Made by a program: the position numbers and the translations under genes. Positions 1 to 39,098 of a stretch of DNA of 39,098 nt are shown piece by piece. Every line of letters begins with the position of its first letter. The stretch's first letter is position 1. This DNA comes from Clostridia bacterium. GTDB lineage: Bacteria; Bacillota; Clostridia; Oscillospirales; CAG-272. The notes under the pieces were generated by a model. The model worked only from the letters and a program-made list of their open reading frames with translations. It was not told the origin of the DNA and made no database searches. The stretch spans positions 1 through 39,098 of the forward strand of contig JAFTNJ010000040.1 in the NCBI GenBank assembly GCA_017451915.1, written 5' to 3'.

Positions 1-2
1 GT

Positions 3-737
3 TGCGAGAACTCCTACGTAACCGGCTTCTCCGCATTCCTGACCGCAGGTACCCACACCATTAAGATGTACGTAACCGAGGATATGTCCTCTACCTTCCA
101 CTTCCGTAACATTTACCTGCTGGCGCAGGCTCCCGAGACCAACATCACCTTTGACGACAGCAACTTCTCTGCTGAGCTGCCCGCAGCTTTCGCAGGCGAC
201 AACGTAATTAAGGTTGATATGAAGGCCGCTGAAGCAACCGTTGATAAGGTTGTAGAGCTGAAGTCCACCCAGTACAGACTGATCACCTATGTTGACACCG
301 GTGCGGTAGGTATGCACGGCGTTTGTATGTTCGATCCCTCCGGCACGGGTCTGTATCACTACTACCTGGAGCCCGGCGCAAATGATTTCAAGGATGAGAA
401 CGGCAACGGTCCCACCTGGTACCAGGCTTACATCCGTTGGAGCGTTGAGATTCCCGAGGACGGCACCTATGCCGTATGCTTCAACTTCCGTCTGAAGAAC
501 ACCGCTCAGCGTTGGTCCCTGCTTCAGGTTGACAACGCTCAGGTGAAGGATATGATCTGCATGGATTATGCCATCACCGGCGATGTGAACGCTCTGAAGG
601 ACTCCCTGGAGAACTCCTACCTGACCGGTCTGCAGCTCGAGCTGACCAAGGGTACTCACACCCTCACCTTCCGTCTGCCTGACGGTCAAGGTTCTTCTTG
701 GCACTATCGTAACATCTACCTGGTAAAGGTTGCTTAA
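3..737 (+). CDS. C-terminal part of a large repeat-containing, probably surface or secreted beta-sandwich protein (5' truncated by window)
   Basis: The frame is open from the window edge and ends in TAA at 735-737, so the gene starts upstream. The visible 244 residues hold the end of one repeat and one complete repeat of roughly 200 residues. The unit end reads ENSY-TG-(L)T-GTHT, then RNIYL, at 6-119 and again at 609-728. Alternating hydrophobic and aromatic residues, Gly/Asp turns and a GTHT-type closing strand suggest a carbohydrate-binding or Ig-like beta-sandwich, but I do not recognise the family. Lysine is always AAG and arginine mostly CGT, which resembles rpsT and glyS rather than the catabolic genes and suggests high expression. 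No sorting signal or membrane anchor follows the last repeat. A strong terminator follows at 782. The surface location is inferred from repeat architecture only; the N-terminus is not visible. Confidence 0.75.
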   Translation, partial: CENSYVTGFSAFLTAGTHTIKMYVTEDMSSTFHFRNIYLLAQAPETNITFDDSNFSAELPAAFAGDNVIKVDMKAAEATVDKVVELKSTQYRLITYVDTGAVGMHGVCMFDPSGTGLYHYYLEPGANDFKDENGNGPTWYQAYIRWSVEIPEDGTYAVCFNFRLKNTAQRWSLLQVDNAQVKDMICMDYAITGDVNALKDSLENSYLTGLQLELTKGTHTLTFRLPDGQGSSWHYRNIYLVKVA

Positions 738-781
738 TCTTACCCGATAGATCTCGATTCGCCACAACGAATTGAATTTTG

Positions 782-813
782 GCCCGAGTGGGAAATCCCA
801 CTCGGGCTTTTTT
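782..813 (+). terminator. Rho-independent terminator of the repeat protein gene
   Basis: A perfect 12-bp stem (GCCCGAGTGGGA with its complement, AA loop) is followed by six T residues. It lies 45 bases after the stop codon of the upstream gene. Confidence 0.95.
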
Positions 814-854
814 GAGCAAAGAAAAAATCTTTTTGATCTTTTTTCAAAAAAGGC

Positions 855-883
855 TTGACAAATCCAAACCTTTGTAGTATAAT
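855..883 (+). promoter_or_regulatory. Consensus sigma-A promoter of tRNA-Arg
   Basis: TTGACA (855-860) and TATAAT (878-883) are separated by exactly 17 bases, both perfect consensus. The AT-rich sequence just upstream (TTTTTTCAAAAAAGGC) resembles an UP element and the block found before rpsT and tRNA-Glu. The tRNA starts 28 bases after the -10 box. Confidence 0.93.
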
Positions 884-910
884 AGTCAAGTACGGAACGA
901 ACGTACACTT

Positions 911-987
911 GCGGCGTTAGCTCAGCTGGATAGAGTGTTTGGCTACGAACCAAAAGGTCGGGGGTTCGAATCCCTTACGCCGTGCCA
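911..987 (+). tRNA. tRNA-Arg (anticodon ACG), CCA encoded
   Basis: Cloverleaf: acceptor GCGGCGT (911-917) pairs with ACGCCGT (977-983), with one G-T at the first pair. Discriminator G984 and genomic CCA 985-987 follow. The anticodon arm TTTGG-CTACGAA-CCAAA gives ACG, read as ICG after deamination in most bacteria. The T arm carries GGTTCGAATCC. It is a single tRNA with its own promoter and terminator. Confidence 0.97.
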
Positions 988-1025
988 AAATACGGGAATC
1001 ATGCAAAGCATGGTTCCCGTATTTT
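987..1025 (+). terminator. Terminator of tRNA-Arg
   Basis: An 18-bp stem starts at the last base of CCA: AAAATACGGGAATCATGC pairs with GCATGGTTCCCGTATTTT through one G-T wobble, with an AAA loop. The 3' arm ends in TTTT. Confidence 0.85.
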
Positions 1026-1204
1026 GTTATTGCCGTTGGTTGCTATGAGAACCCCTGCAATCCTTCGGATTGCCATAGCGTGCGCCAACACAGCACTTCC
1101 CTCTTCCCGCTCTCGGCGCACGCTTGGGTTCAGAATCCCTTACAACGTAACAAAAAAGCCATTTGCAAAAGCAGACTTCTCGTAAGGAAGTTAACAATAA
1201 CACG

Positions 1205-1252
1205 GTAGGGGCGAACTGCGTTCGCCCGCGGGAGACCACAGGTCTCCCCTAC
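1205..1252. repeat. Type A dispersed palindromic repeat, copy 1 (GTAGGGG...CCCCTAC)
   Basis: The ends GTAGGGG and CCCCTAC enclose two small hairpins, GGGCGAAC/GTTCGCCC and GGGAGACC/GGTCTCCC. The same ends and GTAGGGGCGA core occur at 2051-2077 and 23231-23306; a partial GGGGCGAACGCC form lies near 10961. Confidence 0.75.
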
Positions 1253-1285
1253 GGAGAATAAAAATTGCTATGTAGAAAGCAAAGA

Positions 1286-1319
1286 TTAACCCCGACAGAA
1301 ATCTGTCGGGGTTAACTTA
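1286..1319. terminator. Perfect 14-bp inverted repeat, probable terminator
   Basis: TTAACCCCGACAGA pairs perfectly with TCTGTCGGGGTTAA around an AA loop and is followed by CTTATTTTATT. It lies 58 bases downstream of the minus-strand gene at 1377-1736. On that strand the trailing sequence is less T-rich, so direction is uncertain. Confidence 0.65.
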
Positions 1320-1376
1320 TTTTATTCAGCAAATTGAAATTGAGTGAGAATTTTACTCAAAATGGGAGATTTGTTG

Positions 1377-1736
1377 TCAAATAATTCTTGAAACAATCGC
1401 TAAACATACATTTACAATGGACCATACCGCACCAACGGGCAATAATATTGCAATATATTTCAAGCAACTCGTTTGGTATGTGTTTACTTTGTCATGATTT
1501 TTTAAGTAATGCCACCGAATGATATGCATATTAAATAACCGTCCAAATTTTGCGCCGATAACATTTGATATTGTATATATGGTAATCATAAAGGCTAAAA
1601 ACGATGAAACACATACAGCAAACGAATAACCGAGAGCTACAACAAATGCAGTAACATTCAATACAGAAATCGAAATCAAGATTATCAAGCACTTCTTTAG
1701 ATTGTTGATTATTTGTGTTAAAATACCTTTTTTCAT
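1377..1736 (-). CDS. Small hypothetical integral membrane protein (119 aa)
   Basis: I do not recognise this protein. It has a positively charged start (MKKGILTQIINNLKK) and two adjacent hydrophobic helices at about residues 16-35 and 36-58. A basic middle part contains KFGRLFNMHIIRWHYLK, and a third helix lies near 92-115. The start is supported by GACAGGAG nine bases before the ATG on the minus strand. The gene is AT-richer than most neighbours, with isoleucine-rich composition, and stands alone between a convergent terminator and repeat sequence, which could indicate acquisition. No partner gene is near enough to suggest a role. Confidence 0.65.
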   Translation of the reverse strand: MKKGILTQIINNLKKCLIILISISVLNVTAFVVALGYSFAVCVSSFLAFMITIYTISNVIGAKFGRLFNMHIIRWHYLKNHDKVNTYQTSCLKYIAILLPVGAVWSIVNVCLAIVSRII

Positions 1737-1850
1737 ATTGCCATACTCCTGTCAAATCTTTATTTATCGTTCTGTTTATCGCCAGTTTCGCCTTTGTATT
1801 ACAAACGCGTCGGACAAAGCCCATCCCCCTAAAGTTGTACGAGCGCGTCC

Positions 1851-1991
1851 AAAGGCTCCCTCCGAGAGGGAGCTGGCGCCGCAGGTGACTGAGGGAGAGT
1901 GCGTTACAATAAAGTTAGCACAAACCTAAAGTCACGCAGGCTCCTTCCGTCACGCTACGCGTGCCACCTTCCTCCCGGAGGAAGGCTTTTT
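1851..1991. repeat. Type B dispersed repeat, copy 1
   Basis: It contains GGCTCCCTCCGAGAGGGAGC, then GCGCCGCAGGTGACTGAGGGAGAG, and about 30 bases later CCTTCCGTCACGCTACGCGTGCCACC. The same modules, in different order and with different stems, occur at 23328-23427 and 32897-33080. No coding frame runs through it. Confidence 0.75.
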
Positions 1992-2050
1992 GTTAGTCCC
2001 ATTATAACATAAATCCGCAGAGAAAACAATCTCTCTGCCGAAATTTGTTT

Positions 2051-2077
2051 GTAGGGGCGACCAATGGTCGCCCCTAC
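2051..2077. repeat. Type A dispersed repeat, copy 2 (27-base palindrome)
   Basis: GTAGGGGCGACCA and TGGTCGCCCCTAC form a near-perfect palindrome. It sits 53 bases past the stop codon of the GH2 gene, where no ordinary terminator is visible, and so might end that transcript, although no T-tract follows on the minus strand. Confidence 0.8.
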
Positions 2078-2129
2078 AGGAATTAAACATCCTTATGAGA
2101 ACTAGCCTAATGCAAATGGTTTTTTATAT

Positions 2130-3848
2130 TCATTTCATCTGTTCATACAGCTTTTGCGCCAGGCGTTGCATGGTATAGGGGGTCACCTTGCAGACCTTGC
2201 GATCGTAGGTGAGCAAACCGTTGGTTTCATCCTCCACGTCCGAGACCTGGGTATAAACCGCGGCGCACAGCCCCTTGGGAATGGCAGGAAGGATCTCCTG
2301 CTCGTACAGAGTGACCAAGGCGTCCTCATATTCCCGTCGATCCTCAAAATGACGGTAGCCGTACTCCTTGTCGGGCTGAAAAACGTGCCCCGCGGTCTTG
2401 TAAGCGTAACCGCCAAACTCGGAAAGCACCACCGGGCGGGGAGCATCCTTCCAGCGGAAGGGCTTAAAATACACGTGTCGGCTTTCTACGTCGCTCTCCA
2501 CACCGGAAAACCAGCCCGACGCGGTGTCGATCACACGGGAAGAATCCAACGCTCGCAGGTGGCGGTACTGTTCGCTCCCCTCAAACTGTCCCCACCCCTC
2601 GTTAAAGATGGTCCAGTAACAGATGCAGGGATGGTTATACAGCTGCTCCACCGTGCGCTCCATTCCCTCAATAAAGGCCGCGCGGGTGGCAGGATCCCGG
2701 TGGAGACGCTTATCGGACAGGCGTTGCAATCCTACCGTAGGCAGGGCGGTATCCCGCAGGAAGGAATACCTTCCGTTGTTGACCATATCCTGGAACACGA
2801 TCATGCCGTAGCGGTCACAATCGTAGTAAAACTGCTCGGGCTCGACCTTGATGTGCTTGCGAAGCATATTGAAGCCAAGATTCTTCATGGCCAGGATCTC
2901 CTCGCCGTAGCACTCGGGGGAGGCAGGGGTGTAGATGCCGTCGCTGAAATAGCCCTGGTCCAGCAGGCCGTGGAAGAAATAGGGCTTGCCGTTCAGGCAG
3001 ATGCGTGGAATGCCATTTACGGTCTTGCATTCCACGGTGCGCAAAGCGAAATAGGAATGCACCTCATCGGTGGCGGTGGTGAGAGAGAAATGATACAGAT
3101 AAGGATCCTCCGGCGACCAGAGCCGCGGCTGGGGGATCTCCATACGCGCATAGCCCTGCTCCATGGAAAACGACAGCGTCCCTTCGGGCGTTTGCACGGT
3201 CAGGCTTCCCTGCTCCACACCGGGGGCAAAGATCTCGGCAGAGGTCAGGTCCACACGGATCTTGAAGGGAGGAATGGGATCCTTGGGCAGGCTCTCCATC
3301 CACACCGTTTGCCAAATGCCGCTCACGGGGGTATACCACATTCCACCGCGGCGTCGCCGTTGCTTGCCCCAGGGCAGGATCCCATCCTCCAGGTGATCCT
3401 CCACCAGAACCTCCAACAGATTCTCCTCGGCAAGCGCGTCGGTCACGTCCAAGGAAAAGGCGTGGTAACCGCCCCGATGACTGCCGATCACCCGACCGTT
3501 GAGGCGCACGGTGGCAATCTGATCCACCGCGCCAAAATGCAACAGAACGCGATCCTTTACAAAGCCCGCAGGCAGCGAAAACCGCTTACGGTAGCGCAAT
3601 TTGGGGGACTCCCCCATATCCCGGCAGATCCCCGAAAGCAGGCTCTCCGGGGGATAGGGCACCAGGATCCGTCCGTCTTCCATCACCCCTTCGGCGGAGA
3701 ATTCCCATTCTCCGTTGAGGCAAAGGAAGGAATCCCGCCGAAATTGGGGGCGGGGATAGTGGTTCCATGGGCAGGCGGGAGATTTTTTTTGTAATTCTTC
3801 CCCTGACTTGGTCAGAAGATGCGTGGGAGAAGATTTAACCGACTTCAT
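2130..3848 (-). CDS. Glycoside hydrolase family 2 enzyme (beta-galactosidase/beta-glucuronidase type)
   Basis: A retaining beta-glycosidase of 572 residues, at the short end for GH2. The N-terminal jelly-roll sugar-binding domain includes RDSFLCLNGEWEF near residue 38. An Ig-like domain follows, then a TIM barrel beginning near LNGKPYFFHGLLDQG. The acid/base is Glu417 in FNEGWGQF and the nucleophile Glu477 in LSEFGGYAY; both are intact. No NKxN motif of uronic-acid-specific members was seen, so the sugar is undecided. There is no signal peptide, so action is cytoplasmic. The start overlaps the end of the MFS gene by 14 bases and has AAGGAGG at ideal spacing. Last gene of the AraC-ATPase-GNAT-MFS-GH2 operon; it probably removes a beta-linked residue from a glycoside imported by the transporter. 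Confidence 0.92.
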   Translation of the reverse strand: MKSVKSSPTHLLTKSGEELQKKSPACPWNHYPRPQFRRDSFLCLNGEWEFSAEGVMEDGRILVPYPPESLLSGICRDMGESPKLRYRKRFSLPAGFVKDRVLLHFGAVDQIATVRLNGRVIGSHRGGYHAFSLDVTDALAEENLLEVLVEDHLEDGILPWGKQRRRRGGMWYTPVSGIWQTVWMESLPKDPIPPFKIRVDLTSAEIFAPGVEQGSLTVQTPEGTLSFSMEQGYARMEIPQPRLWSPEDPYLYHFSLTTATDEVHSYFALRTVECKTVNGIPRICLNGKPYFFHGLLDQGYFSDGIYTPASPECYGEEILAMKNLGFNMLRKHIKVEPEQFYYDCDRYGMIVFQDMVNNGRYSFLRDTALPTVGLQRLSDKRLHRDPATRAAFIEGMERTVEQLYNHPCICYWTIFNEGWGQFEGSEQYRHLRALDSSRVIDTASGWFSGVESDVESRHVYFKPFRWKDAPRPVVLSEFGGYAYKTAGHVFQPDKEYGYRHFEDRREYEDALVTLYEQEILPAIPKGLCAAVYTQVSDVEDETNGLLTYDRKVCKVTPYTMQRLAQKLYEQMK

Positions 3849-5148
3849 TTTCCGCCTCCTTTCTCCGCCGCAGGAGAAAATAGACCCCTGTCAGAAAAGC
3901 GGAAACCGCCAACGCCACGGCCAGAGCCGCCCAAAAGATGTTGGCGTTGGGCACAAAGGAGGTGGTTCCGTCACCGTTGACCACGGTGTCGGCATTGCGA
4001 AGAACGTACGCGCCAATGCCGGGTCCCAGGATACCCGGCAGGAGCACCTGGGCTACGATGCGCAGCCCCTGGAACATTCCCGCGCGGTTGGGGGGCGTAC
4101 AGTCACGGATGACCGCGCCAAAAACGGCGGTGGAGGCCAGATAGCCGCACATCATCAACAAAGACCCCAGGAACACCATAGGGGTACCGCGGAAGCAGGC
4201 CAGCACCACGTAGCCGCCACACAGCAATCCCAGGGGCGGTACGATGGCGCGCCACAAACCGCGCTTATCGTACACCCGTCCCCAAACCGCCGTAAAGCCT
4301 GCCGCCAGGACAATGGCGGGAGCCATGACGAAAACGTAATTTTCCATCTGCAAAGAGACGGTATAATACAGAATCAGGTAGGGCATAAAGATCTGAATCG
4401 AAATTCCAAAGATGGCAAAAGCTGCCAGATAAAGGTAGAGACGGAAATTCTGACGGATCACCCCGGGACGGAATCCGTACACCAGGTTGGCAAAGTAATT
4501 TTGATTGGCCTCGGTGGAAAGCGCGGGATCCCGGATCAGGAAGAACCCGGCCACACCGATCCCCAGCACCACGCCACCGATCAGGCAGAAGATGACCGTC
4601 CAGCTTTCCATCCGCTCCAGATCAAAGGACATAAAGCCTCCAAACACCGCAAGGATGGCCACCATGGGCATCATGGCGTTGATGCCCTCTACTGCGCCCC
4701 GATCCTTGGAGGTAGTGACGTCGGTAAGCCAGGCGTTAAAGCAGGCGTCGTTGGCCGAGGAGCCAAAAAAGGTCATCAGGCAATCCAACAGGATGACCAG
4801 AGTAACGCCCAGCGCCGAGATCGACGCGGCCGTGGGAAACATGGCCGACAGAAGATCGGCCCGCAGCAGGGCAAAGCCCAGGATCGAAATTCCCCACAGA
4901 ATATAACCGCCGCAAATAAAGACCTTTCGACGCCCCAGCTTATCCGAGAGCGCGCCAATGAGCATGGTGGTCAGAGTGGCGGTAACGGCACTGGCCGACA
5001 CCATCGCGGCAATGTCGGCGGCCGACGCATGAAACATTTGATAGAGGAATACGTTCAAATACATATTCTCCACCACCCAGGCGATCTGCCCCACCAGGCC
5101 AAAGATCACCAGGGCAAAATAAAACTGCTTACGGGAGCTCTGCATCAC
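3835..5148 (-). CDS. Major facilitator superfamily transporter, probable glycoside importer
   Basis: A 437-residue protein with about twelve hydrophobic segments. The MFS loop 2-3 signature GALSDKLGRRK lies near residue 64, and a basic tail (LLRRRKEAENEVG) ends the protein. It sits directly between a GNAT gene and a GH2 gene in a tight operon facing a rhamnosidase gene, so it most likely imports the glycoside these enzymes cleave. Substrate assignment is inference from context. Two starts are adjacent, GTG at 5148-5146 and ATG at 5145-5143. GGAGG lies 7 bases before the GTG and 10 before the ATG, so either is possible. The GTG overlaps the TGA of the GNAT gene, implying translational coupling. 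Confidence 0.9.
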   Translation of the reverse strand: MMQSSRKQFYFALVIFGLVGQIAWVVENMYLNVFLYQMFHASAADIAAMVSASAVTATLTTMLIGALSDKLGRRKVFICGGYILWGISILGFALLRADLLSAMFPTAASISALGVTLVILLDCLMTFFGSSANDACFNAWLTDVTTSKDRGAVEGINAMMPMVAILAVFGGFMSFDLERMESWTVIFCLIGGVVLGIGVAGFFLIRDPALSTEANQNYFANLVYGFRPGVIRQNFRLYLYLAAFAIFGISIQIFMPYLILYYTVSLQMENYVFVMAPAIVLAAGFTAVWGRVYDKRGLWRAIVPPLGLLCGGYVVLACFRGTPMVFLGSLLMMCGYLASTAVFGAVIRDCTPPNRAGMFQGLRIVAQVLLPGILGPGIGAYVLRNADTVVNGDGTTSFVPNANIFWAALAVALAVSAFLTGVYFLLRRRKEAENEVG

Positions 5149-5654
5149 GTCGTTGCCTCCTCTCTCTTTTGGTCCTCACACCTTTGGTAGGCCATGCGTT
5201 CGTCTCCGTTCTGCAGGTAAATAATACCGCAGTACACAAAGCCGTTCTTCTCCAGGGAGCGTTGCATGGGGAAATTGTCCCGATGGGTGTCGATCTTGAG
5301 ATTGCCGCAACGGGCGTAGCAGGCGTCAAAGCAGAAGGAAGCCACGCCGCGGCGATGGGCGGCCACGGCAATGCGGTGGATCACCCCGTAGGGGCGGTCA
5401 TTCTGCCAGGCACCGTCGATCCTCCCGTAGGTGGGATCCTCGCCCTCAAAATAGCAAAACACCCCCAGGATCTCCTCGCCCTCCATGCAGAGGTAGCAGT
5501 TCCCCTGGGCAATGTCCCGGGAAACGACCTCCTCTCCGGGGTAGCCGCCGCTCCATTGCTCGGCGTTGCCGTGGGCACGCATATAGGCCCGGGCGTTGGC
5601 GTAGATCTCCAGGATCCGCGGCAGCTGTGCCGCGGTGGCAGATACGATATTCAT
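5145..5654 (-). CDS. GNAT-family N-acetyltransferase
   Basis: A single-domain GNAT of 169 residues, the usual length. The acetyl-CoA-binding motif A is IHRIAVAAHRRGVASFCFDAC, with the RxxG loop as HRRGVA. The typical C-terminal helix motif NFPMQRSLEKNGFVYCG precedes the last strand. The acceptor substrate cannot be read from sequence; small amines, sugars or proteins are all possible. AAAGGAGT lies 8 bases before the ATG. The gene starts 6 bases after the ATPase gene and overlaps the MFS start. Its place inside a glycoside operon could mean acetylation of an aglycone or sugar, but this is speculation. Confidence 0.88.
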   Translation of the reverse strand: MNIVSATAAQLPRILEIYANARAYMRAHGNAEQWSGGYPGEEVVSRDIAQGNCYLCMEGEEILGVFCYFEGEDPTYGRIDGAWQNDRPYGVIHRIAVAAHRRGVASFCFDACYARCGNLKIDTHRDNFPMQRSLEKNGFVYCGIIYLQNGDERMAYQRCEDQKREEATT

Positions 5655-5660
5655 AGGCTC

Positions 5661-6566
5661 TTACTCCTTTGGTTTGGTTTCAAACTCCTTCCCGTGGCGG
5701 GCAAAAAGCTCGTAATATGCCCGCACGTTCTCCAGATCGGTCCAGGGACGGACCTGCACCGGGGTGGTGTCCAGGTCGTAGATCCGCGCCCCCTTGAGGG
5801 AGAGCAGGAAGGGAGAATGGGTAGACAGAATAAACTGACACCCGTAAAAGCGAGCCGAGTCCTCCAAAAATCGCGCCAGCTCCATCTGGAGGGCGGCGGA
5901 AAGACTGTTCTCGGGCTCGTCCAGAAGATAGAGCGCGTTCTCGGTGATCTTCTGGGTAAAATAGGAGAACGCGCTCTCTCCGTTGGAGCGTCCCAGCAGC
6001 TCGGCGCGGGGCATTCGACGGGAAACGTAGGCCGATTTGGTGCTTCGCTTGGCCTCGTTCCGTCGCTTGAACTCCTCAAACGCGGCAAGATCCCGCAAGG
6101 GCTCCATGGGGGTCTCGCGGGTAACGTAATACTCCTCAAACAAGGCCTCGCGGCGACGGTCGATCCCCTGATTGATGCTTCGGGTGTCCAAGAGAAGATC
6201 GAACACGTCATCGCTGGAGATCATACGGCTGGAGGTGGGAAGCCTCCGCACGCCGGGGGCCAGGGTGTACTTGCAAAGCTTCAGATAGGGCTCACTGAAG
6301 GGAGTATGGTTGAAGGGGGACGCGCGATCCAATCCCAGGGCCTCGGCAATGAGATTGAGCACCGTGGATTTGCCCGAGCCGTTCCCGCCGTACAACAGGG
6401 TCACGGGGGCAAAGGTCAGCTCCTCCAATCCCTTCTCGGGGAAGAGCTTGAAGGGATAAACGTTATTGTGATCGTAGCACCGCATTTCCAGCTGATGGGG
6501 AAAGGAAAGGAGGAACCCGACCTCCTGGTCGGCCGAGGCCAACCGAAAGGATTCCAGATACAGCAT
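5661..6566 (-). CDS. AAA-family (ABC/SMC-like head) ATPase of unknown role
   Basis: A 301-residue stand-alone ATPase with all ABC-type motifs. Walker A is GGNGSGKST at residues 60-68, and an SNGES signature lies at 194-198. Walker B is LYLLDEPE at about 212-219, with the switch histidine His250 in STHSPF. The insert between Walker A and the signature is short (about 125 residues) and has no long coiled coil or membrane segment, so it is neither a Rad50 nor a transporter subunit of known type. It resembles the predicted ATPases grouped as AAA_21 or AAA_23. GGAGG precedes the ATG by 5 bases, and the araC-type gene ends 10 bases upstream. Its function in a glycoside operon is unexplained. Confidence 0.85.
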   Translation of the reverse strand: MLYLESFRLASADQEVGFLLSFPHQLEMRCYDHNNVYPFKLFPEKGLEELTFAPVTLLYGGNGSGKSTVLNLIAEALGLDRASPFNHTPFSEPYLKLCKYTLAPGVRRLPTSSRMISSDDVFDLLLDTRSINQGIDRRREALFEEYYVTRETPMEPLRDLAAFEEFKRRNEAKRSTKSAYVSRRMPRAELLGRSNGESAFSYFTQKITENALYLLDEPENSLSAALQMELARFLEDSARFYGCQFILSTHSPFLLSLKGARIYDLDTTPVQVRPWTDLENVRAYYELFARHGKEFETKPKE

Positions 6567-6576
6567 ACCCGCCTCC

Positions 6577-7455
6577 TCAGCCTCGCCGCTGCCGACGGAA
6601 ATCGGCGGGAGAGAGTCCGGTAATGCGCTTTACGATCTCGGAGAAAAACTTGACGTCGTGGTAGCCCACGATCTCGGCGATCTCGGAGATCGTCTTGTTG
6701 GAGGAGGAGAGCAACCGACAGCCCTGCATTACCCGATAGTTTTGCAGATAATGGACAAAGGACACGCCAACGTCGTTCTTAAAGCGTTTGCTGATGTAGG
6801 GCAAACTGTAATTGAGACGCGCCGCCAGATCCTGCAGCGTGATGGGCTCCATGTAATGCTCGGCAACGTAGGCAATGATCAAAGCACCAATGTCCTGCCC
6901 CGTGGCCGCCACCTGGGCGTCGTCCAGCTGTCGCATAGTGAGCAGCAGGATCTCAATGAGGTAGCAACGAATCAGGGCGGTGTAGCCGGCGTCCCGCTTT
7001 TCGGCCTCGTGGGCGATCAGATGGAGCAGATGCAGGATCTGTCCGCTGTCGTCGTGAAAGACCATGCGCGCCGGGTTTTGCACCAACGCCTGGATATTGA
7101 AATGCAACAAATAGTGCTCCAAAAGCATACGGAGGCTCTTGGTTCCCTTGAGAATGGGATCGAGCAGCTCGGGGAGAAAGAGACAATCGGTATTTTCAAA
7201 GCCGGTAGCGTCCACGCTTTTGTAGGCGTGTCGGCTTCCGTAGTCCACGATCAGGTAGTCTCCCGGGGAAAGGACGGTGCTCTGTCCGTCCAGCACGTGC
7301 TCCACCGTTCCGCGAACAATATAGCTCAACTCCAAAAAGGAATGGTCATGCAAGGGAACCTCTTTTTCAACGGGATGGGCGACGATATAAAATTTTTCCT
7401 TCTTCAAATCCGGCATAATTCGCTCGAACATCCGTTGCAATTTTTCCTCTGCCAT
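6577..7455 (-). CDS. AraC-family transcriptional regulator with cupin sensor
   Basis: A 292-residue regulator. The N-terminal half is a cupin-type sugar-sensing domain (PLHDHSFLELSYIVRG, then LSPGDYLIVDYGSRHAY). The C-terminal 100 residues carry the double helix-turn-helix: ITLQDLAARLNYSLPYISKR for the first and NKTISEIAEIVGYHDVKFFS for the second, ending with the conserved GLSPADFRRQ. It heads the operon and is divergent from the rhamnosidase gene across a 106-base region holding both promoters, so it most likely controls both units in response to a glycoside or rhamnose. The ribosome binding site is weak (AAGGGGG, 9 bases upstream of the ATG). Confidence 0.93.
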   Translation of the reverse strand: MAEEKLQRMFERIMPDLKKEKFYIVAHPVEKEVPLHDHSFLELSYIVRGTVEHVLDGQSTVLSPGDYLIVDYGSRHAYKSVDATGFENTDCLFLPELLDPILKGTKSLRMLLEHYLLHFNIQALVQNPARMVFHDDSGQILHLLHLIAHEAEKRDAGYTALIRCYLIEILLLTMRQLDDAQVAATGQDIGALIIAYVAEHYMEPITLQDLAARLNYSLPYISKRFKNDVGVSFVHYLQNYRVMQGCRLLSSSNKTISEIAEIVGYHDVKFFSEIVKRITGLSPADFRRQRRG

Positions 7456-7486
7456 AAAAATGCCCCCTTTTTTTCAAAAATAGCGG

Positions 7487-7515
7487 TTGATTTATTATAA
7501 CATATCGTGTATACT
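7487..7515 (+). promoter_or_regulatory. Sigma-A promoter of the rhamnosidase gene
   Basis: TTGATT (7487-7492), 17-base spacer, TATACT (7510-7515). It overlaps the predicted divergent promoter for the araC-type gene, so occupancy could be mutually exclusive and one bound regulator could affect both. Confidence 0.8.
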
Positions 7516-7523
7516 ATATGCAA
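7494..7523 (-). promoter_or_regulatory. Divergent promoter of the AraC-led operon
   Basis: On the minus strand TTGCAT (7523-7518), 18-base spacer, TATAAT (7499-7494). Its -35 is preceded by TTCAAAAAAACCTC, a variant of the block found before rpsT and tRNA-Glu. Confidence 0.7.
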
Positions 7524-7561
7524 GAGGTTTTTTTGAATTTCTATCACTGAAAGGAGACAAA

Positions 7562-9784
7562 ATGAAAACCCAAGCAAAATGGATCATGTCCCCAAAGGAT
7601 CTCGGCGGTGCCGCAGTGTCCTTTGTAAAAAATTTCAACACCAATAAGACCGTCAAAAAAGCCACCGTTTGCGCGTCGGCCATCGGTCTGTATGCCTTTT
7701 ATCTCAACGGAAACCGCGTTGGCAAGGGGGTCCTCACTCCCGGCTGGACCAGCTACCGCCACCGCGTACAGTACCAGACCTACGACGTCACCTCCCTTCT
7801 GCAGGCAGAAAACAACCTGGAGCTCTGCGTAGGCGAGGGCTGGGCGGTTGGCTACGTGGGCTACTCGGATACCAACCACTTTTTTGCCGATCACACCTCC
7901 CTCATTTTCTGGATGGAGGTCCTCTATACCGACGGTACCCGGGAGCAGCTCCTCTCCGACGCCTCCTGGGAGGTCTACACCTCTCCCATTCTCTCAGGCG
8001 AGATCTATCACGGCGAGACCGTGGATCTCACCGCGCCCATCGAGCTTTTGGGACAAGCCGTGGAATGTGAGGTGGAGGGCAAGCTGATCCCCCAGGTGGG
8101 CGAATGGATCGTGGAAAACGAGCGCATCGCTCCCGTGGAGATCTTCCGTACCCCCAAGGGCGAGCTGGTGCTGGACTTTGGACAAAACCTGACCGGCTAC
8201 GTGGAGATCAAGATTCAGGGACCGCGCGGCAGCCGCATTGTGCTTCACCACGCCGAGGTGCTGGACAAGGACGGCAACCTCTACACCGAGAATCTGCGCG
8301 CCGCCCGCAATGAAAATATCTACGTGCTCAGCGGCGGCAAGGATACCTTCAAGCCCACCTTCAGCTTCCAGGGCTTCCGCTACGTCCGTCTGACCGAATT
8401 CCCCCTGGAAACGCCGGATCCCGAGAGCTTCCGCGCCATTGCCGTTCACTCGGAAATGAAGCGCACCGGCTCCTTTGTTTGCGGAAACGAAAAGATCAAT
8501 CAGCTTTACCACAACATCGTATGGGGTCAAAAATGCAACTACCTGGATCTGCCCACCGACTGTCCTCAGCGGGACGAGCGTTTGGGCTGGACGGGGGACG
8601 CCCAGATCTTCTTCCGCGCCGCCGCCATCAACTACGACGTGGAACGCTTCTTTGAAAAATGGCTGGGCGACGTGGCCCTGGAGCAGCACAAGAACGGTGC
8701 TGTGGCCGGAATTGTTCCCCACTGTCTGCAGGGCAAGGTGACCCGCATCTCCTCGGCCTGGGGGGACGCGGTGACCATCATTCCCTGGAACCTCTACGTG
8801 ACCTACGGTAGCAAAAAGCTGTTGAAAAAGCACTTCCCCATGATGAAAAAATGGGTAGACTACATCCACGCCGCCGGCCCCGAGGAATATCTCTGGCTGG
8901 AGGGACGTCACTACGGTGACTGGCTTGCCATGGACAACGACCCCGATCGCAACGACGGTGCTACGCCCACCTATTTTATCGCCAGCCTCTACTACCTCTA
9001 TTCCACCTCCCTCCTGGTCAAGGCCGGGAAGGTACTGGGCATCGACGTGAGCAAGTACGAGGCACTCCTGCCCAAGATCCGCGCCGCCATCCGTGCCCGC
9101 TACGTCAAGGACGGGGACCTGCGCCTGGTGGCCGACACCTGGAAGGAGGGAGATCCCGAGCCCACCCTCCAGACCCAGACCGCCTACGTTCTGGCGCTCT
9201 ATTTTGGCATTTGCGACGGTGATGAGGCCAATCTCTTTGCCAACCGCCTGGCCGCCATGATCCGCGCCAACGGCACTCGCATGACCACCGGCTTTGTGGG
9301 CACCCCCTACCTTCTCCACGCCCTTTCGGAGAACGGACACCTGGAGCTGGCTTACGAGCTGCTCCTCCAGGAAAAGAGTCCCTCCTGGCTCTACTCGGTC
9401 TGCCACGGCGCTACCACCATGTGGGAGCACTGGAACAGCCTGAAGGAGGACGGAAGCTTTTGGAATCCCCATATGAACTCCTTTAACCACTACGCCTACG
9501 GTGCCGTACTGGATTGGATCGTTGGCGTAAGCGTGGGAATTCAGCCCATGGAGTCGGCTCCCACCTACAAGGAGATCTCCATCGCCCCCCGCCCTCACGC
9601 CTGCCTGGGCTTTGCCGACGCCTCGATCCTGACCCGCAGCGGAAAGGTTCGCGTGCATTGGTATTATAAGGGCAACACGGTCTACTACGAGATCGAGGTC
9701 CCCGAAGACTCCATTGCCCATTTGCGTCTGCCCTCGGGCTACACCGCAACCCTCTCGGGCGGCACCTATCATTTTGCCGAATAA
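7562..9784 (+). CDS. Alpha-L-rhamnosidase, glycoside hydrolase family 78
   Basis: A 740-residue cytoplasmic inverting enzyme removing terminal alpha-L-rhamnose from glycosides. The N-terminal beta domains include FYLNGNRVGKGVLTPGWTSY and are followed by the alpha/alpha barrel. The diagnostic catalytic stretch DCPQRDERLGWTGDAQ lies near residues 333-348 and supplies the conserved acid residues; HYGDWLAMD and WEHWNSL are further barrel motifs. A C-terminal beta domain ends the protein. The ATG at 7562 was chosen because AAAGGAG lies 6 bases before it; the upstream in-frame ATG at 7487 overlaps the -35 box. No signal peptide is present. With the divergent MFS and GH2 genes it suggests stepwise breakdown of a rhamnose-bearing disaccharide or plant glycoside. 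Confidence 0.95.
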   Translation: MKTQAKWIMSPKDLGGAAVSFVKNFNTNKTVKKATVCASAIGLYAFYLNGNRVGKGVLTPGWTSYRHRVQYQTYDVTSLLQAENNLELCVGEGWAVGYVGYSDTNHFFADHTSLIFWMEVLYTDGTREQLLSDASWEVYTSPILSGEIYHGETVDLTAPIELLGQAVECEVEGKLIPQVGEWIVENERIAPVEIFRTPKGELVLDFGQNLTGYVEIKIQGPRGSRIVLHHAEVLDKDGNLYTENLRAARNENIYVLSGGKDTFKPTFSFQGFRYVRLTEFPLETPDPESFRAIAVHSEMKRTGSFVCGNEKINQLYHNIVWGQKCNYLDLPTDCPQRDERLGWTGDAQIFFRAAAINYDVERFFEKWLGDVALEQHKNGAVAGIVPHCLQGKVTRISSAWGDAVTIIPWNLYVTYGSKKLLKKHFPMMKKWVDYIHAAGPEEYLWLEGRHYGDWLAMDNDPDRNDGATPTYFIASLYYLYSTSLLVKAGKVLGIDVSKYEALLPKIRAAIRARYVKDGDLRLVADTWKEGDPEPTLQTQTAYVLALYFGICDGDEANLFANRLAAMIRANGTRMTTGFVGTPYLLHALSENGHLELAYELLLQEKSPSWLYSVCHGATTMWEHWNSLKEDGSFWNPHMNSFNHYAYGAVLDWIVGVSVGIQPMESAPTYKEISIAPRPHACLGFADASILTRSGKVRVHWYYKGNTVYYEIEVPEDSIAHLRLPSGYTATLSGGTYHFAE

Positions 9785-9797
9785 AGAAAAAAAGACG

Positions 9798-9837
9798 GGG
9801 GTGAGTACCAAATGCATTTTTGCATTCGACTCACCCC
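9798..9837. terminator. Inverted repeat after the rhamnosidase gene
   Basis: GGGGTGAGT pairs with ACTCACCCC, and inside it ATGCA pairs with TGCAT. It starts 14 bases after the stop codon. No T-run follows on the plus strand; on the minus strand a T7 run follows shortly after, so it may act for either direction. Confidence 0.55.
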
Positions 9838-9855
9838 TCCCTTCCCCATTCCACG

Positions 9856-9890
9856 CAAAAAGGGCTGTTTCACAACCGTAAAACAGCCCT
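9856..9890 (-). terminator. Minus-strand terminator, downstream of tRNA-Glu
   Basis: AGGGCTGTTT pairs with AAACAGCCCT around a 10-base loop, followed on the minus strand by TTTT and TGCG. It lies about 145 bases beyond the tRNA-Glu 3' end. A weaker AAGCAAGC/GCTTGCTT hairpin (10009-10030) is nearer but has only a CCTTT tail. Confidence 0.65.
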
Positions 9891-10032
9891 TCCAACAAGG
9901 ATTATGGAAATGATGCGGCAAGGTTTCCTCCACCCAATGGGCAGCGCAGAGAATATCAAACGGCCCGAAGGCTACATACCAACTGCGAAAAGGAAACTTG
10001 CATAAAGGAAGCAAGCCTTTCAGCTTGCTTAG

Positions 10033-10107
10033 TGGTGACCCCTACGGGAATCGAACCCATATCTTCGCCGTGAGAGGGCGACGTCTTAGCCGTTTGACTA
10101 AGGGGCC
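10033..10107 (-). tRNA. tRNA-Glu (anticodon CTC), CCA encoded
   Basis: Minus-strand cloverleaf: acceptor GGCCCCT pairs with AGGGGTC, discriminator A, then CCA. The anticodon arm TCGCC-CTCTCAC-GGCGA gives CTC. The D arm has GTC-AAACGGCTAA-GAC and the T arm GGGTTCGATTCCC. CTC decodes GAG only, so a TTC isoacceptor must lie elsewhere. Confidence 0.96.
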
Positions 10108-10126
10108 ATATCCATATGACTTGGAT

Positions 10127-10155
10127 ATTATAACACAGTTCTCAACATTTTGCAA
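10127..10155 (-). promoter_or_regulatory. Promoter of tRNA-Glu
   Basis: On the minus strand TTGCAA (10155-10150), 17-base spacer, TATAAT (10132-10127). The 21 bases ending with the -35 (10170-10150) are identical to those ending with the -35 of the rpsT promoter (18018-18038). Confidence 0.9.
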
Positions 10156-10224
10156 GAGGTTTTTGAAAAAAAGTTTTCAAAAATCGAATTTTTGTGATTT
10201 GTACCAAAAAGCGAGGTAGTAAGA

Positions 10225-10671
10225 TTGAAAAAACTGATCATCAGTGCCTGTTTATTGGGCGAGCCCTGCCGTTACGACGGCAAAAGCAAGCCCTGCGACG
10301 CCGTCATTGCCCTGGGAGAGCGCTATCAGCTCCTCCCGGTCTGCCCCGAATGTATGGGCGGCCTCCCCACACCGCGTCCCCCCTCGGAGATCCGCGGCGC
10401 GCGAGTGACCAACTGCGAGGGCCGTGACGTGACCGCCAACTACTGTGCCGGAGCCGAGGCCACGCTGCGCCTGGCAATGGCCGAGGGATGCGACACCGCC
10501 ATCCTGAAGGAAAAAAGTCCCTCCTGCGGCAGCGGAAGGATCTACGACGGAAGCTTTTCCGGCACCCTGACCGCCGGAGACGGCATCTGCGCCGCCCTCC
10601 TCAAGGCCCACGGAATCCGTGTGCTGGGAGAGAGTGAGATTGAGGAGCTGGAGAAACGTGGTTCCGAATAG
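10225..10671 (+). CDS. DUF523 family protein, TTG start
   Basis: A 148-residue member of the DUF523 family, small proteins with conserved cysteines and unknown biochemical role. Family hallmarks are the opening LIISACLLGEPCRYDGKSK, the central LPVCPECMGGLPTPRPPSEI and the KEKSPSCGSGRIYDG motif. Three of these segments contain cysteines (10, 16, 40, 43 and a later SCG) that could hold a metal or cluster; that is inference. The start is TTG at 10225, chosen because GAGGT lies 7 bases upstream and the translation begins exactly where family members begin. It is a single gene, followed by a strong bidirectional terminator shared with the 6S RNA. Confidence 0.88.
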   Translation: MKKLIISACLLGEPCRYDGKSKPCDAVIALGERYQLLPVCPECMGGLPTPRPPSEIRGARVTNCEGRDVTANYCAGAEATLRLAMAEGCDTAILKEKSPSCGSGRIYDGSFSGTLTAGDGICAALLKAHGIRVLGESEIEELEKRGSE

Positions 10672-10691
10672 ATAAAAAACTTCCTATGCTC

Positions 10692-10736
10692 AAAAAAAAG
10701 CGTAGTCATGAAGGTGTTTCATGGCTACGCTTATTT
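10692..10736. terminator. Bidirectional terminator shared by the DUF523 gene and 6S RNA
   Basis: A 15-bp stem (AAGCGTAGTCATGAA with TTCATGGCTACGCTT, one G-T) and 5-base loop. T8 follows on the minus strand (10699-10692) and TTATTTTTGTTTTT on the plus strand. Confidence 0.93.
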
Positions 10737-10740
10737 TTGT

Positions 10741-10926
10741 TTTTAGAAACCCCACCGAGCCGTGTAATTGGGAAGTTAGAACCCTGTTTGTTCAGGGCGG
10801 TGTCCTCGTTGCGGCTTTACTGCTCCCAGCGTCCGTATCCGGCCGAGACAAGTCAATCGATGCTCGAATACGGGAGGTCTGCAAACCACCGTGAAGTCAG
10901 ACTCCTTTGATCTATCGTGGGTCTAT
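10741..10926 (-). ncRNA. ssrS: 6S RNA (RNA polymerase regulator)
   Basis: About 185 bases of non-coding minus-strand sequence fold into the 6S plan. The ends close as TAGA-CCCAC-GA with TC-GGTGGG-TCTA (10925-10915 with 10757-10744). A side hairpin GGAGTCTG/CAGACCTCC and an apical arm CGTATTCGAG...CTCGGCCGGATACG follow. The 3' half GCCGCAACGAGGACAC, then CCCTGAACAAACAGGGTTC, closely resembles the E. coli 6S segment containing CUGCGACGACACA and CCUUGAACCAAGGGUUC. 6S RNA binds the sigma-A holoenzyme by mimicking an open promoter. It has its own promoter (10934-10962) and a terminator with T8 at 10692. Identification is by recalled similarity and fold, not by covariance search. Confidence 0.8.
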
Positions 10927-10933
10927 ATCACCA

Positions 10934-10962
10934 ATTATCACGCACTAAGCAGGATATTGCAG
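10934..10962 (-). promoter_or_regulatory. ssrS: Predicted 6S RNA promoter
   Basis: On the minus strand CTGCAA (10962-10957), 17-base spacer, GATAAT (10939-10934). This places the start at about 10927, which is the base of the closing stem. A partial type A repeat (GGGGCGAACGCC) abuts the -35 on its upstream side. Confidence 0.6.
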
Positions 10963-10991
10963 GGGCGAACGCCCTCGCCCCAACCAAATTC

Positions 10992-11297
10992 TTACTGACC
11001 GTCGTAGTCGATCTCCTCGGAGAACATATCGTCAAACTGGTCGGCAACGTCGTCAAACTCGTCGTCATCGTCCACCGTTACCAGGGTGCTCTCACCGTTC
11101 TCGTCGGTCTCCACGCGCAGGATCACGTACTCGCAAAAGCCGTCGTCGCTCTTGGCATCGTCGGCCGCGTCGGCAGGGATCATGGCGTAGTAGGTGTTGT
11201 TCTTATACTCGGTTACCCCAATCAGCTCAAAGGTCAGCTCCTTGCCGTCCTCGTCCTCCAGGGTAAAAAATTCTCTCTCGTTGTTCTGATCTTGCAT
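10992..11297 (-). CDS. DUF1292 family acidic protein
   Basis: A 101-residue very acidic protein matching DUF1292, a Bacillota family of unknown function. The family pattern is visible: an N-terminal FFTLEDEDGKELTFELIG strand pair, YKNNTYYAMIPAD, then YVILRVETDENGESTLVTVDDDDEFDDVADQFD. The ATG at 11297 was chosen because AAAGGA lies 9 bases before it and family members start with a few residues before the first beta strand; an upstream in-frame ATG (11345) would add a lysine-rich stretch of no similarity. It has its own consensus promoter, separate from hemW. In many Bacillota the gene sits near ruvX/yrzL, which is not the case here. Confidence 0.85.
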   Translation of the reverse strand: MQDQNNEREFFTLEDEDGKELTFELIGVTEYKNNTYYAMIPADAADDAKSDDGFCEYVILRVETDENGESTLVTVDDDDEFDDVADQFDDMFSEEIDYDGQ

Positions 11298-11336
11298 ATG
11301 TTTTTTTCCTTTTTTTCTTCTGAATTTCTTGTCTTT

Positions 11337-11365
11337 ATTGTACACGAACCGAGCCGTTTTGTCAA
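11337..11365 (-). promoter_or_regulatory. Promoter of the DUF1292 gene
   Basis: On the minus strand TTGACA (11365-11360), 17-base spacer, TACAAT (11342-11337). It is preceded by TTTTTTGTAAAAAGCTC, a relative of the block before rpsT and tRNA-Glu. Confidence 0.88.
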
Positions 11366-11382
11366 GAGCTTTTTACAAAAAA

Positions 11383-12513
11383 TCAGGGGGCAAAATCCAA
11401 AACCTCGGAAAGGATCGCATTGCTCACCGCAAAGCCCCGTGGAGTGAAGGCAACCCGATCCCCCGACCCGAGAACAAAGCCTTCCGCCGCGTAGCGGGAA
11501 AAGGGCAACGCCACCTCCTCAATAAAGGATCCTCCAAAGCGCGCCTCGTACTCGGCGGCCGTGATCCCTTGACAAAGGCGCATACGAAGCATCACGTATT
11601 CGGCCTTGCGCTGACGCAGGGTGGGCACTTCCCGCTCCTCAATGATCTCCTTACCCTCAATATATGCAATCAGATCCCGAGAGTTGCCAAATCGCTCCCC
11701 ACCAAAATCCGAATGTGCCGCGGGGCCAAAGCCAAGGTAGGGGTCACAGTTCCAGTATTTGAGGTTGTGGCGGGATTCATACCCCGGTTTTGCAAAATTG
11801 CTGATCTCATATTGAGGATATCCGCTGTGGCGGAGATAAAAAATACCGTCGGTATACATTTGCGCCACCACGTCCTCCTCGGGGAGGTTCAGCCGCTCTC
11901 TCTTGCGATGGAAGGGGGTTCCCTCCTCCACGATCAGGCTGTACGCCGAAAGATGCTCCGGAGACAGCTCTACAACCTGCTCCAGGGTGGCAAGATAGCT
12001 CTCCGGCGTTTGCTCGGGGATGCCGAACATCACGTCCATGCTCAGGTTAGAAAATCCCGCCGCCCGCGCCTGTTCCACGGTCCGAATCACATCCGCAAAG
12101 GTGTGAATGCGCCCCAAGGCGCGAAGCTCCTCGGCATGGGCACTTTGTACCCCCAGACTCAAGCGGTTAAATCCACTGCGTCGCATCCGACGAAAGAGCT
12201 CCGCCGAGGTACCGCCGGGATTGCACTCTGCGGTGATCTCGGCATCGGCGGCCAGGGAATAGCGGGACATGATCTTTTCCATCAAGGCCTCCAGGGCCTC
12301 GACGGGAAGAACGGTGGGGGTTCCGCCGCCAAAATAAACGGTGTCCACCCGATAGTCGGCACAATCCCGACTGCGAGCCTCCAGATCGGCCAGAAGCGCG
12401 TCTACGTAGTCCCGCACGGTTTGGGGCTTGGGACGGGGGAAGGAGCAAAAATCACAATACAGGCATTTGCTCTTACAAAACGGAATATGCAGATACAGAC
12501 CCAATCGCGGCAT
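11383..12513 (-). CDS. hemW: HemW-like radical SAM protein (coproporphyrinogen III oxidase-related)
   Basis: A 376-residue radical SAM protein. The cluster motif is C13-x3-C17-x2-C20 in CKSKCLYC; the SAM-binding VYFGGGTPT and ECNPGG motifs follow, and SLGVQSAHAEELRALGRIH matches the HemN/HemW family. The C-terminal RHNLKYWNCDPYLGFGPAAHS region is typical. HemW lacks the extra N-terminal cluster cysteine of HemN and is a heme chaperone rather than the oxidase, so a direct role in heme synthesis should not be assumed. GAAGGAGG precedes the ATG by 8 bases. It starts 30 bases after the YhaN-like gene, probably in the same operon, a common position for hemW being next to lepA instead. Confidence 0.9.
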   Translation of the reverse strand: MPRLGLYLHIPFCKSKCLYCDFCSFPRPKPQTVRDYVDALLADLEARSRDCADYRVDTVYFGGGTPTVLPVEALEALMEKIMSRYSLAADAEITAECNPGGTSAELFRRMRRSGFNRLSLGVQSAHAEELRALGRIHTFADVIRTVEQARAAGFSNLSMDVMFGIPEQTPESYLATLEQVVELSPEHLSAYSLIVEEGTPFHRKRERLNLPEEDVVAQMYTDGIFYLRHSGYPQYEISNFAKPGYESRHNLKYWNCDPYLGFGPAAHSDFGGERFGNSRDLIAYIEGKEIIEEREVPTLRQRKAEYVMLRMRLCQGITAAEYEARFGGSFIEEVALPFSRYAAEGFVLGSGDRVAFTPRGFAVSNAILSEVLDFAP

Positions 12514-12543
12514 TCTTCCATCCTCCTTCCCTTTCTCCGGGCC

Positions 12544-15147
12544 TTATGCCCGCTCTTTTTGACAGACCATATAGATGATCTGGTATTTCTGTTTCAATTC
12601 CTCCAGCATTCTCCTTGCCGCACCCAGACGCTCGTCATCCAGGTTGACGAAGGGATCGTCCAGCAAGAGGAAGGGGGGCTCGCCCTCGGCGTACATGGCA
12701 TCGGTCAGTGCCATACGGACGCAGAATTGCACCGCATCCCGCCAACCGCGGCTAAAGCTCTCCATGGAGCGAGTCTGTCCCCCGCCCTGCAGACGCACCT
12801 CAAAGGAATCGTCCAGCATGGAGTCGGGTGCCGCCTCGCCCACCAGCATCTCCAGATAGGCGTCAAAGCTTGCCTGCATATCCCCCAGATAGCGAGTGGA
12901 AAGGGCCAGCTTGGACTCCTCCAGGAGCACCAGAGTCTTGCTGATGGTGGCGTAGTTGGCCTTGGCAACGCGGATCTGCTCCTTCTTTTGCGCCAGCTCG
13001 GCGTTCAGATCGGGAATACGGTCGGTGTCGGCCGCCAGACGGTCCAGGTTCGCCTTGACCAACGTCTTTTTGCGTTGCAATTCGTTCAATTCCTTCTGCA
13101 ACGCCGCCTCCTGTGCCACCAAACGGTCGTATCCCGCAGGCTCCTCGGGCATCTCCTCCTCCAGCTTCTTCTCGGCAATAAAGATCTTGAGCTCGTTCTC
13201 TCTTCGGGTCATATCCTTACAAAGACGGGCGTATTCCTCCCGTTTTTCGGTGATCAACGCCAAACACTCGGCAGGCTCCAGAGTTCCCTTGGGATCGTAC
13301 CGCCGCAGGAAGGGATGAAGCTGACGCTTCAGATCCTCCAGCATTGCCTCGGCCGCCGCGCGGTCATATTGACGCCGACGCGCCTCGGTATCCAAACGTA
13401 CCAGCGTTTCCCGATCACGGCAAAGCAGGTCGATCTCGGCGCGATAATCGGGCTTGACCGGCACCTGGGGGAAGAAGCGGGTCAGATAGGCGCGGATCGA
13501 CTCCACCAAGCCTCCGCGACGGCGTTCCAGAGCCACCAGCTCCTCGGCCATAGCGGCCTGCCGCTGTCTTTGCTCCCGCTGCTGCTTGGCAAACAGGGTC
13601 AGCTGGGTCAGCTCTCCGGAAAGAGCCTCGCCGGGCATACCGTATTCCTTCAAAAATCCCCGTACCGAGGCCTCGGATTTCTCCCGCGCCTCGTCCCAGG
13701 TCAGGATCTGCGCATCCTCTGCCCGATGGGCGGTACTCCGCCGACGGCTTTGACGCAGAGCCAGAACCAACAGAACCACCGCCACCGCAAGGCATCCGCC
13801 ACCGGCGATCAGGGACAGGAATCCCATGGACGCCGCTACGGGCAACCAATACAAGGCTCCCAAAGCCATGCCCAACACCCCAAGAAGGATGCCGATGACA
13901 AGGCAGGGGGAAATGCGACGGGGAGACTCCTTGCGTCCCTGCAGAATCGCATCCTTGGCCTCCTGCAGCCGCTGTGCCTGACGCAGTGCCGCCTCGGCCG
14001 CCTCCAAGCGGGCCTCGGAGGGAACCCCCGCGGCAAAGCGGGGATCGGGCTGCTCCTCGTTGCGAATACGTTGCAAGGCCTCGGCACGGGAGCACACCCG
14101 CCGAAGCTCCTCATTTTCCTGCTCCAGGCGCCCAAGGTTCTCCTCGGCGGGGACCCCCGCAGGGTAAGTGCGCTTCAGCCGCGTAAAGGTCTCGGGATCG
14201 CTCACGCCAAGGGGCATGGCCTCAATGCGGATCTGGGACTCCTTAATCTTCTCGTAGAGATCCAGGTGATGATCCAGCTCCTGGGTGGAGGGAGGAAAGC
14301 CCTGGAAGAAATCCCGCAAGGCCTTTTTGGAGGCCGAAAGGCGATTGAGCTCGTTGAGCATACTGTTCTTTCGCTCCACCAAGGCCGCGCGTTCCCGGGA
14401 AAGGGCGGCCTTTTGCATCTCGGCGCGCACCTGCTCCAGGGAGGTCTGTGCCTTGCGGAATTGCTCCCGCAGCTGCTCCAGCTCCTGCTCCTGCACCGCG
14501 TGGGCCTCGTCCTTTCGCATACAGCCCTCCAGCTCTCGCTGCTTTTCCAGCAGCTCCTGCTCCATCTGGGCAATGGCACCGCGGTTGCCCGTGGTCACGT
14601 AGAAGCGACGACGCTTGTCCAGATATTCCCGCGCCGCGTCAAAGCTTCCGATGTCGTCTACGTCATCCAACAGATTTCCCAGCCGCGCCGAGATCTCGGC
14701 GTTGCCGCTCTTCAGGTCAAAGAGCCCCTGGGAAAGATAGGTGCTTCGCTCAAAGCCGTTGGCATCCACCCCAAACAGCTCGCATCCCAGAGCCGACGAA
14801 AAAGCCGCCGAGGGACGGTTGGTGGAAAGATCGTAGAGGGCAAAGGTGTCCCCGCTCTCCTTGGCGCCAAAAAAGCGCTCGGCGCGAAAGCTCCCCTTGG
14901 CGCAGGAAAAGCAGATGCTTCCCCCGTAGGCACCGCCCTGCCAGGGGGCGTATTTTTTGCGCTCGTTCTCGTCCAGGGAGCGCTTGGTGGTGGCGGGCAG
15001 ACCAAAGAGCATGGCCTTGATAAAGACGGCCAGGGTGCTCTTTCCCCATCCGTTCTCCCGATACAGCACCTCCATGGAGGGATCCAGGGTCAGATCGTAA
15101 TCGTGGAAGGTGCCAAAGTTTTCAATATGTAAGCTCAGTAATTTCAA
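12544..15147 (-). CDS. YhaN-like, SbcC/Rad50-related ATPase with mid-protein membrane hairpin
   Basis: An 867-residue SMC-like ATPase. The N-terminal head has the IENFGTFHDYDL strand and a P-loop at residues 30-38 reading RENGWGKST, where relatives have Gly at the first position. A Q-loop region (YLSQGLF) follows, then two coiled-coil arms (about 185-400 and 480-730). Between them lie two strongly hydrophobic segments (about 408-470) that look like a membrane hairpin, as in Bacillus YhaN. The C-terminal head has FSRGWRDAV as signature and FLLLDDPFVNLDD as Walker B; the expected switch histidine appears as Gln in VCQKER. Its ATG overlaps the TGA of the YhaO-like gene, the usual nuclease-ATPase pairing of SbcCD/Mre11-Rad50. 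A role in DNA end processing is inferred. Confidence 0.85.
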   Translation of the reverse strand: MKLLSLHIENFGTFHDYDLTLDPSMEVLYRENGWGKSTLAVFIKAMLFGLPATTKRSLDENERKKYAPWQGGAYGGSICFSCAKGSFRAERFFGAKESGDTFALYDLSTNRPSAAFSSALGCELFGVDANGFERSTYLSQGLFDLKSGNAEISARLGNLLDDVDDIGSFDAAREYLDKRRRFYVTTGNRGAIAQMEQELLEKQRELEGCMRKDEAHAVQEQELEQLREQFRKAQTSLEQVRAEMQKAALSRERAALVERKNSMLNELNRLSASKKALRDFFQGFPPSTQELDHHLDLYEKIKESQIRIEAMPLGVSDPETFTRLKRTYPAGVPAEENLGRLEQENEELRRVCSRAEALQRIRNEEQPDPRFAAGVPSEARLEAAEAALRQAQRLQEAKDAILQGRKESPRRISPCLVIGILLGVLGMALGALYWLPVAASMGFLSLIAGGGCLAVAVVLLVLALRQSRRRSTAHRAEDAQILTWDEAREKSEASVRGFLKEYGMPGEALSGELTQLTLFAKQQREQRQRQAAMAEELVALERRRGGLVESIRAYLTRFFPQVPVKPDYRAEIDLLCRDRETLVRLDTEARRRQYDRAAAEAMLEDLKRQLHPFLRRYDPKGTLEPAECLALITEKREEYARLCKDMTRRENELKIFIAEKKLEEEMPEEPAGYDRLVAQEAALQKELNELQRKKTLVKANLDRLAADTDRIPDLNAELAQKKEQIRVAKANYATISKTLVLLEESKLALSTRYLGDMQASFDAYLEMLVGEAAPDSMLDDSFEVRLQGGGQTRSMESFSRGWRDAVQFCVRMALTDAMYAEGEPPFLLLDDPFVNLDDERLGAARRMLEELKQKYQIIYMVCQKERA

Positions 15148-16211
15148 AATCCGATCTCCTCTCCCGTCAGCGCGCGGAACCCGCAGGTAAGCACGCGCTC
15201 TTTTTCGGCCTCACTCATGGAGGACGCCATGACCCGACGCACGAATTCCCCCTTGAGGGAAATGGCGTTGGCATATTCCTCCGGGCGGATCCGCAAGCGG
15301 CTCTCGTTGTAGATCTTGGCAAAATAAAACCGCTCGGCAAGAATGCCCGAAAGATGGGGCAGATCCACCGCGGTGCCGTCCCCGCTCTCCCCCGTGAGCA
15401 CCACCTTGACCAGGTCGCCTCCGGGGATCCCCTCGGTGGCGCGATGCAAACGGTTCTCCAGCTCCAGTTGAGAGGTCACCTCGGAAATATCACAGCTCAC
15501 GGTGTGCAGCTCCCGCTTGGCAATGGGCACAAAGCGATGGGTCAGACTGCCGCGGCTGTCCACCTCCAGCAGAACGTAGCCCTTTTTGCCACATTCGTCA
15601 AAGCCCCTTCCCTCGGGACAACCCGAATAGCAGGCGACGCATCGGGCGTCGATCTGCGCGGTGCGGTATTCGTGCAAATGCCCCAGAGCCATGTAGTCGA
15701 TATTCTTATCCTTATAATTGGCAAAGCGGATCACGTCGGCACTGTCCACGCCGCGTCCTGCCCGCTCCTGCCCGTGCAGGAGCACCAGATTGATGCGGTC
15801 CTTATCCAGTGCCAGGGTATCGGGGTCGGGGGATTCACTTCCCGTAATGGTGACCTCTCCAAAGTGATAGGAGGTCCAGCCGTTGCCAAAGAGATAGAGG
15901 TTTTGGGGCTTGTCCTCCATCTGGGCAAAGCGGCTTCCCCGATCGTGGTTGCCTGCCAGATAGAAAAAACAGAGATTGGGATGGGTCTCGATGAGATCCA
16001 ACACGTATTTTTCGGTGCGTGCCGTGCTATGGGTGCTGTCAAAGAGATCCCCCGCGATCAGAATGGCCGAGACCTCGCTCTCGGCGGCCAGGCGGACGAT
16101 CTTTGCAAAGGTGGAGAGGATCTCTCCCCGCCGCTCCCTCGCCTTTTCGGGGGAGAGGTTGGCCTCCATGGGCGAATCCAGATGCAGATCGGCACAGTGA
16201 ATCAATTTCAT
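15144..16211 (-). CDS. YhaO/SbcD-like metallophosphoesterase (DNA nuclease subunit)
   Basis: A 355-residue calcineurin-like phosphoesterase of the Mre11/SbcD type. All metal-binding motifs are present in order: DLHLDSP near residue 7, GDLFDS, GNHDRG, LLHGQE and LGHLHEY. A C-terminal capping region of about 120 residues should bind the partner ATPase. The ATG at 16211 was chosen because AAGGA lies 9 bases upstream and MKLIHCADLHLD is where family members begin; an in-frame extension to 16298 overlaps the promoter. The stop overlaps the start of the YhaN-like gene (ATGA), so the two subunits are probably made in fixed ratio. First gene of a probable yhaO-yhaN-hemW operon. Confidence 0.92.
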   Translation of the reverse strand: MKLIHCADLHLDSPMEANLSPEKARERRGEILSTFAKIVRLAAESEVSAILIAGDLFDSTHSTARTEKYVLDLIETHPNLCFFYLAGNHDRGSRFAQMEDKPQNLYLFGNGWTSYHFGEVTITGSESPDPDTLALDKDRINLVLLHGQERAGRGVDSADVIRFANYKDKNIDYMALGHLHEYRTAQIDARCVACYSGCPEGRGFDECGKKGYVLLEVDSRGSLTHRFVPIAKRELHTVSCDISEVTSQLELENRLHRATEGIPGGDLVKVVLTGESGDGTAVDLPHLSGILAERFYFAKIYNESRLRIRPEEYANAISLKGEFVRRVMASSMSEAEKERVLTCGFRALTGEEIGF

Positions 16212-16254
16212 AGGCGAAAATCCTTTCTTGTTCGGATTTTGTACTCTTGTATAC

Positions 16255-16283
16255 AGTATATCATATTTTATAAAAAAAGACAA
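16255..16283 (-). promoter_or_regulatory. Promoter of the yhaO-yhaN-hemW operon
   Basis: On the minus strand TTGTCT (16283-16278), 17-base spacer, TATACT (16260-16255). It lies 44 bases upstream of the ATG. No LexA-type box was recognised nearby. Confidence 0.8.
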
Positions 16284-16424
16284 GGTCTGCGCCCTCAAAA
16301 TTACGGTTATTTTTTGCCGCCCGCAAAGGATCGCGCCTTCTCACAAACGGTCATTCGACCTTTTTATAAACTCTATTGTTATTCATATACAAAAACCGTA
16401 AGAAAAGTTTGTTTGAATCGTCGA

Positions 16425-16453
16425 TTGAAATCCGCTTATCATTATGCTATAAT
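16425..16453 (+). promoter_or_regulatory. Distal promoter upstream of a nine-codon frame
   Basis: TTGAAA (16425-16430), 17-base spacer, TATAAT (16448-16453). Confidence 0.8.
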
Positions 16454-16499
16454 GATATCGGGTCATATGACTGTGAACGAAAATAAGAGGAGGATTTTT

Positions 16500-16529
16500 A
16501 TGAGGGGCGACTTCAACGAAGGGTTGTAA
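16500..16529 (+). CDS. Nine-codon open frame with strong ribosome binding site (leader peptide or gene remnant)
   Basis: ATG at 16500 encodes MRGDFNEGL and ends in TAA. It has GAGGAGG 6 bases before the start and a consensus promoter 47 bases upstream, an arrangement that would be translated. The residues show no run of one amino acid, so it is not a classic attenuation leader. The stop is followed by GGTTGT...ACAACC-type short inverted repeats and then by a second promoter. It may be the stub of a deleted gene or a small regulatory frame. Confidence 0.35.
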   Translation: MRGDFNEGL

Positions 16530-16549
16530 ACCACTCAACAACCGGTATA

Positions 16550-16578
16550 TTGACAACCCGCAAAAAAAGGAATACAAT
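16550..16578 (+). promoter_or_regulatory. Proximal promoter of the 190-residue membrane protein gene
   Basis: TTGACA (16550-16555), 17-base spacer, TACAAT (16573-16578). The sequence TATTGACAA plus an A7 tract in the spacer recurs at the promoter starting at 17252. Confidence 0.9.
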
Positions 16579-16611
16579 GAATGTAATCAAAAACAAGGAA
16601 AGGATTTTCTT

Positions 16612-17184
16612 ATGAAAACCAAGAAAGACGCGTTTTACAAAGGATTGTTCACCTGTTTGAAATGGCTGGGACTGCTCCTTGCCGCCCACGTGGTGGCCTG
16701 GCTGCTCTTTTCCATGCTCCTGAGCGGTGCCGCCGAGCAGATCGCCTACTACGAACCCGAGCGGCTCGGTAACGTCTATCTTATGACTCTGATGTTTGAC
16801 CTGTCGTTCATTCCCCTCTTTTTCACGCTTCTTCACAAGGTCAGTCCTCTGGCCAACACCGAGCGCAACGCCGTCCGCCAGGCACAAAAGGAGCCCGGCT
16901 TCACGCTCCTGGCCTACTGGAAGACGCACCGCCTGCATCCCACCCTCTACGCTCTGGGCGCCTACGCCCTCTTGCAGCTCCCCTTTCTCCCCTTCTTTTT
17001 CCATTTCGGATTCTCCTTTTTGAGTGCCGATTCGATCCTCCTGGATCGCTTTTATCTCCTGGACGCCGGCTTCTACCTAGTCACCGGATCGGCCTTTTTG
17101 GGCTGGCTCCTGAGCCTTTTCTACTTTGCTTTGATCATGTTCCTCTTTGACTTCTTCCGCCTGCGCCGCGCCATTACGGATTGA
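16612..17184 (+). CDS. Hypothetical four-helix membrane protein (190 aa)
   Basis: I do not recognise the family. The protein starts with a basic MKTKKDAFYKG and has hydrophobic segments at about residues 13-37, 55-75, 115-135 and 150-180, separated by short polar loops. AAGGAAAGGA lies 8 bases before the ATG. It is phenylalanine- and leucine-rich and ends with a basic FFRLRRAITD. It has its own consensus promoter and a downstream neighbour with a similar promoter but no sequence similarity. No enzymatic motif is visible. Confidence 0.75.
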   Translation: MKTKKDAFYKGLFTCLKWLGLLLAAHVVAWLLFSMLLSGAAEQIAYYEPERLGNVYLMTLMFDLSFIPLFFTLLHKVSPLANTERNAVRQAQKEPGFTLLAYWKTHRLHPTLYALGAYALLQLPFLPFFFHFGFSFLSADSILLDRFYLLDAGFYLVTGSAFLGWLLSLFYFALIMFLFDFFRLRRAITD

Positions 17185-17251
17185 AATTCGCCGTCCCGCG
17201 AAAAAAAGCAAAACTCAACGGCAGATTGACGGAATCTCAACCACAAGTCTA

Positions 17252-17280
17252 TTGACAAACGTAAAAAAAGAGTATATAAT
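17252..17280 (+). promoter_or_regulatory. Promoter of the 227-residue membrane protein gene
   Basis: TTGACA (17252-17257), 17-base spacer, TATAAT (17275-17280). The context TATTGACAA followed by an A7 tract matches the promoter at 16550. Confidence 0.92.
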
Positions 17281-17310
17281 TAGGGCATAAAAAATATGAG
17301 GTGAGGGTTT

Positions 17311-17994
17311 ATGCAAAACGGAAAAAACTACAAGAATTTTGTAAACTACTTTAAAAAATGGGAAGGCGCGGGAATGCTGGGCATGTGCTTGATGGCAGTA
17401 GGCTTCCTCTTCCTTTGGGTCGGTCGAAGCTACCTGACCTATATGATCTCGGTATTCTCCATTCCCGTGGGCATTGTCATCTTCCTGTACGGCAGCATTG
17501 GCAGAGCCGGCGAGGCCGATATCAAAAACGTCATTGAGCGCAGTGCCGAGCGCATCCACTTCAAGGAGCTGGAGGAGGACTCCCACCTGCGCAAGCGCAC
17601 CCCCAAGGAATACAAAGAGCAGCTGTACGGCGGCTACTCCTTCCACGCGGGCGTGCTGGTCAAGCGTATGAAGAACGGCAGCCCCTGCTCCTCGGAGTAC
17701 GACGTGGCCAAGCTGATGGAGCTGAACGACGGCTACTACGTAAAGACCCTGCATTTCTCCTTTATCAGCGACGAGTTCTCCACCGCCACGCATGACGTTC
17801 CTTTTGCCGGAATCGAGAAGATCGAGGTAGAGCGCACCCAAGAGACCATCTCCTGCGGTAAAAAGGATTTTTTGACCAAATCCTGCCATTTGGTGTTCAC
17901 CTACGACGGTGGAAAGCGGGTCCTGCTCCCCACCAACGACGATATTTACGTGGATGAATTGGCCGAAAACCTGCGCAGAAAACACGGAATTTGA
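17311..17994 (+). CDS. Hypothetical protein with two membrane helices and a soluble C-terminal domain (227 aa)
   Basis: I do not recognise the family. A short basic N-terminus (NGKNYKNFVNYFKKW) is followed by two close membrane helices (about residues 21-39 and 43-64). About 160 soluble residues rich in charged amino acids follow. The final part (VPFAGIEKIEVERT, then CHLVFTYDGGKRVLLPTNDDIYVDELAENLRR) has the alternating strands and last helix of a PH-like/bPH fold; this resemblance is only by pattern. GAGGTGAGG lies 6 bases before the ATG. Downstream is the AT-rich upstream region of the rpsT promoter, with no clear terminator. Confidence 0.78.
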   Translation: MQNGKNYKNFVNYFKKWEGAGMLGMCLMAVGFLFLWVGRSYLTYMISVFSIPVGIVIFLYGSIGRAGEADIKNVIERSAERIHFKELEEDSHLRKRTPKEYKEQLYGGYSFHAGVLVKRMKNGSPCSSEYDVAKLMELNDGYYVKTLHFSFISDEFSTATHDVPFAGIEKIEVERTQETISCGKKDFLTKSCHLVFTYDGGKRVLLPTNDDIYVDELAENLRRKHGI

Positions 17995-18017
17995 TTTTTC
18001 TTTAAAAATTTAAAAAA

Positions 18018-18061
18018 TTTTTCAAAAACCTCTTGCAATTTCCATTCGGTTGTGATACAAT
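18018..18061 (+). promoter_or_regulatory. rpsT: Promoter of rpsT with upstream A/T block
   Basis: TTGCAA (18033-18038), 17-base spacer, TACAAT (18056-18061). The 21 bases 18018-18038 are identical to the minus-strand sequence ending at the -35 of tRNA-Glu. AT tracts continue upstream to about 17995, as in an UP element. Confidence 0.9.
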
Positions 18062-18084
18062 ATAGCGGTATATGAATGAAAGTT

Positions 18085-18112
18085 GTGCGCACCCTCTCAG
18101 GCGCCGCTTTTT
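18085..18112 (+). promoter_or_regulatory. rpsT: Possible attenuator hairpin in the rpsT leader
   Basis: GTGCGC can pair with GCGCCGC (one bulged C) around a 10-base loop and is followed by five T residues. A small TTAAG/CTTAA hairpin lies between it and the ribosome binding site. Ribosomal protein leaders are often autoregulated, but no known S20 leader motif was recognised. Confidence 0.35.
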
Positions 18113-18150
18113 AAGTATCATTGCTTAAAATTTAAGGGAGGTGAACAAAG

Positions 18151-18417
18151 ATGGCAAACATCAAATCCGCAAAGAAGAGAATCAGAACCATTGAGACCAA
18201 AACTCTGCAGAACAAGATGCATCGTACCGCTCTCAAGACGGAGATGAAGAAGTACGACGCAGCATTGGCTTCCGGCGATATGGAGGCTGCTCAGGCAGCT
18301 TACAAGGCAGCCGTTAAGAAGGTTGACCAGGCAGCAGCTTACGGCATCATTCATAAGAACGCAGCCGCTCACAAGAAGAGCCAGTTTACCAAGAAGCTCA
18401 ACGCACTGAACAAGTAA
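18151..18417 (+). CDS. rpsT: 30S ribosomal protein S20
   Basis: An 88-residue, lysine- and alanine-rich protein of full S20 length. It starts with the family signature MANIKSAKKRIRT and ends with GIIHKNAAAHKKSQFTKKLNAL. S20 binds 16S rRNA early in 30S assembly. GGGAGGTG lies 7 bases before the ATG. Codons are those of a highly expressed gene (AAG, GCA/GCT, CGT). It is monocistronic, with its own promoter and terminator. Confidence 0.98.
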   Translation: MANIKSAKKRIRTIETKTLQNKMHRTALKTEMKKYDAALASGDMEAAQAAYKAAVKKVDQAAAYGIIHKNAAAHKKSQFTKKLNALNK

Positions 18418-18463
18418 TTTTCCCATTCGCCGCGCGGCCCAACCCACCGCAAGCGATAGAAAT

Positions 18464-18494
18464 AACGCAAGGATCTTTGATCTTTGCGTTTTTT
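18464..18494 (+). terminator. Terminator of rpsT
   Basis: AACGCAAGGATC pairs with GATCTTTGCGTT around TTT, followed by T4, C and T5. Confidence 0.9.
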
Positions 18495-18504
18495 CTTTTT
18501 CGCA

Positions 18505-18533
18505 TTGACACCCTCGGAAAAAGGTGCTATAAT
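18505..18533 (+). promoter_or_regulatory. cysK: Promoter of cysK
   Basis: TTGACA (18505-18510), 17-base spacer, TATAAT (18528-18533); both boxes are perfect. The leader is only about 25 bases, leaving no room for a riboswitch or T-box. Confidence 0.92.
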
Positions 18534-18565
18534 GATAGCAACGTACCCCCGAAAGGAGATTTTTT

Positions 18566-19492
18566 ATGCTCTTTCATTCCATCGAAGAACTGGTGGGCAA
18601 CACGCCCTTACTGCAAACGCAACGGTACAACGCCCGCTATGCCCCCAACGCTTCCCTGCTTTGCAAGCTGGAGGCCTTTAATCCTGCGGGAAGTGCCAAG
18701 GATCGGGTAGGCCTCTCTATGATTCTGGCCGCCGAGGCCGACGGTGTCCTGACCCCCGGTGCTACCATTATTGAACCCACCAGCGGAAATACCGGCATCG
18801 GTCTTTCCTCCATCGCCTCCGCCAGAGGCTATCGGGTCATCCTGACCATGCCCGATACCATGAGTGTAGAGCGTCGCAAGCTCCTGGCCGCCTACGGTGC
18901 CGAGATCGTTCTGACGCCGGGTGCCGAGGGAATGCGGGGAGCCATTGCCAAGGCCGAGGAGCTGGCTGCCGCCATTCCCGGCAGCTTTATTCCCGCCCAG
19001 TTCGAAAACCCCGCCAATCCGCGGGCGCATTTTGACACCACGGGCCCCGAGATCTGGAAGGATACCGAGGGACGGGTGGACATCTTTGTGGCCGGTGTTG
19101 GCACCGGCGGAACCCTGAGCGGCGTGGGTGCCTACCTCAAGGAGCAAAATCCCGCCTGCCGCGTCGTAGCCATTGAGCCTGCCGCCTCTCCCCTGCTCTC
19201 TACCGGTGTTGCAGGGCCTCACGGGCTACAGGGCATTGGTGCCAATTTCGTTCCCAAAAACTTTGACGCCGCGGTTTGCGACGAGATCCTCACGGTCACC
19301 GAGGAGGAGGCCTATGCCGCCGCACGGGCATTGGTGGCCACCGAGGGCATCCTCTGCGGCATCACCTCGGGAGCCGCCCTTCACGGAGCAACGCGGTTGG
19401 CCAACCGCCCCGAAAACAAGGGCAAAACCATTGTGGTCCTCCTCCCCGACACGGGGGAGCGATATCTCTCCACTCCGCTGTTCCAAAAATAA
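18566..19492 (+). CDS. cysK: Cysteine synthase (O-acetylserine sulfhydrylase)
   Basis: A 308-residue PLP enzyme that makes cysteine from O-acetylserine and sulfide. The PLP lysine is Lys45 in GSAKDR, the substrate loop is PTSGNTGIGL near residue 71, the phosphate-binding loop is GVGTGGTLSGVG, and the C-terminal serine for the pyridine nitrogen lies in GITSGAA. Length and motifs fit CysK of type A. AAAGGAG precedes the ATG by 7 bases. It is monocistronic, with consensus promoter and a strong bidirectional terminator. No serine acetyltransferase gene is in the window. Confidence 0.96.
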   Translation: MLFHSIEELVGNTPLLQTQRYNARYAPNASLLCKLEAFNPAGSAKDRVGLSMILAAEADGVLTPGATIIEPTSGNTGIGLSSIASARGYRVILTMPDTMSVERRKLLAAYGAEIVLTPGAEGMRGAIAKAEELAAAIPGSFIPAQFENPANPRAHFDTTGPEIWKDTEGRVDIFVAGVGTGGTLSGVGAYLKEQNPACRVVAIEPAASPLLSTGVAGPHGLQGIGANFVPKNFDAAVCDEILTVTEEEAYAAARALVATEGILCGITSGAALHGATRLANRPENKGKTIVVLLPDTGERYLSTPLFQK

Positions 19493-19501
19493 GTCTTCTA
19501 A

Positions 19502-19541
19502 AAACCCCGCATCCGCGACGGCCGTCGCGGATGCGGGGTTT
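19502..19541. terminator. Bidirectional terminator between cysK and the GH94 gene
   Basis: A perfect 40-base palindrome (AAACCCCGCATCCGCGACGG and its complement), ending in TTTCTTTG on the plus strand and TTTTTAG on the minus strand. It serves the two convergent genes. Confidence 0.95.
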
Positions 19542-19559
19542 CTTTGATTCGTAGGATTC

Positions 19560-21905
19560 TTAATAGAGGATCTCGTAGTCGCCGCTCTTGGCCGTGACGG
19601 GGATCCAACGGGTTCCAACGAAAATACCGTTGGTATAAATGCCCTTTTCCTCGGCCTCCTTGGCGCGGCGGAAGGAAAGCGCATATTCTTTTCCCCGATA
19701 GGTACGCTTGACCTGATACTCGTTCCAATCCGAAGGAACACGAGGCTCGATGTGCAGGCCGTCGAAGTCGGCCTCCACGCCCAGAATACGGTCAAAGCCT
19801 GCGTGGATCAGCCATGCGGGCGTTGCGGTGAACCAGGAGAAAAGGTTCATGCCATAGCGCTCGGAGTCGGGGCCGAAATGCACGTTGCCCGTGGTATAGG
19901 GCTCGCTGGTACGGCGACTGTCGGGATTGTCCACGTGGTTGGGCATCAGACGCATCATGGTATCGTACGCCTCGTCGTATTCCCCTCTCGCCACGTCGGA
20001 ATAGATCTTAAAGGTACCCGCGTGGAGATAGACCGAAGCGTTGGCAAAGGTGCCGGGCAACTGTCCGCCAAGAGTGCCGCAGGTCTTATCGTAAACGTAG
20101 GGAGGATACAGAAGCAAGGGTCCAAAGAGAGTGGTGAGGTAAACGTCCACGGCGCGGCTCATTTTCTTGATGCGCACGGGATCGTCCTCGATGCCGGTAA
20201 AGATGGCCCAGGTTTGGGGATTGAGGTAGATCTTGCCCTCGGCGCAACGGGAGGAGCCCACGGGGAGTCCATCGCTCTTAAAGCCATATACGTACCAGTT
20301 GCCGTCCCAGGCAACCTCCCGTACGATCTTCTTATACTCGGCGTTGCGTGCGCGCATGAGAGCGGCCTTCTCGGTGTTCCCCACGGCGTCGTAGATCTGT
20401 GCCAGGCAATCCTGCGCCCAGTAGGCTTCCATGGTAGCCCAGGCCGAGGTGGCGGTGCCGTTCTGATTGATACCGGCAAGTCCGTCCAGCCAGTCGCCGT
20501 CCCGCATAAGCACCAGGCCGTTAGCGCCACGACGCTCGTAGGCGTAATTCACCGTTTTGAACAGGTGCTCTTCCACCGTTTCGGTGGCTTCGGTGTCCAT
20601 GTACGGCAGCTGCTTGTTCAGATACTCCAGATCGCCTGTTTCCTTCAAATATTGCAATACCATGGCCGCAGCCCAAAGAGGACAATCCACAAAATCGTCC
20701 TTGTTGGTCACCCCCGTGTAGGTATCAAAGCCGCGCATGGAGTGACCGTCCGAATAGAGATGGGAAAGTGCCTCGTCCATACGGCGCGCGGGGTAATCGG
20801 CACGGATCAGCATGGCTCCCCAGGCATCCTGCAGCAGATCGCGGAAGCCGCCGGTTTGGGTATTTCGGTTATAGCGGAGGGTCAGCCCCAGCTGATGCTT
20901 GAGCCAAACGTTGAGGAAGCGCTCCAAATTCTTGTCGGGCAACGAGCAGGTGTTGTAGGAAAGATCCTTCTTCCAATTCTCCAGTACCGCCTCACAAGCC
21001 GCTTTGGCGTTCTGACTTTGGGAAAGCAGATTCGACGCCGCAAGGACCTCCTCACGGTCTGCGGAAGCCGCCGACACCACCGTGCGCGAGAGGGTTTCCC
21101 CCGCGGAGAGCGTCACGTCAGCGTAAATATTGGCGTAGCGGTAGGGGAAATCCTTTTCCACCAGAGCCACCTTGCGCTTGGAGGCTACGGTCTTTTCCAC
21201 CTTCTTTTCCATGTATCCGTTGGAGCAATCCTCAATAGAGAACACGCCGTACAGGGTGTGGAAGGGACTGCCCAGCTCCATGCCGGTGGCCAGATACCCG
21301 TTGTTGACGGGTTCGATGGAAACCTTATCGGCAGGACGCTTCGTTCCTACCCCTATGGTATGGTTGTGGAACGCCCACGCCTGCTGTGCGTGGATACGGA
21401 GAGAACGGGGACGCGCGTCCTTGTTCCTCAGCTCCACGATCCAGCACTCACAGGGCTCCTCCAGGGGAACGAACACCTTGACCGTAAAGGCAATTCCCGC
21501 GCCCTCTCCCGAAAACTCGGACATTCCAGGGGCAACCTTGCATTTCAAGCCGTTGCAATCGAAGAGATCCAGGGTCTCGCCGCTTTCCAGATCCACGACC
21601 TCCAGCACGCGATTACCGTTGAGACGGCGCACGAGATAAAACTCGGGATCGTAAAATTTGGTGACGCGGTGATAGAAGTTTCCGTAAATGGTGTAGCCCT
21701 CACCGTGGTTGGCGATCACCGACGCAAAGCGATCGTTGTACAGCATATTCATCCATTGACGGGGGGTATTGGGATTGGTAATGGTATAGCTATCCCCCGC
21801 GGGAGAAAACTCGCCGTACCGCGTGGCGCGGTCGTAGTGATCCTCGTATTCGCCATACACGCATCTTGAGTCAATGTTGTACTTGCGTTCAATTTTCTGT
21901 CTCAT
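19560..21905 (-). CDS. Glycoside phosphorylase, family GH94
   Basis: A 781-residue cytoplasmic enzyme of cellobiose/chitobiose phosphorylase type that splits a beta-disaccharide with phosphate to sugar-1-phosphate plus sugar. The N-terminal beta-sandwich includes YTITNPNTPRQWMNMLYN. The alpha/alpha barrel has GGFRDLLQDAWG and the catalytic acid Asp474 in GDWLDGL, where many relatives have DWNDG. QTWAIFTG, the phosphate-site-like GTFANASVYLHAGTFK and the ERYGMNLFSWFTATPAW motif follow. The exact disaccharide cannot be told. The ATG at 21905 has GGAAGG 7 bases upstream; the in-frame TTG at 21935 overlaps tgt and is less likely. It follows tgt by 26 bases, probably by read-through. Confidence 0.9.
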   Translation of the reverse strand: MRQKIERKYNIDSRCVYGEYEDHYDRATRYGEFSPAGDSYTITNPNTPRQWMNMLYNDRFASVIANHGEGYTIYGNFYHRVTKFYDPEFYLVRRLNGNRVLEVVDLESGETLDLFDCNGLKCKVAPGMSEFSGEGAGIAFTVKVFVPLEEPCECWIVELRNKDARPRSLRIHAQQAWAFHNHTIGVGTKRPADKVSIEPVNNGYLATGMELGSPFHTLYGVFSIEDCSNGYMEKKVEKTVASKRKVALVEKDFPYRYANIYADVTLSAGETLSRTVVSAASADREEVLAASNLLSQSQNAKAACEAVLENWKKDLSYNTCSLPDKNLERFLNVWLKHQLGLTLRYNRNTQTGGFRDLLQDAWGAMLIRADYPARRMDEALSHLYSDGHSMRGFDTYTGVTNKDDFVDCPLWAAAMVLQYLKETGDLEYLNKQLPYMDTEATETVEEHLFKTVNYAYERRGANGLVLMRDGDWLDGLAGINQNGTATSAWATMEAYWAQDCLAQIYDAVGNTEKAALMRARNAEYKKIVREVAWDGNWYVYGFKSDGLPVGSSRCAEGKIYLNPQTWAIFTGIEDDPVRIKKMSRAVDVYLTTLFGPLLLYPPYVYDKTCGTLGGQLPGTFANASVYLHAGTFKIYSDVARGEYDEAYDTMMRLMPNHVDNPDSRRTSEPYTTGNVHFGPDSERYGMNLFSWFTATPAWLIHAGFDRILGVEADFDGLHIEPRVPSDWNEYQVKRTYRGKEYALSFRRAKEAEEKGIYTNGIFVGTRWIPVTAKSGDYEILY

Positions 21906-21931
21906 AGAATTCCCTTCCTTTCTTTGTTCAA

Positions 21932-23077
21932 TCAATCGTCTACGCGCTCGCCCAGGATATTGCGGTATTTTTGATAGAAGCTCTCAAAATAACCGCCGTC
22001 CAGAGCCTCGCGGATCTTTCGGGTCAGGTTGTTGTAGAAATACAGATTGTGGATCACCGCCAGGTGCATTCCCACGGCCTCCTTGGCCTTGAGAAGATGG
22101 CGCACGTAGGAGCGGCTGTAATTGCGGCAGGCGGGACAGCCGCAGCCCTCGTCGAAGGGTCTGGGATCCCGGGCGTATTTCTCGTTCATCAGGTTGATCT
22201 TACCGTGCCAGGTAAAGAGATTGCCGTGGCGGGCGTTGCGGCTGGGCATAACGCAGTCGAAGAAATCCACGCCAAGATGCACCGCCTCCAGAATGTTGCA
22301 GGGCGTGCCCACACCCATGAGGTAGCGGGGTTTATCGGTGGGCATATGGGGCTCGACGGCGTCGATGATGCGGTACATCTCCTCGGTGGGCTCTCCCACG
22401 GCAAGGCCGCCAATGGCGTAGCCCTCGCACTCCACCTCCCGGATCATGTGCATATGCTCAATGCGCAGATCCTCATAGGTACCGCCCTGGTTGATGCCAA
22501 AGAGCATCTGGTTCTTATTGATGGTATCGGGCAGAGAATTGAGGCGGTCCATTTCGGCACGGCAACGAACCAGCCAGCGGTAGGTGCGCTCCATGCTCTG
22601 CTTGCAATAGGGGTGGGTAGCGGGATTCTCCACGCACTCGTCAAAGGCCATGGCAATGGTGGACGCCAGATTGGACTGGATCTGCATACTCTCCTCGGGA
22701 CCCATAAAAATGCGCTTGCCGTCGATGTGAGAAGCGAAGCGAACCCCCTCCTCGGTGATCTTACGAAGCTGGGACAGGGAGAAGACCTGGAATCCGCCGC
22801 TATCGGTGAGGATGGGACGATCCCAATTCATAAACTTGTGCAGGCCTCCCATATCCTTGATGAGCCCATCCCCGGGACGGAGATGGAGGTGATAGGTGTT
22901 GGAAAGCTCCACCTGGCAGTCAATGTCGCGGAGCTCCATGGTGTTGACACCGCCCTTGATGGCGGCACAGGTGCCCACGTTCATGAACACGGGAGTTTGA
23001 ATGTCCCCGTGTACGGTGTGCAGAACGCCTCTGCGCGCTCTGCCCTCTTGTTTTAACAGTTCAAAATGCTTTGACAT
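21932..23077 (-). CDS. tgt: tRNA-guanine transglycosylase (queuine tRNA-ribosyltransferase)
   Basis: A 381-residue bacterial TGT of normal length. It exchanges guanine-34 for preQ1 in tRNAs with GUN anticodons. Asp92 in TDSGGFQVFSL is the general acid/base, the nucleophile aspartate lies in DFFDCVMPSRNARHGNLF, and zinc is held by CGCPACRNYSRSYVRHL plus a later His in LAVIHNL. AAGGA lies 9 bases before the ATG. The usual partners queA, yajC and secD are absent; the downstream gene is a GH94 phosphorylase. Confidence 0.97.
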   Translation of the reverse strand: MSKHFELLKQEGRARRGVLHTVHGDIQTPVFMNVGTCAAIKGGVNTMELRDIDCQVELSNTYHLHLRPGDGLIKDMGGLHKFMNWDRPILTDSGGFQVFSLSQLRKITEEGVRFASHIDGKRIFMGPEESMQIQSNLASTIAMAFDECVENPATHPYCKQSMERTYRWLVRCRAEMDRLNSLPDTINKNQMLFGINQGGTYEDLRIEHMHMIREVECEGYAIGGLAVGEPTEEMYRIIDAVEPHMPTDKPRYLMGVGTPCNILEAVHLGVDFFDCVMPSRNARHGNLFTWHGKINLMNEKYARDPRPFDEGCGCPACRNYSRSYVRHLLKAKEAVGMHLAVIHNLYFYNNLTRKIREALDGGYFESFYQKYRNILGERVDD

Positions 23078-23140
23078 GATTCAAAGTCCTTTCTTGGGTC
23101 GCAGGAATACAGCCCGCGCCGTGTTTTCTTTATATTTTTT

Positions 23141-23190
23141 GCAGGAACCTTTTTTGAAAAAAAGGTTCCTGCACCTCCAAAAAACTTCAC
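23141..23190. repeat. Type C dispersed repeat, copy 1 (GCAGGAACC hairpin plus tail)
   Basis: GCAGGAACCTTTTTT pairs with AAAAAAGGTTCCTGC, a 15-bp stem, followed by ACCTCCAAAAAACTTCAC. A diverged copy lies at 26093-26197. It is upstream of tgt, between operons. Confidence 0.75.
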
Positions 23191-23230
23191 TAAAGAGGAT
23201 TTTTTGAATGTTTTTTCTTTGGTATTGCCT

Positions 23231-23306
23231 GTAGGGGCGACCATTGGTCGTTCGTTTTTGAAAACATTGATTCCTTGGAAGGCGGGCGACCAATGGTCGC
23301 CCCTAC
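23231..23306. repeat. Type A dispersed repeat, copy 3 (interrupted)
   Basis: GTAGGGGCGACCATTGGTCG at the left and CGACCAATGGTCGCCCCTAC at the right flank about 35 unrelated bases. Each half contains most of the palindrome seen at 2051-2077, as if a copy had been split or two copies joined. Confidence 0.75.
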
Positions 23307-23327
23307 ATCGTTATGATTCCATTTTCC

Positions 23328-23427
23328 CCCTCTCCGTCACGCCATTGGCGTGCCACCTCTCCCTGATGGAGAGGCTCACGAAAGGCTCTCCCTTAGGGAG
23401 AGCTCCCACCGCAGGTGGGTGAGAGGA
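23328..23427. repeat. Type B dispersed repeat, copy 2
   Basis: The modules are CTCTCCGTCACGCCATTGGCGTG, CCACCTCTCCC, then GGCTCTCCC-TTA-GGGAGAGC and CCCACC-GCA-GGTGGG-TGAGAGG. Stems differ from copies 1 and 3 yet remain paired. Confidence 0.8.
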
Positions 23428-23466
23428 AGGCGAACAATTTAAATGTTATACCGTACTATGGTATAT

Positions 23467-23955
23467 TTAAAACACTAAATGAATCACCAGTTGTCCGCCG
23501 CACAGCATACCCAAATAAACGGCGGCCTGGAATAGCCAGAACAAGGCCTTTTTCTCCCTCCAATGCTCCACAATGGAGGAAAGGGTCAAGCCCGTGATGA
23601 TTACCAGGGGCAAGCCCGTGAGCAACCAGATTTCATACTGAACGATGGGGATCAGGGAGACCACCATCCATAAATAGTAGATCGGCATGGCGATCAGGAT
23701 CGAAAAGCCAAACAGTCGCTTTGGGGTAACACTACCGCTCCGTCGGTGCTTTTCCAGCTTTGCCATTCCATAATAACAGATCGCCATGGAGGTTCCGTAC
23801 AGTACGATAAAGGCAAGGATCACGGTAAGCACCAGCGTGCTTGCCATATTACGAAACAGAAAGTACAGCATCACGCAAACGATGGCCATGCTGATATGTT
23901 CCTTCATGGAGCTCAGCAAAAAGGCTCCAAAGGCGCGAAAGAAGCCCTTCTTCAT
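23467..23955 (-). CDS. Hypothetical membrane protein downstream of mutL (162 aa)
   Basis: I do not recognise the family. About four to five hydrophobic segments span residues 23-46, 47-68, 88-108, 112-132 and 138-160, joined by short basic loops (KLEKHRRSGSVTPKR, EHWREKK). The ATG at 23955 was chosen because it follows the mutL stop within one base (TGATATG), which implies translational coupling; upstream in-frame codons lie inside mutL. Only a poor GGGG-type ribosome site is present. Last gene of the run. No functional motif is seen. Confidence 0.7.
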   Translation of the reverse strand: MKKGFFRAFGAFLLSSMKEHISMAIVCVMLYFLFRNMASTLVLTVILAFIVLYGTSMAICYYGMAKLEKHRRSGSVTPKRLFGFSILIAMPIYYLWMVVSLIPIVQYEIWLLTGLPLVIITGLTLSSIVEHWREKKALFWLFQAAVYLGMLCGGQLVIHLVF

Positions 23956-23956
23956 A

Positions 23957-26059
23957 TCAGAACCCCGTGCGGTCAAACTGCTTATCCAGGGTGTGGTGGG
24001 AAAGCTCCAGGGCCACGGGTCTGCCGTGGGGGCAGAAGGTGATGTCGGGAATCTCCATCAGCTTCTTCACCAGCCACTCGATGTGCTCCTCGGCATAGGC
24101 GCGTCCTCCCTTGATGGCGGCCTTGCACGCCGCCTGGTAGAGGGCCTTTTCAAAGAGAATATCCCTTGTGAGCTTGACGCTCCCCGTGGAGCTCAGGATT
24201 CGCCCCGCCATGGTACCCAGCATATCGGGCACGGCACTCACGTCCACGCCCTCGGGAATGGCGTCGGCAGAAACGGTGTTGCGGGCGTAGCGCAGAGAAA
24301 ATCCGATCTTCTCCAGTTCCTCGCCATATTCCTTCAGTGCCTCAACCTCGGCACTGGTCATCATCACGTCAATGGGGATCATCAGCAGCTGGGACACCGG
24401 CGTTTTGGCCTGCATTCCCGCCTTGAGCTGCTCAAAGAGAATGCGCTCGTGGGCGGCGTGCTTGTCGATGACCAACAGCTTTTCCTCAATCTCCACCAGC
24501 ACGTAGCAACGGAAGGCCTCCCCAAGGATGCGATAGGAACGCAGGGGAGCCACCGCAGGAGACTCCGGCGCGGGCGTTGGAATCGGCTCGGCCACAGGGG
24601 GCTCCGACGCAACGGGTTGGGGCGCGGGCTCTGCCTCGGTCATTTTGGATGCCGGCGGCAGGGAGGCCTCGGTCTTGGGCGCGGGGGCTACAGGCGGAAC
24701 CGAAGGCGCGGCAGGGGTCTCCGCCGTCTTCTTGGGAGCGGGCGGCTCTGCCTTGGGAGGCGAGGTCTTGACCGTCTCCTCGGTCACCGTGGGGAGATTC
24801 CCCTTGGTGGGCAGAGCGTGGTTGGCCGCGCTTTGATAGTAGGGGGAGGATTTTTTCTCCTTTTCCCCATACGCCGAGCGGAATTCCTCGGCGGTCATAC
24901 GGATCTGGGGCTGGGGTTGGGTCTTGCCCTCCAGGTCGTAGGAAAGCTGGGCACTCTTCAGGCTCTCCCGCTTGCCCTCCTGCACCGGGAGCCGCGCCTC
25001 GGATACCCGTCCCGCAAAGCCGCGATTCTTTCCACGCGTCCCAAGCTCCAGGTTCATGGAGGGACGGGTGGCGTTGTTTTCCAGGGCGGTGCGGACGGTG
25101 TAGTAGATGGCCTCGAACACCGGCTTTTCGTTGGAGAACTTGACCTCCAGCTTGGCGGGATGGACGTTGACGTCCACTCGCGCGGGGTGAATATCAATAT
25201 AAAGCACGCAACAGGGGAACTTTTCGGGCGGCATATAGGAGGTATACGCCTGCTCCAGAGCTGCCATGGCGGTGCGGCTCTTAACGAATCGCCCGTTAAT
25301 AAAGAAGTTTTGATAATTGCGGTTGGCCTTGAAATTATCGCTCCGGCCAATAAAGCCACGAATTCCAATACCGTCACTCTCACTATTGACCTCGATCAGG
25401 CGGGTGGCAAAGTCCTTGCCAAACACGGCGTAAATGGTGTTTTGCAGGTTGCCGTCCCCAGCGGTCTCCAGCTTGACGTTGCCGTCCACGATGAGGCGAA
25501 GGGCAATGCCCGGATGGGACAGGGCGATCTTTTCCACGTTTGCCGTCACCGCCATGGATTCGGTCACGTCCTTTTTGAGGAACTTGCGGCGGGCGGGAAC
25601 GTTGGCAAAGAGATCCTCTACGATCACCGAGGTGCCCGTGGAGCAGCCCTGCTCGGAGAGGGACACGATCTCCCCGCCCCGCGCCTCCAGCATAGCACCA
25701 AAGGGAGCGTCGGCGGTCTTGGAAAGGATCCGCATATTGGAGACCGACGCAATGGCGGCCAAAGCCTCGCCGCGGAAGCCGAGGGTCAGGATGCCGTCCA
25801 GATCCGCCGCCTCGCGGATCTTACTGGTGGCGTGGCGTCGAATGGCCACGGGCAGATCGTCGGGCTCCATGCCGCAGCCGTTGTCGGTAACGCGCATAAA
25901 GGTGACGCCGCCGTTCTGGATCTCCACGGTGATGCGATCCGCCCCCGAGTCAATGGCATTCTCCAAAAGCTCCTTGATCACCGAGGCCGGTCGGTCCACC
26001 ACCTCTCCCGCCGCGATCAGATTCGCTACGGCAAAGGGCAAGACGTTGATTCTTCCCAT
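23957..26059 (-). CDS. mutL: DNA mismatch repair protein MutL (endonuclease-type)
   Basis: A 700-residue MutL. The N-terminal GHKL ATPase carries ANLIAAGEVVDRP, ELLENAIDSGA, DNGCGM and TLGFRGEAL. A long Pro/Ala/Glu-rich linker (about residues 395-500) follows. The C-terminal dimerisation domain holds the nuclease motif DKHAAHERILFE (near 532), a variant of DQHA(x)2E(x)4E, as well as ACKAAIKGG and FCPHGRP, which complete the metal site. It should therefore nick DNA as in Bacillus, in agreement with no mutH. AAAGGAG lies 8 bases before the ATG. It lies about 4 kb downstream of mutS on the same strand, separated by a four-gene cassette. Confidence 0.97.
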   Translation of the reverse strand: MGRINVLPFAVANLIAAGEVVDRPASVIKELLENAIDSGADRITVEIQNGGVTFMRVTDNGCGMEPDDLPVAIRRHATSKIREAADLDGILTLGFRGEALAAIASVSNMRILSKTADAPFGAMLEARGGEIVSLSEQGCSTGTSVIVEDLFANVPARRKFLKKDVTESMAVTANVEKIALSHPGIALRLIVDGNVKLETAGDGNLQNTIYAVFGKDFATRLIEVNSESDGIGIRGFIGRSDNFKANRNYQNFFINGRFVKSRTAMAALEQAYTSYMPPEKFPCCVLYIDIHPARVDVNVHPAKLEVKFSNEKPVFEAIYYTVRTALENNATRPSMNLELGTRGKNRGFAGRVSEARLPVQEGKRESLKSAQLSYDLEGKTQPQPQIRMTAEEFRSAYGEKEKKSSPYYQSAANHALPTKGNLPTVTEETVKTSPPKAEPPAPKKTAETPAAPSVPPVAPAPKTEASLPPASKMTEAEPAPQPVASEPPVAEPIPTPAPESPAVAPLRSYRILGEAFRCYVLVEIEEKLLVIDKHAAHERILFEQLKAGMQAKTPVSQLLMIPIDVMMTSAEVEALKEYGEELEKIGFSLRYARNTVSADAIPEGVDVSAVPDMLGTMAGRILSSTGSVKLTRDILFEKALYQAACKAAIKGGRAYAEEHIEWLVKKLMEIPDITFCPHGRPVALELSHHTLDKQFDRTGF

Positions 26060-26092
26060 ATGCGTTCTCCTTTCGTAATATTTTTCTTTTTT

Positions 26093-26197
26093 GCGGGAAC
26101 CTTTTTAGGCAAGAAAGGAAGGCACGGAGCCAGTTCCGTTGCCGCACTGGTTGCCGTTGGCAACCAAGTGCCCCGCCCCCTCCAAAAACTTTCACAA
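26093..26197. repeat. Type C dispersed repeat, copy 2 (degenerate, with inserted hairpins)
   Basis: It starts GCGGGAACCTTTTT and ends CCCCTCCAAAAACTTTCAC, as in copy 1. Between them lies about 70 bases that can form CACTGGTTGCC/GGCAACCAAGTG, and the original right arm is lost. Confidence 0.6.
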
Positions 26198-26264
26198 ATT
26201 TTTAGCGGGTGTAAAGGGATGTTTATTTGTATGATCCTTATATGTTTGACAACCAAAGTTTCGG

Positions 26265-26556
26265 TTTTTGTGTCATCCTGAGCGGAGAAAAATATCCGGG
26301 GGATGTTTTTCGAAGTCGAACCCGACCCGAGGGAGGGCGTCATTGCATCGCAATGACGGGATCTTCTAACAACTCTTGCTATCCCTTTTATTCTAAGGAT
26401 GTAAGTTTACGATGGCAAGCTATTGGAATCCCTTCGTAGATCCCGCTTCGGACTGCGTCCTTGCGCTTTTGCTCATTCGTGCGCTGATGCGCACAAATGA
26501 GCAAAAGTTCGACTTCGGCTCGCTTGCGAGCCTACGCTCAGGATGACACAAAAAAA
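26265..26556. mobile_element. Approximately 290-bp palindrome-rich element with 20-base terminal inverted repeats
   Basis: The left end TTTTTGTGTCATCCTGAGCG is repeated inverted at the right end as CGCTCAGGATGACACAAAAA. Inside are a perfect 18-bp stem (CTTTTGCTCATTCGTGCGC-type, about 26466-26507), a CGTCATTG/CAATGACG hairpin near 26338 and a GGCTCGC/GCGAGCC hairpin near 26518. There is no open frame for a transposase. It looks like a non-autonomous (MITE-like) element between the GNAT gene and mutL; no target duplication was confirmed. Confidence 0.6.
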
Positions 26557-26612
26557 TCAAAACTGAATTTATTCGACTATCGTGTTAGACTCACTCAACA
26601 GCGTTCCATGTT

Positions 26613-27125
26613 TTATCTCCGATAAATCATCCGCAGTTCGGTATTGGTGGTCCCCATAATAATTTCCTGCTTGGTACCGTCAAATACAAAACCGTATCTT
26701 TGATAGAACCGAATGGCGCGGTCATTGCCCGCAAGCACCCACACCGCGATTTGAGAATACGCCCCAAGTGCCTCCACGGCGGCATTCATGAGCCGATAGC
26801 CGACCTTTTGATCGTGATAGTCCTTTAATACGTAGATGCCATACACCTCACCCGTATCGGCAAGGGTCGTATCACGGTACGCACCGTAGCCAACGAACCC
26901 AACTACCTTTTCTCCGTCCTTTGCCACAAAGATATTTTCACGCCATTTTTTTGCAATTTTCAGGCATTTTTCAAGGGTCATCTGTTGCAGATAATCGGCA
27001 TCCACAAGACCCTCATAAGTCTCTTGCCAGGATTTCCAATGCACGTAGGCCTTTCCATCGATTTCGGCATCGGTGGTCATTGGAAGGATTTGAATATTCT
27101 GATTTGTTTTAGAGTTTTTTATCAT
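26613..27125 (-). CDS. GNAT-family N-acetyltransferase
   Basis: A 170-residue GNAT. The N-terminal IDGKAYVHWKSWQETYEGLVDADYL is typical of acetyltransferases annotated near RimI or YjaB. Motif A is VYGIYVLKDYHDQKVGYRLMNAAV, with the RxxG loop as DQKVGY, and the end NDRAIRFYQRYGFVFDGTKQE is the classic motif B. The substrate is unknown. The start is uncertain: neither ATG 27125 nor ATG 27080 has a good ribosome site, and the longer form is shown. It follows the nucleotidyltransferase gene by 31 bases. The gene is more AT-rich than mutL and mutS. Confidence 0.85.
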   Translation of the reverse strand: MIKNSKTNQNIQILPMTTDAEIDGKAYVHWKSWQETYEGLVDADYLQQMTLEKCLKIAKKWRENIFVAKDGEKVVGFVGYGAYRDTTLADTGEVYGIYVLKDYHDQKVGYRLMNAAVEALGAYSQIAVWVLAGNDRAIRFYQRYGFVFDGTKQEIIMGTTNTELRMIYRR

Positions 27126-27156
27126 TTTGTTTTTGGATTTTTATTGGATTCTAACC

Positions 27157-27978
27157 TTAACGGAAATCTCTCAAATAGGTTCCCAAAACAAAAGCGAATG
27201 CTTGAATTGCGTCTCCCATGGATTCCGCTTGATCCATGATGTCAGGATCGTTTCGATACAAAGCAGGCTCTTTTCGAACCCGCAACGCAAGCTTTAACGC
27301 TTCGGGGGTGGGACAGATACCGGTTTGTAACACCCATTCTCCTGCCACTGTTTTGGAAATGATTTTTCCCGTTTGCAAAGTGTAAATTCCTCTTGCAATA
27401 TCCAGAAGCCACCCAAAAGCGTAGATACTGCGACCGGTTGTCTTTGCGTATTTGATAATCGTTTCGTAATGTCTCAATACATCGCTATACAAATCACTAT
27501 AGCCGGGCATATGCAAACGGTCACGGATATCCTTACCGTACAACAGCACACCGTTCTCCAACAGTTCGGTCATGCAAAAGCTGTCCAAACAATAAAAATC
27601 GGTGATTTTTTGGCCGCTCGTGCCCCAGTAAACAACTCTGTCCGATTCTTGCCGAACAAACGCAGAAAGGCTTAATATTCCGCCCTCGAAGGAACGGTAA
27701 TAAGGATTTTGCGGTTCTTCTTTTAACAACCTTTGACGCAGATGCAAAAGTGCTTCTGCCTGCGCCTCGGTCATTTGCTTTTCGGTCAACACCAAAAGGT
27801 CAATGTCACTCCAACCAAGGCGAAAATCCCCCAACGGAACCGATCCATACAGGTAAATGGAGGGGGCACGATCGAACAAAATCTCTCCTATGCAAGCAAC
27901 CATTGTTTCAATGGCGTTGGCAAGAGCCCTTGAAGACTCGGACACAACTGCTGCGCCCTGTTCCTTTTTCTGGTTCAT
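27157..27978 (-). CDS. Aminoglycoside-type nucleotidyltransferase (ANT(3'')/AadA-like)
   Basis: A 273-residue protein. The nucleotidyltransferase motif is GS at 45-46 with the metal aspartates Asp58 and Asp60 in GWSDIDLLVL. The C-terminal helical domain contains LDIARGIYTLQTGKIISKTVAGEW, a pattern shared with streptomycin/spectinomycin adenylyltransferases of the AadA type. Whether it confers resistance is not shown; many such genes in Clostridia have no known drug phenotype. The ATG at 27978 overlaps the Nudix stop (ATGA), which decides against the longer frame starting at 28014 inside the Nudix gene. It lies in the mutS-mutL cassette with Nudix and GNAT genes, two other small-molecule-modifying types. 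Confidence 0.82.
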   Translation of the reverse strand: MNQKKEQGAAVVSESSRALANAIETMVACIGEILFDRAPSIYLYGSVPLGDFRLGWSDIDLLVLTEKQMTEAQAEALLHLRQRLLKEEPQNPYYRSFEGGILSLSAFVRQESDRVVYWGTSGQKITDFYCLDSFCMTELLENGVLLYGKDIRDRLHMPGYSDLYSDVLRHYETIIKYAKTTGRSIYAFGWLLDIARGIYTLQTGKIISKTVAGEWVLQTGICPTPEALKLALRVRKEPALYRNDPDIMDQAESMGDAIQAFAFVLGTYLRDFR

Positions 27979-28430
27979 TTCAGCATCGTTTCCCACACAC
28001 CGTTCCTCTTGCAAAAAAACATTTCCGAGAGATCTTCCTCACAAAAGACCTTGAGCATCAACTCCATGCCACTTGCCAGCTTGTATTTTGGCAGATCGCA
28101 AAGAGGGATCCAAAAAACCTTACCCTCCTCCGAGGCAATCACATCTCCTTGGAATTGGTGAGCTCTGTAAAGATGCACCACGTAGCGCGTGCCGTCCTCC
28201 TCGATCCAATCCTTGATGCCGCAAAGACAGGGCGAAAAAATCGTCAGTCCCGTTTCCTCAAAAACCTCGCGCAGGACCGCGTCGGTGAAGGATTCCCCCG
28301 TTTCCACGTGTCCTCCGGGAAAAGTGATTCCCGGCCATTTGGGATCCACACGGTCCTGCACCAGAACGTTGCCGTTTTGGTCGTACACCATGCACATATT
28401 GGCGAATATAACCTTTTCGGGTGTTCTCAT
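27975..28430 (-). CDS. Nudix hydrolase (8-oxo-dGTP diphosphatase-like)
   Basis: A 151-residue Nudix protein with a complete box at residues 40-62, GHVETGESFTDAVLREVFEETGL. It is of the MutT/YvcI kind, which hydrolyse nucleoside diphosphate derivatives; 8-oxo-dGTP is a guess. Of two nearby ATGs, 28430 has AAGGA at a 5-base distance, while 28436 would overlap that site. The gene follows the GH36 gene by 10 bases and overlaps the nucleotidyltransferase start. Its location between mutS and mutL would suit a mutation-avoidance role, but this is inference. Confidence 0.88.
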   Translation of the reverse strand: MRTPEKVIFANMCMVYDQNGNVLVQDRVDPKWPGITFPGGHVETGESFTDAVLREVFEETGLTIFSPCLCGIKDWIEEDGTRYVVHLYRAHQFQGDVIASEEGKVFWIPLCDLPKYKLASGMELMLKVFCEEDLSEMFFCKRNGVWETMLK

Positions 28431-28440
28431 ACGCATCCTT

Positions 28441-30213
28441 TCAATTCTTACAAAGCTCCACTCTGCCACCATCGGGAACCGGGAAATCACAAATGCCCTT
28501 CTCAAGGGCACGTGTCTCTTCCGAAATCAGTTCTCCCACGCAGTTGTAGATGCGGCAGGTATAAGAGGTTGCCTCGGGGAGATCCGGGCGCAACGTCAGG
28601 CGTTCCTTTGCGGTGGCGTTGAAGAAGAGGATCTTCTCAAAGGCTTCTCCAAGCTCCAGCGGCGTGTCAAAATAAGCGACGGCGATGAGGGTTCCGTCCT
28701 TTTGGGAGGTCATCCTGCTATAATGCGCCACGGGATCGTAAGCGCGGAAGTCGCCGTCCAGGAGCACCGCTTGATGCTCTCTCCAAAGGGTGAGATAATT
28801 TTGCAGAACACGGTAGTGCTCCTTGGATAATTCGTGGACGCGCACCGAGACCTGGGGCACCATAAAGAGGGTGGACAGCAGCTGCCGCGCCACCGACTCC
28901 TTTGTGTCACCGTCGTGCCACTCCAGCATATCCGAATGCACCGCCGCGTTGCCCATCAGGGTGCGAAGCTCGCCCATGGCAAAGCGATTGCGCAACAGAT
29001 CGTTGGGGCAATCAAAAACGCGGAACATATTTCCGTACTTGCGGATCACGGGACCCGTATAGGTTTGACGGAACTCAATGAGCACGTCGGGATTGATCGC
29101 GCGCAAAGCCGCGGTGACCTCCTCCAAAAGACGGTCGATGGCGTCCTCCAGGGAAACGATGTCGCGGCGGGGATCGGTTTCGGGAGTGGTGGGACGGGGC
29201 TCAAAGGAATCAATAAAGTCCAATTTAAAGCCGTCGATGCCCCACTCCAGCATGGCGTGGCGGTAGATCTCTACCAGGTAGGCACGCACCTCGGGGTAGC
29301 GGGGATCCAGACGGTAACAGCTGTTTTCGCCCTCGTCCTGATGAATCCCCAGCAGCATATCCTGAAATATTTCATAGGCACGGGAGCGCTTTCCCACAAA
29401 GGGCACCGAAAACCAGAACATGACCTTCATACCAAGGGCGTGCACCCGATCCGAAAAGGCCTTCATATTGGGGAATTTCCCCTTGGCGGGAACCCAATCT
29501 CCGCAATAGGCAAAGGTACGCTCGGGGCCTTCCATTTCCCAGCCCGCGTCCACGATCACGGTGTCCATGCCCAGGGCCTTGGCCATTTCGCATTGCTTGA
29601 AAACCGCTTCAGCCTCCACGTCGTTGTGGAAGGAATACCAAGTGGAATACACCGGCATTTTTGCCGCGGTGGGCACCGGAGCGGCGGGATAACCGCAATC
29701 GGTCTGCCACCAGGCGTCCACCCGTCTCGCGGTATCTCCAAAGGGCTCGCAGGTGCGATCCAGACGAACCGTGACCCGGTAGTGATCCAGGGGAGCAATG
29801 GGGGAGGTAAACAGAATTACCTCGGTAAACAGGGTGGAGGTCTCCTCGTTGACCCCCGAGCGAAGCTGACAGGGGGTTTTGGCGTCGGAGAGCGCAAAGG
29901 TCATGCGATTCTCCCCGTCTTGGGAGAGGATGGAATGCAAGGGGGCTCCCGAGGCCAGGCGGCTCTTGGAGCCTACCTTGCCCCAGTCGGTGGGCAGATA
30001 CTGCCGCATCCGCAGACCCGTGCCCCAAATGCTGAAGGTCTCCACGCAGGGCGTCTTGAACAGCAACGTGATCTTTTGGGGAACGCAGGGCGAGGGAAAG
30101 GTTACCGCAACCTGCAGCTCCGCCAGCTCCTCCGAGAGCAGCGTTGCTTGGGTTTGGATCTCCGCGTCTTGATTTTCGTCGATGATTTGATAAGGCTCAT
30201 ACCAAGGTTTCAT
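28441..30213 (-). CDS. Alpha-galactosidase-like glycoside hydrolase (GH36 clan D)
   Basis: A 590-residue cytoplasmic enzyme. An N-terminal beta domain of about 190 residues precedes a TIM barrel with MDTVIVDAGWE, CGDWVPAKGKFPNMKAFSDR and MKVMFWFSVPF. The nucleophile should be Asp332 in GFKLDFID; the acid/base candidate is Asp401 or Asp405 in FDCPNDLLRNR. A C-terminal beta domain follows. It removes alpha-linked galactose or a related sugar; exact specificity cannot be read. AGGA lies 9 bases before the ATG. It starts 15 bases after mutS, so it is probably in the mutS transcript, an unusual neighbour for a repair gene. Confidence 0.85.
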   Translation of the reverse strand: MKPWYEPYQIIDENQDAEIQTQATLLSEELAELQVAVTFPSPCVPQKITLLFKTPCVETFSIWGTGLRMRQYLPTDWGKVGSKSRLASGAPLHSILSQDGENRMTFALSDAKTPCQLRSGVNEETSTLFTEVILFTSPIAPLDHYRVTVRLDRTCEPFGDTARRVDAWWQTDCGYPAAPVPTAAKMPVYSTWYSFHNDVEAEAVFKQCEMAKALGMDTVIVDAGWEMEGPERTFAYCGDWVPAKGKFPNMKAFSDRVHALGMKVMFWFSVPFVGKRSRAYEIFQDMLLGIHQDEGENSCYRLDPRYPEVRAYLVEIYRHAMLEWGIDGFKLDFIDSFEPRPTTPETDPRRDIVSLEDAIDRLLEEVTAALRAINPDVLIEFRQTYTGPVIRKYGNMFRVFDCPNDLLRNRFAMGELRTLMGNAAVHSDMLEWHDGDTKESVARQLLSTLFMVPQVSVRVHELSKEHYRVLQNYLTLWREHQAVLLDGDFRAYDPVAHYSRMTSQKDGTLIAVAYFDTPLELGEAFEKILFFNATAKERLTLRPDLPEATSYTCRIYNCVGELISEETRALEKGICDFPVPDGGRVELCKN

Positions 30214-30228
30214 TCTGTACTGTCCTTT

Positions 30229-32838
30229 TTATTGCAATCTTTTTTTCAGGTCAAAGAGGAACGACATGCACTCAAAGGGGGAAAGGGTGTTGAGATCCAC
30301 ACCCTTGAGCTCGGCAATGATCTGCTCGTTGATACAGTCGTCGAAGGTGATGAGAGAATCGTCCTTCTCGGCCACCTTCTTTTTGGGACCCATGCCCCCC
30401 TCCCGATGTTCGGCAATGGCCTTGGAGGTGGCCTCCACCGAGGCCAGGATCTCCCGGGCGCGCTTGATGACCTCGTTGGGAAGGCCCGCCAGCTTGGCTA
30501 CCTCAATACCGTAGCTATCGTCGGTGGAACCCCGCACGATCTTGCGCAGGAAGGTAATGCTGTCGCCACGCTTTTTGGCGGCGATATTATAGTTGACCAC
30601 GCCCTCGAACTCCTCCTCCATGGAGGTCAGCTCGTGGTAGTGGGTTGCAAACAGGGTTTTGGCACCGATCTTGCGGCTGTTGGTGTACTCCACAATGGCA
30701 CGGGCAATGCTCATGCCGTCAAAGGTGGAGGTTCCCCGGCCAACCTCGTCGTAAATGATCAGGCTCTTGCGTGTGGCGTTCTTGAGAATATAGGAGACCT
30801 CATTCATTTCCAGCATGAAGGTGGACTGTCCCGACGCCAGATCGTCGGAGGCACCCACACGGGTGAAGACCTTGTCCACCACGCCGATGCGAGCCTCTGC
30901 CGCAGGTACAAAGGAACCGATCTGCGCCATGACGGTGATCAGGGCCACCTGGCGCATATAGGTGGATTTACCCGCCATATTGGGTCCGGTGATCAGCATG
31001 AGGCGATTGGCGGAGGTATCCAGACAAACGTCGTTGGGAACGAAATAGGTATCCTTGACGAACTGCTCCACCACGGGATGGCGACCGTCCTTGATCACGA
31101 TCTCGTCGCTCTCGTTGACCTCGGGACGGACGTAGCGATGCTTGGACGCCACCGTGGCCAGGGAGAGATAGACGTCCAGCTCGGCCAAAAGGGCCGCGGT
31201 GCGCTGGATCCGCGCGCTCTGCTCGGCAACGAAGGCACGGATCTTTTGGAAGATCTCGTACTCCAGGGCGCAGACCTTATCGGCCGCGCCCAGAATGGTG
31301 GCCTCCATGTCCTTGAGCTCCTGGGTAATGTAACGCTCGCAGTTGGAAAGGGTTTGTTTTCGGATGTAACGGTCGGGCACCTGGGAGATCAGGGACTTGG
31401 TGACCTCGATGTAGTAGCCAAAGACCTTGTTGTAGCTGACCTTGAGGGTCTTGATTCCCGTGGCGTCCCGCTCGGCCTGGGCGATCTGCTCGATCATCCC
31501 CTTGCCGTTGGCCATGACCTCCCGGAGATAGTCCACGTCCTTGTCGTAGCCCCGGGCAATGATGCCTCCCTCCCGCAACGAGAAGGGCGGCTCCTCGCAG
31601 ATGGCGGCCACAATGGTATTGTATACGTCGCCCAAAGGATCCAGATCGCTGCAAATGCGGCGTAGCTCCTCGCATTGGCTGTTGGCCAACAGCTCCCGAA
31701 TCTCGGGAAGCACCGCCGCCGTATTGCTCACGGCACGCAGATCCTTACCGTTGGCACTTCCGTAGACGATACGGGTGATCAGACGCTCCAGGTCCAGAAC
31801 GTGGGAAAGCGCCTCGGCCAGCTCCTCACGCAGCATGAAGTTGCCGCAAAATTCCTCCACCGCACTCTGACGGCGGGCAATGGCCGCAGAGTTGAGCAGC
31901 GGATGCTCCACCCACTTGCGGAGCATTCTGGCACCGGCGGCCGTCTTGGTCTTGTCCAGAACCCAGAGCAATGAGCCTCGCTTCTCCTTGGTACGCATGG
32001 ACTCGGTAAGCTCCAGGTTGCGACGGGTGTTGATATCCATTTCCAGATACTGCCCATCGGAATAGACGCTCAGCTCCTTGATGTAGGAGATATCGCTCTT
32101 TTCGGTATCGGCAAGATAGGAAAGCACCGCACCCACGGCGCGGATCATGGCATCGTCCCCCAAATGCTCGGGACGAAGCTGGGAACCAAACTGCTCCTGC
32201 ACCCGCGCGCGGGCCTCGGCAAGCTCAAAGCGAGCGGTCTGCCCGCCCGTGAGCATCATGTCCAGTCGGCTCTCCACAAACTCCCCGATCTCTCCCATAT
32301 GGGTGGGACTGAGGTTGCAAAGGATCTCCCGGGGCTCGTAGGTGCCCAGCTCGTTGCGCAAACGGGCATCCATGTTGTTGCCGTCAAAGGAGGTGGCGTA
32401 GATCTGGGCGGTGGAGATATCGGCAAAGCAGACACCGTAGGAGAACTCCCCCATGTAGAGTCCGCAAAGGTAATTGTTTTTGTGCTCGGTGAGAAGATTG
32501 GTTTCAATCAAAGTGCCGGGAGTGATGACCCGCACCACCTCTCGCCGCACCAGCCCCTTGGCAAGGGCGGGATCCTCGGTCTGCTCACAGATGGCTACCT
32601 TGTAGCCCTTTTCGATGAGCCTGCCAATGTAGACCTCCGAGGAATGAAAGGGAACGCCGCACATGGGAGCGCGCTCGGCCTCGCCGCAATCTCTGCCCGT
32701 GAGGGTCAGCTCCAGCTCGCGGGAGGCAAGGACGGCATCGTCAAAGAACATCTCGTAAAAGTCACCGAGACGGTAAAACAGGAGATAGTCCTTGTACTGC
32801 TCCTTGATCTGAAAATATTGCTCCATCATTGGGGTCAT
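30229..32838 (-). CDS. mutS: DNA mismatch repair protein MutS
   Basis: An 869-residue MutS1 of full length. The mismatch-probing Phe-x-Glu is in LGDFYEMFF. The clamp and lever domains are followed by Walker A GPNMAGKST near residue 616, Walker B IIYDEVGRGTST and ATHYHELT. The C-terminal part includes the predicted beta-clamp/dimer region ending LKKRLQ. AAGGAG is 8 bases before the ATG. It follows the YmcA/YlbF-family gene on the same strand, across a 376-base region of repeats. Confidence 0.98.
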   Translation of the reverse strand: MTPMMEQYFQIKEQYKDYLLFYRLGDFYEMFFDDAVLASRELELTLTGRDCGEAERAPMCGVPFHSSEVYIGRLIEKGYKVAICEQTEDPALAKGLVRREVVRVITPGTLIETNLLTEHKNNYLCGLYMGEFSYGVCFADISTAQIYATSFDGNNMDARLRNELGTYEPREILCNLSPTHMGEIGEFVESRLDMMLTGGQTARFELAEARARVQEQFGSQLRPEHLGDDAMIRAVGAVLSYLADTEKSDISYIKELSVYSDGQYLEMDINTRRNLELTESMRTKEKRGSLLWVLDKTKTAAGARMLRKWVEHPLLNSAAIARRQSAVEEFCGNFMLREELAEALSHVLDLERLITRIVYGSANGKDLRAVSNTAAVLPEIRELLANSQCEELRRICSDLDPLGDVYNTIVAAICEEPPFSLREGGIIARGYDKDVDYLREVMANGKGMIEQIAQAERDATGIKTLKVSYNKVFGYYIEVTKSLISQVPDRYIRKQTLSNCERYITQELKDMEATILGAADKVCALEYEIFQKIRAFVAEQSARIQRTAALLAELDVYLSLATVASKHRYVRPEVNESDEIVIKDGRHPVVEQFVKDTYFVPNDVCLDTSANRLMLITGPNMAGKSTYMRQVALITVMAQIGSFVPAAEARIGVVDKVFTRVGASDDLASGQSTFMLEMNEVSYILKNATRKSLIIYDEVGRGTSTFDGMSIARAIVEYTNSRKIGAKTLFATHYHELTSMEEEFEGVVNYNIAAKKRGDSITFLRKIVRGSTDDSYGIEVAKLAGLPNEVIKRAREILASVEATSKAIAEHREGGMGPKKKVAEKDDSLITFDDCINEQIIAELKGVDLNTLSPFECMSFLFDLKKRLQ

Positions 32839-32896
32839 GGCGGGTACTCCTTTTCTTTTGAAAATGAATCATAAATCGCTAACCACTTGCAAAAAT

Positions 32897-33080
32897 CCCT
32901 CTCCGTCACGCAACGCAAAAACGAATACGTTCGTTTTTTGCGGCGTGCCACCTCTCCCAAAGGGCGAGGCTTGGAAACCAACTCCCAATAACGAACCGTT
33001 CGGAAAGACGGTTGGACATTGAGGAACCTACGTTAGGCTCTCCCGCTGGGAGAGCTCCCGCCAAAAGGCGGGTGAGAGGG
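32897..33080. repeat. Type B dispersed repeat, copy 3 (expanded)
   Basis: It has CCCTCTCCGTCACGC...GCGTGCCACCTCTCCC, an inserted GCAAAAAACGAA-type palindrome around 32925, and GGCTCTCCC-GCT-GGGAGAGC with CCCGCC-AAAA-GGCGGG-TGAGAGG at the right. The last stem is G-C where copy 2 has A-T, a compensatory change. Confidence 0.8.
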
Positions 33081-33106
33081 CGATCCTTTGGAAAGATTTC
33101 CTTCAC

Positions 33107-33213
33107 ACGCCGCAGGCGTATTTCACCGATGCTTGCCATCGATTTCACTCGCCGCAGGCGAATTTCACACGGCAAAGCCGTATTTCACTGCAAAAACCGC
33201 AGGCGGTTTTTGC
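33107..33213. repeat. Tandem array of five hairpins with GTGAAAT spacers
   Basis: Units begin at 33107, 33127, 33149, 33169 and 33190. The stems are ACGCC/GGCGT, CGATG/CATCG, TCGCC/GGCGA, ACGGC/GCCGT and GCAAAAACC/GGTTTTTGC. Plus-strand spacers are ATTTCAC(T/C); on the minus strand, the direction of the flanking genes, they read GTGAAAT. The first unit begins two bases after the stop of the YmcA-like gene. Stem sequences differ completely but pairing is kept in every unit. Confidence 0.85.
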
Positions 33214-33214
33214 T

Positions 33215-33601
33215 TTAGTGGCATCCTCCGCAGGTGGCGCAGTTGTGAGTGCAACCCGAGGGCTGCTCCCCGGTGATCTGGGTCATAATGGTGTTGTTGA
33301 CGGCGTTCATCAGATCGTTGACCTCGGCCTGTACCCGGTTGAGCTCCACAAATACGGGATGCTCGGCGATGAGCTTGTAGAGCTCGTCGATGCGCTTTTG
33401 AATGACCTCGATCATTTGCATATCGCGGTCGGCTCTGGCCACCTCGGCCTGCATAGCCTTTTGCTGAACCTCGTACTCGATCATATATTTCTTCAGCTGA
33501 GGGTTGTCCTCGTAATCCTTCTTCGCCTTTTCCAGGGCGATCAGGCGGGCATCATCCTTCAGCTTCTTTCCAAGCTCTGCTGCAAGTTCAAAAATTTCCA
33601 T
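33215..33601 (-). CDS. YmcA/YlbF-family protein with cysteine-rich tail (RicA-like)
   Basis: A 128-residue helical protein of the Com_YlbF family. The helical core includes KAKKDYEDNPQLKKYMIEYEVQQKA and PVFVELNRVQAEVNDLMNAVNNT. The C-terminus carries Cys117, Cys121, Cys124 and Cys127 plus His128 in GCTHNCATCGGCH, a likely metal or Fe-S ligand set. In Bacillus, YmcA, YlbF and YaaT form the Fe-S RicAFT complex that governs RNase Y cleavage, competence and sporulation. Gene order next to miaB and before mutS equals ymcB-ymcA in B. subtilis, so orthology to ymcA is inferred from position. AAAGGA lies 10 bases before the ATG; the miaB gene ends 44 bases upstream. Confidence 0.88.
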   Translation of the reverse strand: MEIFELAAELGKKLKDDARLIALEKAKKDYEDNPQLKKYMIEYEVQQKAMQAEVARADRDMQMIEVIQKRIDELYKLIAEHPVFVELNRVQAEVNDLMNAVNNTIMTQITGEQPSGCTHNCATCGGCH

Positions 33602-33645
33602 GGTTTTTATTTCCTTTCTGTATTCCCAAAACGGGAGGTATTGTT

Positions 33646-35064
33646 TTATATCTTTTTGCCGTAGAAAGCGAATGCGTCGGCTCTGTCGGCAACAAAGTCA
33701 ACGAATTTGCCGGTATCCTCGGGAGCGCCCTCAAAGAAGGCGATCTTGTTCCCCTCGGTGCGCCCCGAATAAAGGGCAGGATTGTTCTTGCTCACGCCGT
33801 CGCACAGCACGCGGAGAGGCTTGCCCACCAGGGGCTGATTCTTAGCCTTGGCGATCTCGCCCTGCAGAGCCAGCAAACGGTCAAAGCGGGCGTTTTGAAT
33901 CTCTCGGGGAACCTGCTCCATCTCGGCGGCGGGGGTGCCCTTTCGAGGAGAGTAAATGAAGGAATAGAGCATATCAAAGCCCACGGTGCGAAGCATATTC
34001 AGCGTTCCCTCAAAATCCTCCTCCGATTCCCCGGGGAATCCCACGATGATGTCCGAGGTGATGGTGACGTCGGGCATCTTCTCCCGCATATAGGATACAA
34101 TGTCCAGGTAGCGCGCCGTATCGTAATGACGGTTCATAGCCTTCAGAATCTTGTCACTTCCCGATTGCATGGGAAGATGGAAGTGCCGCGCAATGTGCTC
34201 GGAGGCGGCCATGACGTCGATCAGCTTTCGGCTGGCGTCCTTGGGATGACTGGTCATAAAGCGAAGATAGAAGTCCCCCTCAATCTTGTCCAGCTCGGCC
34301 AGAAGATCGGCAAAATCGTAAGGGTAGCCGCTATCCTTGCCGTAGGAGTTGACATTTTGCCCCAAAAGGGTAATATCCTTGTACCCCTTGGCAACCAGCT
34401 CCCGGACCTCCTCCACAATGGGACCCATCTCCCGGCTGCGCTCCCGCCCGCGGACGTAGGGAACGATGCAGTAGGAGCAAAAATTGTTGCAGCCGTACAT
34501 AATGGACACCCAGGCCCGATAGCTGCTCTCCCGGCGGATGGGAAGTCCCTCGGCCACCAGGTATTCGGTTTCCTCGGGACAGTAGAGCCGCTTCCCTTTT
34601 GCCAGCTTTTCGCAGAGAAGCTGGGGGAACCGATGAATGGACGAGGTTCCAAAGACGAAATCCACGTAAGGGTAGCGGAATTTGATATCGTCTTTGCGGT
34701 GCTCCTGGGTCACCATACAGCCGCAGACCGCGATGACCAGAGAGGGATTTTTGGTTTTGAGATGCTTGTATTGCCCCACGATGGAGAGAGCCTTTTGCTC
34801 GGCGTGCTCCCGAATGGCGCAGGTGTTGACCACGATCAGATCGGCCGCCTCGGGACAATCCACAACGGTGTATCCCATGGCCTCCGAGAGCCCGGCCAGC
34901 TTTTCGCTGTCGGCTTCATTTTGCTGACAGCCAAAGGTCAGCACAAAGGCCCCGCGACGCGTGCCGTGCTCGGCCAGATAGGCGTCGTTGTCCCGCCGCA
35001 TCCGAGCGATGTACGCCTGTTGAGCTTCGATCTCCTCGGGGGGAAGAATATTGTTCTTGTTCAT
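33646..35064 (-). CDS. miaB: tRNA-2-methylthio-N6-dimethylallyladenosine synthase
   Basis: A 472-residue methylthiotransferase. The N-terminal auxiliary cluster cysteines lie in FGCQQNEAD, NTCAIREHA and VCGCM. The radical SAM motif is Cys192-x3-Cys196-x2-Cys199 in CNNFCSYC. HPKD, LPMQSGSD and GFPGESEEDF follow, and a C-terminal TRAM domain ends the protein. It adds the methylthio group to i6A37 of tRNAs reading codons that start with U. A consensus promoter lies 42 bases upstream. Head of the miaB-ymcA-mutS run. AAAGG is about 11 bases before the ATG. Confidence 0.97.
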   Translation of the reverse strand: MNKNNILPPEEIEAQQAYIARMRRDNDAYLAEHGTRRGAFVLTFGCQQNEADSEKLAGLSEAMGYTVVDCPEAADLIVVNTCAIREHAEQKALSIVGQYKHLKTKNPSLVIAVCGCMVTQEHRKDDIKFRYPYVDFVFGTSSIHRFPQLLCEKLAKGKRLYCPEETEYLVAEGLPIRRESSYRAWVSIMYGCNNFCSYCIVPYVRGRERSREMGPIVEEVRELVAKGYKDITLLGQNVNSYGKDSGYPYDFADLLAELDKIEGDFYLRFMTSHPKDASRKLIDVMAASEHIARHFHLPMQSGSDKILKAMNRHYDTARYLDIVSYMREKMPDVTITSDIIVGFPGESEEDFEGTLNMLRTVGFDMLYSFIYSPRKGTPAAEMEQVPREIQNARFDRLLALQGEIAKAKNQPLVGKPLRVLCDGVSKNNPALYSGRTEGNKIAFFEGAPEDTGKFVDFVADRADAFAFYGKKI

Positions 35065-35105
35065 ATTGATTTATGCCTTTCTTTCGGCGATAGTTATCTC
35101 ATTAT

Positions 35106-35134
35106 ATTATACAATAAAAAGGGAGGAAAGTCAA
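35106..35134 (-). promoter_or_regulatory. miaB: Promoter of the miaB run
   Basis: On the minus strand TTGACT (35134-35129), 17-base spacer, TATAAT (35111-35106). It begins only about 12 bases past the T-tract of the upstream gene's terminator. Confidence 0.9.
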
Positions 35135-35145
35135 GAAGAAATAGC

Positions 35146-35188
35146 GAAAAACAAAGGCCGCCCCCAACGCATTCTTGCGCCGGGGGCG
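35146..35188 (-). terminator. Terminator of the DUF6259-like gene
   Basis: On the minus strand CGCCCCCGGCGC pairs with GCGTTGGGGGCG (two G-T) around AAGAAT. It is followed by GCCTTTGTTTTT. Confidence 0.88.
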
Positions 35189-35253
35189 AGGGATGATATG
35201 ATTGCATGACCGTGGTGAGATTCTTGGTCATTTTTCTTCTTCCGCCCCGTACC

Positions 35254-37254
35254 TTAAAGCTCTATAAAGCAGACGGCGTCCTTCTCCAGATTGACGCGGA
35301 CGCGCTTGCCGGTAGCGGTGTTGGTGTAGGTAACGGTGTCTTCCTGATCCGACCAGTTCCAAACCGCCACGCCCAGAGCTCCGTCGGGGGCAACATAGGC
35401 CTTTTGCAGAAATACCTTTTTGTCGTAGCAGAAGCCATCCTCATCCACAAAGATTCCGTAGTGGAAAAACTTGCTGTACTGCTTCCGCAGGGCGATGATG
35501 GTCTTCATATACGCCACGTAGTTGGGAATGTCCTCGGGGGTTCCCGCGCAGCGGAAGATGGAAAGGTCAAAAGCGAGGCCAAAAACGAAGGAATTGTTGC
35601 AGGCATCCTTGTAGTTGGTTTCATCCAGGGCGTTGTTGCGGTTGGTCATGCGGATCTCGGGGAAGGTGTAGCGGAAGACCTGGGGGATACGCGAGGTGCG
35701 AATGAAGAAGGTGGGGGGCTGGATCACGTCCATATGCTGGGCATAGATATCCACACAATGCTCCTGCATCATCAGCTTTTCCTCGCCCTTTGCCTTGATA
35801 TTGGCGCGCAGGCCCTTGTAACGGTCGGCCTTGGAGGAACGGGCTTCGTTGGGCTTATTGTGATCGTGACCCTCGGCAATGCAGAACAGGGGGCGGGTGC
35901 CGCCCAGATCGTAGAGCACGCCGTCGGCGCCCAGGCTCAGGCAATAGTCGGTGCTTTCCTTCATTTTCTCCTGCCAGAGATCCGAGCCCGAGCAGGCACA
36001 AAACTGGTCGCGGGGCAGATTCATCAGCTTGCGGTAGGTACCGTCCGCGCCGTAGGTCTCGCTGTAACGGGTGTAGCGTCCCCAAATGTCCTTGCAAAGA
36101 ACCGCTTCCCCACCCTCCTCACGGAAGAACTTACTGTATTCGTCCACGGCGTGATAGCTGAGGTACATGATCAGCTTGCCGCCCTTGGAATGCACGTACT
36201 CCAGCCCCTGCTTGAAATCCTCCTCGTAGCGGGGATCCAGCCGGTAATCGGGACGCAAGCGGCCAAAGCCGCCCTGGGGCCAGCCCAGCACGAACAGGGT
36301 GTTCAGCCCTGCCGCCTGCACCATATCGAACATACGGGGAATATCGGTAAAACGGAAGTTGAATTCTCCCGACTGGGTACGGAAGATGCAACGCAAAAAG
36401 CCGTCAAACTCCGAGCCCCACGCGGGACGCACGGGTGCCGTCCAGCCGTAATCCTCGTCCATCCATTTACGGTAGAGATTGGCACCGCTGTGCCAATCCT
36501 CCGCGAAGAAAGCGTACACGATGGGCGGGGTCTGATAGCTCTCACCCTTCTTCAAAAAGGGATATTGACAAATGCCCATGCGCAGGCTGCAATCCGCCAC
36601 TCTGCGCTCCACGTGCATACAGATCATGCGGTGCTTGACGTCATGGTTGCCCACGTAAATCGATTCCTTCTCGTTGAACAGGGAGAACCACTGCATACAA
36701 CACATACCAGGATAAGGCAGATCCAGGTCGGCGTGGCGATGGTCGGGGCGATCGTATTTCCGTTTATACAATTTGTCGGAATGCTTGAAGAAATCGGCGT
36801 GATAGGGATCGGCAATATCATCCCCCAAATGCAGGGGCGTGACCAGATGATCGGTCAGGGTATCATCGCCCAGGGTTCCAATGCCCGCCAGAGCCGTGGT
36901 GATCAGCTCCATTACCTCAACTTCGGAGTTGTTGGTGATTTCCGAGACCACGGACAAACGCTCCTCGGTCAGGGTCAGCGTGAATTGCAACCGAATATTC
37001 AGCACGCCGTTGGGAGAGACCAGGGTACCGTAAACCACGGTCATCACGTTGCCGCTGACCGAAATGCCGGGCGCGGGCTGATCCTTGGCGTCAATGGGGC
37101 GTTCCTCAAAATCCTCGATCTTATAAAGCAGACGGAACAGCTCCCCCTTTGCGGTGCAATATTCGTGTCCGGTCTTTTTGTTGAATACCGAGCAGATCGC
37201 GCCCTGCTCGTCCAAGGCGTACGAAAGAACATCGTTTTGTAAAATGTGTAGCAT
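35254..37254 (-). CDS. Glycoside hydrolase-like TIM-barrel protein (DUF6259 type)
   Basis: A 666-residue cytoplasmic protein. An N-terminal beta-sandwich of about 260 residues (YALDEQGAICSVFNKKTGHEY at the start) precedes a TIM barrel with FFAEDWHSGANLYRKWM, GLNTLFVLGWPQGGFG and RPDYRLDPRYEEDFKQGLEY. Asp449 in GVLYDLGG is the likely nucleophile, with Glu498 in MMQEHC as a possible acid/base. A C-terminal beta domain ends the protein. The pattern matches proteins annotated DUF6259, related in fold to clan GH-D enzymes; biochemical activity is not known to me. GGAGG lies 6 bases before the ATG. It has its own promoter and terminator and no sugar transporter nearby. Confidence 0.7.
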   Translation of the reverse strand: MLHILQNDVLSYALDEQGAICSVFNKKTGHEYCTAKGELFRLLYKIEDFEERPIDAKDQPAPGISVSGNVMTVVYGTLVSPNGVLNIRLQFTLTLTEERLSVVSEITNNSEVEVMELITTALAGIGTLGDDTLTDHLVTPLHLGDDIADPYHADFFKHSDKLYKRKYDRPDHRHADLDLPYPGMCCMQWFSLFNEKESIYVGNHDVKHRMICMHVERRVADCSLRMGICQYPFLKKGESYQTPPIVYAFFAEDWHSGANLYRKWMDEDYGWTAPVRPAWGSEFDGFLRCIFRTQSGEFNFRFTDIPRMFDMVQAAGLNTLFVLGWPQGGFGRLRPDYRLDPRYEEDFKQGLEYVHSKGGKLIMYLSYHAVDEYSKFFREEGGEAVLCKDIWGRYTRYSETYGADGTYRKLMNLPRDQFCACSGSDLWQEKMKESTDYCLSLGADGVLYDLGGTRPLFCIAEGHDHNKPNEARSSKADRYKGLRANIKAKGEEKLMMQEHCVDIYAQHMDVIQPPTFFIRTSRIPQVFRYTFPEIRMTNRNNALDETNYKDACNNSFVFGLAFDLSIFRCAGTPEDIPNYVAYMKTIIALRKQYSKFFHYGIFVDEDGFCYDKKVFLQKAYVAPDGALGVAVWNWSDQEDTVTYTNTATGKRVRVNLEKDAVCFIEL

Positions 37255-37290
37255 AGGCTTCCTCCCAACCTTTCTTGCAATTTCCTCTCT

Positions 37291-37319
37291 ATTTTACCAA
37301 AAAAGCGTTTTTGGGGCAA
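37291..37319 (-). promoter_or_regulatory. Promoter of the DUF6259-like gene with nearby palindrome
   Basis: On the minus strand TTGCCC (37319-37314), 17-base spacer, TAAAAT (37296-37291). A near-palindrome GTAAAACGATCATTTAC (37343-37359) lies 24 bases upstream of the -35, a position suited to an activator site; this is a guess. Confidence 0.7.
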
Positions 37320-37373
37320 TATGTAAAATGCTCAATATTTAAGTAAAACGATCATTTACCATCGGCAACGAAC

Positions 37374-37413
37374 AAAAAAATCCCGAGGAAAGCGCGGTTA
37401 CGTTTTCCTCGGG
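37374..37413 (-). terminator. Terminator of glyS
   Basis: On the minus strand CCCGAGGAAA pairs perfectly with TTTCCTCGGG around a 12-base loop and is followed by ATTTTTTTG. Confidence 0.94.
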
Positions 37414-37432
37414 GGCTTTTATTCATTTCAGA

Positions 37433-38848
37433 TCAGAACGCGATCTTCTTTTCAATGTAATCCTTCAGCTCGGCAATCGGGATACGAACCTGCTCCATGG
37501 TGTCACGGTCACGAACGGTAACGCAGTTGTCGGCTTCCTTGGTGTCGTCGCCCACCGTTTCAAAGTCCACGGTGATGCAAAGAGGAGTACCGATCTCGTC
37601 CTCGCGACGGTATCTCTTACCGATAGAACCGGTTTCGTCGTAGTCCACCATAAAGTACTTGGAGAGCTCCTCGTAGATCTCGCCGGCCTTGTCTGCCAGC
37701 TTCTTGGAAAGGGGCAGAACGGCAACCTTGAAGGGTGCCAGGGCGGGATGCAGGTGCAGAACGGTACGGACGTCGTTCTTCGCCTCGTCGATGACTTCCT
37801 CATCGTAAGCGTCTACCAGGAAGGCCAGGGCCACACGGTCGGCACCCAGAGAGGGCTCGATAACGTAGGGGATATAGTGCTCGTTGGTTTCCTGATCAAA
37901 GTAGGTCATATCCTTACCGCTGTGGGTCTGGTGCTGGCCCAGGTCATAGTCGGTACGGTCGGCAATGCCCCAGAGCTCGCCCCATCCAAAGGGGAAGAGG
38001 AACTCAAAGTCGGTGGTTGCCTTGGAGTAGAAGCAAAGCTCCTCGGGATCGTGGTCACGCAGACGAAGATTCTCGTCGCGCATACCCAGGTTCAGAAGGA
38101 ACTTATGGCAGTAATCCTTCCAATAAGCGAACCATTCCAGGTCGGTGCCGGGCTTGCAGAAGAACTCCAGCTCCATCTGCTCGAACTCACGGGTACGGAA
38201 CACGAAGTTGCCGGGGGTAATCTCGTTACGGAAGGACTTACCGATCTGGGCAATACCGAAGGGCAGCTTTTTACGGGTGGAACGCTGTGCCGCGGGGAAG
38301 TTTACAAAAATACCCTGGGCGGTCTCGGGACGGAGATACACGGTGTTGGTGTTGTCCTCGGTTACGCCGATAAAGGTCTTGAACATCAGGTTAAACTTCT
38401 TAATGTCGGCAAAGTTGGTGCTTCCGCACTGAGGGCAAACAATGCCCTTTTCCTTAATGTATTCGGCCATCTCCTCAAAGCTCCAGCCGGCGGGGTTGTC
38501 CTCCAGACCGTTCTGGAAGGCGTAGTCCTCAATGAGCTTATCGGCGCGATGACGCATTTTGCACTGCTTGCAGTCCATCAAGGGGTCGGAAAATCCGCCC
38601 ACGTGTCCCGAAGCCACCCAGGCCTGGGGATTCATAATGATGGCGCTGTCCAGACCCACGTTGTAGCGGCTTTCCTGCACGAACTTCTTCCACCAGGCGC
38701 GCTTGACGTTGTTCTTAAACTCCACGCCAAGAGGGCCGTAATCCCAGGAGTTGGCCAGGCCGCCGTAGATCTCGGATCCGGGGAAGATAAATCCGCGGGT
38801 CTTGCAAAGGGCAACGATCTTGTCCATTGTCTTTTCACAGTTCTTCAT
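37433..38848 (-). CDS. glyS: Glycyl-tRNA synthetase, single-chain alpha2 type
   Basis: A 471-residue class II synthetase of the alpha2 form shared by many Clostridia, archaea and eukaryotes, in place of the GlyQ/GlyS two-subunit form. It shows [22 protein letters not shown], a zinc pair of [11 protein letters not shown] and CPQCGSTN, motif 2 in [21 protein letters not shown], and motif 3 in [15 protein letters not shown]. The C-terminal anticodon-binding domain starts near [10 protein letters not shown]. The ATG at 38848 has AGGAGA 7 bases before it; an in-frame upstream start at 38875 overlaps a leader palindrome and is less likely. It is monocistronic. The leader is too short for a T-box. 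Confidence 0.97.
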
Positions 38849-38867
38849 ATCGTACTCTCCTAAAACC

Positions 38868-38928
38868 GTACGCAAGCGTACTTGTTATCATAATGATTTA
38901 TTATACCATTTTCCCGTGGGATTGTCAA
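38868..38928 (-). promoter_or_regulatory. glyS: Promoter and leader palindrome of glyS
   Basis: On the minus strand TTGACA (38928-38923), 17-base spacer, TATAAT (38905-38900). The 14-base perfect palindrome GTACGCAAGCGTAC-type (38868-38881) lies between the start of transcription and the ribosome site and could be an operator or small RNA hairpin. Confidence 0.88.
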
Positions 38929-38949
38929 TACCTGCGGCAAAGAAAAAAA

Positions 38950-39098
38950 GAGGTCCTGTGTTGTGTTACAATAGAAGTGAGACTGAAAGTAAAAAAAGAA
39001 TAGAAAAAGTGATTGAGTTCTGTTAAAATAAAGTCACCACAACTCAAACCTAACAGAAAGGACTCAATCACTTCATGAAACATTATACCACAAATAAA
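38950..39098 (+). mobile_element. Probable left end of an insertion sequence (cut by window)
   Basis: AT-rich DNA unlike the surrounding genes. A long imperfect stem is formed by AAGTGATTGAGT (39007-39018) with ACTCAATCACTT (39062-39073), plus inner CTGTTA/TAACAG, directly before an ATG. Such stems in front of transposase genes often limit translation of transposase from outside transcripts. The left boundary is uncertain (about 38945-38960) and the family is not identified. Confidence 0.4.
39075..39098 (+). CDS. Start of a gene cut by the window, possibly a transposase
   Basis: Eight codons, MKHYTTNK, are visible. AAAGGA lies 12 bases before the ATG, partly inside the hairpin described for the mobile element. 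The product cannot be identified from so little; transposase is inferred from the structured AT-rich leader. Confidence 0.35.

Follow-up and report, generated by a model that had tools for sequence, protein, structure and literature searches.

What is the tandem array of hairpins that lies between a ymcA-like gene and mutS in this Clostridia genome, and is it a part of the regulation of these two genes? The window, by which we mean the whole stretch of 39,098 nucleotides that was analysed, carries the array at 33107-33213 as five paired hairpins with four exact heptamers between them, ATTTCAC on the plus strand and GTGAAAT on the strand of the flanking genes. The features of the locus are as follows.

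30229-32838, minus strand: mutS, downstream of the array on the gene strand
33102-33106, plus strand: partial heptamer TTCAC, at the far end of the array
33107-33119: hairpin 1, ACGCC-GCA-GGCGT as read on the plus strand
33120-33126, plus strand: heptamer ATTTCAC (GTGAAAT on the gene strand)
33127-33141: hairpin 2, CGATG-CTTGC-CATCG
33142-33148, plus strand: heptamer ATTTCAC
33149-33161: hairpin 3, TCGCC-GCA-GGCGA
33162-33168, plus strand: heptamer ATTTCAC
33169-33181: hairpin 4, ACGGC-AAA-GCCGT
33182-33188, plus strand: heptamer ATTTCAC
33190-33213: hairpin 5, 10-bp stem GCAAAAACCG/CGGTTTTTGC, adjoining the ymcA-like stop codon at 33215-33217
33137-33215, minus strand: match to Rfam Gut-1 (RF01706), 57.8 bits against a gathering score of 50
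33215-33601, minus strand: ymcA-like gene, YlbF/YmcA family (PF06133)

The first-pass annotation had described five hairpins with a common seven-base spacer, fully paired stems and a position directly after the ymcA-like stop, and all of this holds: each of the five stems is wholly Watson-Crick on its own, and the array stops one base short of the stop codon of the PF06133 gene. The spacing of 20-22 bases that it gave applies to the first four hairpins, the longer fifth one following after one extra base, and the GCA/TGC loop that it called frequent is present in two of the five, the remaining loops being CTTGC, AAA and CAGG on the plus strand. Heptamer pairs did not arise in shuffles of the window, and the segment 33090-33225 folds better than shuffled versions on both strands (z -4.2 and -4.0). 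Neither strand of this 136-base piece forms all five units in its predicted minimum-energy fold: only hairpins 2, 4 and 5 do so, while hairpins 1 and 3, which are similar to one another, pair together. An intrinsic terminator was rejected because 33090-33225, in agreement with the annotation, contains no T-tract at either end of the array, and a CRISPR array was rejected because the repeats are only 7 nt long and the intervals between them are palindromic. A second repeat-like stretch with short inverted repeats (32880-33100) lies between the array and mutS; at the corresponding locus of a related genome, G001 (L103), a stretch of this type was not seen and CTATTCA-type heptamers precede mutS instead.

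Comparison of orthologous loci indicates that the array is not a fixed feature of this gene pair. A ymcA-like match was obtained in 47 of 60 genomes, and 30 loci were read: the window's own, 28 from congeners and one from another genus. An array stands right behind the ymcA stop in four of these (G000, which is the window's own genome, G001, G003 and G017), and in G017 it is followed by a gene other than mutS; one further locus (G032) has a remnant with one heptamer. In 17 of the 30 loci the last ymcA codon and mutS are separated by a plain gap of 26-57 bases that is free of any array, and eight have a longer gap with no heptamer within the up to 500 bases examined. Since most of the orthologous loci that were read have no array, a fixed ymcA-mutS regulatory element was rejected; what the window carries behind its ymcA-like stop is an insertion. 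Among the four loci with arrays, whole stems differ in sequence yet still pair when compared by eye.

The array is one copy of a repeat family that is dispersed through the genomes of related gut Clostridia. Our genome set comprised the window's own genome and 59 relatives, all draft assemblies, together with 14 control genomes. The heptamer-pair pattern was found in 42 of the 60, some matches being plainly non-hairpin. Gut-1 was detected at an E-value of 0.001 in 44 of the 60 genomes and above its gathering score in 36, the window's own included, compared with one and none, respectively, of the 14 controls. The annotation's proposal that further arrays be sought was thus borne out in the same genome and in relatives, and the GTGAAAT arrays that it mentioned from other Clostridia do occur in these relatives, as members of a family already described as Gut-1. 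Since many matches to the pattern are expected by chance in collection-wide scans, by our own arithmetic, we claim no taxonomic range from them.

Three further loci in the window's genome (on contigs C39, C49 and C66) each consist of GTGAAAT-hairpins followed by ATTTCAC-hairpins and each lie behind a tRNA gene. Among 25 such two-armed GTGAAAT copies, counted in one orientation, a tRNA gene lies within 250 bp before the first arm in 17, and in nine the second arm is followed within 700 bp by an S23 (PF05635) gene, two of the 25 having fewer than 200 bases there. Both array orientations occur within one element, and they also occur beside genes on either strand. The copy in the window has a single heptamer polarity with no second, inverted arm, and neither an S23 gene nor a tRNA accompanies it. 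The two inverted arms, the tRNA tails and the S23 genes, which are the context of importance, all lie outside the window, and the first reading is supported in part. Convergent arrays in G021 (L052) were considered as a transposon with a gene between them, which was rejected on inspection of the open reading frame list alone, where nothing transposase-like was seen. A two-armed, hairpin-type array is also present on a viral contig (L347), and two unverified faecal scaffolds that are likewise filed as phage or viral (L555 and L556) carry hairpin-type arrays with S23, one of them behind tRNA-Arg.

The tRNA-associated copies reveal more of the element's architecture. In G000 and G001 the elements start with a terminator directly behind the CCA end of the tRNA, and all 66 tRNA calls in the examined loci of these genomes end in CCA. 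The tRNA-Gln(ttg), tRNA-Leu(gag) and tRNA-Ser(gga) genes of G001 share one terminator sequence, and because it follows three different tRNAs we take it to be part of the element. The tRNA-Ala, His, Leu(gag) and Leu(tag) genes carry an array in G001 and none in G000, with 5′ flanks that are alike in both. Homology on the 3′ side was not found between the two genomes for tRNA-Ala, His and Leu(gag), the 123 bases available at Leu(tag) being too few for a judgement; it is also missing at several tRNA pairs that carry no element. Neither a target duplication nor the right end of the element was found in these tRNA flanks. The gene behind the second arm is an S23 gene, a remnant or another gene (G000:C39, G024:C131), and in those S23 elements that we looked at the array lies between the terminator and a promoter-like motif. 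Behind tRNA-Leu(gag) of G001 (L057), the element and its flanks form a 309-bp tandem duplication. The 3′ flanks of tRNA genes in G000 and G001 also hold a different repeat, located behind plain tRNA terminators (G000:C25:26266, G000:C59:6651) and ending in a tRNA-like 3′ tail (..TTGGGTTCAGAATCCC..). S23 elements of several heptamer labels lie at the 3′ end of a methyltransferase-like gene (L169, L178, L205, L208, L100), which, from its C-terminus, we take to be of the rlmD/rumA type.

The association with S23 is stronger when the S23 genes are the starting point. PF05635 gave 101 matches in 39 of the 60 genomes, from which 90 loci were taken. An array score that is blind to the heptamer reached at least 4 upstream of S23 in 55 of 85 loci, compared with 12 of 80 downstream and 4 of 90 random pieces, these pieces having come from ymcA loci, a few of which themselves hold arrays. 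In 46 of 80 loci a tRNA or tmRNA precedes S23 on the same strand at a distance of up to 700 bp (another ten, in which the upstream sequence was short and held no tRNA, were dropped, so that the floor is 46 of 90) and in none of 330 control points, the control loci being mostly tRNA-free; among the heptamer-labelled S23 loci the figure is 30 of 50. At least two heptamers in each orientation are present upstream of S23 in 46 of 55 hairpin-type loci, with the two possible arm orders represented 35 and 11 times, and an inverted arm behind S23 occurs in one of 54 such loci, in contrast to the arm-S23-arm arrangement seen elsewhere. Counts of Gut-1 and S23 across the 60 genomes are correlated (rho 0.68, uncorrected for kinship), with both present in 35 genomes, Gut-1 only in nine, S23 only in four and neither in 12, many of the assemblies being incomplete.

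The heptamer differs between groups of S23 genes and includes GTGAAAT, ATGAAATC, AGTTATATT, GTGAAGT, AATGATG, ATGATAT, GCGATAT and others. To judge from a quick tree of 82 S23 proteins, in which 34 of 79 inner branches are unresolved, and from labels drawn up by eye after the sequences had been seen, the heptamer type largely follows the S23 protein clade: for 55 labelled rows and 13 heptamer types the tree requires 18 changes, and each of 200 shuffles requires at least 34 (mean 39.9). Some labels recur in distant clades, and a few (L172, L213) probably reflect a neighbour. The window's GTGAAAT is the word of S23 label A, a group that includes the S23 gene on contig C49 of the same genome; in this genome PF05635 is matched on contigs C49 and C63, and the window is on C35.

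Pairing among the copies was examined in an alignment of 13 of the 25, the other 12, with the most diverged among them, being left out for truncation, a different number of units or divergence. In these fuller copies 96.0% of cells are paired, and 17 of 37 pairs have changed on both sides, in 49 cells, which supports the pairing kept through compensating change that had been proposed from the window, as do the orthologous loci compared by eye. None of 500 shuffles matches the observed values for pairing or two-sided change, and slid versions score far lower; both controls are lenient, as a single row supplied the structure and the rows are related to one another. Further pair types number 26, a value reached by 56 of the 500 shuffles. 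In a long-range helix, formed by the left half of the first hairpin and an inverted copy of it at the centre, 4 of 11 pairs have changed on both sides.

The hairpins are, in addition, polarised by strand. Among 186 units, 128 pair completely and have loops of at most five bases (83 of them distinct, near-identical copies being counted); on the ATTTCAC strand, again with copies counted, GNA accounts for 59 of 87 triloops and TNC for none, and the closing pair is C-G in 123 of 128. GNA triloops are tied to stable DNA mini-hairpins. Nearest-neighbour energies were rejected as proof of a DNA form, since the mean difference between strands over 29 distinct units with GNA loops was zero with both DNA and RNA parameters, and the triloop argument for DNA thus leans on this background. 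Upstream of S23, hairpins with a GA/GA tandem mismatch, for which we draw on what is known of tandem G.A pairs, number 23 under a strict rule (with four double counts) in 15 of 55 arrays, compared with four for the next kind of tandem mismatch, none for TC/TC, and two in 54 downstream controls; a looser rule that counts each hairpin once gives 25 in 20 of 55, with six for the next kinds and one for TC/TC. Since the perfecting of palindromes by mutation would remove such mismatches, we read their retention, almost exclusively on one strand, as selection on one folded strand, of RNA or DNA.

The reading that we prefer, with a probability of roughly 0.55, is that the array represents one arm, standing alone, of a selfish S23-type element and that the heptamer is the recognition word of its protein; the presence of S23 behind only nine of the 25 two-armed copies slightly lowered our confidence in it. 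A full element in this order begins with its own terminator directly after the CCA end of a tRNA; then come an arm of three to four hairpins with a single heptamer word between them, a central part that pairs with the first stem, a second, inverted arm with some three hairpins, an outward promoter and the S23 gene, many copies being without one or more of these parts. The hairpins may hold the heptamers single-stranded at steps of about 20 nt in one folded strand, either RNA or single-stranded DNA, and S23, an Avd-like four-helix bundle, would bind this folded array. Copies might spread in trans with enzymes from elsewhere. The heptamer, in this reading, stays with its S23 protein, and hairpins between heptamers are the form seen in this order. 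What the sequences show directly is the copies and their architecture, the covariation, the insertion polymorphism and the tie between heptamer and protein clade; binding, the single-strand form, movement and the moving enzyme are our inference.

Several other explanations bear on the same observations. Gut-1 might act as a non-coding RNA or as a stability element at the 3′ end of the ymcA message, its hairpins slowing decay or directing processing of a ymcA-mutS transcript; the Rfam match above the gathering score, the position between co-oriented genes and the covariation all speak for this, but the short array-free gap at 17 of 30 orthologous loci, the occurrence of both orientations in one element and beside genes on either strand, and the location of the array between a terminator and a promoter-like motif in S23 elements make it unlikely. 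A role as an operator, with S23 or some other protein bound to duplex heptamers and controlling a promoter by the last of them, could account for the TTGNNN-16..18-TANNNT (-35/-10) motif present in the last 170 nt of 32 of 55 S23 loci, as against 11 of 300 random pieces that are mostly coding sequence. Yet binding to duplex DNA calls for no conserved hairpins, and solo copies occur without S23 (the window, L054, L066 and L069), so we regard an operator as quite improbable.

The wholesale replacement of stems with retention of pairing would also be expected if template switching during replication kept the palindromes perfect without any function; such a process predicts neither heptamers tied to protein clade nor GA/GA mismatches kept on one strand, and we give it very little weight. 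Units made of a short word beside a hairpin and dispersed through a genome are, finally, what characterises REP/BIME repeats, whose movement depends on a RAYT (Y1 HUH) transposase recognising the word together with the hairpin. The likeness to our units ends there, since they have thirteen words, stems that are not conserved in sequence and no RAYT in the window's genome, an 87% complete draft that gave no match to Y1_Tnp (PF01797). Among the 29 genomes with at least five Gut-1 matches S23 is present in 27 and Y1_Tnp in eight, with counts that do not correlate with Gut-1 (rho -0.03), and an origin through RAYT is not supported and seems highly improbable to us.

The selfish S23-type element that we favour has counterparts among described systems. 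Gut-1 is given as a non-coding RNA, from the human gut only, in the available part of its description (Weinberg, 2010; PMC2864571); the hairpins and GUGAAAU linkers are the same, but here they form part of dispersed elements tied to tRNAs and S23 genes. Intervening sequences of 23S rRNA with an S23/IVP gene, which the accessible text of PMC4990558 calls a selfish element, share the PF05635 gene, inverted ends and insertion at structured RNA genes; our elements differ in that the heptamer arms are split by hairpins, are both upstream of S23 and lie behind tRNA tails, and the window copy has neither S23 nor rRNA. Heptamer direct repeats such as TAACTGA are described, in the part of PMC4679880 seen, from Beggiatoaceae, Cyanobacteria and Bacteroidetes with no evident transfer mechanism; they too are seven-base words in dispersed intergenic arrays, but without hairpins between the words, and the terms 'S23', 'intervening' and 'four helix' are absent from the main text of that paper. 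PF05635 resembles Avd of diversity-generating retroelements, and alignment of sequence and structure suggests homology, according to the portion of PMC10053308 available. Among the open-licence papers searched we recognised none that ties S23 to heptamers or to Gut-1.

Among S23 genes sampled outside the order, roughly half carry period-7 repeats without hairpins, in many cases inverted around the gene. In other classes of the phylum an S23 match was found in 35 of 199 genomes, 28 loci were taken and 24 had enough upstream sequence; a hairpin-array score of at least 4 was reached in one of the 24 and a tRNA was present in none, so that, as far as sampled, we see the hairpin form in this order alone. 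Period-7 repeats were scored by requiring, in the 300 bp upstream, a stretch of 28 nt with a self-similarity of 75% or more at lag 7, these cut-offs being of our own choosing. Lag 7 passes at 12 of the 24 other-class loci, with two at lag 11 and none at the other lags from 5 to 12, and at 15 of 21 S23 loci of this order that have no hairpin label, compared with 1 of 120 control pieces; a second control of random pieces from the other-class loci gave 19 of 96, which we attribute to the arrays contained in those short loci. Two of the other-class genes (L526 and L528) have upstream repeats of period 11 and not 7. For S23 genes on plasmids (16 loci from 24 records, mostly Cyanobacteria), lag 7 passes upstream in eight, downstream in six and on either side in nine, whereas lag 8 passes in one upstream and two downstream, and none of the 32 outer ends passes at lag 7. 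The upstream and downstream stretches are inverted copies of one another in 10 of 24 other-class, 7 of 16 plasmid and 4 of 21 unlabelled loci of this order; with partners from other loci there are no inverted matches, and direct matches number 4, 2 and 1, respectively. Of the other-class loci, three are situated within 23S rRNA and two, both of the same genus, within RNase P RNA, four of the five having inverted arms. In the RNase P cases, L529 and L531 (1229-2003), the S23 gene and its heptamer arms sit within an otherwise full-length RNase P RNA match.

It seems to us evenly balanced whether S23/IVP proteins and seven-base arrays make up one widespread class of selfish elements across phyla, in which rRNA intervening sequences, RNase P RNA inserts, tRNA-tail elements, cyanobacterial plasmid copies and many orphan heptamer arrays would be forms or relics and each S23 clade would read its own heptamer. 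S23 proteins are long-known passengers of rRNA to which no function has been given, and descriptions of heptamer repeats offer no mechanism for their spread; a match of protein and word by clade would make the two direct partners and explain the Gut-1 family. The copies next to S23 genes hint at what S23 recognises, and the thirteen protein-word pairs offer a set for comparing specificity. Three of the cyanobacterial plasmid S23 genes (L540, L544 and L547) lie between cas genes (cas6/cas4, cas10/cmr3), and the 23S rRNA IVP is listed among the associations of CRISPR adaptation modules in the part of PMC10910872 that was available.
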